Below are positions 1 through 42,702 of a stretch of 42,702 nt of DNA, in pieces. Under the pieces are notes generated by a model. That model saw only the letters and a list, made by a program, of their open reading frames with translations. It ran no database searches and was not told the origin of the DNA. Numbering within the stretch: position 1 is the first letter of the stretch; every line of letters begins with the position of its first letter. Origin of the DNA: a virus; the IMG/VR virus record IMGVR_UViG_3300049259_000187, positions 1 to 42,702 of that record. One strand, written 5' to 3'. The translations under genes and the position numbers were made by a program.

Positions 1-453
1 GCTGATCCGCGTTTCCAGCACTTTCACCCGTCCTGGCTTGTTCAGGCGCTTTGCTTCCTGAAGTTTGCCCTGAAGCCGACGAACATCTTCACCGCGTCTG
101 CTTTCGTCCCTGACGAGTCCGGATCTGTAGAGGTTTTCGTTGCAGAGGATCTTCTCGTAGTCCTCGTCGACCCGCTCGGGCTCGGTCTCGTAGCTGCCGT
201 CCTCGAGCCGCACGCCGTTGATCCCGATCATGGGCAGGAACGGGTCGTCGTCGATCCTGATGGTCGCCTTGATTTCGTAGGAGGAATGCCTCAGACCCTC
301 CACACGGATGGAGAACAGCTTTTCCTCGTCCTTGTTCACGACCTTGTACCGCTTGCCGTTACGTGGCCTCGGAGCGTCCTCAGGCCAGATGATCTCCACC
401 ATCGCTCCCTTGGCCTTGTAGAGCTTTTCGCGATCGGTCTTCTTCAGCTTCAT
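1..453 (-). CDS. Partial hypothetical protein, cut by the left edge
   Basis: An open frame of 151 codons starts at ATG 453 and runs off the left end without a stop. Its start overlaps the stop of the upstream gene as ATGA, the usual junction in this operon. The first half looks like a small beta-rich domain (residues about 15-80). The rest, from about residue 95, is charged and probably helical (EDVRRLQGKLQEAKR). I do not recognise a family. If base 42702 is joined to base 1, the frame adds Pro-Glu-Arg and then a TAG stop, giving a 154-residue protein. It is the last early gene visible before the late genes begin. Confidence 0.75.
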   Translation of the reverse strand, partial: MKLKKTDREKLYKAKGAMVEIIWPEDAPRPRNGKRYKVVNKDEEKLFSIRVEGLRHSSYEIKATIRIDDDPFLPMIGINGVRLEDGSYETEPERVDEDYEKILCNENLYRSGLVRDESRRGEDVRRLQGKLQEAKRLNKPGRVKVLETRIS

Positions 454-647
454 CGGACACGCTCTCCACTTCTGACGTTGACGGCGGCCACATCTGAGAA
501 GAAGTCGTAGCCCTTCCATACCGGCAAGACGCGAAGAGCCTGACGCTTGGTCATGAAGGGTGGTCCCGTCCAGTGGAGGTAGCCGCTCTCGGTGTTCGCC
601 TGTAGCTCCCAATCCCGCTTTCCGAACTCGACGTGGATCAGCTTCAT
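450..647 (-). CDS. Hypothetical 65-residue early protein
   Basis: This small frame links to both neighbours: its ATG lies at the stop of the gene above and its TGA overlaps the next ATG. The product begins MKLIHVEFGKRDWEL and is rich in aromatic residues (two Trp next to Tyr and Phe), which suggests a folded beta-type domain. No family is recognised and no metal-binding or membrane motif is visible. Context says only that it is co-translated in the distal early operon. Confidence 0.7.
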   Translation of the reverse strand: MKLIHVEFGKRDWELQANTESGYLHWTGPPFMTKRQALRVLPVWKGYDFFSDVAAVNVRSGERVR

Positions 648-880
648 CAGCTCTCTTCTCTCTCTTTTTGCTCCGACAGAACGTTTCGTAGCTCGAGCAG
701 TAGTTCCAAGCTGGACGGCTCGACGAGGAAATCGGCAGCGACGGACTCGGGAGGGTCCCCGGCATCGACCCGGTCGAGGAGGTCCCGGACGCTTGCTCCA
801 CCGCTGCCCCAGACCAATGGCTCACCACCACGCACGGGAGGAACCGACCAGATCGTCACCGAGCGTCGACCGTCGCTCAT
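647..880 (-). CDS. DUF433-like small protein
   Basis: The 77-residue product has the DUF433 layout. A short N-terminal strand region contains PVRGGEP near residue 15. A C-terminal helical part follows, with SVRDLLDRVDAG and the acidic ESVAADF segment at residues about 30-50. DUF433 proteins are small winged-helix-like proteins, often antitoxins or regulators. No toxin gene of a VapC or similar type lies next to it, so a toxin-antitoxin role is not supported. The assignment rests on visual pattern matching only. Confidence 0.65.
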   Translation of the reverse strand: MSDGRRSVTIWSVPPVRGGEPLVWGSGGASVRDLLDRVDAGDPPESVAADFLVEPSSLELLLELRNVLSEQKEREES

Positions 881-1254
881 GCGTCTCTCCCTGCTTTGTC
901 TTGTTCCCCGGCCTCTATCTCGCGAGCCAGGAGGATGAACTCGGCGTCCACATCCGCGACGACCACGGAGCCGTCATCGAGGAGCGACGAGTTGGCGTAT
1001 CGCGGCCAGTGGCGGATCGCCTCCAAGAGACGGTCACGTTGCTGCTTGAACTCGCGCTTTTCCCGTGCGGTCGCTTCCAGCTTCTGAAGAGTCGCCTCGC
1101 CGCTGGACTTGAACTGGCGGTTTTCAGCTTCCAACGTCCTGATCCACTCGGCGTCGGACGGTGGATCTCCGAACCGTTCCGGCCACGGCTTCTCTCCGGT
1201 GTCCTTTGAGTCAGGCAAGGGGACCGGCCTCTGGTTGCACGTCATGCTCGCCAA
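877..1254 (-). CDS. Hypothetical coiled-coil protein, 125 residues
   Basis: Residues about 40-80 (TLEAENRQFKSS onward) form a strongly charged helix with heptad-like spacing and are probably a coiled coil. The C-terminal third is more globular and acidic (VVADVDAEFILLA). Two ATG codons, at 1254 and 1245, overlap the upstream gene by about 35-45 bases. A TTG near 1218, next to the upstream stop, would fit the coupling pattern better, so the start is uncertain. The function is unknown. Confidence 0.65.
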   Translation of the reverse strand: MASMTCNQRPVPLPDSKDTGEKPWPERFGDPPSDAEWIRTLEAENRQFKSSGEATLQKLEATAREKREFKQQRDRLLEAIRHWPRYANSSLLDDGSVVVADVDAEFILLAREIEAGEQDKAGRDA

Positions 1255-1531
1255 GCTCCAGAAGCACCGAGTAGATGGTCGAGCCTTCGTCCGTGGCGCG
1301 CGAGACGTGGAATCGACCCGTCCCGAACGAAACGTCGCCCTCGGCCGCCTTGACCGCGCTGGCGAGGAGGCGGCGCACCGTCAAGGCAAGGTGGGCCTCG
1401 GAGGGAACGAAGGACTCGCGCCCTTGCGCCCTGTTGTATTTCCAGTCGTTCAGCTTGAACACCGGCGCCGCTGCCGTCGCGGCCTCACTCGCCAGCCTGT
1501 CCAGTTCGTTGCTCAGTTCAAGGTCACTCAT
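1211..1531 (-). CDS. Hypothetical protein, 106 residues
   Basis: The frame starts MSDLELSNELDRLAS and contains an alanine-rich helical stretch followed by a mixed domain with RFHVSRATDEGSTIYSVLL near the C terminus. Its start overlaps the end of the gene above by eight bases. The family is not recognised. There is no signal peptide, membrane segment or cysteine cluster. Codon bias and position within the coupled gene chain are the evidence that it is real. Confidence 0.7.
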   Translation of the reverse strand: MSDLELSNELDRLASEAATAAAPVFKLNDWKYNRAQGRESFVPSEAHLALTVRRLLASAVKAAEGDVSFGTGRFHVSRATDEGSTIYSVLLELGEHDVQPEAGPLA

Positions 1532-1718
1532 CGTTCATCTCCTCTTCTCCAGCTACCCCCTGGTATGGAGGGGTGTGGTCTTTGGTTTGCCCTGCTTTCG
1601 GGAGGACGTGCACCGGAGAGCACCACTCGCCGGGTTCGTAGGCGTGAGGCGGCCCGTATCGCTTGCATTCGCACATGAGGACGCCGTGCTCGTTGAAGCC
1701 TTTTGCGTCCAGCTTCAC
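1524..1718 (-). CDS. Small possible metal-binding protein, 64 residues
   Basis: The product begins MKLDAKGFNEHG and has a CECKRYGPPHAY segment plus a further Cys-Ser-Pro-Val-His group about 15 residues later. Three cysteines and several histidines in 25 residues could form a single zinc site. It overlaps both neighbours by a few bases. Such tiny zinc proteins are common in early regions of actinophages, but no function can be assigned. Confidence 0.65.
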   Translation of the reverse strand: MKLDAKGFNEHGVLMCECKRYGPPHAYEPGEWCSPVHVLPKAGQTKDHTPPYQGVAGEEEMNDE

Positions 1719-2416
1719 TTGGTGGCCAATTCGTCGGCGACCTGGATCGCTTCGTGGAGACGGCGGAGTTCCGTCTGGAGCTTCCGGCTGATGGTGTTCG
1801 GCGGGAACTTCTGCCAGAGATCAGGGTCCTCGGCCTGCCGATCCGTGAGGCGTCTCAGCTTTGCCGTGGCCTCCTCGGTGGACTCTCTCTCGTCCTCTGG
1901 TTGGCGCTTACCGGTGCCGTTGCAGTCGGGGCACGGGTGCGCCTGGATGCTGCCTTTCGGATGCCGAGCGTCCCAAGGGGCTAGGGCTTGGGGTTGGACC
2001 TCTTGGGTTGCTGGTTTCGGTTGCGCCAGCTCGCCGAACTCGGGTAGCTCGTGGGTGCCGGGGAAGACGCTGTGGCCTTCGGTGACCGCGTTGCTATCGG
2101 TCGGGAGCTTGTTGGGAATCCGGCGCTCCCCGCATTTCACACACTCGATGTAGCGCTGGCCGTGAGAGTTGGCGACTGGCTCGATGGGATAGGCCCACTG
2201 GTGCGCGCCGCAACGAACACAGGGAGGATCGTCTACTTCCTCCACATCGCTCTGGATCGCTCGCAGCGCCTCGGTGACGCACACCGTGAGTTCGGCTCCG
2301 CCCTCGGTCGAGTGGATGTGGTTGCCGTCCGCGTCGTAGGTACGGCCGATCCAGCGTGGAGGGCCGCCATGGTCGGGGACGGAGCGGCCCAGATGGATTG
2401 CGTACTCCTCAGACAT
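1715..2416 (-). CDS. Zinc-ribbon protein with a DnaJ-type CxxCxGxG motif
   Basis: The start is taken at the ATG at 2416, where it overlaps the stop of the gene above; the frame is open further upstream without support. The 233-residue product has a four-cysteine ribbon at residues 66/69 and 92/95 (CVRCG and CVKCG). A second motif, PCPDCNGTGKR at about 161-171, is the DnaJ or anti-TRAP style zinc knuckle. The region between them is Pro/Gln/Ala-rich and probably flexible. The C terminus is helical (LQTELRRLHEAIQVA). A nucleic-acid or protein-binding adaptor is plausible; no enzymatic motif is seen. Confidence 0.75.
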   Translation of the reverse strand: MSEEYAIHLGRSVPDHGGPPRWIGRTYDADGNHIHSTEGGAELTVCVTEALRAIQSDVEEVDDPPCVRCGAHQWAYPIEPVANSHGQRYIECVKCGERRIPNKLPTDSNAVTEGHSVFPGTHELPEFGELAQPKPATQEVQPQALAPWDARHPKGSIQAHPCPDCNGTGKRQPEDERESTEEATAKLRRLTDRQAEDPDLWQKFPPNTISRKLQTELRRLHEAIQVADELATK

Positions 2417-2642
2417 CGGTTCCTCCTTTGGTGAGAGTGGCGAGGGCGGCGCGAAGGGCGAGACGTGCCTTGTCGGCGTCGAGCATCGTGTCGCTCGTGT
2501 AGGAGTTCCAGACCCGCATTGCGGCAATCACGGCCTCGTCACTCGTCAGCGCCTCCTCTACTTTGGTGATCACCTGTTTGCGGACTCGCTCTTCGATGCC
2601 TTCGATCAATCCCACCGCATCTTTCGGGTCCATGTCAGGCAT
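2409..2642 (-). CDS. Hypothetical helical protein, 77 residues
   Basis: The product starts MPDMDPKDAVGLIEG and is predicted to be largely alpha-helical and acidic. It ends RAALATLTKGGTDV. It sits directly below the gene at 2643-2816, with one base between its start and that gene's stop, and overlaps the next gene's start. There is no known family and no catalytic motif. Confidence 0.7.
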   Translation of the reverse strand: MPDMDPKDAVGLIEGIEERVRKQVITKVEEALTSDEAVIAAMRVWNSYTSDTMLDADKARLALRAALATLTKGGTDV

Positions 2643-2816
2643 TCAGCCTTCCCCTTCCTGGTCGGCAAGCTCGCGTAGGGTCTTCCCACAACCGATGCAG
2701 CAGGCGTCGGCGTTTGCGGTGAAGGTCACGACCTCCCCGTCAGGGCCATCCACACGCATCTCGGCGGCCGGCGCGCGCTGGGCCCCGCAGTCGCACGGGA
2801 AGTTGATGAGGATCAT
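2643..2816 (-). CDS. Small four-cysteine zinc protein, 57 residues
   Basis: The start at ATG 2816 overlaps the upstream TGA as ATGA. The product begins MILINFPCDCG and carries CDC near residue 9 and CCIGCG near residue 41, enough for one zinc site in a rubredoxin-like or ribbon fold. The middle segment reads as two beta strands. A longer frame exists upstream, but it is Arg-rich and lies inside the neighbouring gene, so it was not used. Confidence 0.7.
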   Translation of the reverse strand: MILINFPCDCGAQRAPAAEMRVDGPDGEVVTFTANADACCIGCGKTLRELADQEGEG

Positions 2817-3349
2817 TGTCCGTCCCCCTGGTCTGAGTCGAGTGAGGCGGAAGCGGCGTTTTCGACGACGAGTGCGTACTCCAGCCATAGCTGAGCCGCC
2901 TCAGGGCGCTCGACCGTCGAGGCGCGCTCGCGGCGAGTATCGGCCTCGGCCTGAAGCCGCGCCCGCAGCCGCTCCCTCTCCTCAGACCGTCCCTTTTCTT
3001 CTGCTGCGGCGATGGCAGCCAGGCGCTCGGCGGTATGAGCGTCGGCGAGACGGAGCGCGGCGATCTCCTGCTCCTTCGTCGTCGCGACGCGCAGGCAGTT
3101 GGCGAAGGCCTCTTTGGTGTTCAGATGGGCGCCACCCGCTGCGGGTGATGAATCCGCTCCCGGGTCTGGTGTGGGGTGGGGTGCCAGGGCGGCTTGGACA
3201 CCGGAAAGCGCGGCGGTGACGATGCCGTCGATCATGACCCGGTAGTTGCGCGGAACCCTGACGGAGCCGTAGCGCCACTCCACTGCGGCATCGATCGCCT
3301 TCTCGCGGACCTCGTCGCTCAACAGCTTGTCGGCGTCCAGGTACGTCAT
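2813..3349 (-). CDS. Hypothetical coiled-coil protein, 178 residues
   Basis: The start is ATG 3349, overlapping the stop of the XRE-type gene. Residues 1-55 look globular (TYLDADKLLSDEVREKAI). A Pro/Ala-rich linker follows, then a long charged helix from about residue 75 to 150 rich in Ala, Arg and Glu (EEKGRSEERERLRARLQAE), probably a coiled coil. The family is not recognised. It is part of the coupled early operon and may act as an oligomeric scaffold for a DNA-bound complex, but that is speculation. Confidence 0.7.
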   Translation of the reverse strand: MTYLDADKLLSDEVREKAIDAAVEWRYGSVRVPRNYRVMIDGIVTAALSGVQAALAPHPTPDPGADSSPAAGGAHLNTKEAFANCLRVATTKEQEIAALRLADAHTAERLAAIAAAEEKGRSEERERLRARLQAEADTRRERASTVERPEAAQLWLEYALVVENAASASLDSDQGDGQ

Positions 3350-3768
3350 GAGTGCCCTCCCTTGTCTGCGGTTTTGTCGGCGGCAAAAGAACAGGTGGCC
3401 TTGTGGATCGGCCTGCCGTCGTTGGCCCGTCGTCCGCAGTCGGGACATGACGTGCGGTGGTCCGTCGTCTCCAGGGCAGCGAGGGCGGTCCGGAGGGCGC
3501 GTCGGGCCGACTCCCGGCCCGCCTCATATCCCTGTTGCCACGCATCGAAGCTGGGCGTATCGCCGCCCTCAGGGATCAGTGACTCAGGAAGGAGGCCGAG
3601 CGCCCGGGCGTAGATCGGCCGCGTCTGGTCGGTCACCTTGCGCGTGTCGGACTCGACCGCCGAGACCATCGCTGACGAGATGCCAGTCTCTCTCGCGAGG
3701 TCGGACTGAGTCATCCCCAGCGAGAGACGCTGACGACGGATTCGGGCACCAACGGTTTCAGTCGCCAC
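3346..3768 (-). CDS. XRE-family HTH protein with C-terminal zinc finger
   Basis: Residues about 7-60 form a Cro/CI-type helix-turn-helix: GARIRRQRLSLGMTQSDLAR, then GISSAMVSAVESDTRKV for the turn and recognition helix. The C-terminal part has SCPDCGRRAN and a second Cys about 20 residues later, which suggests a zinc-stabilised tail. Unlike the switch genes at 14.5-15.3 kb, this gene is buried in the early operon. It may be a delayed regulator or an antirepressor-type factor. The start overlaps the previous gene by 11 bases. The DNA-binding role is well supported; its target is unknown. Confidence 0.85.
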   Translation of the reverse strand: MATETVGARIRRQRLSLGMTQSDLARETGISSAMVSAVESDTRKVTDQTRPIYARALGLLPESLIPEGGDTPSFDAWQQGYEAGRESARRALRTALAALETTDHRTSCPDCGRRANDGRPIHKATCSFAADKTADKGGHS

Positions 3769-4168
3769 GGTTGCTCCCCTCTCCCTCGGCCCAGGCTGAG
3801 AGGCGATTGCAAAGCTCTTCTGCTGCCTGGTACTCGGCGACGTTCAGCTTGATGTCGTCGCGGGCCTTGACCAGCAGTCGGGCCTCGTCGGGAGTAAGCA
3901 CGTTCGGTGCTGACTCGGGGACGTAGACGCAGGAGCGGAAGTTCGTCGGCTGATCGGCCTCGACTACCCAGACCTTGTCGCCGGTCCAATCGGGCGGCCG
4001 GATCAGCTTCACTTTCGGCCAGCCCTCCAGCTTCACCGCTTCCTCCTTCTTTGGGCTGCCGGGACGCTCGGCATCGAGTTCGCGGCCCAGCCGGGCGGAG
4101 TCGACCTCCTCAAACATCTGGTTGATCTGTCCCTCGGTAAGGGGGGTCTTCTCTGGGCTAGGAGACAT
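3758..4168 (-). CDS. Hypothetical protein, 136 residues
   Basis: The N terminus (about 1-45) is charged and probably disordered or helical. Residues about 50-95 contain WPKVKLIRPPDWTGDKVWVVE, which reads as beta strands. The C terminus is helical with LTPDEARLLVKARDDIKL. There are two cysteines without a zinc pattern. It overlaps both neighbours by about 11 bases. No family or function is recognised. Confidence 0.7.
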   Translation of the reverse strand: MSPSPEKTPLTEGQINQMFEEVDSARLGRELDAERPGSPKKEEAVKLEGWPKVKLIRPPDWTGDKVWVVEADQPTNFRSCVYVPESAPNVLTPDEARLLVKARDDIKLNVAEYQAAEELCNRLSAWAEGEGSNRGD

Positions 4169-4382
4169 GGTTCACCTCACGTCGTGGGTCGCGTCCGAAT
4201 TCGTCCAGCCAGCGTTCGGCAAAGGCGGCCGGTCCCGAGTCCGACTCGGCCAGCTTCAGGACCATGTAGGCCAGGGCTCGCCCGTCGCTCACCGCCCGTT
4301 CGACCCGACTCGATGCGTTCGCTACGCCCCAGATCTGCTCGTGGAACTCGTGCTCGATTCGTTTATCGGTGGATACGGGCAT
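4158..4382 (-). CDS. Hypothetical protein, 74 residues
   Basis: This small, mostly helical product begins MPVSTDKRIEHEFHEQIWG. Its ATG touches the stop of the 293-residue gene above, and its 3' end overlaps the next gene. The only visible feature is a cluster of aromatic and charged residues. The function is unknown. Confidence 0.65.
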   Translation of the reverse strand: MPVSTDKRIEHEFHEQIWGVANASSRVERAVSDGRALAYMVLKLAESDSGPAAFAERWLDEFGRDPRREVNHVS

Positions 4383-5263
4383 CAGGCCAGTTCCTTTCTC
4401 TCGTTGACTGGTTGGTTCAGTTGGGGCAGCTTTGAGCGCATCTCGGCGGCACGGGAGACGATCTCGGCGCGGCGCTCGGGGTCATGCATCAGGCAGAATT
4501 CCGAACCGATCAGGGCGTAGCGGGTGCAGGGTGAGCCCTTGCGGGGCGCCTGGAGCTTCACGCCCTGGCAGATCCGGTAGCCACCGTTCCTCTTACGTCG
4601 CCAGCGCTTGTACGCGGCGCGGTCAGCGGTGCCGGGGGAGTCGGTGGCGGCGCGCTGCCGGTTGGACCGAGCGGTCGCCTCGGAGTGGCTGAGGGCAGCG
4701 AGGCCGAGCCGCTTGAATCCGTAGCTGATTGCCACGCCGGCGGAATGCGCATTGGCGAAGCCGGCCTGACTCCACACGCGCCGGCCAAGCTCGCGGATCG
4801 AGACGCCTTTCTGGGTGTGGAAGTGGTGGAGCGCATGAAGGTGGCGGTCTTCCAACTTGCCGTAGACGCCTCTCGGCTTGCCGCCACGCCGCCGACGCTG
4901 GGAGGTCGGCCCGTCACACCACAGACAGGCCCCGTCGCCATCCGTTTTCACCTGTTCATGGCAGCGAGAGCAGTAAACCTCCGAGACTTCGACCTCCTCA
5001 CCGAGCGCCGGACCGAAGACATCGACAAGCTCCAGGTCGGCGGCGTGGAGAGCGTCTTCGGCGGACTCGCGATTGACGGTGAATCGAGGCTCCCCTTCGG
5101 AACTGATCTCGTCCCGCCAGAGGCCGAGCAGGCGCTCGGAGATCCCCAGGCGCATGGCCAGCCGCCCGAACGGCGACTCCACCGTTTCGTCGCGGTACAA
5201 CCGGTCAAGCTCACGCTGAACCCAGATCGCCAACGGGATGGCAGGCAAGCGCTCGCCGCTCAC
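4382..5263 (-). CDS. Putative DNA-binding protein with two zinc sites and HTH-like segment
   Basis: The 293-residue product has a recognisable order of parts. Residues 1-55 are helical and HTH-like (FGRLAMRLGISERLLGLWR). A zinc ribbon follows at Cys98, 101, 113 and 116. An Arg-rich linker comes next, and then a second helical region at about 137-190 (GVSIRELGRRVWSQAGFAN) that also resembles a helix-turn-helix. The C-terminal cluster at about 232-260 (Cys232, Cys246, Cys257, His260) ends in the FCLMHDPERRAE pattern seen in many actinophage and actinobacterial DNA-binding proteins. It probably binds DNA as a regulator or replication accessory; no catalytic residues are seen. It overlaps the HNH gene by four bases. 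Confidence 0.75.
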   Translation of the reverse strand: MSGERLPAIPLAIWVQRELDRLYRDETVESPFGRLAMRLGISERLLGLWRDEISSEGEPRFTVNRESAEDALHAADLELVDVFGPALGEEVEVSEVYCSRCHEQVKTDGDGACLWCDGPTSQRRRRGGKPRGVYGKLEDRHLHALHHFHTQKGVSIRELGRRVWSQAGFANAHSAGVAISYGFKRLGLAALSHSEATARSNRQRAATDSPGTADRAAYKRWRRKRNGGYRICQGVKLQAPRKGSPCTRYALIGSEFCLMHDPERRAEIVSRAAEMRSKLPQLNQPVNERKELA

Positions 5264-5769
5264 GAGGCCAAGCTCTCCACGTAGGCACTGGGTGCCAGGC
5301 GACGACGGGCGCTTTCTATGCCTCCTGCATCGAGGACCGCCTGAGCTTGTTCAGGAGCGCGGAGGAATCCGAGAAGATCGAGGGAGTGCGAGTCGTACTC
5401 ACGGTGATGGACCGGGCACAAAGGCACGATCCGGTCCGGCAGCACGAGGAGCGTCCTCGAGCCTGGGCTGATCGGCTGGTCGTGGCGACGCCCAAGGATG
5501 TGGGCGCATTCCGTTCCCGGCGCTCCGCAGACGCGGCAGCGGTCGCCCTCCTCTTCTTTCTTCGCTATCGCCAGGGACCAGTCTCTCTTCGGCTCTGACG
5601 AACGCTTACGCGGCTTGCGAGATGCGAGAGTCCCGACGCGGGGATCGGACCTCCGAGCACTCTTCGCGTTGACGAAGGGCTTGCCGTGCTCCTCACAGCT
5701 CTCTGGCTTCTTCTCACCTAGAGAGGTCCGGTAGATGCAGCCGCAGTAGGGGGCGAGGAATTGGGTCAC
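5260..5769 (-). CDS. HNH endonuclease, free-standing
   Basis: The 169-residue product carries a zinc-type HNH motif in its C-terminal half. It has RCRVCGAPGTECAHILGRR at about residues 77-95, with His90 as the general base candidate. The second half is IVPLCPVHHREYDSHS at about 114-129, with the Cys118 and His121/122 cluster. N-terminal cysteines at 9, 11 and 25 with a His may form a separate small zinc site. The middle (about 38-75) is Arg/Lys-rich. It is encoded away from the terminase genes, so a homing or DNA-nicking role is as likely as a packaging role. It is coupled to both neighbours. Confidence 0.85.
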   Translation of the reverse strand: MTQFLAPYCGCIYRTSLGEKKPESCEEHGKPFVNAKSARRSDPRVGTLASRKPRKRSSEPKRDWSLAIAKKEEEGDRCRVCGAPGTECAHILGRRHDQPISPGSRTLLVLPDRIVPLCPVHHREYDSHSLDLLGFLRAPEQAQAVLDAGGIESARRRLAPSAYVESLAS

Positions 5770-6137
5770 GACTCGTCACCCGACTGCTTCTCGGTGTCCT
5801 CTGATGCGTCGAGTAGCTGTTCAAGGCGGCGCGAAACGTCCTGAGCCGCATCGGTCCGTCCGTCGAGATAGTCGCTCGCCGTGCCACCGTTGCAGAGGAG
5901 CGAGATCTCTAGTCTTCCTATTTCAGCCTTCAGCCCCGACCGTAGGGTCTCCAGCTTCTGGTTCGCTGCGATACAGGCTCGCTGGACCTCCAGGCGGTGC
6001 TGTTCCTCTGCTCGTAGGTTTTTCTCGGCCTCACCTAGAGCGTCTAGGTGGTCCCGCTCACGAACCCAGATGCCTTTCGCGCCGGGGATGAGTTCGGAGT
6101 CGATCTTCAGGCGCGCGATGCGTTTCTCGTCGGACAT
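5766..6137 (-). CDS. Hypothetical coiled-coil protein, 123 residues
   Basis: The start MSDEKRIARLKIDSEL follows the previous stop with no gap. Residues about 28-80 (LDALGEAEKNLRAEEQHRL and onward) form a long charged helix with heptad periodicity. An acidic, probably helical C terminus ends in EDTEKQSGDES. No family is recognised. It overlaps the HNH gene start by four bases. Confidence 0.7.
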   Translation of the reverse strand: MSDEKRIARLKIDSELIPGAKGIWVRERDHLDALGEAEKNLRAEEQHRLEVQRACIAANQKLETLRSGLKAEIGRLEISLLCNGGTASDYLDGRTDAAQDVSRRLEQLLDASEDTEKQSGDES

Positions 6138-6437
6138 CTAGCTGCGCTCCCGAAGCTCGATGGTGCGGTTCTCCTCATCGGGCGATTGGAGGTGGTGGAG
6201 ATTCAGCGGCGCCCATTCGATCCACGGACAAAGCTCTTTCGCGGCGGCGTCGAAGCAGTGAATGCACCGAAGGCCGCCCGCAGGTTCCTGGCCACGCCCT
6301 CGCTTGCCGGTAATCCGCTCCCAGAGGAACGAGTCGTGGCACCACCAGACGATGTTCACGGGGCGCCCGCACTCGTCACAAAGCTCGGACTCCCAACGCC
6401 GTAGCTTGCTCCAATAGAAAACTCGAAGGTGCTTCAC
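6138..6437 (-). CDS. Cysteine/tryptophan-rich hypothetical protein, 99 residues
   Basis: It starts at GTG 6437, preceded by a strong purine-rich ribosome site (AGGGGAGGGG), and is the first gene after the attP region. CDECGRPVN near residue 20 and CIHCFD near residue 58 give a four-cysteine zinc ribbon, with WCHD between them. Six tryptophans in 99 residues is unusual. The fold is probably a small zinc domain; the function is unknown. Its own ribosome site suggests translation restarts here after the untranslated attP. Confidence 0.7.
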   Translation of the reverse strand: MKHLRVFYWSKLRRWESELCDECGRPVNIVWWCHDSFLWERITGKRGRGQEPAGGLRCIHCFDAAAKELCPWIEWAPLNLHHLQSPDEENRTIELRERS

Positions 6438-6454
6438 GTCCCCTCCCCTGAAAT

Positions 6455-6472
6455 CCCGAACGTTTCCCGAAC
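6455..6472 (+). repeat. attP arm-type integrase site pair (left arm)
   Basis: Two direct copies of CCCGAAC lie at 6455-6461 and 6466-6472, exactly 11 bp apart. The same heptamer pair with the same spacing occurs on the other side of the tRNA-like core at 6673-6690. Paired direct repeats at helical-turn spacing on both sides of a core are the usual layout of arm sites bound by the N-terminal domain of phage tyrosine integrases. The role is inferred from position and spacing. Confidence 0.65.
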
Positions 6473-6575
6473 AACGGAATGACGAACAGAGGCAAACGAG
6501 GGCCAGCGAGGAGGACGCGGACGCGGCCGGTTGGCTTGAAAGCGCGGTTTAGCTGACCACGATTTGCCTAGGCTC

Positions 6576-6627
6576 TCGGACGAGCAAGCTTGGGAAGCTT
6601 GCGCTCTACCAACTGAGCTACGTCCGC
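6576..6627 (-). other. attP core: partial tRNA-Gly(CCC) without T arm
   Basis: On the minus strand, GCGGACGTAGCTCAGTTGG starts a clean tRNA 5' half. It has a 7-base acceptor strand (6627-6621), a canonical D arm, and an anticodon arm at 6601-6585 whose five-pair stem (CAAGC/GCTTG) encloses a TTCCCAA loop, reading Gly codon GGG. No T arm follows. Instead CGTCCG comes two bases after the anticodon stem and could pair with the acceptor strand. It lies 33 bases after the integrase stop and between paired arm sites. I read it as the attP core, with crossover in or near the anticodon arm of a host tRNA-Gly gene. It could also be an eroded tRNA. It is not expected to work as a normal tRNA. Confidence 0.7.
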
Positions 6628-6660
6628 ATAGAGCCAAAACTAGCGTTTTTCTTGCGCTCA

Positions 6661-7794
6661 TCATGCCTCCACCCCGAACCGATCCCGAACAACAGCGATC
6701 CCGCGCGCCTCACGGATGTAGTCGTCGATCGATCCGCGATCCCTGCGGTCGGTGTGGATCAAGTGCTGGTAGGTCTTCTGGGACTCGGTCGGTGAGTGCC
6801 CGAGCTGAGCGGCTATCTCCACGGCCGTCCAGCCGGCGGCGGCCATCAGGGAGGCTCCGGTGTGACGGAGGTCGTAGGGCTTCAGCGTCTCCCCCAGTCC
6901 GCAGTCTTCGGCAGCGCGCTTGAAGCAGCGCGGGCGCTTCTTCTCCTTGCCGATCGGATGACGGGAGCGCCAATTGTCGTAGTCGACCTTGGTCCACGGC
7001 AGGCCGTCTGACTTGCGGCCGAACATGAGCCCTCGCCCATTGGAGGCGATGCGCCACTCCTCGAAGTCCTGCGCGACGATCTCGGGGACCAGGACTTTGC
7101 GGATATAGGCCATTCCGGTCTTCGAGCCGGGTTTGATCTTCCCGTTGACGTTCTTGGTCGTGACCGAGAGCTTGTCGTCGAGGTCGGGCCAGATGCGAGC
7201 CAAGGCATCCTCGGGCCGGATGCCAACGTAGGCGAGCATCGAGATCAGCGTCGCGGAGCCGAGATCGTCGCGCTCGAGGAACCACATGCGCAGTTGCTCG
7301 ACCTCGTTCGCGGTCAGCCAGCGGTGGGCCTTCTTCTCGTAGGCCGGGGTCTTCAGCGAAAGGATCGGGTTGGAATCGAAATATTCGTGCGGAAGAACGG
7401 CCTCGTCGAGGATCTGCTTGAGGACCGCCTGGGTCTTCCCCAGGACCGCCGGACCCGCCCCTTCCCTCAAACGCTGCTTCTGCCATTCGCTGAGTCGTTT
7501 CGGTTTGAGTTCGACGATCGACAGGTGACCCAGGAACGGAAGGACGTGCGCTTCCAACTGCTGCCGGTAGAGCGCCCTGGTCTCTCTGGTCACGTCGTGC
7601 GAGGCCAGCCATTCGGCGGCAAAGTCCTCCACGGTCTCCGCGTCTTTGGGGCGGACGAAGCTGCCGCGCTGTTCGACCTTCAGCTTCAGTTCCTCCGCCC
7701 CGCGCTTCGTCTTACGCGTCGCGGATTTCGGTCGGCCGTTCTCCCTCCAACGGATTTCGTGGGTCCCATATCGGGTCGGATGTATCGACGCCAT
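6661..7794 (-). CDS. int: Tyrosine-recombinase integrase
   Basis: The 377-residue product has the normal domain order. An N-terminal arm-binding part covers about 1-50 and a SAM-like core-binding domain about 52-135 (VEDFAAEWLAS onward). The catalytic domain covers about 155-345. The active-site set is Arg193 (GIRPEDAL), the PYDLRHTGAS box with Arg310, His333 (QLGHSPTE) and the nucleophile Tyr342 (TYQHL). The first His of the usual HxxR box is Tyr307 here, a substitution common in actinobacterial integrases. Its ATG overlaps the excisionase stop as TGATG, so the two are co-translated. The 3' end of the gene contains two arm-type repeats of attP. Confidence 0.97.
   Translation of the reverse strand: MASIHPTRYGTHEIRWRENGRPKSATRKTKRGAEELKLKVEQRGSFVRPKDAETVEDFAAEWLASHDVTRETRALYRQQLEAHVLPFLGHLSIVELKPKRLSEWQKQRLREGAGPAVLGKTQAVLKQILDEAVLPHEYFDSNPILSLKTPAYEKKAHRWLTANEVEQLRMWFLERDDLGSATLISMLAYVGIRPEDALARIWPDLDDKLSVTTKNVNGKIKPGSKTGMAYIRKVLVPEIVAQDFEEWRIASNGRGLMFGRKSDGLPWTKVDYDNWRSRHPIGKEKKRPRCFKRAAEDCGLGETLKPYDLRHTGASLMAAAGWTAVEIAAQLGHSPTESQKTYQHLIHTDRRDRGSIDDYIREARGIAVVRDRFGVEA
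6673..6690 (+). repeat. attP arm-type integrase site pair (right arm, inside int)
   Basis: CCCGAAC occurs at 6673-6679 and 6684-6690, 11 bp apart and in the same orientation as the left pair. These bases lie within the last codons of the integrase gene, so this part of int serves as both coding sequence and probable binding site. The core lies about 45-110 bp to the left. Confidence 0.6.
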
Positions 7795-8057
7795 CAGTGC
7801 CCTCCTTCGAGGCTCGCGAGCTTTGCCGCGAAACTACTGCGGTGACCTCGAACCCGGGGCATGGGATTGCCGATGGAGCGGCTTTTCGGCTTCGGTCCGC
7901 TGCGGACCCAGGCGAGCAGGTCCGATTCCGTCGTCACCCAGCGACCGCCGCGCTTCGTGAACGGGCTTTCGGCATCGGGCGCGACGCGATACAGCGTCGT
8001 CTTGCTCCAAGGCGTCTGCTCGGCCGCCTCGTCGATGGTCAGGATCGGCTCGTTCAT
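7794..8057 (-). CDS. Excisionase-like winged HTH protein
   Basis: The start at ATG 8057 overlaps the stop of the previous gene. The 87-residue product begins MNEPILTIDEAAEQTPWSKT, the pattern of the MerR/excisionase (HTH_17) fold: a TIDEAAE helix, a TTLYR recognition helix, and a wing with RGGRWVTTESDLLAWV. The basic C-terminal tail (PKPKSRSIG) may contact DNA. Its place directly upstream of int, translationally coupled, supports the role of recombination directionality factor. It could instead regulate int. Confidence 0.82.
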   Translation of the reverse strand: MNEPILTIDEAAEQTPWSKTTLYRVAPDAESPFTKRGGRWVTTESDLLAWVRSGPKPKSRSIGNPMPRVRGHRSSFAAKLASLEGGH

Positions 8058-8251
8058 GGCAGCTTCCAATGCACGTTGCCCTTTTCGTTCACGCTGACCC
8101 GTACAACTCGTCCTTCTTCGCGGGCGGCGTTCAAAGCCGGGACCACCCAGCGGCAGGCGGTGGGGTCGTAGCCAAGGGCCAGGGCCACTGATTCGGCGCT
8201 CATCGCGTCCTTCCGTGAAAGGGTCGCGATGATCTGTGCGTCGTTGCTCAT
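8054..8251 (-). CDS. Small winged-helix-like protein, 65 residues
   Basis: The start at ATG 8251 follows the mIHF-like gene with an ATG inside its stop region. The product begins MSNDAQIIATLSRKDAMSAE and contains LALGYDPTACRWVVPALNAA, followed by EEGRVVRVSVNEKGNVHW. This reads as a helical core plus a beta-hairpin wing, typical of compact winged-helix DNA-binding domains. Between an architectural protein and an excisionase, it may help regulate the recombination genes. No specific family can be named. Confidence 0.7.
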   Translation of the reverse strand: MSNDAQIIATLSRKDAMSAESVALALGYDPTACRWVVPALNAAREEGRVVRVSVNEKGNVHWKLP

Positions 8252-8580
8252 CGGTTCTGTCCTCGCTGACTCGGGTGGTTGTCGGAAATCCAGCGGATCA
8301 AGGCCTCTCGGCGCCACGCGGGGAAGTCCTGCAATCGCAAGGAGGAGCCGATCCGGTTGGCATCGAGGACGCGGCGGACCTTGGCGTCACCCAGCTTCGG
8401 CGTGGCGAGCAGGAGGTCACGGACGCGCATCGTGTCGAGCATCGGGTCCTCCGAGCGCAGCACCCCGAAGAGCCCGACGTGGCCTTCCGCCAGGTCCACT
8501 TTCAGGTCCTTGCGGTAGCGACGGATCTCGTTGGCGCGCTCCAGTGCCGACATCTTCCGATCAAGCTCGGCGGTGGTCAC
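8248..8580 (-). CDS. Actinobacterial-type integration host factor (mIHF-like)
   Basis: The 110-residue product has the features of actinobacterial IHF, a helix-two-turn-helix protein unrelated to E. coli IHF. A charged N-terminal helix (residues about 5-30) leads into MRVRDLLLATPKLGDAKVRR (about 51-70), the H2TH region. This is followed by VLDANRIGSSLRLQDF and a C-terminal helix ending ALIRWISDNH. mIHF is the host cofactor for phage L5 integration in mycobacteria. A phage-borne copy two genes upstream of xis and int would fit a role in building the integrase-attP complex or packing phage DNA. It is also the best host clue in the window. Confidence 0.78.
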   Translation of the reverse strand: MTTAELDRKMSALERANEIRRYRKDLKVDLAEGHVGLFGVLRSEDPMLDTMRVRDLLLATPKLGDAKVRRVLDANRIGSSLRLQDFPAWRREALIRWISDNHPSQRGQNR

Positions 8581-8834
8581 GAGTTCTGCTCCTTCAGCCA
8601 GCCGCGGCCTCGTAGGAACTCGCGGATCGTCGCGGCGTTGACGGGCTGACCCTGCTTGCGAAGGTGGAAGCGGGCAGCGGAGACGACGTGGAAGCTCTCG
8701 CCAGGAAGGTTGGTGGCGATCCAGGCCTCGGCCTCATCTCGGGTCGGTGCGACCTGGTTGCCGGTCGGGACGGTTGCGAGGTCTCGCTTGCGACGGGAGC
8801 CGTTGGCTACTCGTTCCGCCCTCACCTGATTCAC
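8577..8834 (-). CDS. Hypothetical protein with basic N terminus, 85 residues
   Basis: It starts at GTG 8834, whose GTGA overlaps the stop of the frame-shifted end of the DUF1376 gene. The N terminus is basic (ERVANGSRRKRDL). The C-terminal half reads AARFHLRKQGQPVNAATIREFLRGRGWL, which resembles a helix-turn-helix. It may bind DNA next to the iterons lying just upstream, but that is inference from location. Confidence 0.7.
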   Translation of the reverse strand: MNQVRAERVANGSRRKRDLATVPTGNQVAPTRDEAEAWIATNLPGESFHVVSAARFHLRKQGQPVNAATIREFLRGRGWLKEQNS

Positions 8835-9254
8835 GATTCCCCCCTGACGCAGTCGGGGGGGTTAGGGGGGGTAGTTACTCTCTGATCTCTGATCTCTGAT
8901 AGGACGTTTCTGGTCAAGATCTGGTCAAGATCTGGTGCGATTCTGGTCAGCATCTGGTCAGCCCTCCCCCCTCTTTTTGCGTTGCTTTTGACGCTCTTTC
9001 TCAAGCCGTTTGTTGACCAGGTGGTCACCGTCTGTCCGCCAACACGGTTCCAACCGAGGCCAGAGTGAGTCGAGCTTCCGACGCTGGATGCCGAGCATTT
9101 CGGCGAGTACGTCTTTGTCGCTCGGAAGCGGCTCCTGCCAGGAATGGCAGATGAGGTCGATGTGGATTCCCCGCGCCTCAGCGCCCATGCGCCGGACCTT
9201 GGAATCGCCGAGCCAGTCTGAGCAGTAGAAATTGACATAGGGAAGCTCGGGCAT
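8831..9254 (-). CDS. DUF1376 replication-initiator-like protein, probable frameshift near 8966-8978
   Basis: The intact first frame (9254-8958, 98 residues) begins MPELPYVNFYCSDWLGDSKV and has the RGIHIDLICHSWQEP segment of the DUF1376 family. These proteins are often the N-terminal half of phage replication initiators. The frame stops at 8958 after KRGEG, just past an A5/G6 homopolymer pair. A shift of one base there opens a second frame (GGRADQMLTRIAPDLDQ and onward) of about 43 residues. Its TGA at 8831 forms a GTGA overlap with the next gene, the normal junction of this operon, so the longer product is likely the real one. Whether the shift is a sequencing error, a mutation or programmed cannot be told here. 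The extension contains iterons. Confidence 0.75.
8880..8900. repeat. Three 7-bp tandem repeats
   Basis: CTCTGAT occurs three times without gaps at 8880-8900. The 7-bp period does not keep a reading frame, so protein-level repetition does not explain it. The repeats lie just beside the 11-bp iterons, close to the end of the DUF1376 gene. They may be a second binding site or the edge of an unwinding element of an origin. Confidence 0.6.
8909..8963. repeat. Five 11-bp iterons, candidate replication origin
   Basis: On the plus strand TCTGGT begins at 8909, 8920, 8931, 8942 and 8953, an exact 11-bp period. The first two units are identical (TCTGGTCAAGA); the third differs in TCTGGTGCGAT; the last two end in CAGC. 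Eleven is not a multiple of three, so each copy encodes different residues, which points to selection on DNA. The array lies in the 3' part of a replication-initiator-like gene, the same arrangement as lambda ori inside gene O. Origin function is inference. Confidence 0.65.
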
Positions 9255-9904
9255 TACCTCTCGCCACCGACCGTCTCAACCATCGCCCCTGGGTCCCAGC
9301 GATGGACCTGAACATCACTCTTCCCTGCGGTGATCATCCGTCGATTTCTTGAGCGGTTGTGCCGGGGTGTCGCGAGAACCCTGTTCTCCCCTTGGCGCTG
9401 CGGGGTGAACCCAGCGCGTTTCACCGCCTCCCCCCAGCGACCATTCCCAAGCCTCCGGCAAATGGTCTCGACACACATAACGTCTTCCCGCGTCGCGTAC
9501 GACGCCCACTCTTGCCGAGTGGGAACGTGTCCTTCCGCGGCAACGAAACCGCGTATCGCGTCTGCGCACTCGACCGCCGAGATAGCCACGTCACGGCCAT
9601 GGCGGGGTTGATAACCAGCCGCAAGCACCGCGCCCGACCAAGAACCGAATCGCCTGATGACGATTGAGCGACAGCAAGGTCGCTCCGCCCATGCGTTCCA
9701 TTCGTCGCCGGAGGGATAGCCGTGATCAGATCGGCCAGCTAGGAGGCGAAGCGCCTCGAGCATCCTCTCGGTCGTGATGGCGTTGGAATTCGAATTCGAG
9801 TTGTGACCCCGAACAAAACGCTGAAACTCGCCAGCCCGATAGCCGTGCCTCGTTCTCGGGGTTAGCTTCGTCGCGCGGCCGCAGCCGCACTCGCAGAGCT
9901 TCAT
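9254..9904 (-). CDS. Protein with two homing-endonuclease-associated repeats
   Basis: The product has two copies of the homing-endonuclease-associated (HNH_repeat) fold. One ends in IRRFGSWSGAVLAAGYQP and the second in RRLGNGRWGEAVKRAGFTP, each preceded by two helices with a P(S/T)xxEW turn. The N terminus (MKLCECGCGRAT) with later Cys/His residues looks like a zinc knuckle often found in phage HNH proteins. No HNH catalytic core is visible, so it is a DNA-binding protein or a nuclease remnant. An alternative ATG nine bases upstream at 9913 is possible. It sits between the HTH gene and the DUF1376 gene with ATGA-type contacts. Confidence 0.75.
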   Translation of the reverse strand: MKLCECGCGRATKLTPRTRHGYRAGEFQRFVRGHNSNSNSNAITTERMLEALRLLAGRSDHGYPSGDEWNAWAERPCCRSIVIRRFGSWSGAVLAAGYQPRHGRDVAISAVECADAIRGFVAAEGHVPTRQEWASYATREDVMCVETICRRLGNGRWGEAVKRAGFTPQRQGENRVLATPRHNRSRNRRMITAGKSDVQVHRWDPGAMVETVGGER

Positions 9905-10269
9905 GCCGCCCATGCTTCGAAAGGGTCGTACATGGAAGTACCGGGCGGAGCCTCGGGAAGGGGGGTAACCGAGTCTGCAACGCCCGAATCGAGAGTGACG
10001 GGAGCAGTCGAAACGAGAGGAGCTACCTCCATGTCCCCGGGGCCTCGCGGCTTGCCGACTCCGTCACTCTCGACCCCGACGTTCAGGGTGTACCTGACTC
10101 CTATTGCTTCACTGCTTTTCTCGGGCACGCTCGAGATGTGGTGCCCGAGTTTGTTCAACTCGCAGATACGAGCGGCGTAGCGAGGGGTGATGTCGAGCAA
10201 CTGGAAGCTGTGTACGCCCCGCCGACCGGCTTCTTCCAGCCTCTTGAGGATCTGGTCCCGGTGGCTCAT
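9901..10269 (-). CDS. Helix-turn-helix (HTH_39-type) protein, 122 residues
   Basis: The start at ATG 10269 overlaps the previous stop. Residues 1-60 read MSHRDQILKRLEEAGRRGVH, then FQLLDITPRYAARICELNKL and a wing with SSVPEKSS. This is the pattern of the small phage helix-turn-helix family in which a late TPRxxARIxEL helix recognises DNA. The C-terminal half is Pro/Val-rich and probably disordered, ending FEAWAA. Its location near replication-type genes suggests a replication or early regulatory role. Confidence 0.78.
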   Translation of the reverse strand: MSHRDQILKRLEEAGRRGVHSFQLLDITPRYAARICELNKLGHHISSVPEKSSEAIGVRYTLNVGVESDGVGKPRGPGDMEVAPLVSTAPVTLDSGVADSVTPLPEAPPGTSMYDPFEAWAA

Positions 10270-10529
10270 CGACGGCCGCCCTTGAGGGCATCGAGGAAGT
10301 GCAGTTCGGAGACCCTGCAAAGCCCTAGCGGCGTGGCACCGCTCGATCCGCTGCCACCGCTGAAGCGACTGCGGATATGGCACCTGCCTTCCTCCGAGTT
10401 GACGAACTCGACGATGGTCAGAACGTTGTGAAGGGTCCAGTCGCCCTCCTCCATCAGGCCCGGGTCATCCCTGATCCCGTCCATCTGCTCCATGATGTGT
10501 TTGCCGAGGTCGGCGAGGTCGACGGTCAT
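10266..10529 (-). CDS. Hypothetical protein, 87 residues
   Basis: It starts at ATG 10529, inside the stop of the tiny membrane ORF above. The product begins MTVDLADLGKHIMEQMDGI and contains NVLTIVEFVNSEEGRCHIRS, with two cysteines. A Gly/Ser stretch (SGGSGSSGATP) near residue 60 looks like a linker. There is no known family; it is placed in the coupled early operon. Confidence 0.7.
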   Translation of the reverse strand: MTVDLADLGKHIMEQMDGIRDDPGLMEEGDWTLHNVLTIVEFVNSEEGRCHIRSRFSGGSGSSGATPLGLCRVSELHFLDALKGGRR

Positions 10530-10606
10530 GAGTTCAACCACCCGATGAGGCAAAAGACGAGCAGGAACACTCCGAACGCCAGTAGGGCGAGCCAGAATTC
10601 CCTCAC
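10526..10606 (-). CDS. 26-residue single-membrane-span peptide
   Basis: A GTG at 10606 overlaps the stop of the upstream gene (GTGA), and the frame's TGA overlaps the next ATG. Between them lies MREFWLALLAFGVFLLVF plus a short polar end, a single hydrophobic helix. The tight coupling on both sides and the purely hydrophobic content argue for a real small membrane peptide. Early-region peptides of this kind may act in superinfection exclusion or membrane tuning, but nothing here shows that. Confidence 0.6.
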   Translation of the reverse strand: MREFWLALLAFGVFLLVFCLIGWLNS

Positions 10607-10980
10607 GTCGCCTCACCCCTCCGAAGGCTTTGGTATCCGCTGATGACGGCCTTCTGATTCGACAGCCACAAGCGGAGTGCTTCGATGCGAGTCTTCTGCG
10701 TGTTGTATTCCGCGTGAAGTTCGGGAAGCTTGGTGCGGACCGCTTTCTCCGCGAGAGCGCATCTCAGGTCCTCTGGCGGCACTCTGCGGCCGTCCTGTAG
10801 GGCCTCCTCGTAGATCCGTAGAAGCTCTTCCCCGATGGCCGTTTCGAACCTCAGCTTCGTGTCTCCGAAGCGGGTGATGAGTTGGCTCAACTCCGTCGAT
10901 GCCGCCTGGACTCCGCGACTCGCATCGTCAAGATCTCTCAGGATCTCGGCACCCGAGCGCATGGACTGAACGTCGGTCAT
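10603..10980 (-). CDS. Hypothetical coiled-coil protein, 125 residues
   Basis: The whole product is helical and charged. It begins MTDVQSMRSGAEILRDLDD and its C terminus has TQKTRIEALRLWLSNQKAV. Heptad-like spacing suggests a dimeric coiled coil. It overlaps its neighbours by four bases on each side. No family is recognised, although its place below the SSB-like gene fits a recombination or replication accessory protein. Confidence 0.7.
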   Translation of the reverse strand: MTDVQSMRSGAEILRDLDDASRGVQAASTELSQLITRFGDTKLRFETAIGEELLRIYEEALQDGRRVPPEDLRCALAEKAVRTKLPELHAEYNTQKTRIEALRLWLSNQKAVISGYQSLRRGEAT

Positions 10981-11270
10981 AGCGTGTCCCTTGCGCCCTC
11001 GTGGATGTGCGGAGCGGGCACACCGGGTTCAACCTCGTCTTCGACACTTGGCGGGTAGTAGGTGGGGTCGCCCGTGGACGGTATGTAGGCCGGGTGCTCG
11101 GTTATGACCTTCGCCAGTGCGCAGAGTTCCACCCAACTGCCGCTGGGATAGCATCCCGTGTCCTTCCCGTAGCCACTGAATTCCTCGCGGATTTCATCCG
11201 TGTACTCGTCACGGCGATCAAAGTTCAACCGCTTGCCGCCGCTGACGAAGACGGGAGGCTTCGCCTTCAT
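10977..11270 (-). CDS. Hypothetical protein, 97 residues
   Basis: The product starts MKAKPPVFVSGGKRLNFDRR and has an aromatic centre (GYGKDTGCYPSGSWVELCAL), with two cysteines and a Pro-rich acidic C terminus. It overlaps the next gene as ATGA. Nothing identifies a fold or function. Confidence 0.65.
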   Translation of the reverse strand: MKAKPPVFVSGGKRLNFDRRDEYTDEIREEFSGYGKDTGCYPSGSWVELCALAKVITEHPAYIPSTGDPTYYPPSVEDEVEPGVPAPHIHEGARDTL

Positions 11271-11437
11271 CGCTCGTACCTGTCGTAGAACGCAGCGTCG
11301 TCAGTTTCGATCTGGTCCCACAGAAGCTCGGACTTCTCCGGCGTACGATCGACCCCGTCGTTCCCCGGCTCCTCGAACTGCATATAGGCCTTCTGCTCGA
11401 AGCGGAGCATCTCTTCGTATTCGGAGGGGCGGAACAT
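11267..11437 (-). CDS. Hypothetical acidic protein, 56 residues
   Basis: The start ATG 11437 forms TGATG with the stop of the gene above. The product, MFRPSEYEEMLRFEQKAYMQ then a Glu/Asp-rich tail ending FYDRYER, is strongly acidic and aromatic. A longer upstream frame exists but lies inside the neighbour. Its size and charge resemble DNA-mimic or inhibitor-type phage proteins, but that is only an impression. Confidence 0.62.
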   Translation of the reverse strand: MFRPSEYEEMLRFEQKAYMQFEEPGNDGVDRTPEKSELLWDQIETDDAAFYDRYER

Positions 11438-11616
11438 CAGTTCCAGGTCTGTTCGATCGCTTGGGCTAGGCGCTTGAGGCGGGTCTCGCACTCTTCGAAG
11501 CAGCCCTTGTCGAAGGGTGGAAACGGACCAGCCTCATGGTTCAGCGTGTTCATCGCTTCATGAGCGAGACGGACCATGCGCAGCGTCTTCATGTCCCGAG
11601 CGTTGTCTTCGGCCAT
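11437..11616 (-). CDS. Hypothetical protein, 59 residues
   Basis: The start is chosen at ATG 11616, just after the stop of the gene above; an ATG at 11637 would overlap it. The product begins MAEDNARDMKTLRMVRLAHE, is helical, and has two cysteines near FDKGCFEECETRL. Function unknown. Confidence 0.6.
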   Translation of the reverse strand: MAEDNARDMKTLRMVRLAHEAMNTLNHEAGPFPPFDKGCFEECETRLKRLAQAIEQTWN

Positions 11617-11621
11617 CGTGC

Positions 11622-11750
11622 TCACCACGGCCTCCACGTCTCAGTGGTCTCTTCGGCGCGCTGGGATTGGCGGAGTTCCTGTTCCTTACGCCACATGAGG
11701 CCGTAGAAGCCCCATGCGGCGGCGGGAAGATGGGAGAGGAGGCGCGCCAT
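11622..11750 (-). CDS. 42-residue basic/aromatic peptide
   Basis: The ATG at 11750 forms TGATG with the stop of the SSB-like gene, so it is translationally coupled. The product (MARLLSHLPAAAWGFYGLMW then a charged tail) has a moderately hydrophobic N-terminal helix and may associate with membrane. It is short and unsupported by any family. Confidence 0.5.
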   Translation of the reverse strand: MARLLSHLPAAAWGFYGLMWRKEQELRQSQRAEETTETWRPW

Positions 11751-12604
11751 CAGAACGGGGGCAGTTCGCCGTCGTCGAAGCCGTCAGCGGTAGGCAACGG
11801 ACCTTTGATCCAAGCTTCCGTAGAGGTCTTCAGTTGAGCCAGAGCGTTGCCCTGACGATCAAGGTCCTGAAGTGCCGAGAGAGCGGCGTCAGAGCGTCCT
11901 TCGACCAACAGGGGGCCGGTGATGTAGTCGGCCACCTTTTCTCTCGCCGCCGCCGAGGTGAGTCCTGCCGAGTCGAGAAGCTGGAGTACGTGGTCTCGGT
12001 TGACCAGGTCCTCCTTCGGGAAGTTCAGGCTCGGTCTCGGTTCTTCGGTACGGGCGCCGGAGAAGTCGACTGGAGCCGAGTCAGGGGCAGCGATGGGAGG
12101 AGACGGGGGTTGCGGTGAGCTTCCCGTCCTCGCTGCGCCCTGACTCGTACCCTGGCCGAGAGGACGTTTAGGGGCTTCGGAGACGAACTGCTCCAGTTCT
12201 TCTACGAGGATGCGGGTTGAATCGCATACAACTCGTCCCTCCGTCGCCATCTTGTTGATCGTGGGCGAGAGGATCTTGAGGACCGCCTGGCGCGTGATCC
12301 GCGCTTCCTTGGCGTCCCAATCGACATCGTCCTTCGACGCCTTGGAGTTGTTGGAGGTCCGCGTTTCGGTCGAGCCTCCGCCACCGGCCTTGTCCTTGGT
12401 GCCTTTGCTGAACTTCCAGGAGCCGTCTGGCTTCTGGCTGAATTCCCCGGTGACTTCTTCACCCGGTTGAGGTTCGCCGCCTTTGGTCCCCCAGGAGCAA
12501 CCGAAGCGTTGCCCGTTGCGGTCGAAGATCATGTCGTAGAACGTGATGCCGTGTTCCCAAGGGTTCGGGTTCTTGGCCTCGATGACGGTGACGGTCTCGC
12601 TCAT
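11750..12604 (-). CDS. Single-stranded-DNA-binding-like protein
   Basis: The 284-residue product begins MSETVTVIEAKNPNPWEHGI, followed by FYDMIFDRNGQRFGCSWGTK, GEEVTGEFSQKPDGSWKF and a Gly-rich stretch. This reads as an OB-type beta barrel at about residues 1-70. A helical part follows at 90-145. Then comes a Pro/Ala/Ser-rich linker at about 150-185, a second helical part, and the acidic C-terminal tip GFDDGELPPF. The tip matches the acidic-Pro-Phe tail that bacterial SSB proteins use to recruit replication and repair partners. I infer ssDNA binding in phage replication or recombination. It is longer than typical SSB (about 160 residues). No other SSB or recombinase is seen. Confidence 0.62.
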   Translation of the reverse strand: MSETVTVIEAKNPNPWEHGITFYDMIFDRNGQRFGCSWGTKGGEPQPGEEVTGEFSQKPDGSWKFSKGTKDKAGGGGSTETRTSNNSKASKDDVDWDAKEARITRQAVLKILSPTINKMATEGRVVCDSTRILVEELEQFVSEAPKRPLGQGTSQGAARTGSSPQPPSPPIAAPDSAPVDFSGARTEEPRPSLNFPKEDLVNRDHVLQLLDSAGLTSAAAREKVADYITGPLLVEGRSDAALSALQDLDRQGNALAQLKTSTEAWIKGPLPTADGFDDGELPPF

Positions 12605-12810
12605 TCTTCGGCTCGCTTCCAGTAGGACTTGCTGGGCCAGTTCTCAGGAGCGCGCAGGGAATGGCTGAGGATCGAGGCGACTCCATCGGTCTCGATGTTG
12701 CGCAGTTGGGCCGTCGCTCCCGCACCGAGCGTCTCGGCGCTTTCAAGCTCGTACGTCGTCACCGTTCCCATCGGCGCCGAGTGGAACTCGTAGAGATCGC
12801 CGCGCTTCAT
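12601..12810 (-). CDS. Hypothetical beta-type protein, 69 residues
   Basis: The product begins MKRGDLYEFHSAPMGTVTTY and is mostly beta-strand-like with a C-terminal KSYWKRAEE helix. Its ATG overlaps the stop of the gene above and its own stop overlaps the SSB-like start. Function unknown. Confidence 0.65.
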   Translation of the reverse strand: MKRGDLYEFHSAPMGTVTTYELESAETLGAGATAQLRNIETDGVASILSHSLRAPENWPSKSYWKRAEE

Positions 12811-12986
12811 CGCAGCTTCTCCAACTCGGCGAGACGTGCATTCGCGTCGGCCACCACCTGGGCGTCACCTGACCTCAACGCTGCTTCTTTTGCCCGGTAG
12901 GCCTGAACCCGTGGCTCGATGAGAGCGGGGTCCTCGTCGTGGGCGAGGAGGCGCCTCTCGAACTGCAGTAGCTCGGTGGTGGTCAT
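12807..12986 (-). CDS. Hypothetical helical protein, 59 residues
   Basis: The frame MTTTELLQFERRLLAHDEDP and onward is charged and helical, ending ANARLAELEKLR. ATG 12986 overlaps the previous stop and its TGA overlaps the next ATG, so it belongs to the coupled chain. Its amphipathic pattern fits a small coiled coil. Confidence 0.62.
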   Translation of the reverse strand: MTTTELLQFERRLLAHDEDPALIEPRVQAYRAKEAALRSGDAQVVADANARLAELEKLR

Positions 12987-13081
12987 CGGCGCCTCCGGAT
13001 CACTTCGAGGGAGCCGTCGTGCATCTGTCGCACCATCCGCCAGTTAGGACCGAACAGCAGCTTCATCAACAGGGCGCGCAT
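12983..13081 (-). CDS. 32-residue basic peptide
   Basis: A short frame starts at ATG 13081, where it touches the stop of the gene above, and its TGA overlaps the next ATG. The product begins [20 protein letters not shown] and ends in four arginines. Coupling at both ends is the only reason to call it. Confidence 0.45.
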   Translation of the reverse strand: MRALLMKLLFGPNWRMVRQMHDGSLEVIRRRR

Positions 13082-13248
13082 CAGCGGTTCCCCGTCTTCG
13101 CGAAGCGGTTCCACTTCGGGGGCCACTGAAATGCCTCTACGCGCTCAGGCTTGCGGTCCTGGATCTTTTCGTCCTTCTGGGCCTTCTTGAAGGCGATCAC
13201 CGCGAGCACCGCAGGGGCGCCGATGATGAGGATTGGCAGGGAGTTCAC
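13081..13248 (-). CDS. 55-residue membrane-anchored protein
   Basis: It starts at GTG 13248 (GTGA with the stop of the repeat-bearing gene). The first 20 residues ([20 protein letters not shown]) form one membrane span, followed by a basic tail ([20 protein letters not shown]) and a short aromatic end. An N-terminal anchor with a positive cytoplasmic tail is likely. No family is seen. Confidence 0.6.
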
Positions 13249-14240
13249 GGGAGGTCACACATCCGCTCGATGAGGTCGATGGCGGAACCCAGCAACTCGG
13301 TCTGCACCGGCTCGTACTTCTCGCCTATGGCCTTCTTGTAGATCGGCTTCAGCTTCTTGTAGACAGCGTTGTAGGTCGCGCCCCAAGGATCAGCGACAGC
13401 GACAGCGGCAGCGACAGCGACAGCGGCAGCGACAGCGTCAGCGACAGCGTCAGCGACAGCGGCAGCGACAGCGTCAGCGACAGCGACAGCGGCAGCGACA
13501 GCGGCAGCGGCAGCGACAGCGTCAGCGACAGCGTCAGCGACAGCGACAGCGACAGCGTCAGCGACAGCGACAGCGGCAGCGACAGCGGCAGCGTCAGCGA
13601 CAGCGTCAGCGGCAGCGACAGCGGCAGCGACAGCGGCAGCGTCAGCGACAGCGACAGCGGCAGCGACAGCGGCAGCGACAGCGTCAGCGACAGCGACAGC
13701 GGCAGCGACAGCGTCAGCGGCGCCCTTCTCGATGCCGCGCTTCTTCAACTCCGCTTCGACCGCCTCACGGAGGCGCCTGCGCCAACCATCACGCCGTTTC
13801 CAAGCTTCATCGCGGACCTGTCGCACGAGAGAGCGAGAGTCCTGAAACGACTCTCTGCCCGTGATCGGTGCCAACGAACGAAGTGCCTTGGCCGAGTCCT
13901 CGACTCCAGCGACCTCCAGCCACGTCGGGAGCGCCACCCGTACCGCCCAGTCGGAGATCATCCAGCCGCGCTTCTCGTCGTTGCGGTCCCGCGTCCCGAT
14001 CACCTTCGGGACCAAGGGCTTCAGCTTCTGGCGCTGCTCATCGGGAAGCGAATCGTTGAGCCGGATCAGGAAAGAGGTCAGGACGGGCGAGGCGCATTTC
14101 GGACGATCTCCGAACTCTTCCCCGGCCAGATAAGAGGCCAGCTCCATCACGCAGACGCCTTCTTCAAAGGCGGTGTGGCTTCCCGAATCGAGATGGATGG
14201 TCTCGAGTATCGGCAGGCGATCCTCCAGCAGGGGGTTCAA
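13245..14240 (-). CDS. Protein with long Ala-Val-Asp hexanucleotide-encoded repeat
   Basis: The 331-residue product has an ordinary N-terminal domain (residues 1-170), with a mixed fold ([36 protein letters not shown]) and a basic helical stretch ([19 protein letters not shown]). A low-complexity core of 55 dipeptides then follows, in which every odd residue is Ala and every even one is Val, Ala or Asp. A short C-terminal domain begins [19 protein letters not shown] do not recognise the N-terminal family. The core would be a long Ala-rich helix linking two globular ends. Coupling at both ends and an intact frame through 330 bp of repeats argue that it is expressed. Confidence 0.75.
13389..13718. 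repeat. 330-bp hexanucleotide array (55 units)
   Basis: On the minus strand every six bases read GCT GNC, where N is T, C or A (never G). This gives Ala-Val, Ala-Ala or Ala-Asp. Fifty-five units follow without a break or indel. Longer blocks recur (for example the order [10 protein letters not shown]). The plus strand reads as Ser-Asp/Ser-Gly/Ser-Val in an open frame. Slippage or unequal crossing over would change length in steps of two residues without breaking the frame. Confidence 0.95.
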
Positions 14241-14392
14241 TGTCCACTCCGTTTCAGAGAGGCCACCTGGATCTCAAGCAGCCGATTTTCTTGTTCAAGG
14301 TCTTGCTGAGATGCGTCGCCTGCCCAAGACGCGAGGGCGTAGCCGATCAACAGGCAGGCGAGTGCGATGGAGATGCCGACCCAGAGGGCCAT
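14237..14392 (-). CDS. 51-residue membrane protein with coiled-coil tail
   Basis: ATG 14392 overlaps the stop of the 45-residue gene above. The N terminus ([20 protein letters not shown]) is one membrane span. The tail ([16 protein letters not shown]) has Leu/Ile heptads and is probably a short coiled coil inside the cell. Small phage membrane proteins in the first early genes often act in superinfection exclusion or host takeover; that is inference. Confidence 0.62.
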
Positions 14393-14529
14393 CAGCGCTT
14401 CACGTCCTTGACCTGCGCTGGTCGGTAGAGCGGCAGGAAGAGTCGGCGACGTTCGGCGAGGCGCTGACGTAGACCCTCCGTCGCCTTGGGGTCTGGGTAG
14501 CGAGGGCCTTGGTAGCCGGAGCGCGTCAC
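14392..14529 (-). CDS. 45-residue basic protein
   Basis: A GTG at 14529 overlaps the stop of the ribbon-helix-helix gene (GTGA), and the TGA overlaps the next ATG. The product begins MTRSGYQGPRYPDPKATEGL and continues RQRLAERRRLFLPLYR, which is strongly basic. Its place as the second gene of the early operon and its charge suggest a nucleic-acid or regulator contact. No family is seen. Confidence 0.55.
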   Translation of the reverse strand: MTRSGYQGPRYPDPKATEGLRQRLAERRRLFLPLYRPAQVKDVKR

Positions 14530-14696
14530 GCTGCGGCCTTCGTCTCGCGCTCAACGTGTTCCTCGAGCGCCTGGCGAACTTGGCGACTGAGCGGCCGGTT
14601 ACCTTCTGCCGCAAGCTGGCGCAGGGCTTTGTCGAGCCGCTCCGGAAGCATCACCGTGGTCCTGATGATGAGTTCTGAGTCCTGTTCGTGCGCCAT
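14526..14696 (-). CDS. Ribbon-helix-helix (Arc/CopG-type) regulator, first early gene
   Basis: The 56-residue product begins MAHEQDSELIIRTTVMLPER. Here ELIIRTTVML is the DNA-contacting strand, followed by helix A (LDKALRQLAAEG), a NRPLSR turn and helix B (QVRQALEEHVER). This is the full ribbon-helix-helix layout, acting as a dimer. It faces the plus-strand HTH gene across 26 bp. Those 26 bp contain a 10-bp palindrome two bases upstream of this start and a minus-strand promoter. It is therefore the likely Cro- or Arc-like half of the lysis/lysogeny switch and the first gene of the long early operon. Confidence 0.85.
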   Translation of the reverse strand: MAHEQDSELIIRTTVMLPERLDKALRQLAAEGNRPLSRQVRQALEEHVERETKAAA

Positions 14697-14698
14697 CA

Positions 14699-14708
14699 GT
14701 ACGCGTAC
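14699..14708. promoter_or_regulatory. Perfect 10-bp palindrome, candidate switch operator
   Basis: GTACGCGTAC is its own reverse complement and lies two bases upstream of the ribbon-helix-helix start. It overlaps the last bases of the minus-strand -10 element. A further GTAC half-site follows at 14717-14720. Position and symmetry fit an operator for autorepression by either switch protein. Confidence 0.6.
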
Positions 14709-14735
14709 AGTAGCATGTACTTATGACGCACGCAA
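14707..14735 (-). promoter_or_regulatory. Candidate early promoter (minus strand)
   Basis: On the minus strand TTGCGT (14735-14730) and TACTGT (14712-14707) are separated by exactly 17 bases and resemble -35 and -10 elements. The downstream ribbon-helix-helix ATG is 10 bases past the -10, so the transcript would have almost no leader. The -35 lies inside the start of the divergent HTH gene. Confidence 0.55.
14711..14716 (+). promoter_or_regulatory. Candidate -10 element for a leaderless repressor transcript
   Basis: TAGCAT fits the TAnnnT pattern and ends six bases before the ATG at 14723, so transcription would begin at or next to the start codon. No Shine-Dalgarno sequence precedes that ATG. 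No convincing -35 is visible. Leaderless repressor messages are well known in temperate phages. Confidence 0.45.
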
Positions 14736-15271
14736 GTCGCGCGCACAGACAGGCCGTGATCGGGCCGTCGCGCAAATCACGCACCGCAAGTACGTTCCGC
14801 CTCCACTTGCTCATGGAGGAACGGCAGAGACTTGAAATCGCCGAGCGAATCCGCGTCCTACGCGAACGCTCGCCCTATACGCAGCCCGACGTGGCCGAAA
14901 AGCTCGGCATCAAACTGCGTGGCTACCAGAAACTTGAGAAGGAAGGGACGACCAAGTTCGACCGCTGTGAGGCGATCTACGAGATCCATAAGCCCTGGAT
15001 CGCAGACGACCCCGAGTGGGCCTACGTCTCGGCCGGGTGGATCTGGGACGGAAAAGAGCGGGGCAGCGCCGACCTCTCCGACGCCCTCAGCGAGGCTGAA
15101 CCAGCATCACCGGCAAAGCTGGAGAAGATGCTTCAGGAGGTGCTGGACCAGCAGGCCCAGTTGATCGCAGATGTCTCGGAGGTGCGTGCCGCACAAGAAC
15201 ATTTGTCGCCGCTGATAGAGCGCCTCGGGCGTGCCCCGGAAGGGAAACGCAAAGGCTCGTCTTCCTCATAG
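14723..15271 (+). CDS. HTH repressor-like regulator of the switch
   Basis: This is one of only two plus-strand genes. The 182-residue product has a basic N-terminal extension (1-30), then an XRE-type helix-turn-helix at about 36-80 (EIAERIRVLRER, YTQPDVAEKLGIKLRGYQKL). A central WIWDG-containing segment follows, and then a C-terminal helical region (EKMLQEVLDQQAQLIADVSE) that probably oligomerises. No Shine-Dalgarno is present; a leaderless start at 14723 or a start at ATG 14813 are both possible. The divergent arrangement with the ribbon-helix-helix gene and the single long early operon make this the best immunity-repressor candidate. There is no LexA-type peptidase part, so induction by self-cleavage is not expected. 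Confidence 0.8.
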   Translation: MTHASRAHRQAVIGPSRKSRTASTFRLHLLMEERQRLEIAERIRVLRERSPYTQPDVAEKLGIKLRGYQKLEKEGTTKFDRCEAIYEIHKPWIADDPEWAYVSAGWIWDGKERGSADLSDALSEAEPASPAKLEKMLQEVLDQQAQLIADVSEVRAAQEHLSPLIERLGRAPEGKRKGSSSS

Positions 15272-15407
15272 CCACCAACGCCGCCGCCAGAATCTCCGCT
15301 TCGTTTGCCGTCACAACCTCCACCTCTCCTCGTCCCCGACCGAAACCCCGGCTCGAAGATACGCCGGAGTTCGCCAGCGTCAAGGGCTCCGGTCGAAGAA
15401 GCGATTC

Positions 15408-15599
15408 CTAAGGACTAGCGATCTTGCTCACGCGGCTCTGGGAGACGCCCGCGGCCTGCGCGATACGTCTTTGCGGGTAGCGCTTCACGGACGTTCGTAT
15501 GAGTTCGTCCCGTCTGCGCATCAGTTCTCGGCAGCGCTCGATCTCCTTCCGGAGATCTCTCAGCTCTGGAATGGGGTTTGCCTGCATGGAATCCTGCAT
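15408..15599 (-). CDS. Small HTH protein, 63 residues
   Basis: The product has an N-terminal charged helix (ELRDLRKEIERCRELMRR) and a C-terminal helix-turn-helix (RRIAQAAGVSQSRVSKI) similar to resolvase or sigma-region-4 helices. It stands alone between the immunity region and the secreted-protein gene and faces the latter divergently across 89 bp holding two dyads. It may control the accessory island. A second ATG at 15587 would give a slightly shorter form. Confidence 0.7.
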   Translation of the reverse strand: MQDSMQANPIPELRDLRKEIERCRELMRRRDELIRTSVKRYPQRRIAQAAGVSQSRVSKIASP

Positions 15600-15600
15600 A

Positions 15601-15616
15601 TACCCGAAACAGGGTA
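15601..15616. promoter_or_regulatory. Dyad upstream of the 63-residue HTH gene
   Basis: TACCC and GGGTA form 5-bp arms around a six-base spacer, starting two bases upstream of the ATG of the small HTH gene. It may be an autoregulatory operator. The arms are short, so chance is possible. Confidence 0.35.
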
Positions 15617-15656
15617 GGGCATGCGAAGTTGCGCACGAAGCGATTCGACCGCTTAG

Positions 15657-15674
15657 GATTGCCGTCAGGCAATC
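15657..15674. promoter_or_regulatory. 18-bp inverted repeat upstream of the secreted-protein gene
   Basis: GATTGCC and GGCAATC are perfect 7-bp arms around GTCA. The element lies 14 bases upstream of ATG 15689 and overlaps a TAGGAT -10-like hexamer (15654-15659) that has a weak TTGCGC 19 bases further upstream. An operator at the promoter of the secreted protein is the simplest reading. Confidence 0.55.
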
Positions 15675-15688
15675 GAAGGGGGAGGCAC

Positions 15689-16033
15689 ATGAAGCTCAAG
15701 GTCTTGGCGGTCTCGTTGTTGGTCGTCCTTACGTCAGCGGTCTTCGTCCCTGTGGCGTGGGCGGTGCGCTATCACCTCTCGCTCTCACTCGCCCAGCATG
15801 AAACGCGCCTCTGGGTCCGTAGCGTCTGCGAAGGAGTTCAGGAATGCTCTGGGACCGCGGTCGGTCGTTGTTTCCGAAACACCGAAAGCAACGTGGCCTG
15901 CGTCGGCGCCTTCTTCTACGGCTACGGCTACGAAGAAGAAGAGTGCAACCGCTTCATTCGGTGGGGCACGAACAGCCAGGGCATCGTGGCGTTCCGTGGC
16001 TACGGACCACGGACCTGCTTTCTGACCGAATGA
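15689..16033 (+). CDS. Secreted cysteine-containing protein (candidate moron)
   Basis: ATG 15689 is preceded by a strong AAGGGGGAGG ribosome site. The first 25 residues (MKLKVLAVSLLVVLTSAVFV then PVAWA) are a Sec signal peptide. The mature part of about 90 residues has six cysteines (VCEGVQEC, GRCFRN, VACVG, EECNRF, RTCFL), enough for three disulfides, and many Gly/Tyr/Phe. It runs against the main transcription direction, has its own promoter-like region and dyad, and has no structural role in sight. Those are marks of a lysogenic-conversion gene. Function unknown; secretion is well supported. Confidence 0.82.
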   Translation: MKLKVLAVSLLVVLTSAVFVPVAWAVRYHLSLSLAQHETRLWVRSVCEGVQECSGTAVGRCFRNTESNVACVGAFFYGYGYEEEECNRFIRWGTNSQGIVAFRGYGPRTCFLTE

Positions 16034-16045
16034 AAAAGCGGACCC

Positions 16046-16606
16046 TCACGACCAGCGCGGGTTGATCTGCCTGCGGCAGTAGTAAACGCGCTTGCGCAGC
16101 CTCTCGGTCTGAGGCCGGATCGCGGCGATGGAGTTGCAGTGCTTGCGGAAGTGGGTCCAGAAGCGTTCGTTCCAAGCAGCTTCGGCCGCTTCTTCCTGTT
16201 CCTGGCAGTAAGGGACCAAGGAGGTGGCCGGTTCTGGATACATAACCGAGCCGGGATCGGCGGAATGGCCGAGACCCAACAGGTGCCCGAACTCGTGGAT
16301 GATCGCGATACAGACGATCCCGGGGCCGTTCGATTCGACCGGTTCTTCGGAGACCTGCATGACACACCTCGACGTGAGGGAGGTCGGCATCGTGGCGTCG
16401 GCCGTGGTCCCGGTCGCTGGAGGTTCCACGGTCTTCACGACTTCGCCACATAAAGGCGGCGACTGTACCCCCCAGAAGGCCTGCGCGTAGGCGTAATCGG
16501 CTTCTTCGACAGGGCCGAACGGCCGCGCCTGCGCGCTCGCAGTCCCGAGCAAAAACAGGGCCATACCAAGCAAGAGCAGCCTTTTCATCGAAGGACAACC
16601 GTACAT
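16046..16606 (-). CDS. Secreted matrixin-like zinc metalloprotease
   Basis: The product carries the metzincin signature HEFGHLLGLGH at residues 104-114 (zinc ligands His104, His108 and His114; catalytic Glu105), followed by the Met-turn SVMY at 120-123. The N terminus holds a signal peptide (MKRLLLLGMALFLLGTASAQ, starting at residue 7), so ATG 16588 is an alternative start. Six cysteines lie outside the core. At 186 residues it has little more than the catalytic domain, with no obvious propeptide. It lies downstream of the late terminator and behind its own 15-bp palindrome, so it is transcribed separately. It is probably expressed from the prophage and secreted by the lysogen. A role in degrading an extracellular or envelope protein is inferred. 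Confidence 0.85.
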   Translation of the reverse strand: MYGCPSMKRLLLLGMALFLLGTASAQARPFGPVEEADYAYAQAFWGVQSPPLCGEVVKTVEPPATGTTADATMPTSLTSRCVMQVSEEPVESNGPGIVCIAIIHEFGHLLGLGHSADPGSVMYPEPATSLVPYCQEQEEAAEAAWNERFWTHFRKHCNSIAAIRPQTERLRKRVYYCRRQINPRWS

Positions 16607-16631
16607 CGCGGGGCCTTGGAAAGCGCTAATC

Positions 16632-16646
16632 CATTCGTCGAATGGC
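16632..16646. promoter_or_regulatory. Perfect 15-bp palindrome upstream of the metalloprotease
   Basis: CCATTCG and CGAATGG form perfect 7-bp arms about a single central base, 26 bases upstream of the metalloprotease start and just past the late terminator. It is placed as an operator would be. No consensus promoter is clear around it. Confidence 0.55.
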
Positions 16647-16670
16647 GAACCTCGCGTGAATCAAGGCACA

Positions 16671-16705
16671 AAAAAAGCCCCCCAGCGAATGAACGCTGAG
16701 GGGCT
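16671..16705 (-). terminator. Rho-independent terminator of the late operon
   Basis: On the minus strand an 11-pair GC-rich stem (AGCCCCTCAGCG paired with CGCTGGGGGGCT, one bulged base, six-base loop) is followed by seven T residues at 16677-16671. It lies after the nuclease gene at 16751-17062 and ends the long late transcript. This is the clearest terminator in the window. Confidence 0.9.
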
Positions 16706-16750
16706 CAGGGGGGCGGCAAAGGTGCTTCGCGTGGCTTTCCGCTTCCCAGT

Positions 16751-17062
16751 CTACGGCCAGGAGTTCTCTCCGAGCCAGACCAGTTCTTTTCCGACCTTGT
16801 TGACGACGTATCTTTCCGCTCCCTCGGGCAGCGGGGTATCTCTCATCGCCTGCCGGTCGGCACGTTCGAAGTTGCCCCAGATCCGTTTCGGCTGGCAGCA
16901 CTTGACCTCGATCAACCACGTGACGCCGGAGGACGGGAGCACGGCGAGGAGATCTCCTGCCCCTCCGATGTGTCGACGGGAGCCGACGATCCAGCCGCGT
17001 TCCTCGAGCCAGCGGGCTACGAAGACCTCGGCGGCGTTCCCGACTCTCGACGTGTTCCGCAC
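16751..17062 (-). CDS. Holliday-junction-resolvase-like PD-(D/E)XK nuclease
   Basis: The 103-residue product has the compact order of archaeal-type Hjc and VRR-NUC nucleases. It shows an N-terminal helix with Glu12 (GNAAEVFVARWLEERGW), the GAGDLLAV strand with Asp37, and the WLIEVKCC strand with Glu52 and Lys54, then a C-terminal helix and strand (ERYVVNKVGKELVWL). These are the active-site residues of the family. It probably trims or resolves branched DNA before packaging. It is the last gene before the late terminator and follows the tRNA. Its position in the late rather than early operon is unusual. Confidence 0.82.
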   Translation of the reverse strand: MRNTSRVGNAAEVFVARWLEERGWIVGSRRHIGGAGDLLAVLPSSGVTWLIEVKCCQPKRIWGNFERADRQAMRDTPLPEGAERYVVNKVGKELVWLGENSWP

Positions 17063-17077
17063 CGCGTGAGTATCCGT

Positions 17078-17093
17078 CTACCGCAGGACGTGA
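17078..17093. repeat. 16-bp direct repeat, copy 1, beside the tRNA
   Basis: CTACCGCAGGACGTGA here is identical to 17217-17232. The two copies bracket the tRNA. The second copy forms the 3' end of a tiny gene; this copy is non-coding. Insertion or duplication of the tRNA at this gene end is the likely history. Confidence 0.85.
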
Positions 17094-17098
17094 AGGCT

Positions 17099-17203
17099 GG
17101 GCCACGGTGGGATTCGAACCCACGAACTCCACGCCCATGATTGTGGAGGCGCTCACGGAGTAGCTATCCACGTCGCCGCCTTAAACCGCTCAGCCACGCA
17201 GCC
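17099..17203 (-). tRNA. Unusual class II tRNA, possibly Ser(GCT)
   Basis: The acceptor stem GGCTGCG/CGTGGCC is fully paired (two wobbles). The D arm (GCTGAGCGGTTTAAGGC) looks like a serine/leucine type, and the T arm GTGGGTTCGAATCCCAC is perfect. The middle is abnormal. The only good anticodon hairpin is CGTGGA/TCCGTG with loop TAGCTAC (17166-17160), which would read GCT (serine) but lacks U33. It is extended by a GGCG/CGCC stem below a bulge. The variable arm is CTCCAC/GTGGAG with a 10-base loop. Total length is about 105 bases with no encoded CCA. The tRNA call is good; the isotype is uncertain. Confidence 0.68.
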
Positions 17204-17216
17204 CAGTTCCGTGAGC

Positions 17217-17232
17217 CTACCGCAGGACGTGA
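17217..17232. repeat. 16-bp direct repeat, copy 2
   Basis: This second copy of CTACCGCAGGACGTGA encodes the final residues and stop (SHVLR) of the 19-residue ORF. The first copy is at 17078-17093, 139 bp away. Confidence 0.85.
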
Positions 17233-17276
17233 GAGAGGATCAGGACCAACAGGTGGTGCGCGTGGAGGAAGGACAT
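17217..17276 (-). CDS. 19-residue hydrophobic peptide (uncertain)
   Basis: ATG 17276 overlaps the TGA of the 23-residue membrane ORF. The product MSFLHAHHLLVLILSHVLR is short, His-rich and hydrophobic. Coupling to the lysis cassette and partial duplication of its 3' end are the only support; it could be noise. Confidence 0.35.
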   Translation of the reverse strand: MSFLHAHHLLVLILSHVLR

Positions 17277-17347
17277 CAGAGCCGGTTGATGATCGCGATC
17301 ACCACGAGGACGACTAGCAGGACGATGAGGACTCCGACCCAGGTCAT
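17276..17347 (-). CDS. 23-residue single-span membrane peptide
   Basis: ATG 17347 lies one codon below the stop of the 67-residue membrane gene. The product begins MTWVGVLIVLLVVLVVIAII and is almost entirely one transmembrane helix with a short NRL end. It follows the endolysin and holin-type genes and may be a pinholin, holin regulator or spanin-like partner. The call rests on composition and position. Confidence 0.55.
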   Translation of the reverse strand: MTWVGVLIVLLVVLVVIAIINRL

Positions 17348-17350
17348 GGT

Positions 17351-17554
17351 CTAGACGCCCTTCCCGGCGTGGGTGCGCATCACGCCGATGGCCGCTGAGC
17401 CGCCGGCGAGCCACCCGAAGTATTCGAACGCCTGCGTGATGTCGATGGAGCCCGTGAAGTAGGCGTAGAGGACCATCACGATCCCCGCCAGCGCGATCAC
17501 CGATCCGAGCGGGATCGTGTCGAGCAGGTCTTTGAGCGCTTCCAGAGCTTGCAT
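17351..17554 (-). CDS. Holin-like membrane protein, 67 residues
   Basis: The start at ATG 17554 follows the endolysin stop by eight bases with an AGGAGAAACC ribosome site. After an N-terminal amphipathic helix (MQALEALKDLLDTI) there are two hydrophobic segments, GSVIALAGIVMVLYAYF and FGWLAGGSAAIGVM. Size, two predicted spans and place directly after the amidase fit a holin. Confidence 0.7.
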   Translation of the reverse strand: MQALEALKDLLDTIPLGSVIALAGIVMVLYAYFTGSIDITQAFEYFGWLAGGSAAIGVMRTHAGKGV

Positions 17555-17562
17555 GGTTTCTC

Positions 17563-18189
17563 CTAGCCGACCGGGACCTCGCCGATGCCGTGGCTTCGGC
17601 GAACCCGATTGACCTTCCGCGCCCACTTCTGGGTGGTGCGGCTCGATTTGTCGTTGTGGAAGGCGACGAAGTAGCGGGCGAGGTCTTCGACGTAGGTCTG
17701 CGGGTAGCCGGGGCCGCAGTCGACATGACCGCACCCCATCGTCCCCAGGTCCTTGTGCTGGAAGACGCCGTCGCGGGTGATCGCCCCGCCCGAGCACTTG
17801 CCCTTGCGGATCGGGACGCCGTACTTTTCGTGGCCGTACTGAAGGAACTCGGCCGCGCCCTTCAGTTGGTCGTGACGTTCGAACCACTGCTTCTCGCTGA
17901 ATTCGGCGAACCCGATCTGCTCCAGCGAGAGCGTCATCGCGTTGAAGTTGCAGACGGCCCAGGCCTTCGCCGAGTCATCGACGTAGCGGCCGAACTGGCC
18001 TTTGACGTTGACCCCGACGTGCGCGGAGGCTTCCTCGCCGTCGAAGACCGCGCCGAGGGTGGCGAGATCCTTGGGTGGACGGCCGGTCGGGGAGTCGCCT
18101 CCCTCCGTCGTGTGGAGGACGAGGCCATGGATACGTGCGCCCTCACGTGAGGACGCGTGGTCGGTCAGATGCGTGTACGCGATCTTCAC
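17563..18189 (-). CDS. Endolysin: N-acetylmuramoyl-L-alanine amidase (Amidase_2)
   Basis: The 208-residue product is a single amidase domain of the PGRP/T7-lysozyme fold. It has HGLVLHTTEGG with zinc ligand His26. The second metal cluster is FQHKDLGTMGCGHVDCGPGY at about 143-162, where His145 and His155 or Cys158 complete the site. The family cuts the bond between muramic acid and L-alanine. The C-terminal 25 residues are basic (RTTQKWARKVNRVRRS) and may bind wall polymers. There is no separate wall-binding domain and no signal peptide, so release depends on a holin. It is flanked by membrane-protein genes, which makes a lysis cassette. Confidence 0.93.
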   Translation of the reverse strand: MKIAYTHLTDHASSREGARIHGLVLHTTEGGDSPTGRPPKDLATLGAVFDGEEASAHVGVNVKGQFGRYVDDSAKAWAVCNFNAMTLSLEQIGFAEFSEKQWFERHDQLKGAAEFLQYGHEKYGVPIRKGKCSGGAITRDGVFQHKDLGTMGCGHVDCGPGYPQTYVEDLARYFVAFHNDKSSRTTQKWARKVNRVRRSHGIGEVPVG

Positions 18190-18225
18190 GCGGACACTCC
18201 TTCCTATGTGGGCCCGTGAGGGCGG

Positions 18226-18549
18226 TTAGCTACAGGTGACGACGCTCAGTGCTCCGAGCGTTCGTTCCTGGTTGTGCAGCGATTCACGAAGCTGGGCGCC
18301 GGTCGCCAGACCGGGGATGCCGTGAGGATGGGCGGAGAGGAAGGCCTTCGTTCCCTCGGTGCGTTCTTCCAGGTCGGTTACGAGGGCGCAGACGGCTTCG
18401 TGGGTTTCCGAGCCTTCGTTCGTCTTGTGGGCGAGGACGAAGACGGTTATCCCTCCCACCGCGAGCAGGAGGACGAGGCTCAGCACGAAGGCAGCCGCCG
18501 CCAACTGCGTTCCTTTGACTCTCCCTCCCATGAAGCGTCGCTGGTCCAT
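18226..18549 (-). CDS. Membrane protein with periplasmic/extracellular domain (lysis cassette)
   Basis: ATG 18549 forms TGATG with the stop of the gene above. After a short basic N terminus (MDQRRFMGGRVKGTQ) there is one span (AAFVLSLVLLLAVGGITVFV). A 60-residue charged domain with two cysteines follows (VCALVTDLEERTEGTK, VVTC). The N-in, C-out arrangement with an external helical domain resembles spanin-like or phage wall-associated proteins. It lies between the XhlA-like gene and the endolysin. Exact role not known. Confidence 0.7.
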   Translation of the reverse strand: MDQRRFMGGRVKGTQLAAAAFVLSLVLLLAVGGITVFVLAHKTNEGSETHEAVCALVTDLEERTEGTKAFLSAHPHGIPGLATGAQLRESLHNQERTLGALSVVTCS

Positions 18550-18824
18550 CAGCCGTGCCCGCTCAGGCTCAGAAGGAGGGAGAAGGCCGCGACGAAGAAC
18601 ATCAGGAAGGTCCCGGCGGCCGCCCAGAGTCCGCGCTTCACCCACGTCAACTCTTTGCGGATTTCGGAAAGGTCCTCGCGGGTTTCCCGTAGCTCCGTCC
18701 GCATGACCGAGATTTCGGTCTCATGGCGCCCTGACGTGTCGCGGAGCTTGGCGAGGGAATCGTGGTTGGCATTGATCCGGGCCTCATGATTCGTGAGGCG
18801 GATCTCGACTGCCGAGGCCTCCAT
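18549..18824 (-). CDS. XhlA-like holin component
   Basis: The 91-residue product is a coiled coil (residues about 5-62: EIRLTNHEARINANHDSL, SEIRKELTWVKR) followed by one C-terminal membrane span (AAAGTFLMFFVAAFSLLLSL). This is the hemolysin XhlA/holin plan, a membrane-anchored coiled coil that works with a second holin. It is the first gene of the lysis group and touches the large virion protein gene above it. Confidence 0.72.
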   Translation of the reverse strand: MEASAVEIRLTNHEARINANHDSLAKLRDTSGRHETEISVMRTELRETREDLSEIRKELTWVKRGLWAAAGTFLMFFVAAFSLLLSLSGHG

Positions 18825-21800
18825 CAGCCGCCTGCCAGCGCGGCCGAGAAGGGATTCTGTGCACTCGCACCCGAGCTTTCCGAGAGGGCTTTCGAGAACG
18901 GGTTAAATTCGGCGCCGCTGCTCTGTTTCGAGAGGGCTTCAGAGAATGGATTTCCTGATGCGGTCCCTTCCTCGCCTTCCCCGTTGGGGCCGGTCGTCCA
19001 CGCGCCTTCGATTTCCTTGAGGGCTTCTTCCTGTTCGGGAGACAGACCCTTGCTCGATTCGCCGGTCGCTTCCTGCTCGGCCTTCTTGACGGCGTCGGAA
19101 GATGCTTCCTGCTTGTGGATCAGGCGGATCGCGTGTTGCAGTTCCCTCGGGTCTACGTGCCCGTTGGGATTCGAGAAGAGAACCTTCTGCACGAGCTTGG
19201 AGTCGAAGGCCGAGGGGATTTTTCCCTCGCCATACTTTTCGCTAAAGGCTTTTTCGAGCTTCTTGGTGTTCCCGTACTGGCTGCCGCTCTGCCCGATGTA
19301 GGGGTCGACCACCGAACGCCAGGCACTGAGCGGGTCCTGCTCGTGGAAGGCTTCAGACGCCGCCGAGCGCGTCCCGTCTCCGGTGAGCCCCAGGAAGAGC
19401 CTCACGGCAGGATTCAGGTTGAGCGTCTGTTTGCCCATGAAGGCCAAGAGGTTTTCTTCGATGTCGTTGCCGGTGTAGGAGTTCTTCCCCGCCGCCGCTT
19501 CGACGGGAATCCCAAGCTCGGGGGGAAGCTCGCCGAGAAGCTGCGAGGGCTGCCCGGTTACGCCCGCGGTCTGGATCGTCGAGAGGCCGGGAAACGCTCG
19601 CTTGCCCGCAGGAAGAACGGCCGGTTCCTGGTCTTTCCCCCGGGAGTAGACCGGCATCGTGTAGTCGAGGATGTTGGGTTCGGAGCCTCGTTTGGCAGCC
19701 AGATCCTGAAGCTGTTTGGCGTTGACCTGACCGAGCAACGTCAGGGCCGTGGCAGCCACGGGGTGATCAAGCGGAAAGTGGTAGAGCATCCAGAGCGCCG
19801 AGTAGCGCTGGAAGGTGTAGAAGAGCGTCAGCGGGGCGATGTGTTTCTCGAAGACGGTGAAGCTGTTCCAGTTCCCCGCCATCCCGTCAGCGGCTTTCTG
19901 GATGCGGTCCTGAAGCTCGGGGTGCTCTGCGATGTAGGCGTGGCGCTCCTCAGGAGTCATCCCCTTCATGTCCTTGACCGCACCCTCCATGTCCTTGAAG
20001 AGGTTGTTCGTCGACCGCCTCCAGACGTTGAAGCCTTTCGAGGCGCGCTTCAGATCGCCGATCGTGCGGGCCTCCATGCCGACCTCTCGCATCCACCCGG
20101 CGCGGTTGCGGTCGAATTCGCCGAGGACTTTTCCGTTGACGAGATGCCAGACCCGTTTCCAGACCTCCGGTCTGGCGGTCATCCTCGCCGGGTCGAGATA
20201 GCCATCGGCACGAAGCTCCTTCGCGGACGGCACTCCGAAGAGTCCTGCGCTCGAGCCACTTGCCGCCTTGAAAGCCGCAAGATCGTCGGGGTCGAGCTTT
20301 GACGCGGCTTTCAGGTTCTTTATCGCCTCCGGTACGTGGCGGATGTCGCGCCCGAGCGCGGCGGCGAGAGGGACGCCCTCCTGGATCGGCTGGATCAGGG
20401 CGAAGGCGGGTGAGTTCAGGATCATCCGTGAGGCCGCGCGCGTGGCTTTGCTCGCGATGCTGGTCACGCCCTCGATGGGCTTCATGTGGGCCAGGAACTC
20501 GTTGATGTAGTTCTCGTCCATCGGCACGAGTTTTTCGCCCTTCTTGAACTCCAAGGCGCCTACGTCTGCCTTCAACTCAGCTGAGGCACTGGGCACATGG
20601 GAAGACTCGTTCTCGATGGCGGCGCGGATGTCGTCCGAGGTCGCGGTCGGGTTCTCCTTGATGAAGTTCTTGAGGGCGGCGATACGGACCCATGCCGTCC
20701 CAGCTGGAACCTTGTGTTCGTTCTCCAGCCTGCGCGCCTCGTCGTCGGTGAAGGCGCGTTTGCCCTCGATCTTCCGCGAGCCTTTGTTGACCAACTCGTC
20801 CAGGCCCTGAACCAGGGAGGCACGATGCCGGGGAGCTTCCACCGATTTGTGCATCAAGTGCTCGAAGTCGGAGATCGCGTTCCCGCTTGCCGCGGCGTCC
20901 CCACGGGAGGGCCAGATCTTCTTCAGCGGGATACCTGCCGAGTGGCTGACGACCTCGCTGTTGCCCTTGAGCGCATCGGGTAGCTCGTCCCCTACGTAGG
21001 CCGCCGGTTCCCTCAGACCTCGTGCCTTGATTTCCGCCCGTGCCTGGTCGGCGAAGTCTTTCTCGGCCTTGTCGGTGTAGGCGGTGGAGCGCGTGGTGGC
21101 GATCCCATGCTCTGCCCCTCCGTGCTCGGGAGAGCGCATGAGTTTGTCGCCGTTCTCGTCGACCAGCGTGGCTTCGATCTGTTTGCGGAGCGCGTCACCG
21201 TCTTTGCCGTGAAGCTCCTTCGCGTAGTTCAGGACTTCGTCGCGGCTCCAAGGGTCTTTCGCCGGATCGCGCCCTTTGACGAGCTTGTCCATGAGAGCCG
21301 ACGTTCCCTCGGGGACCATCTCCTCGGGAAGCAGGATCGGCCGTTTGCCCTCCGCCTTCCTCAGCGGATTGATGATGCTCCGGACGGCTGGGAGGTACCG
21401 ATGGCGCTCGGACGTGCCGACCTTCTCGCTCTGTTTGTCGAAGAGTTCGACGGCATGGCGAAGATGCGGATCGGTGAACGACTCCGGATGGTCGAGCAGG
21501 TATTTGGTCGAGTGCCGGTCTAGGTGGACGCCTGCCGGGACGTCTCCCGGTTTCAACTCCGGATAGCTCTCGTGCAGCATCCGGACGAAGTTTTTCCCCG
21601 TCTCGTCGAGCGGGATGCCGTACTGATTGAAGATCTTCTGGGCGTCGGAGATGGTGTCCTCGCCGCGGGTGGCAGCCTTGGACTTCCGGAGAGCCTTGGC
21701 GATCTTGTTCGACCACCCTTTGGCGGCGTAGTTCCCGCGTCCTTCGGTGCGGCTGACGATGCGGGAAACCTCGTGGCGGGCGCGCTGCTTCTCGATCAGC

Positions 21801-23182
21801 TTGCCGGTCTTCTTGTTGATGTAGGGCTGGTCGCGTTTCGTGTCCGTGATCGGCTCGAGCTTTTCGATCTTCTTGCGCTGCTTGGCCGAGACGAACGAGC
21901 CTTCTTTCTCGGCCTTCGCGACTTCTTTGACGGTCGCGTCGCGCTTCGCCGAACGGCGGTCCTCGACCCTCCCGCGCACGCTGCCGAGGACCTCGTCTGC
22001 CTTGTCGGACTCGGAGATCGCTTTGGCCACATGAGGGACCGGGATGAACGGCGTCAGGCCGAGTTCATGGCGGAAGGTCTGTTCGACTTCCTCGGGATTG
22101 CCAGAGACCAGTTTCTTGCCGAGATCCTCCACTCCACCGGCCAACGTCCCCAACTCGTCGGTGAGTGGGCTGATATTGCCCTGCTTGGCAGACTCGATAG
22201 CCGCGGCCGATACCGCGAGTGGGGCGGTGAACGCACCAAGGACACCATGAGCCGTCGCCGTCGCGAGATCGCCGGGATGCTCGACGGCTCGGGCGAGTCC
22301 CGTCAGAAGGGCTCGTGCGCGGTCTGAGGCATCTCCAGGGATCGCGCCGGGAGGGAGGATGGCGGCGGCGGGGACGCCTACTTTGATCGGGTGCTTGGCG
22401 GCCGTCTTGCCTGCCGATTTCGCTGCGGCTCTACGAGCGTCGGGGGTCTCCAGCGCATCGCGAACGTCCTTCGGAAGTTCCTTGACCTTGCCCGGGAATT
22501 CCTTGGCTTTGGTGGGCGCGTCCCTGACGGCCTGGACCGCGCGCTGGGGAGCGGTGCGGATGTCCTCTGCCTTGCGGGCGGTTTCCTCCGCGCCCTTGGC
22601 TGCCGCTTTCGCGACGGCGCCTTTCCCTACGTCTGCCGCCTCCTCGACCACCCGCGCGTCTCCTGCGACCGGAGCCGTGATTGCTGCTGCCGCACGAGTT
22701 TCAGAAGACGATGGAAGCTTGACGATCCCCCTGGCTTCGCGGCCCGGGGTGACGCTCTGCTTCGCGACCTTGACGACGTTCTTCGCTTCGCTCTCGACGG
22801 CAGACCGGGTCGGTGCGCTCGTGGGGTCCTGGCGCTCCAGCGCCTTGATGACGGACTTGACGGCACCCGGGACCTTGTCGATCGCGGGAGTTCCCTTCGC
22901 GGGGTTGACCTCCACACCGGCCTTGGTGACCTTCGTCTTCGCGTTCGTCGCTCTTACGCGGACGAGCGACGAACGCGCTTCGGCAGCGGCGTCCTTGGCT
23001 TCGGGACCTACGGCGGTCACGTGGCCGTCGTCGTGGACGGTGACGACGGTCTTGGTTCCACCCGCGCTGTTGCGAGGACCGGCGGGAACTCCCGGCTGGG
23101 AGACGCGGCCCTCATGTTCGGTGGTCTTGTTCCTCGGGACCTTCCGGACGACGGTCCTCTTGCCGCCTTCGAGAGTAGGCAT
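18824..23182 (-). CDS. Large internal virion (ejection) protein, 1452 residues
   Basis: This is the largest gene. The N-terminal third is Ala/Lys/Glu-rich and helical, with one hydrophobic segment near 270-330 (PAAAILPPGAIPGD and onward). The central part contains SMILNSP-like and membrane-seeking helices (NSPAFALIQPIQEGVPLAAA, FTVFEKHIAPLTLFYTFQRY) typical of proteins that podoviruses eject with DNA. The C terminus has three copies of an NPFSxAL motif. Position after the nozzle and two Gln/Ala-rich proteins matches T7-type gp14/15/16 order. I see no polymerase, protease or lysozyme motif; peptidoglycan cutting may be done by the two-domain hydrolase upstream of terminase. The specific family is not certain. 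Confidence 0.78.
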   Translation of the reverse strand: MPTLEGGKRTVVRKVPRNKTTEHEGRVSQPGVPAGPRNSAGGTKTVVTVHDDGHVTAVGPEAKDAAAEARSSLVRVRATNAKTKVTKAGVEVNPAKGTPAIDKVPGAVKSVIKALERQDPTSAPTRSAVESEAKNVVKVAKQSVTPGREARGIVKLPSSSETRAAAAITAPVAGDARVVEEAADVGKGAVAKAAAKGAEETARKAEDIRTAPQRAVQAVRDAPTKAKEFPGKVKELPKDVRDALETPDARRAAAKSAGKTAAKHPIKVGVPAAAILPPGAIPGDASDRARALLTGLARAVEHPGDLATATAHGVLGAFTAPLAVSAAAIESAKQGNISPLTDELGTLAGGVEDLGKKLVSGNPEEVEQTFRHELGLTPFIPVPHVAKAISESDKADEVLGSVRGRVEDRRSAKRDATVKEVAKAEKEGSFVSAKQRKKIEKLEPITDTKRDQPYINKKTGKLIEKQRARHEVSRIVSRTEGRGNYAAKGWSNKIAKALRKSKAATRGEDTISDAQKIFNQYGIPLDETGKNFVRMLHESYPELKPGDVPAGVHLDRHSTKYLLDHPESFTDPHLRHAVELFDKQSEKVGTSERHRYLPAVRSIINPLRKAEGKRPILLPEEMVPEGTSALMDKLVKGRDPAKDPWSRDEVLNYAKELHGKDGDALRKQIEATLVDENGDKLMRSPEHGGAEHGIATTRSTAYTDKAEKDFADQARAEIKARGLREPAAYVGDELPDALKGNSEVVSHSAGIPLKKIWPSRGDAAASGNAISDFEHLMHKSVEAPRHRASLVQGLDELVNKGSRKIEGKRAFTDDEARRLENEHKVPAGTAWVRIAALKNFIKENPTATSDDIRAAIENESSHVPSASAELKADVGALEFKKGEKLVPMDENYINEFLAHMKPIEGVTSIASKATRAASRMILNSPAFALIQPIQEGVPLAAALGRDIRHVPEAIKNLKAASKLDPDDLAAFKAASGSSAGLFGVPSAKELRADGYLDPARMTARPEVWKRVWHLVNGKVLGEFDRNRAGWMREVGMEARTIGDLKRASKGFNVWRRSTNNLFKDMEGAVKDMKGMTPEERHAYIAEHPELQDRIQKAADGMAGNWNSFTVFEKHIAPLTLFYTFQRYSALWMLYHFPLDHPVAATALTLLGQVNAKQLQDLAAKRGSEPNILDYTMPVYSRGKDQEPAVLPAGKRAFPGLSTIQTAGVTGQPSQLLGELPPELGIPVEAAAGKNSYTGNDIEENLLAFMGKQTLNLNPAVRLFLGLTGDGTRSAASEAFHEQDPLSAWRSVVDPYIGQSGSQYGNTKKLEKAFSEKYGEGKIPSAFDSKLVQKVLFSNPNGHVDPRELQHAIRLIHKQEASSDAVKKAEQEATGESSKGLSPEQEEALKEIEGAWTTGPNGEGEEGTASGNPFSEALSKQSSGAEFNPFSKALSESSGASAQNPFSAALAGG

Positions 23183-24460
23183 CTAGAACCCCGGCTTGAG
23201 GTTGCTTGCGGCTTCGACCACGGGTTTGTTCCGTTCGGCCTTTTCCCTCAGTTCGGCCACGACTTTTGCGGCGACCGCAGGAGGGATGTCGGCGCCCGGT
23301 TCTTTCCCGGTCTTCGGGGCGACCAGATGCTTTTCGAGGTACAGCCATTCTTCGGGCGTGTACTGAGAGGGGCTCTTGCCGAGTGCCTGGATCGCGGTCT
23401 GAGCCGCTGCGCGGGCGTCTTGTACGTCTTCTTTTTTGCCGGCTTTTTCGCTGAGGGAAGGCGTGTTTTCCTTGCGGCGGGATGCGACTTCCGCAGGGGT
23501 CATCCCGTTGTGGTGGTGTTTGTAGCGCTGTTCGGATTTGAATTTCTGCGCTGCGATCGCGGCGTTACGAGCAGAGGCTTCGGCAGAGGTGGTCGACGCA
23601 GCCGTGGAGGCGGCACTGTCGGCCGCCGTGACCGCCTGCCCCGCTTTCGTCACCGCCGCGCCGCGTCGGTTCTGTCGTTCGGCCTGCTGGAGCTTCTGCT
23701 GTTCGAGCGCTTCCTTCGCCGCGTTCTGCTGGCCTTCGACTTCGAGGGCCTGTTTGTCGAGGGCCTGCTTCCGCGCCGATTCTTTGAGTTCGCCGACTTT
23801 CCCTACGTAGGCCTGCCCCTTCTGTTTCTGAGCTTCGACCAGTCCCTGGCGCAGGGCTTTCCGTGCCTGGATCTGTTGTCCCGCAGCGACGTGGCCCTGT
23901 TCCTGGTCGGCGATGCCCTGTCGGCGGAGGTAGGTGGGTTCGCGGTAGGCGGAGCCGAGCGTCGGCATGTTCTGGACGACGGCGTTGGCGGCGTTCACGT
24001 CCGCTCCTGCCGCTGCCGCCTGTCCGCTTGAGGCACTGAGGGGAACGCCCGTGAGGGCCGCCTGACCCTGAGCGGCGGCCTGCTGCTGGGCGAGGTATTG
24101 CGCGTTCGTGTTGTTGGCCGCTGCGAGCTGCTGGGTCAGCGTCGAGGCGAAGGTGTTGGCGGCAGTTTCGGCGCCGGCTGCGGCCTGGGTCTGGTTTTCG
24201 GCCAGCTTGTTGTACCACTGGGTGTCCTGCCGCTGGCGAGCCGCAGAACCCGCCATCTCGCTGCGGAAGTTGTGGATCGTGGGATTCACTTCGCGGGCGG
24301 CGTAGTTTCGGGCTTCGTTACGAGCCTGTCTCGGGGTCGGCGGGGCCGTGAACCGTTCCTGTTCTTTCCCCAGACGTTCTTCGCGGTGTTCCTGGTGGCG
24401 GGTGGCCAGCTTCTGGCGGAGATGCTGGTTCGGTCTGCTGCCTCGGTTGTTCTGGGCCAT
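23183..24460 (-). CDS. Internal virion protein, Ala/Gln-rich helical (425 residues)
   Basis: ATG 24460 lies two bases below the previous stop; an upstream ATG would only add residues inside the neighbour. The product is almost all helix, with Ala/Gln/Glu-rich coiled segments (ANTFASTLTQQLAAANN, QQQAAAQGQAALTG, KEALEQQKLQQAERQNRR) and one EEWLYLEKHL segment near the end. Composition and place resemble podovirus internal core proteins (gp14/gp15-like). Its stop touches the start of the 1452-residue gene. Confidence 0.72.
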   Translation of the reverse strand: MAQNNRGSRPNQHLRQKLATRHQEHREERLGKEQERFTAPPTPRQARNEARNYAAREVNPTIHNFRSEMAGSAARQRQDTQWYNKLAENQTQAAAGAETAANTFASTLTQQLAAANNTNAQYLAQQQAAAQGQAALTGVPLSASSGQAAAAGADVNAANAVVQNMPTLGSAYREPTYLRRQGIADQEQGHVAAGQQIQARKALRQGLVEAQKQKGQAYVGKVGELKESARKQALDKQALEVEGQQNAAKEALEQQKLQQAERQNRRGAAVTKAGQAVTAADSAASTAASTTSAEASARNAAIAAQKFKSEQRYKHHHNGMTPAEVASRRKENTPSLSEKAGKKEDVQDARAAAQTAIQALGKSPSQYTPEEWLYLEKHLVAPKTGKEPGADIPPAVAAKVVAELREKAERNKPVVEAASNLKPGF

Positions 24461-24462
24461 TT

Positions 24463-25203
24463 CTACGCCTTCACCCGGTGCCAGTGACCGGAGCTGTTGA
24501 GTTCCCATTTTTTCCCCTTGCCCGCCGGTTCGGTCGGACGTGGGTCGGGCTTACGGTTACCACCCGATGAGCCCCCGCCGTTGCCGATCGGGACTTCGGG
24601 GTTCGGCGCTTCGTTGGCCCGCTGCACCGCGCCTTCTTCGGCTTCGGATATTTCCCGGCGCTCCGCGGCTTCGGCTGCCTGCGCTTCGGCGAGCCACTGT
24701 GCCTCTGCGGCTCTCTGGGAGGCTTCGATTTCCGCGTGACCCTGGTTCGTGCGCCCTTGGTCGATGGTCTGGGCGTTGGCGGTCTGGCCTGAGTAGAGGG
24801 CCTGCCCTGCGGTCGTGTTGATCCCTCGCGAGTTCGATTCGTGGTTGTGCTGGAGGATCGCCGCCTGCGAATAGGGGTTGTTCTTGTAGTCGTTGTAGGC
24901 GTAACCGTTGGCGCCGATTTCGCCGCTGATCCCGAACTGCTGCTCGCCGAGAAGTTGGTTGGCGTGGATCTGTTCCTGGGAGGCCGCGAGACCTTTCTGG
25001 GCACCGGTGACCTGCCCGCTGGCGATGTTGTCCCAGGGCAGCGGTGCGGAGCCTGGGGCCTGCTGCCCAGCCTGGGCCTGAGCGATTTTCCGCTGTGCCA
25101 CCTGCCGGTTTGCGTTCCCCGCATTCCGGTTCGGCTGCGCAAGGGTGCGCTGCGGCGCGTAGCCGGCTACGCCACTCCCGGGTTTCGGCCTGACCTGAGC
25201 CAT
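24463..25203 (-). CDS. Internal virion protein, Gln/Asn/Ala-rich (246 residues)
   Basis: The product begins MAQVRPKPGSGVAGYAPQRT. It has helical Gln/Ala-rich parts (RQVAQRKIAQAQAGQQ, AEAQAAEAAERREISEAEEG) and a Gly/Pro-rich C terminus ending WELNSSGHWHRVKA. A mid-segment YAYNDYKNNPYSQAAILQH is aromatic. It precedes the two larger internal proteins and shares their composition, which suggests one virion core or ejection complex. No catalytic motif. Confidence 0.68.
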   Translation of the reverse strand: MAQVRPKPGSGVAGYAPQRTLAQPNRNAGNANRQVAQRKIAQAQAGQQAPGSAPLPWDNIASGQVTGAQKGLAASQEQIHANQLLGEQQFGISGEIGANGYAYNDYKNNPYSQAAILQHNHESNSRGINTTAGQALYSGQTANAQTIDQGRTNQGHAEIEASQRAAEAQWLAEAQAAEAAERREISEAEEGAVQRANEAPNPEVPIGNGGGSSGGNRKPDPRPTEPAGKGKKWELNSSGHWHRVKA

Positions 25204-25578
25204 CTAGATCTTTTCGCGCCCCTGCCACAGAGCCTTGGGTGGGGCTTCCACCGATCCGTTGCCCGGGCTACCGGCGTGGTGGTTGAGCGTGGTCTTGTCG
25301 GGCCTGCCGACGTTCAGCTTGGCCTTGGCCCGTTTGAGGGCTTTGGAGCGAAGCTGGTTGACTTCCGACCCTCCTGCGTAGCCGTAGGACGGAAGGGCTT
25401 TCGCTCCACCCTTCCCGTAGACCTTGACCCGCCAGTTGTCCCCGAAGGCCTTCTGGAGGAGTTTGCGTTGGCCGGCGGTTTTGTTCGCCTGTTTGCGGGT
25501 GACGGCTCCGCTCTCGACCTTGTTGGTGAGTTGCTTGCCGAGGCTCGCGATGACCCCGTTGTCGATGCCTTTTGCCAT
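25204..25578 (-). CDS. Hypothetical basic protein, 124 residues
   Basis: The product begins MAKGIDNGVIASLGKQLTNK and is rich in Lys, Gly and Ala (RVKVYGKGGAKALPSYGYAG). It is probably a small virion or DNA-associated protein, since it lies between tail and internal-protein genes. The gap to the upstream gene holds an AGGAGAACC ribosome site. Not recognised further. Confidence 0.65.
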   Translation of the reverse strand: MAKGIDNGVIASLGKQLTNKVESGAVTRKQANKTAGQRKLLQKAFGDNWRVKVYGKGGAKALPSYGYAGGSEVNQLRSKALKRAKAKLNVGRPDKTTLNHHAGSPGNGSVEAPPKALWQGREKI

Positions 25579-25588
25579 GTGGGTTCTC

Positions 25589-26026
25589 CTAGGAGGGGTA
25601 GATGACGAAGAAGAATGCGGTGTTGACGGCGGCTTCGGCCGGGGTCACCCAATTGACGACGAATTCGCTTTTGGTGGCGACGGACCAGCGAGGGCCGAGG
25701 AGGTTGAACTGGGAGCTGTTGGCCTGCGGAACGCCTTCGGTGGCCAAGGCGGTTTTCAGGACTATTTTGTAGACGCCCGTGGCCGTTTTGGTGACGGTGA
25801 AGCCGGAACCCCGGGTGGGGACACCTTCCGAACTGACCCCTCCTCTGATGATTTCCGAGGATTTGATGAAGGCTTTCCGCAGTTCCGTGATGTTGGTGCC
25901 GGTGGCGAATTCGGCGTAGATATCTTCGATGTTCCTCGTGACCGCGTCGAAGAGTTCTTCCTGCTTTTTCTTCGTCAGGTCTTCGTGAGGATTGAGGCGC
26001 GTGTTGTTGAACGGAGGGATCGCCAT
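25589..26026 (-). CDS. Hypothetical tail-associated protein, 145 residues
   Basis: ATG 26026 forms TGATG with the stop of the nozzle gene. The N-terminal half is helical (EDLTKKKQEELFDAVTRNIE). The C-terminal half is beta-rich (GSGFTVTKTATGVYKIVLKT, RWSVATKSEFVVNWVT), ending in hydrophobic FFFVIYPS. An N-terminal attachment helix with a C-terminal beta domain fits a small tail fibre or nozzle tip protein. No fibre repeats are seen. Confidence 0.65.
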   Translation of the reverse strand: MAIPPFNNTRLNPHEDLTKKKQEELFDAVTRNIEDIYAEFATGTNITELRKAFIKSSEIIRGGVSSEGVPTRGSGFTVTKTATGVYKIVLKTALATEGVPQANSSQFNLLGPRWSVATKSEFVVNWVTPAEAAVNTAFFFVIYPS

Positions 26027-28140
26027 CAGGAGGGGTTCGACTGTGAACCGGCCGTGGCCGTGGTTTCCAGGTACCTGACGAATTTCTGGATCGAGGCTTT
26101 CCCGGTCCCTTCGAAGCGGTGGGAGAAGAGGGTCGCTTTGTCGGAGATGTTCTGCGCTTTCTGCGTCGTGTCTTCGCCGAGTTCGAACGTGTGACGTGGT
26201 TCAATCGTCTTGAAATCCTTGGAGGTCGCGACTTTCACCGTCCCCGTCCCCCAGAGCTTCGCCTTCTTCAGGGCCTTCTCGTCCTCACTTCCGAGGTCAT
26301 AGAGACCTGACTGCCATGCCCAGCCGGGGAAGGTGGCCTGTTCTTCTGCGGAGGGGCCGCTCCAGAAGACGGTTTTGCTCTGAGAGCAGAAGAGGCGAGG
26401 ACGGACGCCGGAGGACTGTTCTGCGCTGAGGTAGTAGACACGCAGCGAGGCCCCGAAGACTTCCACCCGTGCATTCGGTTCAAAGCTGGTGGAGATCGCG
26501 AGGCCGAAAGTCGAGGCGTTTGCATTCGTGGGCGTCAGCGAAAGGCCCCACAGGTCTTCAGGGCTGCCATAGGAGTGCGGCACTCCGAGTTTGCTTTCCC
26601 CACTCGCAGGCCAGAGTTCTGGGCTGTTGTGGTTCGTCCCTTCCGGCGTACCGCCCTTCACCAGGAGGATGCCTGCATCGACTGCATTTGCTTCCCCGGT
26701 TTTGCCGCGTTGGACTACTGCTTCCACGCCGATGATCGTGGCGCCCGTAGGCACTGCGAAGCCAAACCCCGTGATCTTCAGCCAATTGGTCTGCCCGGTT
26801 TCGAGGCCACCTCCGGCGGTTGCGGATTGTCCGGCGGCAGGAGCACCCGTGATTCTGGTCACGTTGTTCCACGTCTTCGTCCCGACACCCGTCAGATTGA
26901 CCGCAGTCGGACCCCAGTTTGCCGGGGTGGTTTCCGCGCCGCCCCCCGTCAACCCGGTCCAGATCGCCATCGAGACAGAGGGCATCTTCCAGCAGGTCCA
27001 GGTCCCGACGTTGATGTCGTAGACGAACATGAATTCGTAGCGCTTGACGAAGATCCGTCTGCCGAGGATGCAGATGCCGGTCGCGGGCCAGCGGAAGGAT
27101 TCGACAGAGCCGTTCAGGAATTCGGCCATCGGCCCTTCGAAGGGGACGGTCTCCTCGAGCGGTTTGAGTTGCTGGGAGATCTTCGAGGGCTGGGAGCCGG
27201 TCGTCTGATAGACGCCGTCCGTGGTGCAGAAGAAGACGCCGTCCTGGGAGGCCCAGCAGATCCGGTCCGAGGTCTCCTTCAGTTTTTCGGTGAGGACCTG
27301 CTTGATGTGGGTCCCCTGCCCCAGCGAGACTTCCCTGAAGCTGAAGACCGGCTGGCCGTGTTCGTTGGTCGAAGGCGGAGAGACGACCCAGAATTTCGTT
27401 TCCTTGAAGACGTAGAGCTGCGCGGCGTAGACGCAGAGGCCGGTGATTTCCTCCCCGTCCCCCACGCCCAGACGGATGAAGGCGGTTTCTTCGAAGGCTT
27501 CCGGAGCACCGGGCTTGGAGAACCAGACGTGGGAGTTGGACGAGGAGGCTCCGTTGGGCCCTCCGACCGTGCCCGAGGTATTGGCGAAGACGAGGACGTT
27601 GGAGGCATCGGGCCAGCCGACCATGTGCCTCGCGAGCGGCATCGCTTTTTCCGTTTTCGGGGCTTCTTTTTCCCCGGTTTCGGTGACGTTTTCTATCGTC
27701 GCTTTCGGTTCGGTGAAGGTCGTCCCGTCGAAGCGGATCACTTTCGCGGCCGAGGTGAAGGAGCGCATGAAGGTGTAGGACGCCGCCGGGGTACCGATCG
27801 AGGCGAAGGTCGAAGGGGCTTCCGATTCCGGCCACGTCGCCGTGACTTTCTCGGTGCCTTCCTTGTCGAGCGCGACGATTTTGGCTTCCGTCGATTTGAC
27901 CCGTTTGACGGCCAGGAGGCGTAGGGCCGAGTGCGGGTAGAGGCCCTTGTATTCCCCCGTGGCCGCGAATGCGTTCAGCTTCTGGAAGCCGTCACGGGAC
28001 CTGAAGCGCCCCGTCGACCCGTCGCGGTCCACGTCGTGCTCGTAGATCGAGTTTTCCGCGCCGACCTCGTCGAGGGACTGATCGAGCCTCAGGCCTCCGA
28101 AGGTCCCGAAGCCTATGGCTTTCTGTTCGAGGTTAGCCAT
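26026..28140 (-). CDS. Tail tubular protein B / nozzle-like protein
   Basis: The 704-residue product starts MANLEQKAIGFGTFGGLRLD and is beta-rich throughout. Segments such as RFRSRDGFQKLNAF, ETKFWVVSPPSTNEHGQPVF and SVESFRWPATGICILGRRIF read as beta-propeller blades. This size and composition are typical of podovirus nozzle proteins (T7 gp12-like), which close the short tail and bind fibres. It overlaps the adaptor gene by eight bases and lies between it and small tail genes, matching podovirus order. The C-terminal region has Ig-like beta stretches (TIIGVEAVVQRGKTGEANAV). Confidence 0.75.
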   Translation of the reverse strand: MANLEQKAIGFGTFGGLRLDQSLDEVGAENSIYEHDVDRDGSTGRFRSRDGFQKLNAFAATGEYKGLYPHSALRLLAVKRVKSTEAKIVALDKEGTEKVTATWPESEAPSTFASIGTPAASYTFMRSFTSAAKVIRFDGTTFTEPKATIENVTETGEKEAPKTEKAMPLARHMVGWPDASNVLVFANTSGTVGGPNGASSSNSHVWFSKPGAPEAFEETAFIRLGVGDGEEITGLCVYAAQLYVFKETKFWVVSPPSTNEHGQPVFSFREVSLGQGTHIKQVLTEKLKETSDRICWASQDGVFFCTTDGVYQTTGSQPSKISQQLKPLEETVPFEGPMAEFLNGSVESFRWPATGICILGRRIFVKRYEFMFVYDINVGTWTCWKMPSVSMAIWTGLTGGGAETTPANWGPTAVNLTGVGTKTWNNVTRITGAPAAGQSATAGGGLETGQTNWLKITGFGFAVPTGATIIGVEAVVQRGKTGEANAVDAGILLVKGGTPEGTNHNSPELWPASGESKLGVPHSYGSPEDLWGLSLTPTNANASTFGLAISTSFEPNARVEVFGASLRVYYLSAEQSSGVRPRLFCSQSKTVFWSGPSAEEQATFPGWAWQSGLYDLGSEDEKALKKAKLWGTGTVKVATSKDFKTIEPRHTFELGEDTTQKAQNISDKATLFSHRFEGTGKASIQKFVRYLETTATAGSQSNPS

Positions 28141-28813
28141 TCCAGTTGCCGATCCCGTAGGAGTAGCTGCCCTGCGTACGGATGATCTTCTTGGCCCTGT
28201 CGTGGTTGGTGTTGAGCAGAGCCTTTTCCATCTGCTTGAGGCCTTTGGTCACCCGAGCTTCGACCAGTTCGGCGGCGCTATAAGCGTCCCTTGACATGTA
28301 GGCCTGCGCGACGGTCCCGAGGACGATCAGGTACTGAAATCGTGCAGGCATCCTCGGTTTGGAGGCAGAAGTGGTGAGTTCTTCCGGCACCGTCATGAAG
28401 CGCACCCGAAAGGTTTCGCTGGGGGCTTTCGGATAGACGGCGATCTTGGAGGTGCCTTCCTGGAACCAGAATTCCCCGATGTTGTTCCCGGTTTCTTCCA
28501 GCGTGGGGTTCCAGCGGATCAACTGCCTGCGATCCGCTGGGCGGAGGTTCACGCGGTTGTTGATCGAGGAGACGTCGAGGACGTGCCCGAGGTTTTCGAG
28601 TGAGAACGGAAGGACGCCTTCGTATTCGGATTCGAGGAAGGGCCAGTCTTTCTCCAGGGCGATTTCCTGGTAGGCCTGGTTCATCCACGTCACCAACTGC
28701 GCTTCCTTTTCGGCTTCACCCGAGAAGTCGTCGAAGCCCCGCGCGAAGACTTCTTTCATGAGTTCTTCGCGGGTCTTCCCGTTCGGCGCTTCCGGTTCGA
28801 GGGTGATCGTCAT
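28133..28813 (-). CDS. Head-tail adaptor (tail tubular protein A-like)
   Basis: The 226-residue product begins MTITLEPEAPNGKTREELMK, then VTWMNQAYQEIALEKDWPFL, the helical opening typical of podovirus adaptor proteins that attach under the portal. The middle is beta-rich (EFWFQEGTSKIAVYPKAP, FRVRFMTVPEEL). A C-terminal helix pair follows (YLIVLGTVAQAYMSRDAYS). Order relative to the nozzle gene matches T7 gp11-gp12. It overlaps the next gene. Confidence 0.78.
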   Translation of the reverse strand: MTITLEPEAPNGKTREELMKEVFARGFDDFSGEAEKEAQLVTWMNQAYQEIALEKDWPFLESEYEGVLPFSLENLGHVLDVSSINNRVNLRPADRRQLIRWNPTLEETGNNIGEFWFQEGTSKIAVYPKAPSETFRVRFMTVPEELTTSASKPRMPARFQYLIVLGTVAQAYMSRDAYSAAELVEARVTKGLKQMEKALLNTNHDRAKKIIRTQGSYSYGIGNWNG

Positions 28814-29301
28814 TTAGGGGCGGCTTCCTTCAGCAGCTTCTCGTCGCCCTTGACCCGCTTGGCGGCCCGGTAGGCCAGGGCCATTTCGTCCTGGATCTGT
28901 TCCTTCTTCAGCTTCGCCGCGTCTTCTTTGGCTTTGACCTGACGCTCCCGCTCCGCGAAAAGACGCTCCAGCGCGCCGTCGCGCCAGAGGTCGGCCTTCT
29001 TCATGTCCTCGACGATCTGCATTTCGGGGTTGCGGTACTCGAGGTTCGGACCGACGATCGGCAGGTAGTGGTCAAGCTGGTTCTCGAACTCGCCCTGTTT
29101 GACGATGTGCCAGCGGTTGCGGACCATGCCCGGGGAGAAGTGATCGGGAGGGATGTCGCCGACGAAGCGGACGACGAGTTGAGGGTCGAGCGTCTGAAGC
29201 TCGCGTTCCAGCGCCCGACCCTGCTCGCTCGCCTGCGTCAGTTCCGCCCGTAGGCGGTTCATCGCCGAAGTTCTGGACTCGACTACGAGAAGTTCTGGCA
29301 T
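28810..29301 (-). CDS. Hypothetical structural-region protein, 163 residues
   Basis: The start at ATG 29301 forms TGATG with the stop of the decoration-like gene; the longer frame upstream is Arg/His-rich shadow sequence and was rejected. Residues 1-40 are helical (TSAMNRLRAELTQASEQGRA). Residues 45-90 look like a small beta domain (VVRFVGDIPPDHFSPGMV). The C-terminal half is a charged helix (RLFAERERQVKAKEDAAKLK). It lies between capsid and adaptor genes and may be a head-completion protein. Confidence 0.7.
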   Translation of the reverse strand: MPELLVVESRTSAMNRLRAELTQASEQGRALERELQTLDPQLVVRFVGDIPPDHFSPGMVRNRWHIVKQGEFENQLDHYLPIVGPNLEYRNPEMQIVEDMKKADLWRDGALERLFAERERQVKAKEDAAKLKKEQIQDEMALAYRAAKRVKGDEKLLKEAAPK

Positions 29302-29630
29302 CAGAAGCCGAAGCAGATGATTTCGGCTTTGACGCCGACGACCGTCACCCCCGCCGCAAGCTCCGCGCCGGTTTTGCCGTTGAGGAGCCGCAGTTTGATC
29401 GAGGCCCCTGGAGCGCCGGTGATCCAGCAGTCGGCCACGGGCGTGGCTTCCGTGGAGTTCCCTCCCGCGAGGGTCGCGGTGGCGGTGACGATCCGGCGGA
29501 AGCCGAGCGTTTTCGCGGTGATGACTTCGCCTTCCGCCGTGTAGGTGCCGGAGAGCGCGACGGTGACGATTTTCTGTTTGGCTTTGCCGGGGACGGCGGC
29601 CTTGATGCCGGTGACGGTGCTTACGGCCAT
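29301..29630 (-). CDS. Possible head decoration protein, 109 residues
   Basis: A good ribosome site (GAGAAGGAG) precedes ATG 29630. The product is nearly all short beta strands with Thr/Val/Ala (AVSTVTGIKAAVPGKAKQ, IVTVALSGTYTAEGEVIT). It follows the major capsid protein and has the size and composition of capsid-decorating or head-fibre proteins. The link is by position and composition only. Confidence 0.6.
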   Translation of the reverse strand: MAVSTVTGIKAAVPGKAKQKIVTVALSGTYTAEGEVITAKTLGFRRIVTATATLAGGNSTEATPVADCWITGAPGASIKLRLLNGKTGAELAAGVTVVGVKAEIICFGF

Positions 29631-29700
29631 GCGATTTTCTCCTTCTCAGGGATGGGCCTCGGGGCCGGATTGCCCCGAGGCGTCTACTCACGACTCGCTG

Positions 29701-30921
29701 CTACGTGAGTGCGGTGAAACCGGCCGAGGTGTTGCGACGCGTCATGCCGAGCTGGAGCCGGTAGACGATCGCACCCTTGACGCGGGTGGTGCCGGAGACG
29801 TACTGGACCGGGTTGACCTTGCCGTACTCCTGATCGGCCCAGACGGGACCACCGGGTTTACGGACGCTCATCAGGTCCTCTTTGCGGAGGAACCAGATGT
29901 TGTTGCCGAGCACGTCCGGATCTTTGATGATCGGGGCCGTGCCGAGCAGGATGCTGTTGCTGTTACCGCCCTGAAGCCCACCGTCGCCGCTGTAGCGGAC
30001 CTGGTTCTGGAGTTCGAGGTAGTAGTTGCGGTACTGCTTGACACCGGCCACGATGGTGTTCGGTTCTTTGCCCGAGACCTGCTTGCAGGCATCCAGCCGT
30101 TCCATCATCGCTTCGAGCGACAGCGTGGTCGTGGTGCTGTCGATGTTCGACTTCCATTTGGTGGTCGTCGCCGGGTTGACGTTGCCCAGTTTGGTCGTTT
30201 CCGAGACCATGAAGGGCAGGCCGTTCATCTCGAACGAGGTTTCCCCCGAGCGAGCGCCCTGGATCGACAGGAATTCACCGGCAGCCGTGGTGACGTTGGC
30301 TCCGCTGATTTTGATTTTCGGTTCGGTCGCGGACGGGATGACTTCCGTGATTTCCCGTTTGCCGAACGCATTTTCGCCTGCGCCTGCGGTACCGACCATG
30401 ACGATCAGCCCCGGGAATAGGAGTTCCCTGATGAGCAATTCGTTGGCCGGCGCCTTCAGTTTCAGCGTGGTCGTGGTGGTGTTGACTTCGGTTTCGGCGA
30501 TCAGCGCACCGGAGGTCGCGACGATCTGCCGGGTCAGCTGGCGCTTCAGGTCGTCGAGACAACCTTCCATCTCGAAGTTCGCCGCCTTGGCGACCGCGAG
30601 ATCCGAACCCGAAGATTCGTCGATGACCGCAGACTCGAGTTCCACCTGGTACCAGTGATGCGTGTAGGTGTATTCGGCCTGTTTGACGCCCTGCTTTCCG
30701 GCAGCGTTGAGTTCGTTGGAACCTTCTTTGCTGACCGCGGTGTAGCCGCCGTTCCGTTCCGTGTGGATCGGGACGAGCGCGACGTTACCGACTTCCTTCT
30801 GGGGCTCGACTTTCTCGAAGAGACTCAGCAGCTCGTTTTCCTGGTAGAGCTGCTCCTCGATCGTGTCTGAGACCCAGACCTGCTTGAGAGCGGCGATGAA
30901 TGAGACGCCGGTCTGTGCCAT
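29701..30921 (-). CDS. Major capsid protein
   Basis: The gene has the best ribosome site in the late operon (AAGGAG seven bases upstream of ATG 30921), as expected for the most abundant protein. The 406-residue product opens with an N-arm/E-loop-like part (SFIAALKQVWVSDTIEEQLY) and KEVGNVALVPIHTERNGGYT. It has a long helix (DLAVAKAANFEMEGCLDDLK) and a beta-rich inserted part with two STTTTLxL-type stretches (NTTTTTLKLKAP, DSTTTTLSLEAM). Later residues (NTIVAGVKQYRNYYLELQNQ) match HK97-fold capsid proteins. It lies directly after a scaffold-like gene and downstream of the portal gene, the usual order. Confidence 0.9.
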   Translation of the reverse strand: MAQTGVSFIAALKQVWVSDTIEEQLYQENELLSLFEKVEPQKEVGNVALVPIHTERNGGYTAVSKEGSNELNAAGKQGVKQAEYTYTHHWYQVELESAVIDESSGSDLAVAKAANFEMEGCLDDLKRQLTRQIVATSGALIAETEVNTTTTTLKLKAPANELLIRELLFPGLIVMVGTAGAGENAFGKREITEVIPSATEPKIKISGANVTTAAGEFLSIQGARSGETSFEMNGLPFMVSETTKLGNVNPATTTKWKSNIDSTTTTLSLEAMMERLDACKQVSGKEPNTIVAGVKQYRNYYLELQNQVRYSGDGGLQGGNSNSILLGTAPIIKDPDVLGNNIWFLRKEDLMSVRKPGGPVWADQEYGKVNPVQYVSGTTRVKGAIVYRLQLGMTRRNTSAGFTALT

Positions 30922-30937
30922 TGGTTACTCCTTGGAT

Positions 30938-31789
30938 TTACCGGGGTGCGTTGACCCCCCGCACTCCTTCGAGCGCAAGCGCGTCACGACCCTCTTTGGC
31001 GGACGTGTCGAAACGCTCAGATCCCGGTACACCCTGAGTGGCTGCCCGTGGCCCCTGACGAGAGGCCAGCCACTGCTCTTGTTCTTCGGCAAGTTCCTGT
31101 TTGTACGTGGCAATCGCGGTTTTCATATCCGGATTACCAAGCGGGTCAGGGTTGTCGATCGCATCGTTGAAGATCTCCCTCTGTCGTCTGTCCGAAGGCA
31201 ATTCGTCTCCGAAGACACTCTGGAGTTCCTCTTCCATGCGGCTTCCTACTTCGTCGGCTACCGCTTCAGCTTCTTGCTGTTCGGCAGCTTCGGCCTCCTG
31301 CTGGCGCTGTTCGGCTTTTTCGGCTTCCCATGCGTCGACACGAGGATCACGAACAACAGTCGGATCGAACTCATCCAACTGCGGCTCCTGCTCTGCTTCT
31401 GCGTCTTCCTGTTCGGCCATCTGGAGGTCGAATGCCTCCAAGGCTGCCTGCTGGTCGACGTTCAGTAGCTGTAGGAGAGAACGGCGGGTTTCAGCGTCAC
31501 CGTTTCGTATGCCTTCTACGATCTGGTTCAACTGATCTCGGTCTCTGCGCGTCTCCCCGAACTCCTGCATCTTCTGGGTGAAGCCCTTGCGCATGTGGTC
31601 GTACTGTTCTTTCAACCACTGCGGGCTTGCACCCGACTCAGGAATCGAGGCTGGATCGAAGTCGGTGAACGACTCCTCTCCTGAACTCTGCTCGTCCGCT
31701 TGTTCCGGGGCTCCGGAGGCGTCGGCGTCGTTGTCCGGCTTGTCCACTTCGGGGGCCGCTACTGCGTCATCAATGATCTCGTCAGACAC
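30938..31789 (-). CDS. Scaffolding protein
   Basis: It starts at GTG 31789 with AAGGAG ten bases upstream. The 283-residue product is strongly acidic. It has a disordered N terminus (residues 1-50), a helical centre with SLLQLLNVDQQAALEAFDLQ and EAEKAEQRQQEAEAAEQQEA, and a Pro/Arg-containing C terminus ending LEGVRGVNAPR. Acidic helical composition and placement between portal and major capsid genes are the hallmarks of scaffolding proteins. No protease motif is seen, so head maturation probably does not use a linked protease. Confidence 0.82.
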   Translation of the reverse strand: MSDEIIDDAVAAPEVDKPDNDADASGAPEQADEQSSGEESFTDFDPASIPESGASPQWLKEQYDHMRKGFTQKMQEFGETRRDRDQLNQIVEGIRNGDAETRRSLLQLLNVDQQAALEAFDLQMAEQEDAEAEQEPQLDEFDPTVVRDPRVDAWEAEKAEQRQQEAEAAEQQEAEAVADEVGSRMEEELQSVFGDELPSDRRQREIFNDAIDNPDPLGNPDMKTAIATYKQELAEEQEQWLASRQGPRAATQGVPGSERFDTSAKEGRDALALEGVRGVNAPR

Positions 31790-31861
31790 GAGAGTTGCTC
31801 CTTCTGTCGCAGGGGGCGACTGGCCGGTCGCCTTGTCCTGGTTGATAAAGGGGGGTGGAGG

Positions 31862-34045
31862 TCAGGCAGGCTGGGGTTCGGAAGGAGCTTCCGTACCTGC
31901 CGAAGAAGGTGAAGGCATGTCAGGCATGGTCTTCGGTTCGCCGGCTTTCGCGGCGTTCGCGGCTCCTGCCTGTTCAGCCATCTGGGTCTGGAGTTCGGCG
32001 CGGCGCTGGGCGGCCTTGGTTTCCAGATCGAGGAGGGCTTTGTAGTAGAGCATCGCCGCCTGCTTGGCCTCTTCGTCGAGTTCTTCGTAGTCGGAGGTCT
32101 TCATCCACGACTCGAGGATCTGCTTGTGGAGGTCGGCGTTGTCAAAGGGCCTCGGCATCCAGCCGGGGACACTCGTCATCTGGAAGGGTTCGCCCGTCTT
32201 GTAGTTGATGACGGGTTCTTCGGTGACGGGGTCGAGCAGAGGCGCTTCCTCTCCCGGCACGAGAGGTCTCGGCGGCACACTCCAGAAGGCACCCGATTTG
32301 ATCAGGGCGATGATCCGGTAGGCCCTGATTTCGTCCTTTTCATAGCTTTCGACGAGCCGCTCGGGCTGGGCCGAGTTCAGCGCCGCGATAACCACTGGCG
32401 GAGGGAAGTAGCCCGGGAACATGTTGTTGATCGAGACGATTTTGTTTTCGAGGGCTTGGCGGGTCCTGCCTTCAAGCGAGCCGGGGAGAACCTGGACGTC
32501 GGTCTGCCCTTTGATGTCGGCCCCTCGGAATTCTGCGAGGTTTTCCCAGCCTGCCGCGCCTTTGAACTTGAGCAGGCGCTGTTCTGAGTAGTAGCGCTGG
32601 ACGAGCGTCAGGCAGTCGCGCATGAGCGCTGCGTGGACTTCTGCGAGGTCGGCGATGAAGTCCGCCCATGAGGCTTCGTTTCGTTCGAAGATGGCGGCGA
32701 TGGCCTGCGCGCTGTGGAGGCCGGAAGGGACTTCGTAGTCGAAGGAGATCCGTTCGAGCTCGGTGGAGGCGTTTTCCTGCTGGCGGTAGATGTCGGCCGG
32801 GACCGAGTAGTCCTGCTTCCATTTCGGTTCGGCGTTCGGGGAGACCATCGGGTCGTATTCGATGACGATCCCCGGCTCGTCGGTGACCGGCGTCTCCTCG
32901 CTGAGAGCGCCGATCGGGACCATGAGCTGCGGGTTCATCCCGAGTTCGACGCCTTCTTCGGCCTTGTTCGCCGCCTGGTCGTAGGAGCGCATCGGGTCGA
33001 TCAGGGAGATGACGAGGCCTTTGTTGCGGTCGGAGGCCGCATCCACCGCGTAGAAGAGACGATGGAGGGCCGGTTCGTCGACCACGTTGCCTTCGTTGTC
33101 GACGCAGGGGTAGGTCTCTTCGGGGAAGATCTGGCGGCCGTTGGCGTAGATCAGCCTGCGCCCCATCGGCCATTTGTTGCAGGGGCGCTCGAGGTATTCG
33201 GTGACCATCACCATTTCGGTCCCGGTGCGAAGTCGCTGGGGCTTGGGGACCGATGAGGTTTCGGCGTCGGCCTTCAGCTTCGTGCCGGTGACGATGAAGC
33301 TTTCTTCTTCTTCGACGAGCGAGACGGGGCGGGCCGTGTCGATCCCCATCCAGCGCGACTCCTCGAACTCCACGCCCGGTTCCCAGATGACCTCAAGGCC
33401 GCCGTAGACGACGATCTTGATCTCGCCCTTGCCGATGTACTGCGGGTTCTCGGGATCGGGCTGGGTGGGATCTTCGGGGTGCTGGGAGACATCGACGTAG
33501 GGACCGACGCTCGAATCCCACCGCGCCCCGATGAAGCCTTCGTCGGTGACCAGGGCGTTCCAGAGGAGCCGCTTGGTGGCCCGTTTGATTTCCCACTTCT
33601 CGTAGCCTGCGTAGGCGACTTTTTCAGCCACCTGAGAAGCGAGGAACGCTTCCTCCCCATCGGTCGAGGGGATGATTTCGTAGCCGGGGATCTTGGCGGT
33701 GGAGGCCGCGATCTTGCGCTTGATGATCGGCCCCAGAAGATCGTGCGAGCGCCTGATCCTGTGGTCGGGCATCCCTCCGCCGTTGGAGAAGGTGACCGTG
33801 GAGGACTGGTTGTAGGTGACCTGGTCCTCGCCGATCCATCCGTAGTGGTTGCCGTTGGTGAAGTCGCTGGCGAGTTTGCGGCGGGGAGCGACCTGTTTCA
33901 GACGTTCCCGTCCACGGTCGATCCGTTTCTGAACGTCCTTCGGCGGCTTGATCGGAGGAGAGACCTTCTTCGTCGGCTGCGCTTCGGGATCAGAGGCCAC
34001 GGGTTTCCCCATCGCCTTCGACGCGAGTTCGGTCAGAGACGCCAC
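31862..34045 (-). CDS. Portal protein
   Basis: The 727-residue product starts at GTG 34045, overlapping the preceding TAG by one base. It contains RRSHDLLGPIIKRKIAASTA and KIPGYEIIPSTDGEEA, followed by EIKRATKRLLWNALVTDEGF, the pattern of podovirus portals. A long helix (EELDEEAKQAAMLYYKALLD) and an Ala/Gln-rich C terminus (TQMAEQAGAANAAKAG) fit the crown and barrel. The mid-region has DRNKGLVISLIDPMRSYDQA and NPQLMVPIGAL, also portal-like. The size is in the normal range for large podovirus portals. It forms the dodecameric DNA channel that docks terminase and the adaptor. Confidence 0.88.
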   Translation of the reverse strand: MASLTELASKAMGKPVASDPEAQPTKKVSPPIKPPKDVQKRIDRGRERLKQVAPRRKLASDFTNGNHYGWIGEDQVTYNQSSTVTFSNGGGMPDHRIRRSHDLLGPIIKRKIAASTAKIPGYEIIPSTDGEEAFLASQVAEKVAYAGYEKWEIKRATKRLLWNALVTDEGFIGARWDSSVGPYVDVSQHPEDPTQPDPENPQYIGKGEIKIVVYGGLEVIWEPGVEFEESRWMGIDTARPVSLVEEEESFIVTGTKLKADAETSSVPKPQRLRTGTEMVMVTEYLERPCNKWPMGRRLIYANGRQIFPEETYPCVDNEGNVVDEPALHRLFYAVDAASDRNKGLVISLIDPMRSYDQAANKAEEGVELGMNPQLMVPIGALSEETPVTDEPGIVIEYDPMVSPNAEPKWKQDYSVPADIYRQQENASTELERISFDYEVPSGLHSAQAIAAIFERNEASWADFIADLAEVHAALMRDCLTLVQRYYSEQRLLKFKGAAGWENLAEFRGADIKGQTDVQVLPGSLEGRTRQALENKIVSINNMFPGYFPPPVVIAALNSAQPERLVESYEKDEIRAYRIIALIKSGAFWSVPPRPLVPGEEAPLLDPVTEEPVINYKTGEPFQMTSVPGWMPRPFDNADLHKQILESWMKTSDYEELDEEAKQAAMLYYKALLDLETKAAQRRAELQTQMAEQAGAANAAKAGEPKTMPDMPSPSSAGTEAPSEPQPA

Positions 34046-34257
34046 TAGTTATCCACCGGCATCTGGCCACGTGACTGCATCAGCTTCTTGTACTGATCGT
34101 CTGACCAGACTTTCACCGCAGGCTCGTGCTTCTTGGATTCTTCGACGACGACCTGCTGGGGGGAGACGACGCGACGGATCAGCTTCTCGCGCTCGCGCCA
34201 GTTGAAGTACCCCTGTGCCACCAAGGCGACGATCAGGAGAGCGCAGATGAAGATCAC
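34045..34257 (-). CDS. Single-span membrane protein, 70 residues
   Basis: The product begins with a transmembrane helix (MIFICALLIVALVAQGYF), then a basic segment (NWREREKLIRRVVSPQQ) and a charged soluble tail ending SRGQMPVDN. It lies among head genes just upstream of portal and is coupled on both sides. Small membrane proteins at this spot occur in several podoviruses without a known role. Confidence 0.68.
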   Translation of the reverse strand: MIFICALLIVALVAQGYFNWREREKLIRRVVSPQQVVVEESKKHEPAVKVWSDDQYKKLMQSRGQMPVDN

Positions 34258-34586
34258 GATCCTTCCACCGTCACCAATCGGTTACCTGAGTCTCTGAGGA
34301 AGTTGGCCTTGTTGCGGACCCCGGCGTTCGTGGAGACGACCACGCGCCCCGCAGAGTCGAGCGGCAGTCCCCAGCGAACCTTGCTGACGGTCGAGCCTTC
34401 GGAGAGGCAGACTGCCCCGGTGCCCGTCACGGGCCAGCCGTTCAGGACCCGTGCGACGGTCCCCCCGGCTTTCGTCGCCAAGGACCCGGCAGAGGTACGC
34501 AGGAGCCCTTCCCTGCGTTTGCCGGTGCCTTCGGGTTTGATGACGAGTTTCCCGCTGGATCGGGCGAAACCACCGGGGGCGGCCAT
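34254..34586 (-). CDS. Hypothetical beta-type protein, 110 residues
   Basis: The product begins MAAPGGFARSSGKLVIKPEG and shows three short repeats of a strand-turn pattern. These have Arg-Leu/Val, Gly and a terminal Val or Leu (such as GSLATKAGGTVARVLNG, DSAGRVVVSTNAGVRNK, DSGNRLVTVEG). It resembles a small head or tail decoration domain. No family is named. Confidence 0.62.
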   Translation of the reverse strand: MAAPGGFARSSGKLVIKPEGTGKRREGLLRTSAGSLATKAGGTVARVLNGWPVTGTGAVCLSEGSTVSKVRWGLPLDSAGRVVVSTNAGVRNKANFLRDSGNRLVTVEGS

Positions 34587-34589
34587 CGA

Positions 34590-35015
34590 CTATTCGCCTC
34601 GCAGCTTGGCGATGATGTCGTCCTTGCGGGACGCTCCGTCGAGGTCGACGCCGTTCTTCTCGGCGGTTGCCTTCAACTCGGCGACGGTGCGGTCCTCGTA
34701 GGCACCGGTTCCGCCCGTGGGCGAGTCGCTGTCCGTATCGCCGCGCTGGACGGCCGAGCCGGGGGTATCCACCATCTGACCGGAGGTGCGGTTCTCCAGG
34801 GTGCTTTCGTAGAAGATCCGCGAGCCGTCGATGTCGAGGATCGTCAGGCCCGCTTTGCCTTCGGCGTCGTAGACGTCGTCAGGGTTCAGGGTGGTCGTGG
34901 TCGGGGGTTCCGTGGTCTTGTCCACGACGACGATCTGACCGGCCTGAAGGGTGATCATCTTGACGGGGCCGGGGAGCGTGTTGCTCGATCCCGTGTTGAA
35001 TTCCAAAATCGTCAT
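34590..35015 (-). CDS. Structural-region protein with C-terminal HeH/LEM-like helix pair
   Basis: The 141-residue product has a beta-rich N-terminal half (MTILEFNTGSSNTLPG, MITLQAGQIVVVDKTTEPP). A Gly/Thr-rich acidic linker follows. The C-terminal domain (TVAELKATAEKNGVDL, ASRKDDIIAKLRGE) matches the HeH/LEM or Rho-N helix-extended-helix pattern used for DNA or protein binding. Such tails are common on small phage head proteins. It overlaps its neighbour as ATGA. Confidence 0.7.
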   Translation of the reverse strand: MTILEFNTGSSNTLPGPVKMITLQAGQIVVVDKTTEPPTTTTLNPDDVYDAEGKAGLTILDIDGSRIFYESTLENRTSGQMVDTPGSAVQRGDTDSDSPTGGTGAYEDRTVAELKATAEKNGVDLDGASRKDDIIAKLRGE

Positions 35016-35446
35016 GAGTCTAGGATCTCCTTCTTGGTTGGCTCGACCAGTTCCTCGGCGGCGGCGATGATCTCCGCGTGAGGTAGCTCGATGTCTGGGT
35101 ATTTCTGAACGATTACTGCCGACGCTGAAGCAGCTCCGGCGTAGGCGAAGCCTGCCGACTCGGCTTTGGCCTGGATGAGTGAAGCCTTGTTCTCGGAGCG
35201 AGCTTCACCAAGTTCGGCGATGAGCTTGGTCCGTTCCTCCTGGAGTGCGTTGACCTCCGTCTCGGAGAGCATCCCGCAGACCTTTCCGGCCTTTTCGATG
35301 ACGCTCCGCTTGAAGTAGAGGTGCTGAGAGTCGCGTCCTCCGCTCTCTGCCCCCATGTCCACGATCTCACCGTCTGCACGGCCGGTCACAAGACATTTCT
35401 TCGGCAGGAACGGGAGAGGCTTTTCGATGATTCGTATCTGTGCCAT
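35012..35446 (-). CDS. Hypothetical protein, 144 residues
   Basis: ATG 35446 shares one base with the terminase stop. The first 50 residues have KCLVTGRADGEIVDMG and HLYFKRSVIEKAGKVCGM, with two cysteines in a small beta-type domain. The centre is a charged helix (NALQEERTKLIAELGEARSE). The C terminus is Ala-rich then EIIAAAEELVEPTKKEIL. It lies between terminase and the small head genes. Not recognised. Confidence 0.7.
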   Translation of the reverse strand: MAQIRIIEKPLPFLPKKCLVTGRADGEIVDMGAESGGRDSQHLYFKRSVIEKAGKVCGMLSETEVNALQEERTKLIAELGEARSENKASLIQAKAESAGFAYAGAASASAVIVQKYPDIELPHAEIIAAAEELVEPTKKEILDS

Positions 35447-37950
35447 TAAGAGAACTTCCCTCCGAGACCTTTAGAGATTTTCTTACGGGGTTTGAAAGGA
35501 GGCGCCGTACCCGGCGTCCAGCCCCCTTCTCGGGTTGCTACGCGGGTTTTGCGCCTCTCCTTGGCGATCTGGTGCGTCATCGCTATGTAGCGCATCACGT
35601 CACAGTTGCTGACGAGGATGTCGTCGGCGAAGAACTCGGAGGGTCCGTCAACCTGAAGGCTGAAGACCGCGCTTCGTCCGGCTCTGGAGACGCCCAGCAC
35701 ACGCGCTGGAGCAAGCTCTTTTACGGGAATACCGGTTGATGACGAACGCGCTTCCGCAGTACTCGCAGTTCCGGGTCTCGTCATCGACGCCGCTCGCTCG
35801 GCGAGCTTTGGACTTGCAGTTGTTGGAGCAGAACTTGCTATGCGTGATTCCCTCGACGGTCTCGTAGGGATCGCCGCAGAAGTCGCAGGTCTCAGACTGT
35901 GCGCCACGGCCCTTCCAAACCTCTTCACCGTGAACGCGATGCCATGCGCGTCCTTCTGGCGACCTGTGCCACTCGGACGCTTTCCCTCGGACTTCGTCCA
36001 TTCGCTTCGCGGAAGCGGCAGCGCGTTCAGGCGTCCAATGTTCGGCGAGATGCTGTTTTGGGCTGAGGGCTTCGAGATTGGAGGGGTCGTTATTGCTCGG
36101 GTCCCCATCAACGTGGTGGACATGGAAGCCATCTGGGACGGGAGTTCCGTGGGCGTCTTCCCAGATGCGACGATGGAGGTAGCCGTGCCCAGTAGCCCGG
36201 AAGTAGCGAGCGTGGGAGGTGCGTTCGGAATCGGGATAACGTCTCCACCTGATTCCGGCGTATTCGACGGTCTCTGCCACATCTGGATTATATCGCCGTA
36301 CCGGAGGGAATCGAGGCGACGAAACTCACCGTCACAGTAGATCGGGTGGTCACCCGTTCCCCTCAGCCGTCCGTACTCCGTATCGAGTTCGTAAAGCTGC
36401 TCATCCGGCGACGACTGCTCCATCGCCCTGATCGGGAAGTAACCCTCTCGGGTCAGGATCAGGTCATCGAGGCAGAGCTTCTCGATGGGCGCGTCACCTC
36501 GCAACGTCTTCACCAACGTCCCCGCCGGGAAGCAGAAGTGATCGTTCTTCTTGACCACACCGAAGGAGCCGTCCTCTTTCGGATTCAGGCGGTACTTGCC
36601 GATCTCTTTCAGAAGGTGGGTGCAGCGGGAGGAGATCTGGATCAGGGGGGCGGGGTTGCCTTCGGCGTCCTTGTGGGCGAGCCGGCGCATCACCTCGAAA
36701 ACACCCGGTTCGACTTCGTTCTGCGCCGGGATCACTTTCATCCCTGCTTCCCTCCACGCCTGGTCGATGCGTTTGCCGGTCGCCAGTTCTCGCGTCCACG
36801 CGGAGGGATCGATCATCCGGTATTTCGGTTCAGGCGAAAGCCCCCACCGCTCGCGGATGTCGAAGATCCGTTCGGCGCAGTTTTCCGGAATCGCCGAGAC
36901 CCCTGACGCTTTGTACTCGTCGTAGATCAGCATCCGGCCTTCCTGGTCAAAACCCGCGAAGAGGACGGCGGTGGTCTGCTGGCCGGGGTCGATGCCGTCG
37001 ACCTGGGCGAGAGGCTTGATGCGATCCGTGTCGATCAGCGATTCGTCGATGACGTGGATGGCCGCCGAGAATTCCGGGTAGACGAGCCCTTTGAAGTGCG
37101 TGTAATTCCCCTCGGCGTAGGAGGCCCTGACGGCCTCGGGGATTTTGGCCAGCGCCCCTTCAAGTCCCTCTTTGGAGAGATAGGGGTTGTCGTAGATCGA
37201 GGAGCGGACGACGATCAGGCCGTTGGGGTAGTCCTCGGATTTCTCTTCCTCCCAGACCTGCGGGGCCTTTTCCGGTCCCTTCTTCTCCTCGAACTCGTCG
37301 TGGGTCCAGCCGAGGCCGTGGATCGGTGAGTAGGCGAAAAGCTCTTCCCCGTTGACCTCGGCGAGTCGCATCGAGGTGTTCCAACGGATTTCTTCGCCCT
37401 TGTCGCCCTTGGGTTCCTCGTCGTAGAGGACGATCTGGCGGGTGACGCCACCGAACTTGTTCACGTCCTGCTCGAGCGTGAGGAAGTCGATCATCCCCCC
37501 GTTGGCGAAGTGGAGTTGGTGGTCTTTCTCCTTCCACGCCTTTTCCCAGCTGCCCCCGCGAAGCTGCGACTCCGGCACCCATTTGTGGAGGGTTTCCATC
37601 ACCGACATCAGCGTCGCCCCGAAGTCCGGCATGATCACGCGGGCCTTGACCGGAGCCTTCCAGCGCTTGTAGGGCATCAGGTGCGGCGGGATCATGTCGT
37701 CGTCGACCAACTGGATCACCACGTAGACGATCCCTGCCGTGGACTTCCCCGAACGCGTCCCACCCATGTAGACCTTCGTCTTGGCGGGCGAGGCCATGAA
37801 GGCGACCTGCTTGGCATGAGGGCGGAACTTCTGGAGGGGGTTCTCGTCGAGGGTCGACATGACCTCGGCGAGGAGCTTCTGGACCTCCGGATCTCTCAGT
37901 TGCTCGGGAGTGGCCTCGATCTTCAGGCCGCCGGGGAGCGTGACGCTCAA
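35446..37950 (-). CDS. terL: Terminase large subunit, interrupted by an intein
   Basis: The 834-codon frame starts at TTG 37950 (TTGA overlap with the gene above). The ATPase half has Walker A GGTRSGKS (63-70) and Walker B IVLYDEEP (173-180). The nuclease half has VDGIDPGQQTTAVLF (motif I, Asp318 or Asp321), YRMIDPSAW (Asp381) and, once the intein is removed, NDHF-CDVMRYIA, the third acidic motif. Residues 473-782 are an intein splitting that last motif. The unspliced protein should therefore lack nuclease activity. After splicing the enzyme would be 524 residues, a normal size. It cuts and pumps DNA at the portal. Confidence 0.95.
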   Translation of the reverse strand: MSVTLPGGLKIEATPEQLRDPEVQKLLAEVMSTLDENPLQKFRPHAKQVAFMASPAKTKVYMGGTRSGKSTAGIVYVVIQLVDDDMIPPHLMPYKRWKAPVKARVIMPDFGATLMSVMETLHKWVPESQLRGGSWEKAWKEKDHQLHFANGGMIDFLTLEQDVNKFGGVTRQIVLYDEEPKGDKGEEIRWNTSMRLAEVNGEELFAYSPIHGLGWTHDEFEEKKGPEKAPQVWEEEKSEDYPNGLIVVRSSIYDNPYLSKEGLEGALAKIPEAVRASYAEGNYTHFKGLVYPEFSAAIHVIDESLIDTDRIKPLAQVDGIDPGQQTTAVLFAGFDQEGRMLIYDEYKASGVSAIPENCAERIFDIRERWGLSPEPKYRMIDPSAWTRELATGKRIDQAWREAGMKVIPAQNEVEPGVFEVMRRLAHKDAEGNPAPLIQISSRCTHLLKEIGKYRLNPKEDGSFGVVKKNDHFCFPAGTLVKTLRGDAPIEKLCLDDLILTREGYFPIRAMEQSSPDEQLYELDTEYGRLRGTGDHPIYCDGEFRRLDSLRYGDIIQMWQRPSNTPESGGDVIPIPNAPPTLATSGLLGTATSIVASGKTPTELPSQMASMSTTLMGTRAITTPPISKPSAQNSISPNIGRLNALPLPRSEWTKSEGKRPSGTGRQKDAHGIAFTVKRFGRAVAHSLRPATSAAIPTRPSRESRIASSAPTTASPKLAERAASMTRPGTASTAEARSSSTGIPVKELAPARVLGVSRAGRSAVFSLQVDGPSEFFADDILVSNCDVMRYIAMTHQIAKERRKTRVATREGGWTPGTAPPFKPRKKISKGLGGKFS
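35648..36280 (-). CDS. HNH endonuclease nested inside the intein in another frame
   Basis: The 210-residue frame overlaps terminase codons about 557-768 in a different phase. It begins at GTG 36280. The product has RYFRATGHGYLHRRIWEDAH, then an HNH_3 core GFHVHHVDGDPSNNDPSNLE with His53/55/56 and Asn68, and KQHLAEH with His77. Two zinc fingers follow (Cys132/135/151/155 and Cys172/175/190/194). This is a complete free-standing-type phage homing endonuclease, not a shadow. No Shine-Dalgarno is visible, but a perfect TATAAT lies six bases upstream. It is the obvious candidate to spread the intein by cutting intein-less terL genes. Splicing and nuclease functions would then be made from separate proteins. 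Confidence 0.93.
   Translation of the reverse strand: MAETVEYAGIRWRRYPDSERTSHARYFRATGHGYLHRRIWEDAHGTPVPDGFHVHHVDGDPSNNDPSNLEALSPKQHLAEHWTPERAAASAKRMDEVRGKASEWHRSPEGRAWHRVHGEEVWKGRGAQSETCDFCGDPYETVEGITHSKFCSNNCKSKARRASGVDDETRNCEYCGSAFVINRYSRKRACSSACAGRLQSRTKRGLQPSG
36287..36292 (-). promoter_or_regulatory. Perfect TATAAT for a leaderless HNH transcript
   Basis: On the minus strand TATAAT (36292-36287) is separated by six bases from the GTG at 36280, the distance expected between a -10 element and a transcript start. In the intein frame the same bases encode part of Asp-Ile-Ile, using the rare codon ATA. No good -35 is present 17 bases upstream. Confidence 0.55.
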
Positions 37951-39809
37951 ACCGCGCCGATCTTGTATTTCGCTTCCAGCGCGGCTAGCTGGGAGTGCAG
38001 TGAGGACTGCCCTTCGGCTTCTTCAGGCGCTTCGAAGGATTCGCCGACTTCTTTCAGCCGCCGTTTGTTGCGGTTGATCTTCTGTCTCGCCGTCAGCGTT
38101 TTGCCTTTGATCGGCTTGCCGTTCTTCGGTTCGGCGGTGACGGTGTTCGTGGAGGAGACGACCGAGACCGCGGCGGGAGCGGCGGAGCCGGTGAGCGTTC
38201 CCGTGGCGCTGGTGGTCCCTGGGAGAGGGGTCGATTCCTTGACCGTGACGAAGCCGCCCTTGTAGTCGGGGCGGATGATCATCGAGAGCGGCGCCGGCCC
38301 CTCCGACACAGGCGTCTTCATCACTTCGTCGGAGAAGTTGCCCGAGATCATTTCCCCGTTCCCCGCGTACATCGCCGTGTGATCGCCGGAGAAGGTGAGG
38401 ATGTCCCCGGGCTTCGCGTCGGCGATGTTCGTGCCTATGTCCTTCGCGTACTTTCCGGCCGCTCCCCATTCTTCGTAGGAGGGCGTGTAGTTGGGGTTGG
38501 CCGGAAGGGTCGAAGTCGTGAAGCCTCGGCGGGCAAGGTTGTTGGAGACCATGTTGGCGCACCAAGGGCCGCCCGCTTCGAGGCCGAAGTTGGCCGCCCA
38601 CTTCAACTGCTTGGCCGAGTTCTCCTGCACGTTGATCTGAGATTCGGCCCATTCGACGGCGCCCTTTGCGGTCGCCTTGACCTTGATCGTGTGGGTGCCG
38701 GGGTCGGCCTGGACATCAGGAAGAGCGGGACCGACCTTCATCCCGAGCGACTTGGCTTTCGTCGCGGCGCCCTTGTAGTTCTTCAGCGCTTCGGGGTTGC
38801 CCGGTCTGACATGGACCTCTCCGAGCGTCTGCTCGATCAGCGGTCCGGTTCCCCAGGCGGAGTCGGCGATGGCCTTCGCCTGAACTGCCGGAGGTTGGCC
38901 TTTGGTGGCCCTGACGCCCGCGTAGGCGGAGTTCGTGTTGTAATTCTGAGCGGTCGCATCGATGCCTTCTTTCAGGCTGCCGTATCTGATGCCAGGCCCC
39001 ATGTTGAGGAAGTTGTGGGTCTGTTCGGCTTCGGTCTGGGCGCCTTCGGACTCCTCGGCCCTTGCCTGCGCGGCGATGGTGCGGGGGTTGAGGCCGGTCT
39101 CTTTCGAGACGCCCTGGATGAACCGCCGCTGTTCTGGTCCGAGATCTCCCTCGAGCCGAGGCCGCGAATGGATGACCTGCTTCTTCGCCTGCTTCAGTTC
39201 TGCCCGAACCGCCTGCCGCTCCTGCGGGGTTCCTTTGAGCTTCGGTTCCTGCGGAGCTTTCGGCTGTTTCCCATCGATCTGAGCCTTGAGCTGCCGCCGT
39301 TCTGCCTTCGTTCCCCCATAGACGCCGGGCTGCGTTTCGATGTGCGGCTTCGTCGGCAGGGCGCGCTGATGTTCGGGGACCTTGACCTTCGTCTTCGGTT
39401 CGCTCGGCAGCGCTCGGGTATGGGCCGCGACGGTGACGGGTTTCGGTGACGTTGCTTTGTCGAGGAAGGCTTTCGAGACGTGGACTTCCCGCTTCGGAGT
39501 TTCGGCCTCGAGGGACCTGACGACTTTCCTGACCCGCTGGACCCGCCGCTTCGACTGCTGCTCCTCAATCCGGGCTCGCTGGGCCCTGACACGCTGCTGA
39601 GGCGAAGGTCCGAAGTGTTCGGTGGTCACCGCTCCGGTGGGTGAGACGGAGACCGTAGGAGCGGTGGCGGCGGTGACTTCGGTGCTGCCTGCCTCCTTGT
39701 TCCCACCTCCGCCCTTCTGGGCCGTCGGACGGACAACCGGAATCTTCGACGGGGCGACCTGCGTGGGGCGACGATTCCCCTTGCTCGGGCCGAAGATCCG
39801 GGTGGGCAT
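37947..39809 (-). CDS. Two-domain virion peptidoglycan hydrolase
   Basis: The 620-residue product has a disordered basic N terminus (1-215). A lysozyme/transglycosylase-like helical domain follows at about 225-335 (RRFIQGVSKETGLNPRTIAA, catalytic Glu candidate at 252/253; THNFLNMGPGIRYGSLKEGI). Then comes a CHAP/NlpC-type endopeptidase domain at about 385-520 with Cys417 (GGPWCANMVSNNLARRGF) and the DHTAMY box with His477. Both are peptidoglycan-cutting folds. Its location between early-late genes and terminase, far from the endolysin, points to a virion enzyme that opens the wall during entry rather than a lysis enzyme. It has no signal peptide. Confidence 0.8.
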   Translation of the reverse strand: MPTRIFGPSKGNRRPTQVAPSKIPVVRPTAQKGGGGNKEAGSTEVTAATAPTVSVSPTGAVTTEHFGPSPQQRVRAQRARIEEQQSKRRVQRVRKVVRSLEAETPKREVHVSKAFLDKATSPKPVTVAAHTRALPSEPKTKVKVPEHQRALPTKPHIETQPGVYGGTKAERRQLKAQIDGKQPKAPQEPKLKGTPQERQAVRAELKQAKKQVIHSRPRLEGDLGPEQRRFIQGVSKETGLNPRTIAAQARAEESEGAQTEAEQTHNFLNMGPGIRYGSLKEGIDATAQNYNTNSAYAGVRATKGQPPAVQAKAIADSAWGTGPLIEQTLGEVHVRPGNPEALKNYKGAATKAKSLGMKVGPALPDVQADPGTHTIKVKATAKGAVEWAESQINVQENSAKQLKWAANFGLEAGGPWCANMVSNNLARRGFTTSTLPANPNYTPSYEEWGAAGKYAKDIGTNIADAKPGDILTFSGDHTAMYAGNGEMISGNFSDEVMKTPVSEGPAPLSMIIRPDYKGGFVTVKESTPLPGTTSATGTLTGSAAPAAVSVVSSTNTVTAEPKNGKPIKGKTLTARQKINRNKRRLKEVGESFEAPEEAEGQSSLHSQLAALEAKYKIGAV

Positions 39810-39812
39810 GAA

Positions 39813-40019
39813 CTACGCCGAGACGCCGGTTTCGGCTTCGCGTTCGCGCTGCCGTTTCCGTTCGCCGGGAAGTTTGCCGGTATACGTTTTGCTGCCCTCG
39901 GCGGCGATGCGCGCGGGACCAGGGCGTCCCTGATTTTTCGTCGCTCCGACACTGTTCTGACCTTGGTGCATCCGCTGCTGGCGTTCACCGATCATCTTCG
40001 CTGCGATTCCTTTGGACAC
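39813..40019 (-). CDS. Hypothetical basic protein, 68 residues
   Basis: It starts at GTG 40019 with AAAAGGAG upstream. The product begins MSKGIAAKMIGERQQRMHQG and is basic and polar (KLPGERKRQREREAETGVSA), probably disordered. It lies between the hydrolase and a helical protein. Possibly a virion DNA-binding peptide; no family. Confidence 0.62.
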   Translation of the reverse strand: MSKGIAAKMIGERQQRMHQGQNSVGATKNQGRPGPARIAAEGSKTYTGKLPGERKRQREREAETGVSA

Positions 40020-40038
40020 GTCCTGCTCCTTTTGTCGG

Positions 40039-40338
40039 TTATTCGATTCCCAAGATCCCCCTCGCCCGTCGTTCGGCCTCGTCCGTAGGAAAGCCTTTGG
40101 CTTCGAAGAGCTTGCGCTGGGACTCCAGTTCTCTGTCCACGGTCACAAGGTCGGGGACTTGCTCAGGATGGCTCAGAACATTGCGGAGACCGTTGACCTC
40201 CAAGCGTTGCTCCGGCTCGTAGAAGTCCTTGGTCAACTCGTGGATCTGGGAGAGGACCGCTTCGACTCTCTCCTTCTCGGCTTTTTCGTCTGAGATCAGA
40301 CCGGCGACCATCTCCTCCAAAGCCTTCGGGATCTTCAT
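40039..40338 (-). CDS. Hypothetical helical protein, 99 residues
   Basis: The product begins MKIPKALEEMVAGLISDEKA and is helical and charged throughout, ending TDEAERRARGILGIE. ATG 40338 overlaps the stop of the GIY-YIG gene as ATGA. No known family. Confidence 0.68.
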   Translation of the reverse strand: MKIPKALEEMVAGLISDEKAEKERVEAVLSQIHELTKDFYEPEQRLEVNGLRNVLSHPEQVPDLVTVDRELESQRKLFEAKGFPTDEAERRARGILGIE

Positions 40339-40892
40339 GACTCCCTCACCTTCGCTTCGGCGGCTGCCTGGGAGATGTTCTCTTTGCCCATGATCTGCGC
40401 CACCATCTGCTTGAAGGCCTTGGTCTGCTCCATCGGGTCCTTTTCATCGGGGACTGGCATCGGTTTGTCGAGGTCTTCGGCCAACCCACATTCGCGGAGG
40501 TAATCGCTGACGGTTTGGCCGTACTCCTCGGCCCTATTCCGGATGGCGGCTTTCTCATCGGGCGAGACCCGGATCTGAATGACCTGGGTGCGCCCTGCGA
40601 TTTCACGCTTCCGAAGCGCCTCACGGGATGGGTGGACTCCTGCCTCCATCGCCGCCTGCAACTGGTCATCGAGGGTGAACCACTCCCCGTGGACATGCTG
40701 CGCTCGGAACTCACCGTGCCATGCAGACTCGTCGTACCGCGAGCCTGGGATCACCTTGAGGAGCGAGAGAGGTTCGTGGTGAGCCGTCTGCAACTCCCGA
40801 AGGCGGCGTTCGGGGTGACCCTTGGCCCAGCCTATCTTTACTGGGCCGTCACCAGCTTGGATGAAGTACACGTTTCCACTGAGATTTTCCAT
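40335..40892 (-). CDS. GIY-YIG nuclease fused to a ribbon-helix-helix (MobC-like) domain
   Basis: Residues about 6-80 form a GIY-YIG fold of the T5orf172/MUG113 type. VYFIQ replaces GIY at 8-12, VKIGWAK is the YIG part at 18-24, ERRLRELQ gives the catalytic Arg, and HGEWF has the metal-binding Glu70. Residues about 103-137 (TQVIQIRVSPDEKAAIRNRA, GQTVSDYLRECGL) match the ribbon-helix-helix domain of relaxosome proteins such as MobC. A C-terminal helical tail follows. The ribosome site AGGTGAG precedes ATG 40892, and the gene is the first after the only long intergenic gap. It is probably a sequence-directed DNA nicking or homing enzyme. Confidence 0.78.
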   Translation of the reverse strand: MENLSGNVYFIQAGDGPVKIGWAKGHPERRLRELQTAHHEPLSLLKVIPGSRYDESAWHGEFRAQHVHGEWFTLDDQLQAAMEAGVHPSREALRKREIAGRTQVIQIRVSPDEKAAIRNRAEEYGQTVSDYLRECGLAEDLDKPMPVPDEKDPMEQTKAFKQMVAQIMGKENISQAAAEAKVRES

Positions 40893-41059
40893 AGTCGGAT
40901 TGTCTCACCTGGTCATGACGGTAATGACACGGTTCAGTTGGGCTGAGATTCCGCATCGGGGCCGCATATATGGATATCCGGCGCGAAGTTCTCGAGCCAC
41001 TCCCCCGTCCCCCTTCGGCTTTAAGACCGGTCGCATGGTCTGGTTCCGTTCGGGTTCAA

Positions 41060-41088
41060 GACATCCACAGCGACACGTGACATCCACA
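41060..41088. repeat. Direct repeat pair in the long intergenic region
   Basis: GACATCCACA occurs at 41060-41069 and 41079-41088, 19 bp apart and in the same orientation. The pair is upstream (for minus-strand genes) of the GIY-YIG gene and may be protein-binding sites. Confidence 0.5.
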
Positions 41089-41111
41089 TTCGGCTTGTCC
41101 AAGCCATATGC

Positions 41112-41132
41112 ATGCAGTGACTGTCATTGCAT
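41112..41132. promoter_or_regulatory. 21-bp near-perfect palindrome
   Basis: The minus-strand sequence has arms ATGCAATGAC and GTCACTGCAT about one central base, with a single mismatched pair. Length and position in the only long intergenic space make a regulator-binding site likely. Confidence 0.6.
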
Positions 41133-41201
41133 GAGCGCAAGACAGACGGTCTTGTGGTCGTACGTACGCGGCGCTCAGTACAGGCGTTGTGCGTGTGGCT
41201 G

Positions 41202-41215
41202 ACCCGCGTGCGGGT
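41202..41215. promoter_or_regulatory. 14-bp inverted repeat
   Basis: ACCCGC and GCGGGT are perfect arms around a two-base centre. It may be an operator or RNA hairpin; no T run follows, so it is not a terminator. Confidence 0.45.
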
Positions 41216-41448
41216 GAGCCGTTGCATTGCACTGATCTGGCCCTACAACAGCCAAACACGAGGCACCATATCTCTCGCTCCCGGTGTCGCTAATCGCTCC
41301 GCCTCGCTGGGAGGCACCGGCCCTTACAAGCTGTATCTGCAACTGCTTCGTTGCGTGAAGACCTAGGTTCGGTTCAGCTGGCGTCTCAGGAACTGGACTG
41401 GCGATGGGTGCGAGAGACGAAGACGCTTGCGGCTGAAGTGGGGTCGAG

Positions 41449-41731
41449 CTACGACTGACGCTTGGCTTTGCGGAGCGCGCTTTCGGCCGCCTTCACGGCT
41501 TCTTGCGCTTTTCAGCAATTCCTCTTCGTGTTCGGTGACGACCAACTTTGCGACGCTCACGTCGTTTTCAAGCCAATGGATGTCCTCTTTGGTGATTTTC
41601 GGCGTCACAGGATCAATTCTAAGGCGTTTCGATGTACGTACGTGACCTGGTGCATCCAGGGTTTCAGGCGTCCCTGGGACAACTTTCGCTACATCGAAAA
41701 AGACGACGATTTGGTGGCCTTTCGGCGCCAT
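41449..41731 (-). CDS. Hypothetical coiled-coil protein, probable frameshift at 41509-41512
   Basis: The first frame begins MAPKGHQIVVFFDVAKVVPG at ATG 41731 and is well coded up to EEELLK near 41513. It then continues as Arg/Ser/His-rich sequence to a stop at 41363. A one-base shift at the run of four A (minus strand, 41512-41509) instead gives AQEAVKAAESALRKAKRQS and a TAG at 41449, which continues the charged helix naturally. I therefore place the end at 41449. The gene overlaps the 72-residue gene above by 43 bases. Function unknown. The shift may be a sequence error or a real mutation. Confidence 0.6.
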
Positions 41732-41907
41732 CGCTTTTCGCGAGCTTCTGCCCGATGAAGGAGTGCCGTGAGAAACTGGAGCATGTCGTCTTTGTCTTCC
41801 AACACCACGTCCCCGATCTCAAAGCGACCGAAGAGATCCGCGTGAATATAGCCGCCGTTGGACTCCGCTTGCGCAGCGAGGGCGTCGGCTTCCGTGTAGC
41901 TGATCAT
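41689..41907 (-). CDS. Hypothetical protein, 72 residues
   Basis: The product begins MISYTEADALAAQAESNGGY and contains LFGRFEIGDVVLEDKDDML, then a basic C-terminal helix (HRAEAREKRWRRKATKSS). ATG 41907 overlaps the stop of the terminase-small-like gene. Not recognised. Confidence 0.7.
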   Translation of the reverse strand: MISYTEADALAAQAESNGGYIHADLFGRFEIGDVVLEDKDDMLQFLTALLHRAEAREKRWRRKATKSSSFSM

Positions 41908-42455
41908 GCGTTGCTCTCCTCCAACTGTGCAGGCTCTTCGCCAGGAAGGACGATCTTGATCCCGTGCCGCGTTTCCAACTGGTCTTTGATCGACCCGTAA
42001 TCCATCCTCACGATGCTGGTCGGTTTGCCACCGATCGCCATCGCTTTGCCGAGGGAGATGTCCATGCCTACGTGTAGCTCGTGCCAGGCCTTGAGGAGTT
42101 CTGGGGTCTTGAGGGATTTGATCTCCTCGCTGCTGAGGCGTGTCTCAAGCTCCGAGGCGACGGACGAGAGGAGATCCACGCCTACCCGTGCGAGGCCGAG
42201 GGTCCGGTCCTCCATCGCCTGGTAGACGGTCCCTGAGAGGTGCGACTTGACCTCCTGGAACATCTCGCGCTTGTCGGTGTAGGCCCAGCGCTTGACCGTT
42301 CCGTAGGGGACTTTGCAGGGAGGACGCTTCTCCTCTTCTGCTGCTTCGTTGTAGCTCTCTACGGCTCGCACGTAAGGCTTTGGTTTGGCGCTGGCGAGGA
42401 CGAAGAGGGCCATCGCCTCTTTCTGTTCGAGTTCCGAGTAGGGAGAGCCGGGCAT
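41904..42455 (-). CDS. Terminase small subunit candidate
   Basis: The 183-residue product has an N-terminal helical part with an HTH-like segment (KEAMALFVLASAKPKPYVRA, VPYGTVKRWAYTDKREMF). This is the layout of small terminases that recognise phage DNA before handing it to TerL. A central long helix follows (YQAMEDRTLGLARVGVDLLS), then an oligomerisation-type region and an acidic C terminus ending AQLEESNA. It is second in the late operon. It lies about 4 kb upstream of terL, which is further than usual, so the call is moderate. Confidence 0.62.
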   Translation of the reverse strand: MPGSPYSELEQKEAMALFVLASAKPKPYVRAVESYNEAAEEEKRPPCKVPYGTVKRWAYTDKREMFQEVKSHLSGTVYQAMEDRTLGLARVGVDLLSSVASELETRLSSEEIKSLKTPELLKAWHELHVGMDISLGKAMAIGGKPTSIVRMDYGSIKDQLETRHGIKIVLPGEEPAQLEESNA

Positions 42456-42653
42456 TTAGTCCTCGTTGCGGTCGATGATGTCCTTGAAGGGCGCGGCGCG
42501 CTCGGCAAACCAAGGCGAAACGGAACGAGGATCGATGCGTTTGCCCGTCACGTCCACGAAGGTCGTGCCGTAGAGATACGAGTCGCGGAAAAGCTTCTTC
42601 GCGTTCTCCAGTTCAGCCTTGGCGAACTCGACCTCCTCGGCGCTCTCGGCCAT
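42456..42653 (-). CDS. Hypothetical acidic helical protein, first late gene
   Basis: The 65-residue product begins MAESAEEVEFAKAELENAKK and ends in an acidic DIIDRNED. It has an AGAAAGGA ribosome site upstream. It follows the stop that appears if the window ends are joined, so it is probably the first gene after the early operon. Its stop abuts the next ATG. No family. Confidence 0.7.
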   Translation of the reverse strand: MAESAEEVEFAKAELENAKKLFRDSYLYGTTFVDVTGKRIDPRSVSPWFAERAAPFKDIIDRNED

Positions 42654-42702
42654 GCGTCAATCCTTTCTGCTCATTCCTGGCGCGGCCGAGCTATCTCTCA
42701 GG

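Follow-up and report, generated by a model that had tools for sequence, protein, structure and literature searches.

Between the halves of split inteins, in the fractured genes described by Dassa and co-workers in 2009, a free-standing endonuclease gene of a Vsr-like family is reportedly found. Mycobacteriophage inteins of the terminase large subunit (TerL) are reported in the ATPase domain only (PMC5050341). The ShiLan element is an open insertion in a phage methylase that has no splicing blocks and encodes an HNH endonuclease in its third frame (PMC11855218; Arsenault, Gosselin and Gogarten, 2025). Here we describe a viral TerL gene, located in the window (the whole 42.7-kb stretch of DNA that was analysed), in which a class 1 intein is very probably dual-coded with a separately translated HNH homing endonuclease in the -1 frame. 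The TerL gene and its intein comprise the following features.

35446 to 37950, minus strand: TerL gene with intein, an 834-aa open frame (phrog_2 terminase large subunit, 2e-21)
36535 to 37950, minus strand: TerL N-extein
35605 to 36534, minus strand: intein of 310 codons, from Cys1 to the terminal Asn, within the nuclease motif between NDHF and CDVMRY (empty site in L002-L004; C1 and terminal N conserved)
36265 to 36534, minus strand: intein N-terminal splicing half, residues 1-90 (pLDDT, Hint_2 match, Foldseek)
35725 to 36264, minus strand: intein-frame filler, residues 91-270, predicted to be disordered (pLDDT; identity equal to that of the unused third frame)
35605 to 35724, minus strand: intein C-terminal splicing half, residues 271-310 (pLDDT; conserved with relatives)
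35446 to 35604, minus strand: TerL C-extein

Alignment against intein-less TerL places the insertion at residues 473-782 of the open frame, exactly 930 bases. Three relatives with 92-93% TerL identity (L002, L003 and L004) have the empty site and read KKNDHF followed by CDVMRY or CDALRY with nothing between, so that the insertion boundaries are exact to the codon. As the original prediction held, the insertion splits DHxxDxxRY, the conserved motif that comes last in the TerL nuclease, and the splicing blocks it had placed at both ends of 35605-36534 are present: C1, TGDHPIY as block B, and a C-terminal FFADDILVSN followed by C. Together, Cys1, a block B containing TGDH and an SN that precedes the +1 Cys correspond in sequence to a class 1 intein, and C1 and the terminal N occur in 86 of 86 full relatives. 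Reading the insertion as a group I or group II intron was rejected, given that Rfam returned no match up to E 1 in 35300-36900. Upstream of TerL, also on the minus strand, lies a gene for a 620-aa protein (37947-39809) that is probably a lysin or virion hydrolase, with a weak Glucosaminidase match (6.3e-4, below cut-off) and a CHAP-like region seen by eye.

Modelled in the TerL frame with AlphaFold, the intein folded at its ends only: residues 1-90 and 271-310 had pLDDT values of about 85-98, mostly >94 (about 96 for the N-half and 85-97 for the C-half), and filler residues 91-270 values of about 27-44. The best Foldseek match of the folded ends was the gp41-1 intein (TM-score 0.86-0.87 by target length, E 1.5e-5), with DnaB inteins also among the matches. 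All Pfam matches of the intein were weak and below cut-off, including that of Hint_2 to the N-half (1.6e-4, below the curated cut-off). The models indicate a confident Hint fold formed by the intein halves around filler predicted to be disordered. Overlapping this filler, the same strand contains a second gene in the -1 frame.

35648 to 36280, minus strand: HNH homing-endonuclease-like gene, 210 aa, GTG start and TGA stop, -1 frame (HNH_3, phrog_15471, model)
36047 to 36181, minus strand: HNH catalytic region (HNH_3)
35816 to 35887, minus strand: zinc finger 1, C132, C135, C151 and C155 (invariant in 23 aligned sequences)
35699 to 35767, minus strand: zinc finger 2, C172, C175, C190 and C194 (invariant in 23 aligned sequences)

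The prediction of a full HNH protein with two zinc fingers in another frame was borne out by matches to Pfam HNH_3 (4.5e-16) and phrog_15471 (6.7e-40) and by the two four-cysteine fingers C-terminal of the HNH, whose eight cysteines are invariant across relatives, as are the H and N columns. The AlphaFold model of the HNH had a mean pLDDT of 95.0; searched whole with Foldseek, it gave no significant match, and a profile match to the proven homing endonuclease I-HmuI (1u3e; E 0.004) is the only link to that protein. Read in the HNH frame, the overlap has a position-wise GC of 0.62/0.55/0.67, compared with 0.62/0.39/0.85 in the N-extein, as if the demands of both frames had been balanced.

The HNH sequence served as the query to collect relatives from annotated phages and from viral and genome contigs. 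Each locus was then classed according to which frame either intein half occupies in relation to the HNH, with stop counts not used as a criterion. The nested-open layout, with both intein halves in one open frame and the HNH at -1, was found at 119 loci, among which some contigs were fetched twice, making the 96 clusters at 70% HNH identity the safer count. No locus with both intein halves had the HNH in frame with the intein in this sampling by HNH sequence. A second, independent sampling by the intein N-half, using a narrow IntN alignment because the broad one was too variable as a query, yielded 38 loci, none of them with an in-frame HNH: 32 were nested, four were endonuclease-free mini-inteins, one was split, and the last (L258) fell beyond the distance rule of the nested class, yet also has its HNH at -1. 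Judged from these sequences, TerL inteins of this family usually have a nested -1 HNH, and the one in the window is not a single odd locus. Two compensating indels in a single metagenomic contig, whether from sequencing or assembly, would look alike by displacing an in-frame HNH domain, but the frame relation is identical in all 96 clusters, including the isolate genomes TJE1 and Highwayman. With no homologue carrying the HNH in frame, we consider sequencing indels excluded, and the explanation as a whole has a negligible probability.

Stops in the filler occurred only where the intein halves appear as separate ORFs around the HNH gene. At eight further loci, the frame relation was the same but stops interrupt the intein frame, and these loci resemble a split arrangement; about 12 had intein halves in different frames. 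In most of these loci, the N-half ORF ends shortly past block B, and the C-half ORF begins at a start codon of its own. Such a split or fractured layout, exemplified by Lactobacillus phage CL2 and Vibrio phage 1.245.O, is a related state and not a refutation of the dual-coded arrangement. Another 40 loci had no intein blocks, several of them directly after an intact TerL (L180, L187 and L203). The mini-inteins without endonuclease (L256 from archaeal virus vir335, L274, L281 and L285) are in the host frame, belong to the same family and measure 129-147 aa.

Several of these loci bear on current annotation. In Tetrasphaera phage TJE1 (L085, NC_019930) and Acinetobacter phage Highwayman (L086, OZ038341), TerL is annotated as one large protein and the intein and HNH are unannotated. 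TerL is apparently split in L091 (Lactobacillus phage CL2), L089 (Vibrio phage 1.245.O), L093 (Brochothrix phage BL3) and L104-L106, where an ORF ending in the intein N-half is followed by the HNH gene and then by a small ORF with the intein C-half and the TerL end; the HNH is decayed in BL3, and the annotated TerL is consequently truncated at these loci. The Vibrio phage TerL (L089, 233-3109) apparently has a second, separate intein near the protein start (IntN match 479-730). Nested elements in TerL also occur on a Thermoplasmatales archaeon chromosome (L096, CP070724) and in a Nitrosotalea MAG (L116), which represent archaeal (pro)viruses or misbinned contigs. A DNA-level search of annotated phages found nothing near.

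It had been predicted that the intein frame is forced to stay open for about 630 bases. In the window alone, synonymous shuffling of the HNH codons always left the intein frame open (P = 1.0); this sequence by itself therefore proves little, its use as proof of selection for openness was rejected, and the case rests on the relatives. Across the 96 clusters, with GC down to 30%, codon shuffling led to an expectation of 231.6 intein-frame stops and none was seen, which supports the claim for the family, whereas the window taken alone is uninformative. The other alternative frame of nested HNH genes had about as many stops as the shuffle expects, and free-standing HNH relatives had a mean of 7.4 stops in the frame corresponding to the intein's. 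Between pairs of loci, HNH amino-acid identity exceeded filler identity, and filler identity equalled that of the unused third frame (68% for HNH, 41% for filler and 41% for the third frame in L071/L074), which points to the HNH as the constrained sequence and to a filler that is merely kept open. The chance openness of the window, together with its high GC and many spurious long ORFs, could also be accommodated by a remnant, in which this phage no longer has an active HNH or an active intein and the double frame is a legacy of GC-rich codon usage. We consider this unlikely, as the conserved HNH and zinc-binding residues, the intein C1 and its terminal Asn are all intact, and TerL, an essential protein, has an open frame to either side of the intein.

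In 92 of 96 clusters, a separate start codon is in place for the HNH, and in 51 of 96 the start is preceded by a Shine-Dalgarno sequence. An ATG lies near the conserved HNH start in 82 of 96 clusters, compared with 20 of 96 for the unused third frame, and ATG codons with a Shine-Dalgarno match of at least 4 bases numbered 47 in the HNH frame and 0 in the third frame, again of 96. These starts in relatives are consistent with the prediction that splicing and cutting come from separate translation products, by which TerL-frame splicing, HNH expression and cutting would be carried by two proteins. Programmed -1 ribosomal frameshifting from the TerL/intein frame would instead produce a TerL-IntN-HNH fusion sharing the splicing half, and the constant -1 offset of the HNH from the intein is the direction in which programmed slippage is most common. 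However, this offset places the intein in the alternative frame of the HNH that has the fewest stops anyway (a mean of 7.4 in free-standing genes, and mostly 13-40 in the other frame), and an in-frame slippery heptamer lies upstream of the HNH in only 12 of 96 clusters. Combined with the own start codons, half of which have a Shine-Dalgarno sequence, this makes frameshifting very unlikely.

The HNH GTG of the window had no Shine-Dalgarno match, and the only TATAAT in the 42.7-kb window on either strand lies just upstream of it.

36287 to 36292, minus strand: TATAAT, 6 nt ahead of the HNH start codon (GTG); candidate -10 element for leaderless transcription

With 6 nt between a -10 element and the start codon, transcripts would begin at the start codon itself, as leaderless mRNAs do. 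TANNNT ended exactly 6 nt before the start at 23 loci without a Shine-Dalgarno sequence (the window and 22 others) and at one of 51 loci with one (Fisher p 1.3e-9, a guide only, given that the pattern was noticed after viewing the data), and at the same distance before internal ATG/GTG codons in two of 232 cases. This class changed state at least 14 times on a weak tree, by which phylogeny is not fully removed. Overall, -10 matches upstream of the HNH were only slightly enriched (4.55 vs. 4.35), and the fixed 6-nt spacing in loci without a Shine-Dalgarno sequence alone stands out. The hexamer overlaps the intein motif G-D-x-[I/L], lying in the window inside the codons for intein residues GDII, and 12 of 29 Shine-Dalgarno loci with the motif also encode GAT ANN NTN. 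TANNNT thus partly follows from the intein D-x-I/L motif, which confounds the promoter reading; what carries information is that the start codon sits at a fixed distance and that this placement is nearly absent from Shine-Dalgarno loci. With this qualification, the spacing suggests leaderless HNH expression in these loci, the window included. Of the two isolate phages, TJE1 falls into the -10 class and Highwayman into the Shine-Dalgarno class. A broader reading holds that these are widespread overprinted inteins with two separately expressed products and that, in a sizeable subset including the window, a -10 TANNNT promoter inside intein codons uncouples cutting from TerL expression and its timing; we regard this combined claim as evenly poised between right and wrong.

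The checked nested insertions were all apparently in TerL and, with few exceptions, at a handful of neighbouring positions within the DHxxD motif; the clearest exception in site is a nested element on a Clostridium MAG contig (L111, about 1730-2700) at the TerL Walker B region, between N and CSFVDELD. Among 86 full TerLs, the HNH was recognisably similar in 3655 of 3655 pairs, including 2509 pairs without detectable extein similarity; L013 and L177, for instance, share 67% HNH identity and have unrelated exteins. This supports spread between unrelated TerLs, although an old shared origin plays a part as well. The HNH might alternatively serve TerL as an accessory packaging nuclease that lies inside the intein by chance of capture, considering that this family occurs inside TerL, or beside it in the free-standing loci looked at, and that the HNH protein of HK97, encoded upstream of the terminase, aids cos cleavage (PMC10448857). 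Against this, no HNH of the window's family was found in the contigs of the intein-less relatives L002-L004 (at least two of these contigs are partial), the element is present in unrelated TerLs, and it is inserted at a conserved motif of TerL, the kind of site that homing would target. A packaging role is improbable on these grounds, and a homing endonuclease remains our preferred reading.

A poorly supported tree implied at least 16 changes between nested and not-nested states, five of them forced by well-supported branches, which indicates that nested and other states have interconverted. The original prediction had also proposed the capture of a free-standing HNH gene by a mini-intein. This is compatible with the mini-inteins of 129-147 aa and with free-standing HNH genes beside intact TerL. 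The capture is, however, not a recent event in this phage. Two routes are not separated by the tree: capture into a contiguous mini-intein, or the joining of split intein halves across an HNH gene.

Taken together, we propose that the intein is translated in frame with TerL and would then splice itself out, restoring TerL. The DNA in the middle of the intein would be dual-coding, with the HNH translated separately from its own start codon, led by a Shine-Dalgarno sequence in many relatives and in the window probably on a leaderless transcript beginning at the GTG. Homing would proceed by endonuclease cleavage of intein-less TerL alleles within this motif of the nuclease, with the whole element copied during repair. 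Across the HNH gene, the intein frame would provide only disordered filler, selected for having no stop codon.

Known large inteins include the endonuclease as one of their domains, whereas here a large and diverse lineage appears to have the two in different frames, with mobility and splicing selected on the same bases and in separate proteins. This is relevant to the gain and loss of endonucleases by inteins, to the timing of endonuclease expression and to the upkeep of open filler, and it offers many natural replicates for studying long same-strand coding overlaps. It also implies that such endonucleases are missed by current annotation, as in TJE1 and Highwayman. Similar to the canonical large inteins of mycobacteriophage TerL (PMC5050341), the element occupies a conserved TerL motif, and intein-less alleles in close relatives are its presumed targets. 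However, the endonuclease of those inteins lies within the intein polypeptide and is here a putative separate product of another frame, and the insertion site is the nuclease motif and not the ATPase domain (PMC5050341). As to whether this layout has been seen before, the 2025 preprint of the ShiLan authors on a "non-canonical architecture" of actinobacteriophage inteins (10.1101/2025.01.02.630785) may, judged by its title, overlap with it.

Fractured genes resemble this arrangement in that the endonuclease is its own cistron between intein halves, and relatives of the window's HNH occur in that layout; here, in contrast, the halves form one continuous open frame across the endonuclease gene, and the endonuclease is an HNH and not Vsr-like. 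The nearest precedent is the ShiLan domain, in which the HNH is likewise out of frame but splicing blocks are lacking. In both elements, an insertion that is open in the host-gene frame encodes, in its third (-1) frame, an HNH with two zinc fingers, both are patchily distributed, and a GTG start with leaderless translation has been suggested for ShiLan too (PMC11855218). The ShiLan HNH has the domain order ZnF-HNH-ZnF and, with the ShiLan DNA checked, is only remotely similar to the window's HNH family. Without splicing blocks, the ShiLan insertion is thought to remain in the methylase, whereas the element described here appears to be a Hint-fold intein in an essential TerL.
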